DNA of 27,563 bases, taken from a virus. Numbering within the stretch: position 1 is the first letter of the stretch; every line of letters starts with the position of its first letter. Made by a program: the position numbers and the translations under genes. Below the pieces are notes generated by a model that saw only the letters and a list, made by a program, of their open reading frames with translations, did no database searches and was not told where the DNA came from. The stretch spans positions 1 through 27,563 of the IMG/VR virus record IMGVR_UViG_3300025141_008953; one strand, written 5' to 3'. This document shows positions 1 through 27,563 of this stretch, piece after piece.

Positions 1-105
1 CTCTTGCCTCCGACTTTCGCGCGCGCAATTGCTCAGAAAATAAGAGCAACAGCAAAGACGAGTGCAAACACAGCCAACAGTACAGGACGCAAGCAAGGGG
101 CCATT
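1..105. other. Left-end noncoding region, possible packaging or terminus region
   Basis: This stretch precedes the putative small terminase gene. A TTG-started extension of that gene is open from position 4, but the ATG at 106 with AAGGGG just upstream is the better start, so I treat this as mostly noncoding. It holds an alternating GC run (19-26), the palindrome GCAATTGC (25-32) and an inverted repeat TTGCTC/GAGCAA (29-34 and 44-49) around an A-rich loop. In many cos and pac phages the cut site lies next to the small terminase gene, so this is a candidate packaging region. That is inference from position only. Confidence 0.35.
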
Positions 106-462
106 ATGAGCAAACCAGGGCAAAATAAGAGTCAACGCCACAGCAGACAAAAGAGGGTCACATATCTGCAACGGCAACTGGCAGAGACACACAACGACAT
201 GGACAGAGCACGCGAGGTAAACAGTTGGACAGCAGTGGCCACACTGCGCAGGCAGGCACTGTCACTGCGTGCCGAGCTTGATGAGATGAAGGCAGCACAG
301 GATGCAGTGCGCATCGAGGAGCACAGACTGACAGACGATCAGATCGTGGATGAGTTGCGTGCTGCCATCAGTCTGCTGCCAGTCTCTGTGGTGGAGGAGT
401 TGATGGAGGCATGTGAGGACCGTGTTGGCGCACCACGGCTTGCATTGGTCGAGGGTGAGTGA
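106..462 (+). CDS. Putative terminase small subunit
   Basis: This 118-residue protein probably recognises phage DNA and hands it to the large terminase during packaging. It has a basic N-terminus (many K, R, Q), then a long charged helix or coiled coil (about residues 17-65, including WTAVATLRRQALSLRAELDE), then an acidic C-terminal part. The segment around SWTAVATLRRQ resembles small terminases that sit directly before a large terminase gene. ATG106 is chosen because AAGGGG lies about 6 bases upstream; an upstream TTG frame is open but lacks a clear ribosome site. The gene ends 10 bases before ATG473 of the large subunit. The assignment rests on position and general character, with no catalytic motif to confirm it. 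Confidence 0.65.
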   Translation: MSKPGQNKSQRHSRQKRVTYLQRQLAETHNDMDRAREVNSWTAVATLRRQALSLRAELDEMKAAQDAVRIEEHRLTDDQIVDELRAAISLLPVSVVEELMEACEDRVGAPRLALVEGE

Positions 463-472
463 CAGGTTGAAC

Positions 473-1909
473 ATGTCTGCACTCAGGTCACTGCGTGAGC
501 ACACCAGAGACCTAGCAAGCAGGACAGATGATGGTCTGCTGCCGTTCGTTAAGTGGACCAAACCACAGCAGGCATTCCACGATCTCGATGCACCACGCAA
601 GCTGTTTCGAGCGGGTAATCAATTGGGCAAGAGTTGGTGCGGTCTCGCAGAGGTCATACATGTCTGCCTTGGCACATATCAGCACACCATCAAGCCACCA
701 CCAGTTGAGGCATGGATAGTCTGCACAAGCTACTCACAGTCAGTGGCCATTATGCGCAAGTTCCATGAGCTGGTGCCAAAGTCTGCACTCACATCACGCA
801 GCAGCAACTCATTCGACAGCAGGCGAGGATTCGGCAAAGACAATCCGGCGGTGGTCTTTGTCAATGGCAGCGTGGTGAGGTTCAGAACGACCAACCAAGG
901 CGCAGAGGCATTGGCAGGCGCAACCATTGACTTTGTCCATATCGATGAGCCATGTGGCGTTGACACATACAGAGAGTTGGACAGGCGACTCATCAGGAAT
1001 GCAGGCAGATTGATAATGACACTAACGCCGATCAACAAGCCATGTGGATGGATTAAGGAGTTGGTTGAGGATGGCATACTGGCAGAGGTGCATGCGCGGA
1101 TGGAGCCTGCTAACTTCATCCCAGTGGGCAGCACCAGACCACTGTGCTTGCCTGGTGGCGCACCACTCGATCAGGCGTGGATTGATGAGCAGCGGCGCAC
1201 CACTCTCAAGCGGTTTGCACCAGTGCTGCTCGATGGTGAGTGGGAGACCAGGACAGAGTCACCAGTCTTTGAGGCATTCAGCAAGTCAGTACATGTCACT
1301 GATTGGATACCCACTAAAGATGTCAAGCTCAGTATCGGCATCGACCATGGCAGCGGTCGCAACTTCAAACAGATAGCAGTGCTGGTGGCAGTCGATAACT
1401 CTGGTGAGTTCAGCAAGGTCCATGTGATTGACGAGGCACCATCAGATGGCGACACGACACCAGACCAAGATGCCACTGCTATCATCAAGATGCTCAATCG
1501 CAATGGACTCAAGTGGAAGGATCTAGATCACGCATATGGAGACAAGGCATATGGAGGCAGAGCAGATGGTCTGGGCAGGAAGTCAAACAGAGAGTTGACC
1601 AGAGCACTCTGCAAAAAGATGCAGATCAGACGAGGCGTGCCACTGGTGCCATCAATCCGTCAAGCGAAGACAGGCAGAGGCGGTGGCAGAGGCTCTGTCT
1701 GGCGTGGATGTCAGTGGCTACACAGAGCGACACTGCGCGATGGGCACTTTACAGTCCATCCAAGGTGTGAGCGTGTTATCTTTGGCTTGTCTACTTTTCA
1801 ATTCAAGGATGGCGATGCCAAAGACTCTGTCGATGCAGTCAGGTATGCGTGCTGGCCATGGTCGATGCGTGGTGCCGCTACGATGGGTCGTGGGTTATAT
1901 GTTTACTAA
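473..1909 (+). CDS. terL: Terminase large subunit (ATPase-nuclease)
   Basis: This is the packaging motor: an N-terminal ATPase drives DNA into the prohead and a C-terminal RNase H-like nuclease cuts the concatemer. With ATG473 the protein is 478 residues, normal for the family. A Walker A motif AGNQLGKS lies near residues 47-54 and a Walker B FVHIDEP near 154-160, with E159 as likely catalytic carboxylate. Candidate nuclease acidic residues are D291 (GIDHGSG), D357 (YGDKAYGG) and D454 (DSVDAVRYA). A GTG start at 413 would add 20 residues but overlaps the upstream gene by 50 bases, so I prefer ATG473. The portal gene follows after 15 bases. Confidence 0.95.
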   Translation: MSALRSLREHTRDLASRTDDGLLPFVKWTKPQQAFHDLDAPRKLFRAGNQLGKSWCGLAEVIHVCLGTYQHTIKPPPVEAWIVCTSYSQSVAIMRKFHELVPKSALTSRSSNSFDSRRGFGKDNPAVVFVNGSVVRFRTTNQGAEALAGATIDFVHIDEPCGVDTYRELDRRLIRNAGRLIMTLTPINKPCGWIKELVEDGILAEVHARMEPANFIPVGSTRPLCLPGGAPLDQAWIDEQRRTTLKRFAPVLLDGEWETRTESPVFEAFSKSVHVTDWIPTKDVKLSIGIDHGSGRNFKQIAVLVAVDNSGEFSKVHVIDEAPSDGDTTPDQDATAIIKMLNRNGLKWKDLDHAYGDKAYGGRADGLGRKSNRELTRALCKKMQIRRGVPLVPSIRQAKTGRGGGRGSVWRGCQWLHRATLRDGHFTVHPRCERVIFGLSTFQFKDGDAKDSVDAVRYACWPWSMRGAATMGRGLYVY

Positions 1910-1924
1910 TCGAGGAGATCATCA

Positions 1925-3340
1925 ATGAGCAGTTTGACAGGCCTATCATCGCCACCAGTCCCAACAGACCCAACCGAGCACAGGCGATGGCAGCACACCA
2001 GGATGCGCAGGCGCTTGCTATATGGCAGTTGGGATCAGGATCTACAGGCACGACTGAGAGCACAGATCGGTGACATCAGACGAGAGGCATGGGGCATCGA
2101 TATGAGTTCCAACATTCTGCGCGTGGTCTGCACTGGCTTGTCCAGTCTCTATAGTAAGTGGCCAACCATATCACACGATGCTGGTGATCTCACAGTATCC
2201 GCTGCTATTGAGGAGTCTGGGCTATTCAACCTGATGGCAAGGGTGCAGCGTGACACACTTGGATTGCGTGAGATGCTGGTGCGTGTTGAGATCACAGCAG
2301 ACAACAGACTCACATACCGTCCAGTGTTCCCAGACTTAGTGATAGCAGCAAGCCATCCAGATGATCCGGGTCAACCAGTCAAGATCAAAGAATCAAGACA
2401 GAGGCTCAATCCACATACCGGCAAATATGCATGGTGTTGGGATGAGTGCGATATTAGCAACCCAGATGCGCCAGTCTATCGAATACTGGCATCAGATGGT
2501 GGTGATGTCACGAAGCAGTATCTGGGCGTGGATGCGATGATTGGTGCTAACTATCCATACAAGTATGCAGATGGCAGACCATTTGTGCCCTATACCATCT
2601 ACCACGCAGCAGAGACTGCTACGCTCTGGGACACCTATGAGTGGCGTGAGCTGGTGGAAGGATCACTCTCTGCTGCTGTGTTTTACTGCATGCTGGCACA
2701 TAGTTACAGGCAGAGCAGTTGGCCACAGAGATACATGATTGGATTACAGGCACCAGGCGCGGGCTATGTGGATGAGGATGGCGATGGCGCAGGGCGCACT
2801 GCTATCGTCACAGACCCTGCAACAGTGCTGGTGCTGCAACCATCAGAGGACATGGCAGGACAGCCAACAGTCGGACAGTGGCAAGCTGGTGCAGACTGTC
2901 AGAAGTTGCAAGAGACTGCGCTGGCATATGAGCGGCGCATCGCCAGCTATGCAGGCATTCGTGGTGACTTGATCAGACAGAGCGGGGATCCGCGCAGCGG
3001 TTATGCACTGAGCGTGAGCAGAGCAGCGCAGCGTGAGGGCCAAGGCGCATATGAGCCAATGTTCAGACAGGGCGATCTGCGACTTATCAGCATATCGGCA
3101 GCGATGTTGAACAGGGCAACAGGATCTGCACTGCCAGAGTCAGGCTACCACATCACATATGCAGGTATCCCATTGTCACCAGAGGAGATGCGAGCACAGC
3201 GTGAACACTTGACCACTATGCTGGAGCTTGGATTAATGGATAAGGCAGAGGCGTATCAAGCACTGCATCCGGGCGTGAGCAGAGCAGATGCACTGACTGC
3301 GCTTGAGCGCATTGACAGACTTAACAGAACACTAACCTAG
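1925..3340 (+). CDS. Portal protein
   Basis: The portal forms the dodecameric ring at the capsid vertex through which DNA passes and to which the connector binds. The 471-residue length, the place directly after the large terminase and the segment MSSNILRVVCTGLSSLYSKWP near residue 60 all fit the SPP1 gp6-like portal families. The C-terminal third is helix-rich and charged (SRAAQREGQGAYEPMFRQ and PLSPEEMRAQREHLTTMLE), as in portal stem and crown regions. ATG1925 has a strong GAGGAG site about 7 bases upstream. No frameshift or truncation is seen. Confidence 0.9.
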   Translation: MSSLTGLSSPPVPTDPTEHRRWQHTRMRRRLLYGSWDQDLQARLRAQIGDIRREAWGIDMSSNILRVVCTGLSSLYSKWPTISHDAGDLTVSAAIEESGLFNLMARVQRDTLGLREMLVRVEITADNRLTYRPVFPDLVIAASHPDDPGQPVKIKESRQRLNPHTGKYAWCWDECDISNPDAPVYRILASDGGDVTKQYLGVDAMIGANYPYKYADGRPFVPYTIYHAAETATLWDTYEWRELVEGSLSAAVFYCMLAHSYRQSSWPQRYMIGLQAPGAGYVDEDGDGAGRTAIVTDPATVLVLQPSEDMAGQPTVGQWQAGADCQKLQETALAYERRIASYAGIRGDLIRQSGDPRSGYALSVSRAAQREGQGAYEPMFRQGDLRLISISAAMLNRATGSALPESGYHITYAGIPLSPEEMRAQREHLTTMLELGLMDKAEAYQALHPGVSRADALTALERIDRLNRTLT

Positions 3341-3353
3341 CAAGAGGCACACC

Positions 3354-3974
3354 ATGGCAGAGGACAACACCAGCACACCAGCAGCACCACCAGCAGACAG
3401 CAGCAAGTCAATACCATATGACAGGTTCCAGTCTGTTGTGGCAGAGCGCAATAACCTGAAGACAGCGATGGCTGATTTGGAGGCGCAACTGCAAGGCGCG
3501 ATGGAAAAGTCAGCGACAGTGGACACACTGGCCAGCACCATCGAGCAGATGAAGCTGGACCACACAGCAGCAGCAGATGGCTGGAAGACAGACCAGGCAC
3601 TGATGAGTGCAGGTCTGCTGGATGCAGAGGGCAGAGATGTGGCCAAGTATCTGTATGGTCGGTTGACTGGTGATGACAAGCCAGCACTGGCAGATTGGTT
3701 GACCACAATGAAGGCAGACCCAGAGGCAGCACCAAAGGCACTGGCACCATATCTGTCAGCACCAGCCAAGCAGGATGCACCACCAGCATCACCAGCTCAA
3801 CAGATGCCACGCAGCAACAACGGCACTAACAGCACCACCATACCCACGACAGGCGCACCAATATCGGCAGAGCGCATCAGGCAGTTGAGGATGGACGCAA
3901 TGCGCACAGGCGACTGGACAGCATATCGAGAATCGCGCACAGCCATACTTGCGTCTGTCAAGGGCAAGGGTTAA
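3354..3974 (+). CDS. Capsid scaffold protein
   Basis: This 206-residue protein lies between portal and major capsid genes and has the make-up of a phage scaffold. It has a low-complexity Ala/Pro/Ser/Thr N-terminus, a predicted coiled coil (about residues 22-70, with VAERNNLKTAMADLEAQLQG), a Pro/Ala linker (about 125-160) and a basic C-terminal helix (RIRQLRMDAMRTGDWTAYRE) of the kind that contacts the coat protein. Scaffolds guide prohead assembly and leave or are degraded before DNA filling. I see no protease motif, so a separate maturation protease is not evident in this genome. ATG3354 has AAGAGG about 7 bases upstream. Confidence 0.85.
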   Translation: MAEDNTSTPAAPPADSSKSIPYDRFQSVVAERNNLKTAMADLEAQLQGAMEKSATVDTLASTIEQMKLDHTAAADGWKTDQALMSAGLLDAEGRDVAKYLYGRLTGDDKPALADWLTTMKADPEAAPKALAPYLSAPAKQDAPPASPAQQMPRSNNGTNSTTIPTTGAPISAERIRQLRMDAMRTGDWTAYRESRTAILASVKGKG

Positions 3975-4021
3975 GCTACTCAAGAACATAGGCCAGTCCG
4001 GTGTCGCTACCGTTAATGAGC

Positions 4022-4048
4022 GCAGAGGCCATCAAGCAATCACTCTGC
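4022..4048 (+). promoter_or_regulatory. Hairpin in the leader of the major capsid gene
   Basis: GCAGAG (4022-4027) and CTCTGC (4043-4048) can form a 6-bp stem with a 15-base loop. The stem is followed by an AT-rich run (4049-4060) and then the GAGGT ribosome site of the capsid gene. The 100-base leader stands out because most genes here overlap. It could be an mRNA processing or stability element, a partial attenuator or an expression-tuning structure. The stem is short, so confidence is low. Confidence 0.3.
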
Positions 4049-4074
4049 AATTATTATTATGAGGTATCAATACA

Positions 4075-5019
4075 ATGGCTAACGAAGTAGTCTACGACGC
4101 AACAAGCACAGGCACAGCAATCACTGATCTCCGAATTGGGGAAGCACTATCTGCTGAGTTCCTTCTACTCTTGGCAGATCGCAACTCACTGCCCCAACAT
4201 GGTGCGCTGGTTTATGCTGGCAACGCCGGTGGATCAGGATCTGCAACCATCCGACTTTCTCACATCGGGCTTCAGGGATACAACCTGCTGGCATCGACTG
4301 CTGATGGTGTCGCAGTGTCCAACACTGTCATCACTGATGGATCGACGGATGTCACGGTCTCAAGATACGCAAAGTCATACGAGGCAAGTGACTTGGCCCG
4401 ATTGACAGGGTCCAATGGCTTGATCTCACCAGATGCCTTTGCTGCTGATGCCATGGCATCATACAGTGCCACACTCACTAGCTTGGTTGCCAACCTGGTT
4501 GACAACTTCTCATCCACTGTTGGCACATCCACAAGCAACTTCACCGTTACCAACTGGCTCGATGCTATCACGACTCTTGAAGTGGCAAAGGTAGACAGCG
4601 CATCTGGCTACATGGCTATTCTCCATCCAGTGCAGTACGGGGATCTCAGGTCAGCACTTGCCACATCATCTACTGGCGCACTCCAATGGAGCGACAGCAC
4701 ACAGGAGCAGATGGTCATCAAGGGCGGTGGCTACAAAGGCCAATTCATGGGCGTTGATGTCTTTGTCAGCAGTCATGTGCCAACAGCCAACTCTGGCCAA
4801 GATCGCGCAGGCGGCATGTTTGGACGCGGGGCCATTGTCTGGGCAGATGCGACAGTGCCTGCTGTAGCAGACACCACCAGCCTTAACATTGGCGGCAAGG
4901 TGCTCTTTGAGCAAGACCGAACAGCCAAGTCTGGTCTCACTGCATATGTGTCCAGCGCGTTCCTTGGAGCGTCTGAGGGCATCGATGCATGTGGCGTATC
5001 TATAATCACTGACGCATAA
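4075..5019 (+). CDS. Major capsid protein (HK97-like fold predicted)
   Basis: This 314-residue protein follows the scaffold and should be the main shell subunit. It is rich in Ala, Gly, Ser, Thr and Val with few Cys, and carries segments typical of HK97-fold coat proteins, such as the long alternating helix around DLARLTGSNGLISPDAFAADA, the segment YMAILHPVQYGDLRSAL and the late strand GGYKGQFMGVDVFVSSHVP. There is no obvious N-terminal delta domain; the separate scaffold gene fits that. The start has a GAGGT site 9 bases upstream. It sits behind a 100-base leader and shares a 15-base translation start region with the gene at 5116, which suggests both are strongly expressed virion genes. Confidence 0.9.
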   Translation: MANEVVYDATSTGTAITDLRIGEALSAEFLLLLADRNSLPQHGALVYAGNAGGSGSATIRLSHIGLQGYNLLASTADGVAVSNTVITDGSTDVTVSRYAKSYEASDLARLTGSNGLISPDAFAADAMASYSATLTSLVANLVDNFSSTVGTSTSNFTVTNWLDAITTLEVAKVDSASGYMAILHPVQYGDLRSALATSSTGALQWSDSTQEQMVIKGGGYKGQFMGVDVFVSSHVPTANSGQDRAGGMFGRGAIVWADATVPAVADTTSLNIGGKVLFEQDRTAKSGLTAYVSSAFLGASEGIDACGVSIITDA

Positions 5020-5115
5020 CCTTGAGGCGCGTTCAGGGGCGTGGCTTCAGTCGTGTCCTCTGGGCCTGCCTCTGGGCGTGTCTCTTTGTTTCCCGTCTTG
5101 GAGGACACCAATACA

Positions 5116-5793
5116 ATGGCTAAATTAAAACAGACAGCGACCAAGACAGCGGCAGCGATGCCAAAGTCAGATCAATACACACCAGACTTCGCGATAGCAG
5201 GTAACGGACCCAGACCACCGATGCTGGTGGATTGTCCACCATTCCTGTATCGGCACCATCCAGAGCGGTGGCATGTGATGAATGGTGCAGTGCTGCCAGT
5301 GTTGGGCAAGTTCCAGCTCAAAGCAGGTCTCAACAGGGTTGAGCATCGCGGTGGCAAGTTCATGATTGCACAAGCGCAGGCCGAGATTGAGCGGCGTGGT
5401 TGGACCATCATACCGATTGACGTGCAAGGACCAGGCACCAGCTATATACGCAGGCCAGAGGGCACCAACGCACATCTGTCTCAATGGGCAAAGACATACT
5501 CTGGCAGCACGCAGATTGACTGCGATGTGGATGGCTGGACAAAGTTTTGCAAGATGCTCATCAAGAACAAAGTCATCGATCCACCAGGCATCCATGTGTT
5601 GGAGCGCATCAGATCCAAGACGCAGCAGCAATATACAGCAGCAGCAGATCGAGCAGTCAGTGTGCCCAGTGAGAAGGCGATTGCAGACAAGTTTGCAGCA
5701 GATATCGCGGTGCTGGACAAAGAGATCGCCAAGCGCAAAAAGAACATGAAACCAGCAACATCAACATCCACAGTGCCAGTGATGGGTGATTGA
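5116..5793 (+). CDS. Putative virion protein downstream of the capsid gene
   Basis: This 225-residue protein is not recognised at the family level. It has a Lys/Thr/Ala-rich N-terminus, a central region with DCPPFLYRHHPERWHVMNG, a segment GGKFMIAQAQAEIERRGW, and a charged C-terminal helix with AVLDKEIAKRKKN. Position between the capsid and connector genes suggests a head-associated or head-completion protein. ATG5116 is chosen over an in-frame GTG at 5041 because GGAGG lies about 11 bases upstream and the start region CAATACAATGGCTAA is identical to that of the capsid gene. It overlaps the next small gene by one base (TGATG). Confidence 0.75.
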   Translation: MAKLKQTATKTAAAMPKSDQYTPDFAIAGNGPRPPMLVDCPPFLYRHHPERWHVMNGAVLPVLGKFQLKAGLNRVEHRGGKFMIAQAQAEIERRGWTIIPIDVQGPGTSYIRRPEGTNAHLSQWAKTYSGSTQIDCDVDGWTKFCKMLIKNKVIDPPGIHVLERIRSKTQQQYTAAADRAVSVPSEKAIADKFAADIAVLDKEIAKRKKNMKPATSTSTVPVMGD

Positions 5794-5951
5794 TGAGCAA
5801 GACCAACACCGACAAGCAGCGTGCCATCAAGTCCACCACTGATCGACTGTGCCAAGCAGGTCTGCCAAAAGACAAGGCAGAGAAGGCAGCGCGTGACTCA
5901 TTTGAGCGATACCGCAAGCAAGATATCAAGAGGGAGCGCGACAGAAGATGA
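5793..5951 (+). CDS. Small basic protein between virion genes
   Basis: This 52-residue open frame starts MSKTNTDKQRAIKS and ends with a run rich in Lys and Arg (YRKQDIKRERDRR). Its ATG overlaps the upstream stop as TGATG, and its TGA overlaps the next ATG as ATGA, so it is held in a tight translationally coupled string. That arrangement and the absence of a gap make it a likely real gene. It is highly charged and probably helical, with no family I recognise. It could be a small head-associated protein. Confidence 0.7.
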   Translation: MSKTNTDKQRAIKSTTDRLCQAGLPKDKAEKAARDSFERYRKQDIKRERDRR

Positions 5952-6685
5952 GCAGCACAGACACCACATACACTGCGCGATTCATGCTGCCAGACTTGAT
6001 CGAGCGTGGCAGGAATGAGGTGATCAAGTGCCAAGTCTATCACAACGGCGCACTGGTTGCGCCATCGTCAGGCACTGTCTCTGTCTATGATCCGAGTAAC
6101 ACAGCCAAGGTGGATGGCGCATCTGTCACTATCGCATCATCTGTGGCCAAGTATACCATCACATCAGGCACACTGAGCAGTGAGCAACTGGCAGAGGGAT
6201 GGCGCATTGAGTGGGCACTGGCGATGCCAGATGGCGTGACTCATAACTTTCGCAACTCTGCATCACTGGTGCGTGGTCGACTGTACATGCCGATAACAGA
6301 TGCGGATCTCATTCGAGTGGTATCTGCTCTTGATCCATCGAGCAGCAGCAGCATCACATCAGTCAGCAACTGGCAGGATTATCTCGATGAGGCATGGGTG
6401 CAGATTCAGTTGCGCCTAGTCGAGCAAGGTAACAGACCCAATCTGGTGATGTCACCATCGTCATTGCGTGAGGTCGCGCTGGCATTGACACTGGCTCTAA
6501 TCTTTGAGGATTTGACCACCAGACTATCCGATGCCTATGAGATGAGGGCAGAAAAATACCGTGAGCAATACGAGCGTGCATGGGGTCGGTTGCGGTTCCT
6601 GTATGACTCCGATGATGACGGCAAAGCAGATGACACCAACCAGCGGCGTGGTGCTATGTCAACGGTGTGGCTGAGTAGTCGATAA
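5948..6685 (+). CDS. Head-tail connector (adaptor-like) protein
   Basis: This 245-residue protein seems to have two parts. The N-terminal half (about 1-115) is beta-rich (VIKCQVYHNGALVAPSSGTVSVYD). The C-terminal half is helical (DADLIRVVSALDP, WQDYLDEAWVQIQLRL, REVALALTLALIFEDL, AEKYREQYERAWGRLRFLYD), which matches head-tail adaptor proteins that bind under the portal. It ends with DSDDDGKADD, which has the spacing of a calcium-binding DxDxDG loop. Its start overlaps the small upstream gene (ATGA) and its stop overlaps the next start (TAATG). Confidence 0.75.
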   Translation: MSSTDTTYTARFMLPDLIERGRNEVIKCQVYHNGALVAPSSGTVSVYDPSNTAKVDGASVTIASSVAKYTITSGTLSSEQLAEGWRIEWALAMPDGVTHNFRNSASLVRGRLYMPITDADLIRVVSALDPSSSSSITSVSNWQDYLDEAWVQIQLRLVEQGNRPNLVMSPSSLREVALALTLALIFEDLTTRLSDAYEMRAEKYREQYERAWGRLRFLYDSDDDGKADDTNQRRGAMSTVWLSSR

Positions 6686-7122
6686 TGGGCACAGCAGTCT
6701 CCACGATTCGTGCAAGACTAGCAGCGGCAATTGATGCTGTGTCTGGCTTTGCAGAGTCCAGATATGTGTATGATCTGTTTGGCTCTGATAGTCGTCACAT
6801 CATGCACAAGGCATTCGCAGTTGGTGCCAATCAGACCACTGCCAAACCACAAGCCAGAGCACGCAGGCACGCAGGGCAATGGGCTACCACAACCTTTGCA
6901 GTCAAGTTCGCTGTGCGTATCCGAGCAGATGCACAGGTGGCAGACTATGATGCTGCGCTCAATCTTGAAGAGGATGTTGTGCAGGCGGCACTGGCCATGG
7001 CGCAAACCAACATCACATCCATTGAGCTGGCATCTGTGCCGATCAGAACAGTATCACCAGGTGGTGAGTGGTTTCTTGGTCAGGTCGTGTTCAGCGTGGT
7101 CCATCTATATCCAACGGAGTAA
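6685..7122 (+). CDS. Putative tail completion/terminator protein
   Basis: This 145-residue protein follows the connector with a TAATG overlap. Its alpha/beta pattern, an N-terminal helix (IRARLAAAIDAV), a strand pair in the middle (TTFAVKFAVRIRADAQ), the helix AALNLEEDVVQAALAMAQ and a closing strand (EWFLGQVVFSVVHLYPTE), fits phage tail terminator or minor tail proteins that cap the head-proximal end of the tail tube. Position between the connector and major tail genes agrees. No single diagnostic motif is visible, so a neck protein of another type is possible. Confidence 0.65.
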   Translation: MGTAVSTIRARLAAAIDAVSGFAESRYVYDLFGSDSRHIMHKAFAVGANQTTAKPQARARRHAGQWATTTFAVKFAVRIRADAQVADYDAALNLEEDVVQAALAMAQTNITSIELASVPIRTVSPGGEWFLGQVVFSVVHLYPTE

Positions 7123-7124
7123 CC

Positions 7125-7331
7125 ATGAGTGATAAATCAATACTAGATGAGTACACGCCAGACTGGGAAGCAATGACAGCCATGCAGATGCGTCAAGCAG
7201 TGCAGGCAGCACCAAGCAGCATGAGAGGCAAACTGCGTGCGGCATGGTCTCGCATGCTGACACAACCGGCAGTCAAATCGGTTAAGAGTACCAAGGGCAA
7301 AACCACCACCAAATCAAAAAAGGAGGGCTAG
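7125..7331 (+). CDS. Small basic-tailed protein before the tail tube gene
   Basis: This 68-residue protein starts at ATG7125 with GGAG about 6 bases upstream. It has a helical middle (WEAMTAMQMRQAVQAA) and a very basic C-terminus rich in Lys, Ser and Thr (VKSTKGKTTTKSKKEG). It lies between the putative tail terminator and the tail tube gene. I do not recognise a family. The Lys-rich end could bind nucleic acid or an acidic partner. A longer frame from 7068 overlaps the upstream gene by 55 bases and is not preferred. Confidence 0.65.
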   Translation: MSDKSILDEYTPDWEAMTAMQMRQAVQAAPSSMRGKLRAAWSRMLTQPAVKSVKSTKGKTTTKSKKEG

Positions 7332-7334
7332 AAA

Positions 7335-7856
7335 ATGGCTCTATCGACAGTAGTAAAACACTCATTTACCAGCGGCAGCGTGATCGTATCCGATGGCACT
7401 GGCACTCCATTGACTGTGACGGTCCAATTCGATCAGGCTGATTTCAGTGTCAGCGGTCTCAAGGACAAGTTGAAAGACACCACAGCATATCAGAGTCGTG
7501 GCACTCTGCACTCAGTCCGTTACACATCGCGAGTGTTCCCAACTCTATCATTCAGCGCGATGGTCAGTGAGTTCAGTGAGACATCATCAGGCACATTGAT
7601 TGATATGATCACTGGCAAGTCTGGCACGCCATATGCGGCAAGGGTCTCAACACTGGGAGCCACAGCAGACGTAATGACATTCGATGTGAAACTCACCATC
7701 GAGGCAAGCGATTTCGAGGCTGGTACCTCTGACTTGAGCCTTATCTGTGAGGATGTTGAGTTGTCGTTTGACTTCTCTGAGGGGGATCCGGATACCATCA
7801 GCATCAGCGGCGTTGTCTATGGCAATGTCACAGGCGACCTAGACATCACTAGCTAA
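7335..7856 (+). CDS. Major tail (tube) protein
   Basis: This 173-residue protein is almost entirely beta-structured, with alternating patterns such as SVIVSDGTGTPLTVTVQFD, YTSRVFPTLSFSAMVSEF and TFDVKLTIEASDF. It has the size and composition of siphovirus tail tube subunits. It precedes the two-frame tail chaperone genes and the tape measure, which is the standard siphovirus order. The region GTLHSVRYTSRVFPTLSFSA is reminiscent of tube proteins of this class. ATG7335 follows an AAAAAGGAGG ribosome site. Confidence 0.85.
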   Translation: MALSTVVKHSFTSGSVIVSDGTGTPLTVTVQFDQADFSVSGLKDKLKDTTAYQSRGTLHSVRYTSRVFPTLSFSAMVSEFSETSSGTLIDMITGKSGTPYAARVSTLGATADVMTFDVKLTIEASDFEAGTSDLSLICEDVELSFDFSEGDPDTISISGVVYGNVTGDLDITS

Positions 7857-7872
7857 CCAATAAGAGGGACAC

Positions 7873-8229
7873 ATGGCAGGCAAACAAGTGACAATAGGCA
7901 AGCACAAAGTCAAGCTGGCAGCACCAGCATCATTCACCATCCGACATGAGATAGTTGCGGCAGCAACTAACAACTGGCGGCGTGCGTTTGGTGCTGCGTT
8001 GGGGGCGTGCTGGCGGGGGAGCAGCAGGCCCAAATGCCAGTATCACCAGGCAGACTATAACCCGATGAAGTATGGCGGCATGGTGCTGGATGAGTTGGCA
8101 GAGCGTGGCGAGGACTTGGCACAGGTGTTGGAGGCTGGTGGTGCTGCCTTCAAGCTACTGGCCAAGGACTTGATCTCTGAGGATGAGGTCAGCGCTGTTG
8201 AGGATTTTACCGATCCAGCGGAGGACTAG
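7873..8229 (+). CDS. Tail assembly chaperone, zero-frame product (gpG-like)
   Basis: This 118-residue protein sits between the tail tube and tape measure genes, the place of lambda gpG. It starts MAGKQVTIGKHKVKLAAPASF, a pattern common for phage tail assembly chaperones, and has an acidic C-terminus (EDEVSAVEDFTDPAED). Its end overlaps an open segment in the -1 frame (8202-8381) that lacks a usable start codon, as expected for a programmed -1 frameshift. A slip at T-TTT (8205-8208, codon TTT after GAT) would join residue 112 to the second segment and give a product of about 169 residues. The chaperones coat the tape measure during tail assembly and are absent from the virion. Confidence 0.8.
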   Translation: MAGKQVTIGKHKVKLAAPASFTIRHEIVAAATNNWRRAFGAALGACWRGSSRPKCQYHQADYNPMKYGGMVLDELAERGEDLAQVLEAGGAAFKLLAKDLISEDEVSAVEDFTDPAED

Positions 8230-8381
8230 ATGTTGCGATCCATGATATTGAGGCGCATCGCAACCTCTCTGTTGGGCAGTTTTATAGCCTCGACCATCAG
8301 ACGCAAGTTGAGCTTTTGGCGTGGTGGAGAGTTAGAAACATCCCAACAAAAGAAAGGCAGAACAGACACAAAAAGAGGTGA
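8202..8381 (+). CDS. Tail assembly chaperone, -1 frameshift extension (gpT-like)
   Basis: This segment is open in the -1 frame relative to the gene at 7873 and has no early ATG or GTG. It encodes HDIEAHRNLSVGQFYSLD followed by QTQVELLAWWRVRN and a basic tail (KERQNRHKKR). The LLAWWRVRN-type ending is familiar from phage tail chaperone C-termini. It is therefore probably translated only as a fusion after slippage near 8205-8208. A competing frame from ATG8230 (51 codons) gives an Arg/Ser-rich product with no such pattern. The slip site is not a classic two-codon heptamer, because GAT cannot re-pair well on GGA, so the precise site is uncertain. Confidence 0.65.
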   Translation, partial: GFYRSSGGLDVAIHDIEAHRNLSVGQFYSLDHQTQVELLAWWRVRNIPTKERQNRHKKR

Positions 8382-8384
8382 GTG

Positions 8385-8849
8385 ATGGCAGAGGTGGTGG
8401 CAGAGTTGGATGACGGTCTCGCCACACTGACACGCGACTTTATCAATCTGGTTGCACCAGCAACAGCCAAGGCATTCAACCAGACAGCCACTGACTTGCT
8501 CAAGAGTGTCAAGGGTTCAGAGCCAACAGGGCCATCCATCAAGACATCATGGAAAGTGGTGAACGATAAGCGGGTATATTTCCAAGAGCCAACTGGCACC
8601 AGGTCTGAGGATGAGTGGCCAGTCAAGACAGGCAGATCACGCGATGGCTGGTATTATGAGGTGAGGATGGCCAGTATGGATGTCATTGAGTTGGCCATTA
8701 AGAACAAGCACACATATGCGTACATGGTCAAGGGTCTGCACAACTTCAGAGGGCAGCGCACACACATCGCATTGTTGCGCACTCCATTGAGGCGGCAGGG
8801 TGTTAAGTTAGCAGAGCAATTGGCAGGCGAGTTGGCCAAGAAAATATAA
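8385..8849 (+). CDS. Putative minor tail/neck protein (HK97 gp10-like, weak)
   Basis: This 154-residue protein starts at ATG8385 with an ideal GAGGTGA site 3 bases upstream; a GTG at 8382 is a poorer choice. The middle reads VKTGRSRDGWYYEVRMASMDVIELAIKN broken by YAYMVKGLH, resembling HK97 gp10-type proteins where a KTG.S...W segment is followed by a beta hairpin and the passage NKHTYAYMVKG. The C-terminus is a helix (VKLAEQLAGELAKKI). It lies between the tail chaperone and the tape measure. That is not the usual place for gp10, so the family call is tentative. Confidence 0.55.
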   Translation: MAEVVAELDDGLATLTRDFINLVAPATAKAFNQTATDLLKSVKGSEPTGPSIKTSWKVVNDKRVYFQEPTGTRSEDEWPVKTGRSRDGWYYEVRMASMDVIELAIKNKHTYAYMVKGLHNFRGQRTHIALLRTPLRRQGVKLAEQLAGELAKKI

Positions 8850-8859
8850 GGGGATCTCC

Positions 8860-10587
8860 ATGGCAGCAGATGGCACCATCAATCTGAAAGCAGACATATC
8901 CCAGCTCAGAAAAGAGTTGGCGTCCATCGAGGGCATCACTGCCAAAGAAGCAAGATCAATGGCCAAGGAGCTTGAGAAGGGATTCGTCAAGTCAGAGAAG
9001 GCAGCAAAGAAGGCAGCGACAGGCAGCAAGCAAGCCTGGAGCAAGATGAGCAAAGAGATCGACAAGAGCACTCGATCTCTCAAGGACAATGTCGATGCGG
9101 CAGGTGATGCAGACTCTGTGATGATGGGTCTGGGTGGAGCACTTGATCTGGTCAACCCGGCACTCGGCGATATGGCGCGCACAGCAGGTGATGCGCTGGC
9201 AGGTGTTGAGGCACTTGGCAAGGGTGCCATGTTCAGCAATCCGATATTCATCGCACTGGCAGTAACTGCCGCTGCTGTTGGTGCTGCCTATGTGTATCTG
9301 CAAGAACAGGAAGAGAGGGCAGCAGAGGCAGCAAAGGAACACAAGAGAGTGCGCGATGCTCTGCACGACAGTTTCCTTCAGGGCGAGGAGAGACTTAAGC
9401 AGTTGCGATTTCAAGTGGAGGAGCAAGAGGGTGCATTTAGCGAGATGGACGCAGCAATGCAGCGGGCAGAGCACCAAGCACGCAGCGCATTTGCACCAAC
9501 TCTGTCCAAGCTGAACGAGGAGCTTGAGAAGCAAACTAAAATATGGGACGATCTTGGAGAGGAGTATGGCAAGTCTGGTGAAGCCACTGGCGCTGCACAG
9601 GATGCTTTTGAGAAGCAAAAGAAAGTAGTCATTGAGGTCAATAATGCAATCACTCACCAGGGCAAACTGCAAAGAGAGATGGAGAAGCTACTGAAGAGAC
9701 AAGCCAAAAATACCATCGACTACTCTGACGCAGTGCATGAGACAACGGTGGCAGCAGAGGAGGCAAGCGAGGCAGAGGCAGCAATGACAGCAGCGAGGCA
9801 AGCAGCAGAGAAGGCGTCAGACGATGCGACCAAAGCAACAAAAGAAGAGACCAAGGCAGCAAAGGATCTGGCCAAGGCGATGGCGAAGGCAACCAAGGAC
9901 ATGACCACAGACTATGATAAGGCATGGGCAGAGGCACAACAAGCAGTGGCAGACAGGGCCGATGAGCACAGGGAGCGTGAATTAAAAGCAGAGACAGAGG
10001 CAGCGGCGCAGAGTGCAGCAATCAAGGAGCACAGCGCCGCACTGGCTGGTGGGATTGCATCCACTGCATATGCTCTGTCATCTAGGTTAGCAGAGGAGGG
10101 CACAAAGGAAGCACAAGAGGCAGCACTTGTCGCATTCAATGTGGCCAAGGCAGCAGGCATTGGAGAGATCGCCATCCACACAGCAGTGGCAGCAATGAGG
10201 GCATATGCGGACCTACCACCACCAGCCAATGTGATTGCGTCTGGCGCATACATCGCACTGGGCGCAGTCCAAGCTGGACTAGTTGCAGCACAACCACCAC
10301 CAACATTCCACAGTGGTGGCATGATTGGAGGCGCACCAGATGAGCGTCTGGTCACAGCGCGTGCTGGTGAGGGCGTGCTAACGCCACTGGGTGTCAATGC
10401 CATTGGAGGTCCATCAGGACTGGCAGCAGCGAACAGAGGCAGCGCAGTACCAATGCAGATCACAGTGGTCCAGCAGTACAAGCACAGAGCATTTGGTGCC
10501 TTTGTGCAAGAGGATCTGAAACTCAGCAACAGTCCACTTAGACAAGCCATCGTTGGCAATGTTAGAGTTGGACACCGGAGAGACTGA
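8860..10587 (+). CDS. Tail tape measure protein
   Basis: This 575-residue protein sets tail length and is probably ejected at infection. It is mostly charged helix and coiled coil (residues 1-85 and about 148-400), with a hydrophobic segment near 128-147 (NPIFIALAVTAAAVGAAYVYL minus its ends). The C-terminal part has the standard tape measure pattern: FNVAKAAGIGEIAIHTAVAA, then ANVIASGAYIALGAVQAGLV, then FHSGGMIGGAPDERLVTARAG leading to EGVLTPLG. By the usual 1.5 angstrom per residue rule the tail would be roughly 85 nm, short for a siphovirus. The gene overlaps the next start as TGATG. Confidence 0.92.
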   Translation: MAADGTINLKADISQLRKELASIEGITAKEARSMAKELEKGFVKSEKAAKKAATGSKQAWSKMSKEIDKSTRSLKDNVDAAGDADSVMMGLGGALDLVNPALGDMARTAGDALAGVEALGKGAMFSNPIFIALAVTAAAVGAAYVYLQEQEERAAEAAKEHKRVRDALHDSFLQGEERLKQLRFQVEEQEGAFSEMDAAMQRAEHQARSAFAPTLSKLNEELEKQTKIWDDLGEEYGKSGEATGAAQDAFEKQKKVVIEVNNAITHQGKLQREMEKLLKRQAKNTIDYSDAVHETTVAAEEASEAEAAMTAARQAAEKASDDATKATKEETKAAKDLAKAMAKATKDMTTDYDKAWAEAQQAVADRADEHRERELKAETEAAAQSAAIKEHSAALAGGIASTAYALSSRLAEEGTKEAQEAALVAFNVAKAAGIGEIAIHTAVAAMRAYADLPPPANVIASGAYIALGAVQAGLVAAQPPPTFHSGGMIGGAPDERLVTARAGEGVLTPLGVNAIGGPSGLAAANRGSAVPMQITVVQQYKHRAFGAFVQEDLKLSNSPLRQAIVGNVRVGHRRD

Positions 10588-13500
10588 TGGCAGAGAAGAA
10601 CAGAACACAGTACCAAGGTCTCGCACTGCCAGACACCAGAGCATCAGTCTGGGCAGCAGAGTCAAGCTATACGCAGGCAGGACCGACACCAGGCATACCA
10701 GTTGCAGACAACGCAACTAACATGGTGCTGCAATCAAGCGGCACACAGAGTGCTGCCAAGTCGCTTGACATCAGGTCAAGCAAGGGTGGACTGGTCACAG
10801 GGGATGAGGGCGCACGATATATCTGGAAAAATACCACAGACTCTGCCAGCAGTTATCGAGGATGGGACGCGCCATCAGTGCTCACCAGCTTTGAGTCAGT
10901 GCGCTGGACAGATGCGAGTGGTGCCTTCAAATACGCCACACAACCAGATGCGGTGACACTGACCAATCAAAAGGTCGTGGCAGCATATGCGACGAGGGAC
11001 ACCAGCAGAGCATCAGAGTATGGTGTGGAGGTCTCCATCAGATCGACCAGCGGCGCGTGGGCCAATGTCGCTGTCTACACAACCACATTCGCAACGCCAG
11101 CTAGTCAAACCAGAGCACCATGCCTGGTGGTGCTGCCATCTGGCAGAGTGCTCTGCCTGTTCTGGATCTTTGACAATGCCGGTGGTGCCAACATTCGGCA
11201 GTATTACAGCGATGACAGCGGGGCAAACTGGACACTGGGAGCATCACACTGCTTGCGTGCCAATGTTGAGTACAGCACGACTGGCGCAACATACAGGGTG
11301 AAGAGACTGCGCTGCTCATATTCAGATGGGCAGTTGCTATTGATAGCACAAGCCACAGCCAACCACTCTGGCCACGATTTCAATGATGTGCTGCTCCAAT
11401 GGGCAAGCGTGGACAGCGGGCACCAGTTCGATCTGGTCACGGAGCAGTGGCGCACAGACAACGATGAGGCAGTCGGCGCATTCGATCTCACTGTGGCTGG
11501 TAATCATTTCATATTGGCGTACATCAGCGAAGGTTCGACAGCATCATATTCCAGAGACTTGATAGTGCGGCGCATTGGGTCAGCATATCAGAACATCAAG
11601 AATGCTGCGCCAGTTGTCGCAGACAGCGGCACATGGGGAGCCATCACAGGTGGTGACACATTCACAGCAGCAGAGTTGGCACTGGCCAATGATGAGACTG
11701 GCAGGCTATATGTCTATGGCTTATCGTCTGGCACTGGTGGTGGCTTCATTGTTAGCAGTTATGACAATGGCGTGAGCTGGTCGAGCATGGGACAGGGCAG
11801 CGCATACAGCAGGTCTGTCTGGTGGTATACGAACGACACCTCCACATATCCAACCAGTCTGGCAGCGACATCACAGGGCGGCAGGATCATGATGTTGTCC
11901 AACCATGTTGCCACACCAGGCAACGAGGACAACAGCCTCTGTGCGCTCTACCTTGGAGGGTATAGCCAAGTGGTGCTGCCGGGTTACACTCGGTACAAGT
12001 CAGAGGACAACCGGACAACATGGGAGCGCACATGGCTGCCCTATGATCTGCCATCCGATGTCGGATGGACAGCAACCGGCGCAGGCACTGCGACACTGGC
12101 AAGCGGCGCGATGACCATCACAACCAGCACCAATGCAAAGCACTTCAAGATCGCACCAACAGGCACAGCAGAAGAGGGCATCATCCTATATACCTCGTTC
12201 GAGGTTGATGTTGATGGTATCGTCACATCAGACAGGGCAGGCATCAGGGTGCAATGTGAGTCATCTGGTGTTGGGTACATCGTGGACATCCAGTGCCACA
12301 CTGCCAGCTTTAAAGTCTATGACGATGTGGCAACATCATTGTTAGCCACTGTGACTGTGGACATGACAGCAGGCGTGGACATCATCATTGGTGTTGGCGA
12401 TGCCAAGTGCTCACTCTGGTGGAGGTCTCGATCTACATCAGGCGATAGGACATGGACCAAGGCAATCAACTCTGCATCACTGTCTGACAACTCAGGCGCA
12501 ACAGGCACGCATCTGATCGAGTTCGGCAACAGACAATCTGGCACTGCCACCACCAAGTGGCATGCGGTCTGCTATACTTCAGACGAGTGGGCAGGCACAG
12601 GTCTGGCCACTGCGCCAACCAATCCAGATGACTTGATGGGCAGACTGTATTCTGCGACAGGCACATACATCGATGATGGTGTTGTCATCAAGGCGACTGA
12701 TGGACCAACCAGCAGAGGTGATGATTGGACTGTGGCCACTCGCTATGACTATGAGATCGACAGATGTCTCACTGCCAGCAAGCTCCTATCACCACGCATC
12801 GGTTGGAGGTCGACATCAACAGTAGCGCAGACCATATCGCTGCAAGTGTCCAGCGTTGGAGAGGTCACTGCATCGTCTGGTGTTATCGCTGTTGGCTTGT
12901 ACGGCACCAATGTGCCAGAGTACACGCTGTATGGATATGATGACGACACATCGGCATGGGTCAGCATCGCAACTGTTGAGAGTTATGACAGGCTTGAGGG
13001 GCTGCGCTGGACACGCAAGGGCAGTACAGTGGTGGTTGATACTGGTGGCGCGTCAACGAATGAGCCACTGCTATCTGCTGATGAGTTCGCTGGTGGATAC
13101 TTCTGGCTGGCTAATGGCGAGGGCAGGAAGATCATCAAGCACACTGGCGGCAAGTGGAGCGATGGTGACACCAAGCATCCAGTGTTGGAGCTTGAGTCTG
13201 TCGTCGGTGGCGACACTGCCAGCGGCGCTGATGGCAGGATCATACCGCCAGACTGGGTGGCATTATTCCACACTGGCAACTCCACATTCAGCGCGTACAA
13301 GATCAGCATTCCAGCAGTGTCTGGATCAGTGCCATCACCACCAGAGGCATACTGGAAGATCGGTACATTGTTTCTAGGTGAGGTCATCATCCACGGTGAT
13401 GAAACATCATGGGGCAGATCCATCACCACCACTGCCAACACTGATCTGGCAACATCCAGAGATGGCACCAGGCGATCAAGGAACATCGGACCAGAGCGCA

Positions 13501-13868
13501 GGGTGGTTGAGTATTCATGGGAGGATGGCGTTGACTCATCAGATGCAGATAACATCACAGGCACTGGTGATCCTGACTTTGGCACAGTCTCTGACATCAG
13601 CACAGCCCCCAATGCACTGATGCACAACGATACTGCCAGGGAGGTGGAGGGCATAGTGCGCAGACTGTCAGGGCCAGATGCGCCAGTGATATACTTGCCA
13701 GCCATCGAGCGCGTCACAGGCGGCGTCACAACACAAGTCTTGGAGAGGCGACACTGGCACATGCTTGGCAGAGTCACCAGCAGCATACCAGTTGAAAGCA
13801 TCCAAGGCACAGAGCGGCAGGATGAGGTCTGGCGAGTTGGGCCAGTTGTGATTGAGGAGGAGGTCTGA
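10587..13868 (+). CDS. Giant tail tip/fibre-type protein with Asp-box propeller and jelly-roll region
   Basis: This 1093-residue protein is the largest in the window. Residues about 120-480 resemble a sialidase-type beta-propeller, with Asp-box motifs YSDDSGANW (207-215) and SYDNGVSW (391-398) and a degenerate one, YKSEDNRTTW (470-479). Residues about 490-665 are beta-rich and resemble a laminin-G/concanavalin-like jelly roll (GIRVQCESSGVGYIVDIQC and FGNRQSGTATTKWHAVCYT). The remaining part is beta-rich with many Trp and Asp residues. I cannot show sialidase catalytic residues, so glycan binding is safer than cleavage. Placed after the tape measure and before a hub-like protein, it probably belongs to the tail tip and host surface contact. 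Both ends overlap neighbours by one base (TGATG). Confidence 0.8.
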   Translation: MAEKNRTQYQGLALPDTRASVWAAESSYTQAGPTPGIPVADNATNMVLQSSGTQSAAKSLDIRSSKGGLVTGDEGARYIWKNTTDSASSYRGWDAPSVLTSFESVRWTDASGAFKYATQPDAVTLTNQKVVAAYATRDTSRASEYGVEVSIRSTSGAWANVAVYTTTFATPASQTRAPCLVVLPSGRVLCLFWIFDNAGGANIRQYYSDDSGANWTLGASHCLRANVEYSTTGATYRVKRLRCSYSDGQLLLIAQATANHSGHDFNDVLLQWASVDSGHQFDLVTEQWRTDNDEAVGAFDLTVAGNHFILAYISEGSTASYSRDLIVRRIGSAYQNIKNAAPVVADSGTWGAITGGDTFTAAELALANDETGRLYVYGLSSGTGGGFIVSSYDNGVSWSSMGQGSAYSRSVWWYTNDTSTYPTSLAATSQGGRIMMLSNHVATPGNEDNSLCALYLGGYSQVVLPGYTRYKSEDNRTTWERTWLPYDLPSDVGWTATGAGTATLASGAMTITTSTNAKHFKIAPTGTAEEGIILYTSFEVDVDGIVTSDRAGIRVQCESSGVGYIVDIQCHTASFKVYDDVATSLLATVTVDMTAGVDIIIGVGDAKCSLWWRSRSTSGDRTWTKAINSASLSDNSGATGTHLIEFGNRQSGTATTKWHAVCYTSDEWAGTGLATAPTNPDDLMGRLYSATGTYIDDGVVIKATDGPTSRGDDWTVATRYDYEIDRCLTASKLLSPRIGWRSTSTVAQTISLQVSSVGEVTASSGVIAVGLYGTNVPEYTLYGYDDDTSAWVSIATVESYDRLEGLRWTRKGSTVVVDTGGASTNEPLLSADEFAGGYFWLANGEGRKIIKHTGGKWSDGDTKHPVLELESVVGGDTASGADGRIIPPDWVALFHTGNSTFSAYKISIPAVSGSVPSPPEAYWKIGTLFLGEVIIHGDETSWGRSITTTANTDLATSRDGTRRSRNIGPERRVVEYSWEDGVDSSDADNITGTGDPDFGTVSDISTAPNALMHNDTAREVEGIVRRLSGPDAPVIYLPAIERVTGGVTTQVLERRHWHMLGRVTSSIPVESIQGTERQDEVWRVGPVVIEEEV

Positions 13869-15595
13869 TGCCAAGGCCACTGAGCAGGCCAGACTTGTTA
13901 GGCACATCGCTGTGCTGGCTAGTGGTCATCAACTATGCGGGCAGGCAGTGGCGTTGGTCATCTCAACCAGTGACACTCACAGATGCAGATGGTGATGTGT
14001 TGCAGTTCGATGGTGGTCTTGCACCACTTGAGTTGTCACAGGTGCTCGCAGTGCTGGCAGACTCACCAGAGATGTTGTCCATCAGTCTGGAGTTGTACTG
14101 GCCAGAGGATGTGGCATCGATGGTTGCAGATGGGCATGACTTGTCTGCTGCCACTGGTGAGCTGGCAATCATACCGCTTGATGGTGGACGCAACTGGACA
14201 GATGACAGACATGTGCTAATCTCTGGCAGGGTGTCACAACCACAATATGGCGCAGCGTATGAGGCAGTGGTGTTCAGTCTTGAGGAGCAACCATATGATG
14301 ATGCTGCTGTGTATCCTCCTGATTTCCACATCGTCAAAAATGACACGGATGGCACAACGATTGAGGACACCAGCTATGTGTTTCCAGTGGTCTGGGGCGA
14401 TGTGGGCAGATTGCGCAGTCTGGATGGCACCAGTAATGATGTCAGAGGCAGCAAGGCCATTGTAATGAAGAGAAGCGTTGGCGGTGCTGCTCAAGAGTTG
14501 ATGATAGCAGGTCATGAGTTGGCATCAACAGAGGCAACGGTCTGGGCATACTTGCAAAAGGCTGAGATCGCCAGCTTTGGAGAGGTCGTCAGTTACGAGG
14601 AGTGGGACGGCAGAACTGGTGTCAATGTGTCCTACTCGTACACAGGCAACACCAGGACAGCACGACTTGACATCAGCAGTCTCACATCGGCAGAGTTTAA
14701 TAAACAGAGTGATTTCTATATCAGCTTGGAGAGCGGTGGGTTGCAGCGACTCAATGGCACAGGACCAATCACAGGTCTGGGTGACTTGGCCATCTGGTGG
14801 CTCGACCAGTCCACCATCAGATGGGACAGAGCCAAGTGGCATCTGTTGAGGCAGCGGTTGAATGGGTGGCTCACTGCTGGATTCGTCAATGATCAGGTCT
14901 CGCCATGGGAGTATGTGCAGCAAAACATTCTGCCGTTGGTGCCGGTGACCATTCACTCTGGTCCAGATGGCTTATACCCAGTCTGGTGGGACTATGCTGC
15001 CACAGGTGCTGATGCAGTCGAGCACATCACAGTGGCACCAGGCATCGTGCGCCAAGGGCCAGTAGAATACGACAGAGATGTGAGTGATGTGATCAACTCG
15101 TTTAAGTTGGAGTATGGATACGATGCTGGCGAGGATGCGCACAGGGGAGTGGCAGTCATTGAGACAGGGCCAAGTCGGATCGGTGCCGCTCTGGACACAG
15201 AGGCCACTGATGGCACAGAGCACTCCACACTCTTCGCGGAGGCCAGCGTCAGACGGTACGGGGTATCACAGCATGAGACAACCAGCACCGACATCATCTA
15301 TGACGAGGCCAGTGCAGTCAAGACTCTGCTCTGGTGGAGCATTGCAAAAGGGTTCACACATCGCACGATCACATATGAGGCCGACCAGTCTCTGCTGTGG
15401 TTGCAGTTAGGTGACATCGTCAAGCTGACAGATGCAGACTTGTCTCTGTCTGCTGCTGTTGGTCTGGTGCGTGGTGTCACACTGTCGGATCACGGGCGCG
15501 GCATTATTGACATCCAGTTGATTGACAACATGGTGGTTGCCACACTCTCTGCTGGTGCAGGTGGATGGGATCCCAACGACGATCCAGAGGATTGA
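13868..15595 (+). CDS. Tail hub/baseplate-like protein
   Basis: This 575-residue protein starts one base inside the upstream stop. The N-terminal part (LVVINYAGRQWRWSSQPVTL, DGGLAPLELSQVLAVLADS, EMLSISLELYWPEDVA) is beta-rich like distal tail or hub proteins that attach to the tube end. Later regions contain WEYVQQNILPLVPVTIHSG and VEYDRDVSDVINSFKLEYG, and a closing segment LLWLQLGDIVKLTDADLSLS that reads like a hub domain that follows ring topology. No protease or lysozyme motif is visible. The function is inferred from position and fold type. Confidence 0.7.
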   Translation: MPRPLSRPDLLGTSLCWLVVINYAGRQWRWSSQPVTLTDADGDVLQFDGGLAPLELSQVLAVLADSPEMLSISLELYWPEDVASMVADGHDLSAATGELAIIPLDGGRNWTDDRHVLISGRVSQPQYGAAYEAVVFSLEEQPYDDAAVYPPDFHIVKNDTDGTTIEDTSYVFPVVWGDVGRLRSLDGTSNDVRGSKAIVMKRSVGGAAQELMIAGHELASTEATVWAYLQKAEIASFGEVVSYEEWDGRTGVNVSYSYTGNTRTARLDISSLTSAEFNKQSDFYISLESGGLQRLNGTGPITGLGDLAIWWLDQSTIRWDRAKWHLLRQRLNGWLTAGFVNDQVSPWEYVQQNILPLVPVTIHSGPDGLYPVWWDYAATGADAVEHITVAPGIVRQGPVEYDRDVSDVINSFKLEYGYDAGEDAHRGVAVIETGPSRIGAALDTEATDGTEHSTLFAEASVRRYGVSQHETTSTDIIYDEASAVKTLLWWSIAKGFTHRTITYEADQSLLWLQLGDIVKLTDADLSLSAAVGLVRGVTLSDHGRGIIDIQLIDNMVVATLSAGAGGWDPNDDPED

Positions 15596-15596
15596 T

Positions 15597-15899
15597 ATGG
15601 ATACTGTGCTCGACCATTTATCAGGACCGGCAGGCGGTTTCGTATTCACTCTGGTCATCTTCTATGGTGGGTTCCTGCTCATCACCAAGCATCTGCTGCC
15701 GATGGCGGCAAGGCATCTGGATGAGTCTGATGAGCGGTTTCGTGAGTTGATGGACCAGCACATCAAAGACCGTGACACATTCAAGGGTTCAGTGCGCAGA
15801 CTGAGCACCAAGCATGAGGTGTTGCACGCCAAGGTGGAAGTCATCCACGATGATGTTAAGGGGTTGAGGGACACAATCAGCAACACTGACAGGGGTTAA
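15597..15899 (+). CDS. Small membrane protein with coiled coil, possible holin
   Basis: This 100-residue protein begins at ATG15597 with GAGG about 8 bases upstream. Residues about 12-34 (GGFVFTLVIFYGGFLLITKH) form one membrane span. The rest is charged and helical (DERFRELMDQHIKDRDTFKG, VEVIHDDVKGLRDTI), likely a coiled coil. One-span proteins with a charged cytoplasmic tail at the end of the tail genes are often class III-type holins or holin-linked XhlA-like proteins. The endolysin itself is elsewhere (22578-23306), so the holin role is inference. Confidence 0.6.
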   Translation: MDTVLDHLSGPAGGFVFTLVIFYGGFLLITKHLLPMAARHLDESDERFRELMDQHIKDRDTFKGSVRRLSTKHEVLHAKVEVIHDDVKGLRDTISNTDRG

Positions 15900-15900
15900 T

Positions 15901-16089
15901 ATGAAAGAGATACTCAAAAAATACAACATCAGTTTCACCATCGTGGGCACTGCCATCGTGCTGTCAACCATGTTTGGCGAATGCTCATATGACTTGGACT
16001 CAAAAGAGATTGATGTTGATCCTGACATCAGCGGCATCGTTGAGGGCGCAGGCCAGATCATCGATGATGTCAAAGGCAAAGACGACTAA
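15901..16089 (+). CDS. Small membrane-anchored protein, possible lysis partner
   Basis: This 62-residue protein starts at ATG15901 just after the upstream TAA, with AGGGG about 7 bases before it. Residues about 10-26 (ISFTIVGTAIVLSTMFG) form a membrane span or uncleaved signal anchor. The rest is strongly acidic (DLDSKEIDVDPDISG, IIDDVKGKDD). A Cys at residue 28 does not sit in a proper lipobox, since the residue before it is Glu. It could be a second holin, an antiholin or a spanin-like partner. It is the last rightward gene before the convergent terminator. Confidence 0.6.
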   Translation: MKEILKKYNISFTIVGTAIVLSTMFGECSYDLDSKEIDVDPDISGIVEGAGQIIDDVKGKDD

Positions 16090-16096
16090 CAACAGA

Positions 16097-16136
16097 GCAG
16101 GCATGATGGTAGCCAATGCGCTGCCATCATGCCTGC
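16097..16136. terminator. Convergent hairpin terminator between rightward and leftward operons
   Basis: A 13-bp perfect inverted repeat, GCAGGCATGATGG (16097-16109) and CCATCATGCCTGC (16124-16136), with a 14-base loop lies in the only gap between convergent genes. The stem is G+C-rich enough to be stable in RNA from either strand. Neither side has a long T-run; the leftward transcript continues with TCTGTTGTTAG, which is the better one. It probably stops both operons, but the lack of a clean T-tract leaves the mechanism open. Confidence 0.7.
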
Positions 16137-16138
16137 CT

Positions 16139-16158
16139 GGGCTAGTCTGGGCTAGTCT
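16139..16158. repeat. Tandem 10-bp direct repeat
   Basis: GGGCTAGTCT occurs twice in tandem (16139-16148 and 16149-16158), straight after the terminator hairpin. The second copy covers the stop codon region of the leftward ribbon-helix-helix gene. It may be a simple slip duplication; I see no function. Confidence 0.6.
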
Positions 16159-16334
16159 GCTGGATTGCCCAGTAGTGCCTCTAGTTGCCGTCTGAGTGCG
16201 TTGTCTGGCGTTGGTGCCGTGGTTGCGCGTTGTCGGATATACGCAGACACAGAGAGGCCAGCAGCAGCAGCGTTGCTTCTGATGGTCTCTGCCTCGTTTG
16301 CGCTTACTCGGATCAGTATGCTCTGGTCTCTCAT
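16152..16334 (-). CDS. Ribbon-helix-helix protein
   Basis: This 60-residue protein contains SILIRVSANEAETIRSNAAA then GLSVSAYIRQRA, the classic strand-helix-helix pattern of Arc/MetJ-type and MobC-like DNA-binding proteins. The strand (ILIRVS) would insert into the major groove as a dimer. ATG16334 is chosen because it overlaps the stop of the small gene at 16331 (ATGA); an upstream in-frame ATG at 16349 would add five residues. It is the last gene of the leftward operon and may act as an operon repressor. No relaxase is visible, so a plasmid-mobilisation role is not supported. Confidence 0.75.
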   Translation of the reverse strand: MRDQSILIRVSANEAETIRSNAAAAGLSVSAYIRQRATTAPTPDNALRRQLEALLGNPAD

Positions 16335-16453
16335 GGTATGACTATCCATCCAGCCAAGATGCCGATGGCGACCACCATGGCAACGATGGCATTGATGGCC
16401 ATGCCTGCTGCCCAGTTAGATGCTGCTCTTGATGCTCTGCTTGTGTATCTCAT
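16331..16453 (-). CDS. Tiny single-span membrane protein (40 aa)
   Basis: This short frame encodes a basic N-terminus (MRYTSRASRAASNWAA) followed by one hydrophobic span (MAINAIVAMVVAIGILAGW) and four final residues. Its ATG overlaps the stop of the upstream gene (ATGA) and its stop overlaps the ATG of the RHH gene (ATGA), so it is coupled on both sides. The positive-inside rule suggests the N-terminus is cytoplasmic. The function is unknown; it is one of four such micro-membrane genes in this operon. Confidence 0.7.
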   Translation of the reverse strand: MRYTSRASRAASNWAAGMAINAIVAMVVAIGILAGWIVIP

Positions 16454-16959
16454 TGTTGCTCCATAGTTGATTGGTTGATGGTTGCAATCTCTTCAGCACT
16501 GAGTGGTGGCGCAGATCGCATCTTGGTCAGTGTTGGCAGTATCTCGTTGAATGAATCCATGACAGCATATGGATATTCACATGGTTGTGAGGGTTCAAAT
16601 ATCCACTTGCGGTCAGTTGCTTCCATATAGACAAAGCCCATGCCAAGATGACCACCATCATGCAATACATCGTACATCCATTCACCACCAGATGTGTCAC
16701 TGGCGCGACTTAAATACAGTGCAGACTTTGGCTTCATCGCTTCCTGTCTTGCGCAGTAGCAATCTCCACACAGGTATTCTGTGTAGCCATGTGGCTTGTC
16801 ATCACCACAGAAGTCATCAACTGGCACCAGTTCTTTGCAATCCTCACATGGTAAATCGTCGGTTGTGCTGACACAATCGGCCAAAGCATCAACGGTTGCA
16901 AGTATGCTGCCTGTATCAGTAGTTGCATTTAGTCTCTTTTGAATCTCAATCAGTGTCAT
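16450..16959 (-). CDS. Protein with zinc-ribbon-like Cys pairs, unknown function
   Basis: With ATG16959 this is a 169-residue protein. Cys pairs CEDC (about residues 38-41) and CGDC (about 63-66), with further Cys between and after, suggest a zinc ribbon. A C-terminal part with WMYDVLHDGGHLGMGFVYME and WIFEPSQPCEYPYAVMDSF is unrecognised. The start is supported by AAAGGACAAAAGACA immediately upstream, a leader shared in form with the genes starting at 17141 and 17492. A longer frame to 17097 would run across the neighbour at 16977 and is rejected. The end overlaps the next ATG. Confidence 0.65.
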   Translation of the reverse strand: MTLIEIQKRLNATTDTGSILATVDALADCVSTTDDLPCEDCKELVPVDDFCGDDKPHGYTEYLCGDCYCARQEAMKPKSALYLSRASDTSGGEWMYDVLHDGGHLGMGFVYMEATDRKWIFEPSQPCEYPYAVMDSFNEILPTLTKMRSAPPLSAEEIATINQSTMEQQ

Positions 16960-16976
16960 TGTCTTTTGTCCTTTGT

Positions 16977-17141
16977 TTAATACCAGTTGTATTTGATTTG
17001 TGGTTCTGGCGTATACTCGCGCAGTTCTGGGTCTTCTGTGCCGCAATACTCGCAGGTGTGAATGCCATCTTGCAAGAGGCTTTGCGCCAAGCAGCAAGCG
17101 GTTCTGATTTGGATGATTTTGGTGGTCGTTGTCTTGGTCAT
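16977..17141 (-). CDS. Small CxxC-motif protein
   Basis: This 54-residue frame starts MTKTTTTKIIQIRTACCLAQ and carries HTCEYCGTEDPELREYTPEP, one zinc-type Cys pair. ATG17141 follows AAAGGACACACA, matching the leader of the neighbouring genes; an upstream ATG at 17174 lacks this. It may bind zinc as a dimer or with a partner; no family is recognised. It is separated by 17 bases from the next gene. Confidence 0.6.
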   Translation of the reverse strand: MTKTTTTKIIQIRTACCLAQSLLQDGIHTCEYCGTEDPELREYTPEPQIKYNWY

Positions 17142-17179
17142 TGTGTGTCCTTTGTCATGGATGTCTGCCATCATCAGGC

Positions 17180-17216
17180 CACTGGAAACACCCAGTGACG
17201 ACGCCCCGTAGGGCGT
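17180..17216 (-). ncRNA. Paired RNA hairpins in an operon gap, one with a UACG tetraloop
   Basis: Two perfect 6-bp stems lie side by side. On the leftward RNA the first is ACGCCC-UACG-GGGCGU (17216 down to 17201), whose cUACGg loop is of the very stable UNCG class. The second is CACUGG-GUGUUU-CCAGUG (17197 down to 17180). The UNCG loop appears only on the leftward strand, the strand being transcribed here. No T-tract follows, so a plain intrinsic terminator is unlikely; a stability, processing or regulatory structure is more plausible. Confidence 0.55.
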
Positions 17217-17222
17217 TTCGGC

Positions 17223-17492
17223 TTATAGTTTGATCGCGTTCATCTGGTCGCGGAGTGTTGTGAACTGCTGTGGCGATAGGAGAACAGAGAGATTCCCTAA
17301 CTCTAGGGACAAAAAAGGCGCTATCTGCTCTCTACAGTCTACAATTTCTGTCCTGATATCCTCACGACTAAAGTGCGCATAAACTTGTTCGTGCCGTTTG
17401 CCCTCGAACTCCCCGTACTGATTAAGGCGTATAGCCTCAGTGATTTTGATGATGTTCAGTCTGTCGGTTGTGTTTGCCGGAATGGTTGTCAT
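17223..17492 (-). CDS. Hypothetical protein (89 aa)
   Basis: This soluble, helical protein starts MTTIPANTTDRLNIIKITEA and contains YAHFSREDIRTEIVDCREQI and LSPQQFTTLRDQMNAIKL. I do not recognise a family. ATG17492 is chosen because AGAGGACAAAGACA precedes it, nearly the same leader as the genes at 16959 and 17141; a longer TTG or ATG-started frame reaches 17552. It is followed by the double-hairpin gap. Confidence 0.6.
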   Translation of the reverse strand: MTTIPANTTDRLNIIKITEAIRLNQYGEFEGKRHEQVYAHFSREDIRTEIVDCREQIAPFLSLELGNLSVLLSPQQFTTLRDQMNAIKL

Positions 17493-17560
17493 TGTCTTTG
17501 TCCTCTGTTGTGGTCGGCAACATCGCCAACCATGAGGACAGTGTATATACATTCACACAT
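17489..17560 (-). CDS. Possible tiny upstream peptide (23 aa)
   Basis: A 23-codon frame (MCECIYTVLMVGDVADHNRG and three more) ends in a TGA that overlaps the ATG of the 89-residue gene as ATGA. The overlap hints at coupling, but no ribosome site is visible in front of its ATG and the sequence is short. It could be a leader peptide or chance. Confidence 0.25.
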   Translation of the reverse strand: MCECIYTVLMVGDVADHNRGQRQ

Positions 17561-17591
17561 GGTGTCTATACTTTTGTTTCAACCAGACACC
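17561..17591. promoter_or_regulatory. Seven-base inverted repeat in the leftward operon
   Basis: GGTGTCT (17561-17567) and AGACACC (17585-17591) form a perfect inverted repeat with a 17-base spacer. The spacer carries CTTTTGTTTC on the plus strand. It lies in the 126-base gap before the 89-residue gene, beside a TATATAC run at 17545-17551. It could be an operator or an RNA hairpin. I found no convincing -35/-10 pair around it. Confidence 0.35.
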
Positions 17592-17618
17592 GATTGGCTA
17601 TGCGTGCAGCGTTTATTT

Positions 17619-17723
17619 CTAAAGCGCAATGAGTATGGTGTAACTGGTGAGTGTCGCAATCACTGATCCATAGATGATGCCCACGATGACACCAAGCTGG
17701 AATGCTCCGAGCTTGCGCCACAT
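17619..17723 (-). CDS. Tiny single-span membrane protein (34 aa)
   Basis: This frame encodes MWRKLGAFQLGVIVGIIYGS followed by VIATLTSYTILIAL. It has two basic residues at the start and then an almost unbroken hydrophobic stretch, a typical micro-membrane protein with a cytoplasmic N-terminus. Its ATG shares one base with the upstream stop (TGATG), so translation is probably coupled. An alternative 93-codon frame across the same bases looks like a shadow. Function unknown. Confidence 0.65.
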   Translation of the reverse strand: MWRKLGAFQLGVIVGIIYGSVIATLTSYTILIAL

Positions 17724-17959
17724 CAACCATCACCATCATCATCGGCATCTGCCTGGTCGTGGTGTGGCCACCACATTGGCTCATCGACATCGTCAACAGG
17801 TCTGTTGGCGTGGACCGAATAGCAGACTGGGTCAAAGTCAAGCGCAATGCAGTCTGCCATGGTGATGAAGCCCCAGCTCAAGACTTCAATGAATACCGAC
17901 AGTGAGACCACGATGGCCAAGTTGACACATGTCCATATGATCAGATCCTCAATCCCCAA
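17723..17959 (-). CDS. Small membrane protein with acidic His/Asp tail (78 aa)
   Basis: The start is TTG17959, chosen because a full GGAGGTGA site lies directly upstream at ideal spacing. Residues about 5-28 (DLIIWTCVNLAIVVSLSVFI) form one membrane span. The tail is acidic and ends in WWPHHDQADADDDGDG, a His/Asp cluster that might bind metal ions. The protein is unrecognised. It leads the pair with the 34-residue membrane protein (TGATG overlap). Confidence 0.65.
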   Translation of the reverse strand: MGIEDLIIWTCVNLAIVVSLSVFIEVLSWGFITMADCIALDFDPVCYSVHANRPVDDVDEPMWWPHHDQADADDDGDG

Positions 17960-18017
17960 TGCTCACCTCCGTGGACAACATAACCCACGCAGAGACCATC
18001 ACTGCTGTCTCAATGTG

Positions 18018-19109
18018 TCAGCGGTCTCTCAGTTTGGTCAGAAGATCACAACCCTGTTGCAGATTCCAGAATACTGAGATCCTGCCCGGTTCAGTTGATT
18101 CTGGGTCAATGACCACCAGACATGACTCACCATACTGCTGCTCTGGAAATCCTTTAGCGCGTGCAAAGTCATCATCACGCTTGTATCCCTTGACTCTGAT
18201 GGCATGCGTGACTCTGCCATGCCGCTGCTCTGTGGTCAGTTGTCCCCACTGGTGGATGTGGCCACAGGTCAACAGGTGGCACTTGCCATCCAGTGTTGCC
18301 TCTTTGTGCGGTCCATGGGTGGAGTGATACCATGATCTGCCTTTGAAGTCATGGCGCAGTATCCACACTAGTGGCTCAAGGTCTGGTCGCTTGCGCCACT
18401 TGAGGGTGATGCGGATCTCATCAGGCGCATAACACATGACGCCACACTCTCTGGTGATCCATGCCATTGGGTCAATGCCTGGTCCATTTGCCCACGCATC
18501 ATGATTGCCACCAACGACTGCAATCCATGTGAGTGTGTCGAACATATAGCGCGACAGACGCCAACCATCCGATGCCTTGCAGTCAGAGTCGGCATACAGT
18601 CGCGCCAGTCTGCCAATCCAGTTGTCGTGTTGGTCTCCAACAGCAGCACAGACCACACCAGGCGTGGCGCGTGCCAACTCAATGTCAGCATGCAGTCTGG
18701 GCCAATTGCAGTGTCCAGAGTCCACATGTGGATCTCCAAAGACCATGATGCCGATTGGCTCTGCTGGCAGCGTCAACTCTCTGCTGTGCCTCTTGGTCTT
18801 GGCATGGTCTCGTTGCGATGCTCTGATGCGCTCTGCGATCAACTCCTCGATGGGTCTGTCAGGCGGCAACTCATCAGCGATGATGTCAATGTCCAGCGGT
18901 CTGTCGAGGTCAAACCTGTCTGGATCTTTGATGAGATAGCGCAGGACTTTGGCACGCCACTGGGAGCAACCGATCAGTGATCTGATCATCATCGGTGTCA
19001 CTTGCTTGTACTGGTCAGGGTATCTGTCGATGATGGCGTTTATGTCAACCAGCACATCGGCGGGCACGACGGGTGGCGTGGCTCTGGTCCACGCAGGATA
19101 TGTTGACAT
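18018..19109 (-). CDS. Metallophosphoesterase (calcineurin-like)
   Basis: This 363-residue protein has all the motifs of the two-metal phosphoesterase fold: GDPHVDSGH (125-133), GDQHDNW (158-164), GGNHDAW (200-206), H253 in LRHDF, and GHIH (283-286). Phages carry such enzymes as nucleases or phosphodiesterases; the substrate cannot be read from sequence. The N-terminal 110 residues include a helical region (QVTPMMIRSLIGCSQWRAKV) that looks like a helix-turn-helix, which would suit DNA binding. ATG19109 has a strong CAGGAGTGAGC site; a TTG start at 19142 that overlaps the previous gene is less likely. Next to ERF, it may help recombination or host DNA processing. Confidence 0.85.
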   Translation of the reverse strand: MSTYPAWTRATPPVVPADVLVDINAIIDRYPDQYKQVTPMMIRSLIGCSQWRAKVLRYLIKDPDRFDLDRPLDIDIIADELPPDRPIEELIAERIRASQRDHAKTKRHSRELTLPAEPIGIMVFGDPHVDSGHCNWPRLHADIELARATPGVVCAAVGDQHDNWIGRLARLYADSDCKASDGWRLSRYMFDTLTWIAVVGGNHDAWANGPGIDPMAWITRECGVMCYAPDEIRITLKWRKRPDLEPLVWILRHDFKGRSWYHSTHGPHKEATLDGKCHLLTCGHIHQWGQLTTEQRHGRVTHAIRVKGYKRDDDFARAKGFPEQQYGESCLVVIDPESTEPGRISVFWNLQQGCDLLTKLRDR

Positions 19110-19138
19110 GCTCACTCCTGTCTTGGAGTAATAACCGA

Positions 19139-19840
19139 TCAACCGGCAGATGTCGCAGTTGCCTCCTGCTCAAGCTCGTCCAGCCACTTGCACAAGTCAG
19201 TCTGGCCAACTGCGCTGCTGATATATTTAAGGAATGATCGCTGCTTGTTTGGTGTGCCTTGTCGGACGTCTGGCCAACCTCTGGCATCACACCACTTGGC
19301 AACGGTCTGAGGTTTGGATCTGCCGATGGCTTGCACTCTGCCGAGCAGTGGTCCCAGTCTCTCTGGCAGTTCTTTGTTGAAGTCACATGCGGTCTGCTGC
19401 TCTGCTGGCACAGTGCGCTGTGGAGTCTGCGCAGGTCGTGGTTGCTTCCGTGATGCAGCAGCACCATCATCGTCATCATCCGCTGCCATACCGAGCAAGG
19501 CCAACAGAGAGTATCGTCTGGCATAGGTCGCTGCGCTGCCTCTTGCCTGCGCACCAGCCAGTCTGCCCTTGTCAACCTCAAGTGGCCACAGTGACTCAAT
19601 CCATTGGCCAGATGAGTGGACCAGGCGAGTGGTGCAGAACGATTCGCCGCACTCTTGCAGGATGGCCAGACCATGCCTTGACAGTGTATGTCTGACTGCT
19701 GGCAGGATGTCTGGCAGTGACGCATATTTGTATGAGAATGATCCGGTCTTGGCAGTTCTGCCACGATGGGGATCTGTCAACTCACCTGCTGCCACTGTGA
19801 GTGCCTTGGCTAGTTTGTCGATCTGTTCAGATGATAGCAT
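19139..19840 (-). CDS. erf: ERF family single-strand annealing protein
   Basis: This 233-residue protein promotes annealing of complementary single strands in phage recombination. The hallmark is YKYASLPDILPAVRHTLSRHG near residues 38-57 (broken here at 20 letters by family convention) and GAQARGSAATYARRYSLLAL near 96-115, followed by an acidic DDDDDG stretch at 121-126. The C-terminal part (residues 160-220) reads like a small helical domain. GAGGT lies just upstream of ATG19840. It overlaps the small membrane gene at 19827 and is followed by the phosphoesterase 29 bases later. Confidence 0.9.
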   Translation of the reverse strand: MLSSEQIDKLAKALTVAAGELTDPHRGRTAKTGSFSYKYASLPDILPAVRHTLSRHGLAILQECGESFCTTRLVHSSGQWIESLWPLEVDKGRLAGAQARGSAATYARRYSLLALLGMAADDDDDGAAASRKQPRPAQTPQRTVPAEQQTACDFNKELPERLGPLLGRVQAIGRSKPQTVAKWCDARGWPDVRQGTPNKQRSFLKYISSAVGQTDLCKWLDELEQEATATSAG

Positions 19841-19934
19841 TGATTACCTCGAGCAATAGGATGATGACGGCAGCAAGCATGCCACCAATAAGCAACACCT
19901 CGATGATGGTATCCACTCCACTGGTGTCTCTCAT
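19827..19934 (-). CDS. Tiny single-span membrane protein (35 aa)
   Basis: This is the first gene of the leftward operon. It encodes MRDTSGVDTIIEVLLIGGML then AAVIILLLEVINAII, with one membrane span and an acidic N-terminus. TTGAGGGACACC before the ATG gives a fair ribosome site. Its end overlaps the start of ERF by 14 bases, so it is likely coupled to it. Placement as promoter-proximal gene suggests early and strong expression. Function unknown; superinfection exclusion or membrane takeover are only guesses. Confidence 0.65.
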   Translation of the reverse strand: MRDTSGVDTIIEVLLIGGMLAAVIILLLEVINAII

Positions 19935-19950
19935 GGTGTCCCTCAAGTGA

Positions 19951-19970
19951 TGTCAACAAAAGTGTTGACA
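19951..19970. promoter_or_regulatory. Operator-like palindrome 1
   Basis: TGTCAACA-AAAG-TGTTGACA is a perfect 8-bp inverted repeat with a 4-base spacer. Its right arm contains TTGACA (19965-19970), a consensus -35 hexamer for the rightward promoter, so a bound dimer would block it. It lies between the leftward operon and the HTH gene. Confidence 0.7.
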
Positions 19971-19994
19971 GAGTGATACTAATGGGAGTATCAA
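19965..19994 (+). promoter_or_regulatory. Rightward promoter for the HTH/replication operon
   Basis: TTGACA (19965-19970) is followed after 18 bases by TATCAA (19989-19994), a 6/6 and 4/6 match to sigma-70 hexamers. The HTH gene starts 31 bases further on. The -35 lies in palindrome 1 and the -10 in palindrome 2. A weaker leftward pair on the other strand, TTGCGT (20004-19999) and TAGTAT (19981-19976) with a 17-base spacer, overlaps it. Confidence 0.6.
19974..19993. promoter_or_regulatory. Operator-like palindrome 2
   Basis: TGATACT-AATGGG-AGTATCA is a perfect 7-bp inverted repeat with a 6-base spacer, beginning three bases after palindrome 1. It overlaps the putative rightward -10 and the putative leftward -10. 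Its sequence differs from palindrome 1, so two different regulators may bind here. Confidence 0.65.
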
Positions 19995-20024
19995 ACAAAC
20001 GCAACCACTATCATGGAGATCATC

Positions 20025-20255
20025 ATGTTGGGTGAGTGGATGGCGCAGCAGAGGCGCAGTAGCAACACATCAGGATGCAAGCTGGCAGAGCAGATGGGCA
20101 TCACTCGCCAGTCTGTTAGCCTCTGGGAGCTGGACAACAGGCTGCCATCAGTGACGAAGTACAAGCAATGGGCAGAGTGCTTGACACTGAGCGCAGAGCA
20201 GACAGAGGCAGGTCTGGCACTGCTGCACTTGGCATATGAGCAGAGGCGCATGTGA
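20025..20255 (+). CDS. Small helix-turn-helix regulator (Cro/CI-like)
   Basis: This 76-residue protein has a helix-turn-helix at about residues 17-42 (GCKLAEQMGITRQSVSLWEL then DNRLPS), the XRE pattern. GGAG at 20015-20018 gives a good site for ATG20025; the upstream ATG20013 overlaps that site and is less likely. It is the first rightward gene behind the dual palindromes, so it may control the switch between leftward and rightward operons. With no integrase seen, it may time gene expression and not lysogeny. It overlaps the next gene by one base (TGATG). Confidence 0.8.
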   Translation: MLGEWMAQQRRSSNTSGCKLAEQMGITRQSVSLWELDNRLPSVTKYKQWAECLTLSAEQTEAGLALLHLAYEQRRM

Positions 20256-20653
20256 TGACTCTTCAGAATGCGCACACCATCATGCTCATCGAGTCCATTA
20301 AGGCACTGGTGTTGTCTGGTGGTGCTCTGTGCCGCACGATAGGCAACAGCGTCAATGGGTCAGCAGTCAATGAGCCAGAGATCGAGGCCATTGTCAGATG
20401 GGCAAATGCCAACGCCAGTGCCACAGTCACTGCCAACAGCATTGCATCACAGCAGTGGAGAGAGACAGGCAACCAGCAGACCATTGATTGTGCCAGACTC
20501 ATGGAAGTGGTGTTATCTCTCAGAGAGGCAGGCATGGAGATGGCAGTGCTCGCAGAGGGCATTGACGATGACCAGCGGCAGGCACTGGCGGTCTGGGCAA
20601 AGGCATCGCTAACATCGTGGCAGGTGGTGATAATGATGGGGGACAAGGGATGA
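20255..20653 (+). CDS. Hypothetical protein in the replication operon (132 aa)
   Basis: This protein starts MTLQNAHTIMLIESIKALVL and is Ala-rich and helical throughout (VNEPEIEAIVRWANANASAT, CARLMEVVLSLREAGMEMAV). No motif is recognised. It is coupled on both sides (TGATG at the start, ATGA at the end) and lies between the regulator and the replication initiator, so a replication or regulatory accessory role is plausible. A GTG at 20252 is possible but less likely. Confidence 0.65.
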   Translation: MTLQNAHTIMLIESIKALVLSGGALCRTIGNSVNGSAVNEPEIEAIVRWANANASATVTANSIASQQWRETGNQQTIDCARLMEVVLSLREAGMEMAVLAEGIDDDQRQALAVWAKASLTSWQVVIMMGDKG

Positions 20654-21462
20654 AGGCACTGGACATCATGCGGCGCATCAGAGATGCTGGCACATCCATC
20701 ACACCAACTGAGCGACTGGTCTTGATGGCACTGGTGTTGAGGGTAGACAGCAAGACACTGAGGTGCGGCAAGTACGCACCATCACTGGGTACACTGGGAG
20801 ATGATACGGCACTCCACAGACGCACAGTCATGCGTGCTCTGGTCAGGCTTGAGGGCAAGCACATCATCACCATATACCGAGGCGGCAAGGGCAGACAGAA
20901 TGACTATCAGATCCATCCACAGCAACTGAGCCATCACCAGAGATTGACAGTGGTGAGTGGTGGCACAGAGTCACCCAGTGGGGGCACAGAGTCACAGGGG
21001 GTGGGGGCACAGAGTCACCCAACTGGTGGCACAGAGTCACCCTATCTGCACTCTGCATATATCTATAACAAAGACCAACCACAACAGGGTGATGCGTCTG
21101 GTTCTAAAACGGAACCAGCCACACACCAGATACCAGATGGGGAGTTGTTGTTTCTGATGCTCGATGGCGGCATCAACAAGATTGACAAGCGATACAAGAG
21201 CAAGGCCAAGACCATCAAGCCAGAGCAACTGCCAGCAATGATTGTGGTGGCAGCATACCGGCGCACCATCGCACTATGCAAGGCCAAGACCACACCACCA
21301 GTGGATGACCAGGGCACTCGGTTGTGGTGGCTCCATGAGGACAGGAACATCAGTACCATCATGGAGAGGGCACTGGCAGCATCTGGTGGCTACGACAAGG
21401 CACACAACGGCAGACTGGACATCATTGGCTATGGTCATGTCATCAAGGGGGCAGGGTGTTGA
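20650..21462 (+). CDS. Replication initiator/organiser protein with internal iterons
   Basis: This 270-residue protein has a winged-helix domain at about residues 15-90 (TPTERLVLMALVLRVDSKTL, LGDDTALHRRTVMRALVRLE and YRGGKGRQNDYQI), the pattern of phage replisome organisers. A low-complexity linker follows (about 102-131) with GGTES repeats, then a C-terminal helical domain (IKPEQLPAMIVVAAYRRTIA) that may bind helicase. The linker is encoded by four 13-base repeats that look like an origin, as in lambda O. It overlaps neighbours by ATGA and TGATG and lies upstream of the DnaB-type helicase and SSB genes. Confidence 0.8.
   Translation: MKALDIMRRIRDAGTSITPTERLVLMALVLRVDSKTLRCGKYAPSLGTLGDDTALHRRTVMRALVRLEGKHIITIYRGGKGRQNDYQIHPQQLSHHQRLTVVSGGTESPSGGTESQGVGAQSHPTGGTESPYLHSAYIYNKDQPQQGDASGSKTEPATHQIPDGELLFLMLDGGINKIDKRYKSKAKTIKPEQLPAMIVVAAYRRTIALCKAKTTPPVDDQGTRLWWLHEDRNISTIMERALAASGGYDKAHNGRLDIIGYGHVIKGAGC
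20962..21040. repeat. Four iteron-like repeats, candidate replication origin
   Basis: GGCACAGAGTCAC occurs exactly four times at 20962-20974, 20983-20995, 21006-21018 and 21028-21040. The repeat spacing is 21, 23 and 22 bases, about two DNA turns, so sites face the same side. An AT-rich stretch (about 21056-21073) follows and could be the unwinding element. Copy 3 is out of frame with the others, so the protein reads VGAQSH there instead of GGTES; this suggests that the DNA, not the peptide, is being kept. Confidence 0.75.
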
Positions 21463-21902
21463 TGATAGTGCCAATCAAACAGGCAGAGGCAAAGGCATTT
21501 GTGGCGCAGCATCACAGGCACTTGAAACCATCGGTTGGCTCAGTGTTCCAAGTGGCAGTGGCTTGCACAGAGAAGGAGTGCATTGTTGGTGTGGCGATGG
21601 TTGGCAGGCCAGTGGCTCGCAGATTAGATGACAGTTGGACATTGGAGGTCAACAGATCGGCCACTGATGGGACATTCAACGCTAACTCCATGTTGTATGG
21701 CGCAGCTTGGCGAGTGGCAAAGGCACTAGGATACCGCAAGCTCATCACATACACTCTGCCAGAGGAGTCTGGTGCATCTCTGCGTGGTGCAGGCTGGACA
21801 TGTATTGGTGAGAAGTTTGGTGGCAAGTCATGGAGCGTGCCAAGCAGACCAAGAGTCAACACCACACCATCACAACTCAAACTGCGATGGGAGAGAGAAT
21901 GA
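21462..21902 (+). CDS. XF1762-type phage protein (GNAT-like)
   Basis: This 146-residue protein matches the XF1762 family by its layout: AFVAQHHRHLKPSVGSVFQV near the N-terminus, IVGVAMVGRPVARRLDDSWT, LEVNRSATDGTFNANSMLYG, LGYRKLITYTLPEESGASLR, and a C-terminal GGKSWSVPSRPRV. The order of strands and helices resembles an N-acetyltransferase fold, but no acyl-CoA role has been shown that I can cite. It overlaps the initiator (TGATG) and the following methyltransferase (ATGA). The start ATG21462 is preferred over GTG21456. Confidence 0.8.
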   Translation: MIVPIKQAEAKAFVAQHHRHLKPSVGSVFQVAVACTEKECIVGVAMVGRPVARRLDDSWTLEVNRSATDGTFNANSMLYGAAWRVAKALGYRKLITYTLPEESGASLRGAGWTCIGEKFGGKSWSVPSRPRVNTTPSQLKLRWERE

Positions 21903-22429
21903 GACTTGCCTATGCCGATCCACCATACCCACGGCAGGCGCGTCGATTCTACAAAGACGATCCAAACTGCGCAGAGGTGGATCACAAGGCATTGATTGAG
22001 ATGCTGGCAGACACATATGATGGTTGGGCATTGTCATCATCAGCAGATCTTCAGTCGATGCAATACATCGTGCCGCTATTGCCAGAGGGCACCAGAGTGT
22101 GTGCGTGGGTCAAGCCATTTGCAAGCTACAAGCCCAATGTGACACTGGCATATGCGTGGGAGCCAATATACATCAAGCCAGCACGCAAGCGACCGAGATC
22201 AGAGAAGACAATGAAAGACTGGGTCGCTGCCAACATCACACTGCGCAAAGGGTTGGCAGGCGCTAAACCATGGACAGTGTGTGATTGGCTCTTTGATGCA
22301 CTAGGCGCAGAGCGCGATGACGAGCTTGACGATCTTTATCCGGGCACAGGCATCGTCACAGAGCGGTGGCAGGTGTTCACAAAGCAGGCAACGCAGATCG
22401 ATCTGCTCAAGCTGATGGAGGCACGATGA
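21899..22429 (+). CDS. DPPY-type adenine DNA methyltransferase (MT-A70-like)
   Basis: This 176-residue protein starts MRLAYADPPYPRQARRF, with the catalytic-type DPPY motif at residues 7-10. DDLYPGTGIV near residues 144-153 probably serves as the SAM-binding or terminal motif seen in short phage adenine methyltransferases. It is compact, with no separate recognition domain, so it may need a partner for specificity. Likely job: N6-adenine methylation of phage DNA against host restriction. Its ATG overlaps the upstream stop and its end overlaps the C5-methyltransferase remnant (ATGA). Confidence 0.75.
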   Translation: MRLAYADPPYPRQARRFYKDDPNCAEVDHKALIEMLADTYDGWALSSSADLQSMQYIVPLLPEGTRVCAWVKPFASYKPNVTLAYAWEPIYIKPARKRPRSEKTMKDWVAANITLRKGLAGAKPWTVCDWLFDALGAERDDELDDLYPGTGIVTERWQVFTKQATQIDLLKLMEAR

Positions 22430-22581
22430 GAATCGGCAGTTGTTTTAGTGGCATCGGTGGTCTTGATCTGGGACTGGAGGCAGCACTGCCAGCGTTGAAG
22501 GCACTGGGCAATGCAGTGGTGCCGCAATGCGCATATGTTGTCGGGCGTAGACTTAACCAGATCATAGAGGAGGGCAGATGA
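22426..22581 (+). pseudogene. Internally deleted C5-cytosine DNA methyltransferase remnant
   Basis: This 51-residue frame starts with MRIGSCFSGIGGLDLGLEAA, the SAM-binding motif I of C5-cytosine methyltransferases, and after only a few residues runs into ALGNAVVPQCAYVVGRRL, the motif X region at the end of such enzymes. The whole middle, including the catalytic Pro-Cys motif, is missing, yet the frame stays open. It keeps overlapping start and stop with its neighbours (ATGA on both sides). GCACTG occurs on both sides of the junction (about 22473 and 22500) and could have helped the deletion. It cannot methylate DNA as it is. Confidence 0.8.
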
Positions 22582-23306
22582 TATTCAAGGACATCAGAAC
22601 AGAGTTACCACGGCACGCTACCAAGCGATTCACCAAGAGACTCATCAGCAACATCGTTGGTGGTGTGGTCCACCACACTGCTGGCAGAGACAACCCATAC
22701 AACACAGCGGCATATCATGTTGGACCAAATCATGTGTCAGAGTCTGGCTGTCCTGGTCTGCTCTATACCTTCTACATATCGCTAGATGGGGTCACGCACT
22801 GGTGCAACGACATCAGCGACATCACATGGTCACAGGGCGGTCATGGGTCACCAGTGCCCGGCACAGATGCCAACACACACTTTGTCGCCATCGTCTGTGG
22901 TGGTGACTTCTCCAAAAGCGAGCCGACTTTTGCACAGATGCTGTCTCTGCTGTCATTATGGGGGCATCTGACAGGTCACAGCAGGTGGTCTGAGATGCCA
23001 GATGAGTTGCATGGTGTGCTCAAGTGCAGTGTCAATGCGCTTTGTGGGCACCACAACTTTGGCAAACCAGCATGCCCCGGTCTCACGCTCACAACGATGG
23101 TGGACGCCATCAGATACCACCATCAAGTCAGGCGACTCAACAGCGATGCAGAGTGGCAGCAGGCACTCAATGCTGCTGGCTATCCGCTTGAGGTGGATGG
23201 CATCTGGGGACCACTGAGCAAGGCAGCGCTGGTGGAGTTCCAGCGCGATAATGGTCTGGTGGTAGACGGCATCAGAGGACCACTGACAGGGGCGGCACTG
23301 CTGTGA
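22578..23306 (+). CDS. Endolysin: N-acetylmuramoyl-L-alanine amidase with peptidoglycan-binding domain
   Basis: This 242-residue enzyme cleaves the amide bond between muramic acid and the peptide stem. Residues about 1-180 form an Amidase_2 (T7 lysozyme-like) domain: GGVVHHTAGRDNPYN (28-42) and GHHNFGKPACPG (157-168). H32, H158 and C166 are likely zinc ligands; the 8-residue step between the last two equals that in T7 lysozyme. Residues 190-242 form a PG-binding 1 domain (NAAGYPLEVDGIWGPLSKAA, VEFQRDNGLVVDGIRGPLT). It has no signal peptide, so a holin is needed. It lies inside the replication block, away from the membrane proteins at 15597-16089. Confidence 0.92.
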   Translation: MIFKDIRTELPRHATKRFTKRLISNIVGGVVHHTAGRDNPYNTAAYHVGPNHVSESGCPGLLYTFYISLDGVTHWCNDISDITWSQGGHGSPVPGTDANTHFVAIVCGGDFSKSEPTFAQMLSLLSLWGHLTGHSRWSEMPDELHGVLKCSVNALCGHHNFGKPACPGLTLTTMVDAIRYHHQVRRLNSDAEWQQALNAAGYPLEVDGIWGPLSKAALVEFQRDNGLVVDGIRGPLTGAALL

Positions 23307-24139
23307 TCACCAGAACACCGACAAGATGGATGAGCGCAGAGTCTAAAGTCTTGGTCATGTCGCTGGCACAGGGCACAACCACAGCACCACAGATGGCAAA
23401 GAGACTTGGCAAGCGAGGCGCTAACACATCCAAGCAGTTGAGCACTCTGGTGCTGCGTGGTCTCGCTGTGAGATGCAGTCCACCAACGAGGGCAAGACCA
23501 TACCATTACACGATCAGTCAACTAGGCAGCGATTATGTTGCCGCTATTATAGGAGCAGGGCAAGTGAACAAAGGCATACTAGGCATTGGCAGCAAACAGG
23601 CAGAGGTGGTGATGTGGATGCACAACACATCGATTGACTATCCAACAGAGACAGATGTGGCAATTGGCACCAGCACTGCACTGAGCCAAGTCAACAAGAT
23701 ATTTGCAGCATTATTCCATCGAGGCGTGCTGGTGCCGTCAGAGGTCGATGGCAGGTATTCCCTGTCAGATGAGGCAGAGCGATGGGCAGGCAGATGCTCT
23801 GAGCAGATGCCAGTCATCACAGCAGAGTCATCACTGCCAGCATCAGCAGGCATCAGGGGCAGGCAGTTGATGAGGCTACTGGGCAGTCACAGGTGCCCAG
23901 AGTACCCAAATGCAGAGGATCTGGCAGAGCGTCTGGGCATGGAGCCAGATGAGTGCCTGCACAGTCTCAAGAGGCTACACAGGCACAAACTGCTCTGCTC
24001 TAAGCCATGTGAGGGCACCAGCCACACCACCAACAGATACTGGCGCACCAGCAAGTTGGGGCAGAACTGGTGGCGGCAAGACAGAGAGGAAAGAGGGTTA
24101 TCACTAACAGCAGAGAAGAGGGTCCACCATGCCGATTGA
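23303..24139 (+). CDS. Protein with three tandem winged-helix-like domains
   Basis: This 278-residue protein seems built from three similar units, each with a helix, helix-turn-helix and a Tyr-containing wing: about 10-75 (ESKVLVMSLAQGTTTAPQMA ... YHYTISQLG), 95-165 (SKQAEVVMWMHNTSIDYPTE ... GRYSLSDEAERW) and 185-260 (GRQLMRLLGSHRCPEYPNAE ... NRYWRTSKLGQNW). This suggests a triple DNA-binding protein, possibly a replication or transcription factor. No known phage family comes to mind. The start GTG23303 overlaps the endolysin stop (GTGA); ATG23330 is an alternative. Confidence 0.65.
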   Translation: MITRTPTRWMSAESKVLVMSLAQGTTTAPQMAKRLGKRGANTSKQLSTLVLRGLAVRCSPPTRARPYHYTISQLGSDYVAAIIGAGQVNKGILGIGSKQAEVVMWMHNTSIDYPTETDVAIGTSTALSQVNKIFAALFHRGVLVPSEVDGRYSLSDEAERWAGRCSEQMPVITAESSLPASAGIRGRQLMRLLGSHRCPEYPNAEDLAERLGMEPDECLHSLKRLHRHKLLCSKPCEGTSHTTNRYWRTSKLGQNWWRQDREERGLSLTAEKRVHHAD

Positions 24140-24341
24140 CACCAAAGAGATGAGAAACAGAATCAAGATGCAGCGTGAGCTGGGCACTGGGAAGTATGCC
24201 TACAGGCAGGTCATGGGTCTCACCATCATTGCCCACAAGCTATGTGAGGAGGTCGACAGGCTCAATGGTGAGGTTGAGGCAGAGCGACTGGCAGCAAAGA
24301 CAGCCAACGAGGCACTACTGGCAATCAAGGATGTCATCTGA
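24129..24341 (+). CDS. Small coiled-coil protein before the helicase
   Basis: This 70-residue protein starts MPIDTKEMRNRIKMQRELGT and has a charged C-terminal helix (LCEEVDRLNGEVEAERLAAK) likely to form a coiled coil. GAGGGTCCACC precedes its ATG. It overlaps the triple winged-helix gene by 11 bases and the helicase by one base (TGATG). It could be a helicase-loading or primase-linked accessory, but I see no motif. Confidence 0.65.
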   Translation: MPIDTKEMRNRIKMQRELGTGKYAYRQVMGLTIIAHKLCEEVDRLNGEVEAERLAAKTANEALLAIKDVI

Positions 24342-25660
24342 TGATGGACTTGCCACAGGTGCCAAGGCTGGAGAGGATACTGCTGGCGTCATTGGTCAAG
24401 CATCCAGACAGGTGGGCAGACTTGAATCAGTTAGTCAAGCCGTCAGACATGGGTGATGATGCCAACAGGCAACTGTATGAGTTACTTGAGGACATGGTCA
24501 GCAACGATGTCCCAATTGACTTGGTGACCGTCACAGGCAGACTGCAAGGCAAAGACACAGAGCAACTGCTGTGCCTGGTCTCAGACTACTCTGATACGCC
24601 ACCAGCATCATCACTGCGCTACTATGCCAGACAGATTAGGACAGTGGCAGCAGCGCGTGATCTGTATCTTGGTGCGCGGCAGTCGGTGCAGGATCTGGGC
24701 AAGCATCCAGCAGAGCAGATTGATGCGGCACTTGAGACCATCAGAGAGACACTTGATATTGCCGCTGGCAGGCTCAGACGAGGCGAGACCAACGGACCAG
24801 AGCAGGTCACAGAGTATCTGCCACGACTGCTGGCAGAGATGGAGTCAAGGCCAACAGCACCAGACAGACGAGTGTGGTCTGGATTCAAGTCATTGGATCT
24901 GCTGCTTGAGGGATGGCAACCGGGGCATCTGGTGCTGCTCGCATCAAGACCAGCGATGGGTAAGAGTTCACTGGCACTCAACATTGCAGACCACAACGCC
25001 AGTGCTGGTGTGCCCACGATGTTCATATCATTGGAGATGACCAGAGCAGAGTTGACCACCAGACTGCTGGCAGCGAGGTCACCATTGACACTGTCTGAGC
25101 TTCGCAATCGCAATCTGACACCAGAGCAATGGGAGCATATCGAGGAGACATCTGAGCGGTTGCACATCACTGCGCTGCCACTATTCATCGAGGACAGACC
25201 AGCACTGATCCTGTCAGAGTTGATGGTGGAGGTCAAGAGACTGGTTGACACTGCTGGTGTGCGTCTGGTCGTGATTGATTACATCCAGCTCATCAGATTG
25301 GGTGGCAGGCAGCAGGACAGGTATCAAGAGGTCACAGAGGTCAGCAGAGCACTCAAGATCGCTGCCATGGAGATGGGGATCACCATCGTGGCACTGGCAC
25401 AACTCAACAGAGGTCTGGAGGCACGCAGAGATAAGAGACCAGGTCTGGCAGACTTGCGTGAGTCTGGGTCACTTGAGCAGGATGCAGACAGTGTTATGAT
25501 GCTCTACAGAGACAGCATATACAACGACACAACACCAGAGGTGGAGGCAGAGATCATCATCAGGAAGAACAGACATGGCAGGACAGGCACAGCGCATCTG
25601 GACTGGCATGGGTCGCACACTTTATTCACAGAACCAACAGAGGACAGATTCAATGCTTAA
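24341..25660 (+). CDS. dnaB: DnaB-type replicative helicase
   Basis: This 439-residue protein unwinds DNA at the phage fork. The N-terminal domain (about 1-105) fits DnaB-N (RLERILLASLVKHPDRWADL). The RecA-like core has Walker A SRPAMGKSS (202-210), FISLEM (228-233), Walker B LVVIDY (309-314), sensor LAQLNR (352-357) and the DLRESGSLEQDAD motif (371-383) typical of the family. Its length is near normal. It overlaps SSB by 8 bases, so both are co-expressed. No primase gene is visible, so host primase is likely used. Confidence 0.93.
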   Translation: MMDLPQVPRLERILLASLVKHPDRWADLNQLVKPSDMGDDANRQLYELLEDMVSNDVPIDLVTVTGRLQGKDTEQLLCLVSDYSDTPPASSLRYYARQIRTVAAARDLYLGARQSVQDLGKHPAEQIDAALETIRETLDIAAGRLRRGETNGPEQVTEYLPRLLAEMESRPTAPDRRVWSGFKSLDLLLEGWQPGHLVLLASRPAMGKSSLALNIADHNASAGVPTMFISLEMTRAELTTRLLAARSPLTLSELRNRNLTPEQWEHIEETSERLHITALPLFIEDRPALILSELMVEVKRLVDTAGVRLVVIDYIQLIRLGGRQQDRYQEVTEVSRALKIAAMEMGITIVALAQLNRGLEARRDKRPGLADLRESGSLEQDADSVMMLYRDSIYNDTTPEVEAEIIIRKNRHGRTGTAHLDWHGSHTLFTEPTEDRFNA

Positions 25661-26030
25661 CAAGGTACAACTCATCGGCAATCTGGGCAATGACCCAGAG
25701 ACAAAGACAACACCATCAGGCACCACAGTGGGCAAGCTGTCAGTGGCTACCAGCCATCGCAGCAAGGTCAATGGTGAGTGGCAAGACCAGACAGAGTGGC
25801 ATCGTGTGGTGGTGTTCAACCAACTTGCAGAGACATGCCAGAAGTATCTGACCAAGGGGCGCAAGTGCTATGTTGAGGGGCGCATCCAGACCAGACAGTG
25901 GCAGACTGATGACGGCACAACGCGATATATGACTGAGATCATAGGTGATCGCGTGCTGTTCCTGAGTTCAAAGGGCAGCGATAGGGAGGGCAGCTACACT
26001 CAGCAGGCAGATGATGACATCCCCTTTTAG
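25653..26030 (+). CDS. ssb: Single-stranded DNA-binding protein
   Basis: This 125-residue protein has the OB-fold pattern MLNKVQLIGNLGNDPETKTT, WHRVVVFNQLAETCQKYLTK and YVEGRIQTRQWQTDDGTTRY, then a short linker and the acidic tip ADDDIPF. The DDDIPF ending is the classic SSB tail for partner recruitment. It starts inside the helicase 3' end with AGAGGA about 7 bases upstream. It would coat exposed strands for replication and ERF-driven annealing. Confidence 0.95.
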   Translation: MLNKVQLIGNLGNDPETKTTPSGTTVGKLSVATSHRSKVNGEWQDQTEWHRVVVFNQLAETCQKYLTKGRKCYVEGRIQTRQWQTDDGTTRYMTEIIGDRVLFLSSKGSDREGSYTQQADDDIPF

Positions 26031-26103
26031 CAACCACGATGCCGTGATGGACTTGCGATACCAGGCAGCGGTCTGGCGGCACTCACAGTACAAGAGGAGG
26101 TAG
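26011..26103 (+). CDS. Possible 30-residue peptide overlapping ssb
   Basis: A 30-codon frame starts in the last 20 bases of ssb and encodes MMTSPFSNHDAVMDLRYQAA then VWRHSQYKRR. It ends just before the methyltransferase remnant, and its stop region provides that gene's GAGGAGG site. The coupling pattern suits a real small gene, but there is no independent support. Confidence 0.45.
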   Translation: MMTSPFSNHDAVMDLRYQAAVWRHSQYKRR

Positions 26104-26104
26104 C

Positions 26105-26185
26105 ATGGCGGGCACGACCATGATCCAAGGTGACTGCATAGAACATATGAGGCAGATGCCAGATGGCAGCATTGAAGCGGGGTGA
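26105..26185 (+). pseudogene. Truncated N-terminus of a displaced DNA methyltransferase
   Basis: ATG26105 has a perfect GAGGAGG site 4-11 bases upstream and codes for MAGTTMIQGDCIEHMRQMPD then GSIEAG before a TGA. IQGDCIEHMRQMPDGS is the usual N-terminal strand-helix-strand of beta-class methyltransferases (GDCLEVMR.MPDGS). It stops just before motif IV, and a different methyltransferase of foreign composition starts 5 bases later. The piece therefore looks like what is left of the native gene after replacement. Confidence 0.75.
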
Positions 26186-26189
26186 AGTG

Positions 26190-26978
26190 ATGAAGTCTGA
26201 AATAATACATGGGGATGCCCGCGCCGTTTTGGGGACATTAGAGGACAGCACAATTCATTTAACGATCACTTCACCCCCCTACTATAACGCGCGCCCATAT
26301 TCACATTGGGAAAGCTACAAAGAGTATTTGAAATTTCTTGAGGAAGTATTCACGGAAGTCTATAGGGTGACAAAGCAGGGGAGAATGTGTGTTGTCAATC
26401 TTTCACCGGTGATCGTCCCAAGAGAAAAACGAAGTTGTGAAAGCACGAGGTTGCCCATTCCTTTTGACTTTTTTCCTATTATGCAAAAAATGGGTTGGAA
26501 ATACTTAGACGATATTATTTGGTCCAAACCTGAAGGGTCAGCGGCTAACAGAAACGGTAAGTTTTTCCAACACAGAAAGCCTGTGGCATACAAGCCTAAT
26601 GTCGTCACTGAAGTTATTTTTGTGTTCCAAAAGCCCGCCCCATTTTTGATCGATAAGGTCTTGAAATCATATGATAAAGAAATCATATCACGCTCTTTGG
26701 TGGCTTCACCGTATGAGAGAAGCAACTTATGGAAAATCAATCCCGCAACAAAGTCCAAACATCCGGCTGTGTTTCCAAGAGCCTTATCTGATAAGATCAT
26801 CACCTATTATTCATTTGTTGGTGACAAAGTGCTTGACCCGTTCTTGGGATCTGGAACAACTCTAATGTCTTGTAAAGTGTTAGCAAGAGAGGGTATTGGG
26901 TGCGATATTCACAAAGAATATTGTGAGCTGGCAAAGAATAGGCTGGCCCAAATGCCGCTATTCATGGAGGCAAGATGA
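26190..26978 (+). CDS. DNA methyltransferase (beta class, N4-cytosine or N6-adenine), AT-rich foreign gene
   Basis: This 262-residue enzyme has motif IV TSPPYYN (27-33) before motif I VLDPFLGSGTTL (214-225), the beta-class order. SPPY is most common in N4-cytosine methyltransferases but also occurs in N6-adenine ones. A GGGGTGA site precedes ATG26190; ATG26163 in the same frame is an alternative. From about 26195 to 26950 the DNA is clearly richer in A and T, with many TTT, AAA and ATT codons that neighbours avoid, so it was probably acquired recently. The last residues (MPLFMEAR) are back in native style. It likely protects phage DNA from restriction; no endonuclease partner is seen. Confidence 0.88.
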   Translation: MKSEIIHGDARAVLGTLEDSTIHLTITSPPYYNARPYSHWESYKEYLKFLEEVFTEVYRVTKQGRMCVVNLSPVIVPREKRSCESTRLPIPFDFFPIMQKMGWKYLDDIIWSKPEGSAANRNGKFFQHRKPVAYKPNVVTEVIFVFQKPAPFLIDKVLKSYDKEIISRSLVASPYERSNLWKINPATKSKHPAVFPRALSDKIITYYSFVGDKVLDPFLGSGTTLMSCKVLAREGIGCDIHKEYCELAKNRLAQMPLFMEAR

Positions 26979-27499
26979 TGATCATCGGTATAGATCCGGG
27001 ATACCAAGCAGGGGCAGCAGTGATGATGGTGGACGGTCGAGCAGTCTGCTGCTGGCGTTGGAGCATTCGCAGGCGGGTCTCAGGTCCGATCTGGGTGCTC
27101 ACCACTGCCAGCGGTTCACAGCGCGAGGTTAGGTCACTCACTATGATTGGTGAGGACATCAGGCAGGCCATCAATGGTGCTGAGTTCGTGCTGGTGGTGG
27201 AGGACTTGTTTGGTAAGGGCAGAACACTGCAACGGCTTGCAGAGTCTGCTGGTGAGGTCATGGGACCACTCAGGGCATCAGCGTTCGGTATACCACTGAG
27301 ACCAGGCGCAAGCACATGGCGTCCACAGGTGCTAGGCATATCGCCACGCACCAAGGCAGATGAGGCAGAGGCAGCAGCAGTGAAGTGGGCACAGCGCATC
27401 GCAGGTCTCGATGAGTTGGCCAGTTGTGGCCATACTTGCGAGGCAGCATGCATCGCATCATGGGGCGCAGAGAGGGTGTCACACATTGACACCATTTAA
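26975..27499 (+). CDS. RuvC-like Holliday junction resolvase
   Basis: This 174-residue protein starts with the RNase H-type motif GIDPG (residues 5-9, D7 catalytic), followed by VVEDLFGKGRTLQRLAESAG (74-93, E76 catalytic), KADEAEAAAVKW (127-138) and HTCEAACIASWG (153-164), whose H153 and E156 match the last RuvC motif. It probably cuts branched DNA before packaging. It overlaps the methyltransferase gene (ATGA). It is the last gene of the window, immediately before the terminase genes if the ends join. Confidence 0.88.
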   Translation: MMIIGIDPGYQAGAAVMMVDGRAVCCWRWSIRRRVSGPIWVLTTASGSQREVRSLTMIGEDIRQAINGAEFVLVVEDLFGKGRTLQRLAESAGEVMGPLRASAFGIPLRPGASTWRPQVLGISPRTKADEAEAAAVKWAQRIAGLDELASCGHTCEAACIASWGAERVSHIDTI

Positions 27500-27563
27500 T
27501 GACCAGCGCAAAATGGAGGTTCGACCGTGTGTTTTTGGCTTGACCATCCCTCGGTCTCTTGCC
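27500..27563. other. Right-end noncoding region
   Basis: After the resolvase stop there are 64 bases without a credible gene. A 14-codon frame (27499-27543) is too short to support. The last eight bases, CTCTTGCC, repeat the first eight of the window. GACC/GGTC (27542-27545 and 27552-27555) could make a short stem. Together with 1-105 this would form a 160-170 base gap before the terminase genes. Confidence 0.4.

Follow-up and report, generated by a model that had tools for sequence, protein, structure and literature searches.

A likely replacement of a native DNA methyltransferase by a foreign one at a phage locus

How does a phage come to carry a strong ribosome site and the first codons of one methyltransferase, ended by a stop, and directly behind them a complete methyltransferase of very different base composition? 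The question is raised by a locus in a 27,563-base virus record (IMGVR_UViG_3300025141_008953), analyzed over its whole length and indicated below as the window; the phage is presumably marine, judging from the sample numbers of near-identical contigs. The preliminary description of this DNA read the locus as the swap of a methyltransferase for another of different specificity, at a fixed slot.

Layout and composition of the locus

All features of the locus lie on the plus strand. The locus is flanked by native genes: a DnaB-like replicative helicase (24341..25660; PF03796, E=4e-82) and the single-strand binding protein, SSB (25653..26030; PF00436, E=4e-35) on one side, a RuvC-like Holliday junction resolvase (26975..27499; phrog_1770, E=3e-6) on the other. 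Between them, the strong Shine-Dalgarno sequence AGAGGAGG (26093..26100), mostly unpaired in the predicted fold, precedes the ATG of a 26-codon ORF, MAGTTMIQGDCIEHMRQMPDGSIEAG, closed by a stop (26105..26185). This ORF, indicated as the stub, corresponds to the N-terminus of a beta-class methyltransferase and stops just before motif IV. Its TGA occupies positions 26183-26185; after a gap of 4 nt, the ATG at 26190 opens the newcomer, a beta-class DNA methyltransferase of 262 aa (26190..26978; PF01555), not accompanied by an endonuclease partner. The ribosome site of the RuvC-like gene, GGAGG (26966..26970), is found inside the final codons of the methyltransferase, and the start of the RuvC-like gene, at 26975, overlaps the methyltransferase stop (ATGA).

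The composition of the newcomer differs sharply from that of the surrounding genes: its GC content is 0.423, against 0.536 +/- 0.024 in 27 native genes (z -4.7), and its codon-usage score is also displaced (z -3.2), while GC3, compared to the same genes, gives a weaker signal (z -2.0). No 789-base window starting in 1-26000 has a GC content as low: the minimum, 0.455, belongs to a window reaching into the gene itself. In a likelihood fit on base composition, the boundaries of the AT-rich block fall at 26117-26325 on the left and at 26882-27012 on the right. Both the stub, led by its strong ribosome site, and the complete methyltransferase of deviant composition directly after it are thus as they had been described, and the proposed sliding check of GC and codon usage returns a non-uniform composition. 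The return to native style, noted near the last codons, is supported as well, mainly by the GGAGG of the next gene. A milder AT-rich patch (GC 46-49%) is present at 16097-17850, around a minus-strand ORF, with a 13-nt inverted repeat at 16097/16124, which may be a terminator.

The stub, GC 0.543, is native-like in composition. When its 21 aa MIQGDCIEHMRQMPDGSIEAG were compared to phages by tblastn, 327 records were matched (best E 5e-3), the top rows being mostly annotated methyltransferases; the reversed sequence, used as a control against the same phages, gave zero matches at E<=10, so the likeness to methyltransferase N-termini is not due to chance. Among the fetched loci, the stub aligns with the N-termini of six phage methyltransferases, just before motif IV, while it differs from the newcomer's own N-terminus. 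It looks like a remnant of a methyltransferase of the phage's own, now lost, and GDCIEHMRQMPDGS is used as the N-terminal label for this putative native enzyme of the slot. Nearly the same N-terminus is found in enzymes carrying DPPY (N6-adenine type; L037, L039 and L041) and in one carrying TSPPY (N4-cytosine type; L038): the stub is therefore silent on the base methylated by the lost enzyme. At the other loci examined no comparable stub was seen. A frameshift within a single gene was considered and ruled out: the same N-terminal region is present in both stub and newcomer.

The assignment of the newcomer to PF01555 (N6_N4_Mtase) is strong (E=7e-44, 150.8 bits against a cut-off of 26.7, profile positions 1-220 of 221), and the PADLOC Type II MTase model matches it as well (E=5e-63). 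Motif IV, TSPPY (residues 27-31; 26268..26282), precedes the SAM-binding motif I, DPFLGSGTT (residues 216-224; 26835..26861), and both are intact. A beta-class methyltransferase fold is confidently predicted: the AlphaFold model has a pLDDT of 84, and its best PDB matches are 2zie (TTHA0409) and known N4C/N6A beta-class enzymes, including PvuII and RsrI. Residues invariant in the rest of its clade, described below, are largely retained (114 out of 119), as are all 33 invariant in the whole set, indicating a gene under constraint; the newcomer looks functional. It is predicted to methylate cytosine at N4, because it belongs to a clade related to M.CfrBI; the call also follows the presence, in motif IV, of S-P-P-Y instead of D-P-P-Y, a sequence rule of thumb.

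The contig both begins (1-8) and ends (27556-27563) with CTCTTGCC, and a possible small-terminase ORF, followed by the large terminase, comes right after its start. Contigs L013 and L014, from two other assemblies, start at the exact same base. As a whole, the contig resembles a complete genome bounded by cohesive ends of 8 nt, although the record may class it as a linear fragment. At 21456-21902 and 21830-22429, a Mom-like protein of the XF1762 family (NCBIfam, E=6e-61) is found beside a DPPY-motif ORF matching no family; they are possibly a second DNA-modification unit. Several palindromes are underrepresented in the window (CTGCAG: 0 against 14.2 expected; AGATCT: 1 against 12.9; ACGT: 3 against 37), which suggests past restriction pressure on the phage.

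Relatives of the newcomer and the HNH partner

The nearest annotated relatives of the newcomer are the CfrBI-family methyltransferases of small enterobacterial plasmids (40-42% identity over about 94%), where genes for CfrBI-family endonucleases are adjacent. M.CfrBI itself belongs to a Type II restriction-modification system, directed to the site CCWWGG, and modifies cytosine at N4. In the phage, CCWWGG is neither avoided nor enriched (38 sites seen, 37.7 expected), a result compatible either with a protected site or with the absence of such an enzyme, and hence deciding nothing; at about 40% identity specificity is not readable.

Relatives closer than those in annotated plasmid records are found in viral contigs. 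A tree of 34 rows groups the newcomer with 18 other phage methyltransferases (19-row clade, support 100/98) and gives it a long branch (0.66). The search among restriction-modification genes, suggested in the preliminary description, does recover the plasmid enzymes, but the closest kin are methyltransferases paired, in phages, with an HNH-type ORF. Bacterial contigs, searched with the only two patterns yielded by the alignment, gave a single match, at 22%. The source of the newcomer was probably such a pair of another phage, rather than a bacterial restriction-modification system. A recent donor among the loci found is ruled out: the best identity is 67-70%, and GC contents are 28-37% against the 42% of the newcomer. 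With this GC content above that of the clade and with the long branch, no direct donor stands out among these loci, and the transfer may be old.

In 17 of the 19 clade rows (L001, L043-L055 and L057-L059, phage contigs of up to about 160 kb), an ORF of about 140 aa, featuring an HNH-type pattern (DLDH, NN, CKLCH), overlaps the start of the methyltransferase. A profile of this ORF, run on the 19 clade loci, indicates its absence only from the window, where zero matches were obtained, and from L056. These two loci are also the ones whose methyltransferases are the most AT-rich relative to their surroundings (0.42 in 0.54 for the window; 0.34 in 0.45-0.49 for L056). With the HNH partner missing, the phage keeps just one half, the methyltransferase, of a pair carried by phages; most simply, the methyltransferase would have been acquired on two occasions by GC-richer phages, each time without its nuclease partner.

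The pair may be either a restriction-modification system or a protected homing nuclease: the matches of the HNH profile are generic HNH and homing endonucleases, and the structure model of the HNH protein is poor (pLDDT 59). In the literature searched, no description or published name of phage HNH-methyltransferase pairs was found, although one may still exist. Two of the carriers, L054 and L057, feature a second methyltransferase-like gene after the pair. A distant pair with the same layout, overlapping by 4 nt, is found in Synechococcus phage S-CAM3 (L123, 1983-3253), where the two genes are annotated as "restriction enzyme, type II R/M system 1" and "DNA methylase". The TGATG overlap prompted the idea of a remnant of an upstream HNH gene in the joint of the window; it was dropped, as the C-termini of the HNH proteins (SARNFN) do not match and 13 nt of the joint are complementary to motif IV.

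The two joints and the origin of the arrangement

The 5' joint, GGGGTGAAGTGAT (26179..26191), contains the stub stop and the SD-like sequence of the newcomer, GGGGTGA. It is the exact reverse complement of ATCACTTCACCCC (26265..26277), located within the codons of motif IV. Across the whole window, only two 13-nt inverted repeats with arms within 120 nt are present. A 13-nt inverted repeat arises in 0.0002 of the shuffles of the 216-base region around the joint, and a repeat of at least 13 nt in 0.003 of the synonymous recodings of the newcomer start, when the joint is kept fixed; both figures are post hoc, the repeat having emerged from a general scan. In the 18 related loci no such inverted repeat was seen.

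In the predicted RNA fold containing the 13-nt stem, the SD of the newcomer has an unpaired probability of 0.00, while that of the stub is mostly open; the fold energy of the region is overall unexceptional (z -0.8 to -1.1). The predicted architecture is that of a coupled pair, with a short ORF behind a strong ribosome site, a 4-nt gap and a following SD predicted to be sequestered, which suggests that the stub acts as a coupling leader. Alternatively, the repeat could be the scar of a fold-back copy, or the outcome of chance.

At the 3' side, composition by itself cannot pinpoint the joint. The presence, within the final codons of the methyltransferase, of the GGAGG and of the overlapping ATG of the RuvC-like gene makes it most likely that its reading frame ends in native DNA. 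When the C-terminal tail of the newcomer was used as a query, no match was obtained, and the native origin of these codons rests on the ribosome-site argument.

Replacement of a native methyltransferase by a foreign gene is the likely origin of the arrangement, and that the foreign gene is now also translationally coupled to the native codons seems to us reasonably probable. According to this reading, the phage would originally have had a beta-class methyltransferase gene of its own, flanked by ssb and the ruvC-like gene. Through non-homologous recombination, the DNA of another phage, bearing an overlapping HNH-nuclease/methyltransferase pair, would have contributed to the slot the methyltransferase half (M.CfrBI-like, predicted to be N4-cytosine specific), leaving out the HNH partner. 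The first 26 native codons would have stayed in place, and native DNA, with the ruvC-like ribosome site, would have been kept at the 3' end. Ribosomes would load at the strong native site, translate the stub and terminate at 26183-26185, within a stem otherwise masking the weak ribosome site of the newcomer, to re-initiate 4 nt further on, at 26190. The newcomer would then methylate phage DNA, possibly as a shield from a cognate nuclease, encoded either by a host or by a competitor phage.

What is borne out of the preliminary description is the juxtaposition: behind the first codons of one methyltransferase comes a complete, foreign one, between operon-like joints. The proposed shift of specificity gets no backing from the stub, whose N-terminus suits DPPY and TSPPY enzymes alike, nor does an answer to host restriction from the closest kin, located in HNH pairs of other phages, or from the CCWWGG sites, which are not avoided. 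The comparison with related phages that it proposed could be made for the clade methyltransferases; no relative with an intact or empty slot was found, and the swap is read from a single genome. Searches for a relative's right arm, by way of the RuvC-like protein, SSB, DnaB, a DNA pattern of the stub and the terminase, gave none, so we infer the ancestral slot from the window.

Part of the evidence may be read otherwise. The non-homologous 5' joint, located immediately after the stub, and the complete disappearance of the native catalytic core are also expected from a simple insertion shortly after the native start codon, with the remainder of the native gene deleted later; the replacement would then be an accident in two steps, in which no new specificity was selected for. 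The stub could indeed be what is left of a native gene that decayed after such an insertion, and one genome cannot separate two steps from one; yet the newcomer fits its neighbours on either side as snugly as in an operon, which suggests selection for expression, and we regard the accident as unlikely. The strong ribosome site of the stub, its termination 4 nt ahead of the second ATG and the masked ribosome site of the downstream gene would equally suit a leader peptide, selected for coupling and derived by partial duplication of some methyltransferase start, rather than by replacement at the slot. A copy of the newcomer is argued against by the native-like GC of the stub (0.543) and by its dissimilarity to the newcomer's N-terminus; comparable stubs are moreover absent from the other loci examined, and a duplicated leader appears quite improbable.

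An assembly chimera, in which two unrelated sequences have been merged, might be suspected, as a single contig covers the locus and the near-identical L013 and L014 end before it. Against this, the 3' frame continues into native DNA with the next ribosome site and the ATGA overlap, 4 nt separate the end of the stub from the ATG of the newcomer, and the newcomer is complete: all these features would rarely come together in a random chimera, which is very hard to believe here. A more speculative version of the replacement, to which we give rather little credit, involves template switching by fold-back: the end of the native strand would have copied 13 nt from the strand opposite motif IV of the newcomer and then gone on at the newcomer's start codon, generating ribosome site and stem at once, so that translation of the newcomer would depend on the native codons. 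Its product would be an orphan methyltransferase, taken from the HNH pair of a rival phage and conferring immunity to that very pair.

Significance and comparison with known systems

Swapping of modification genes is a known means for phages to evade restriction, but the molecular scar can rarely be read. At this locus the native start appears to be kept and the partner nuclease dropped, and the joint hints both at the mechanism of joining and at the mode of expression. The conserved HNH-methyltransferase pair of large phages, with its methyltransferase half occurring unpaired in two or more GC-richer phages, raises the question whether such pairs are weapons of one phage against another, and whether the lone methyltransferase is an immunity gene.

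With the M.CfrBI family the newcomer shares 40-42% identity over about 94%, the TSPPY motif IV and the beta-class order of motifs; the first-ranking PADLOC Type II model, at 376 residues, is as long as M.CfrBI. It differs in the lack of an N-terminal region of about 110 residues and in its neighbours, which are SSB and a RuvC-like resolvase, with no gene for a cognate endonuclease as in CfrBI-type systems.

The gain of protective orphan methyltransferases by phages is already established: methyltransferase genes acquired without the cognate endonuclease have been shown to be protective against restriction (PMC4190342). Those enzymes are of the N6-adenine type and are encoded in the packaging region; in the portion of that report considered here, neither a stub of a native gene nor a coupling leader is mentioned.

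The phage HNH-methyltransferase pairs are closer: their methyltransferases are aligned to the newcomer at 60-67% identity and belong to the same clade (100/98), while in the window the HNH gene is missing and a native stub is found upstream. L056 (IMG/VR 3300025125_001103) differs from the window in its neighbourhood, being located, by eye, upstream of a terminase-like gene, and in having no stub; it shares with the window the clade, the absence of the HNH gene and an AT-rich methyltransferase (34%) in a contig of higher GC (45-49%).
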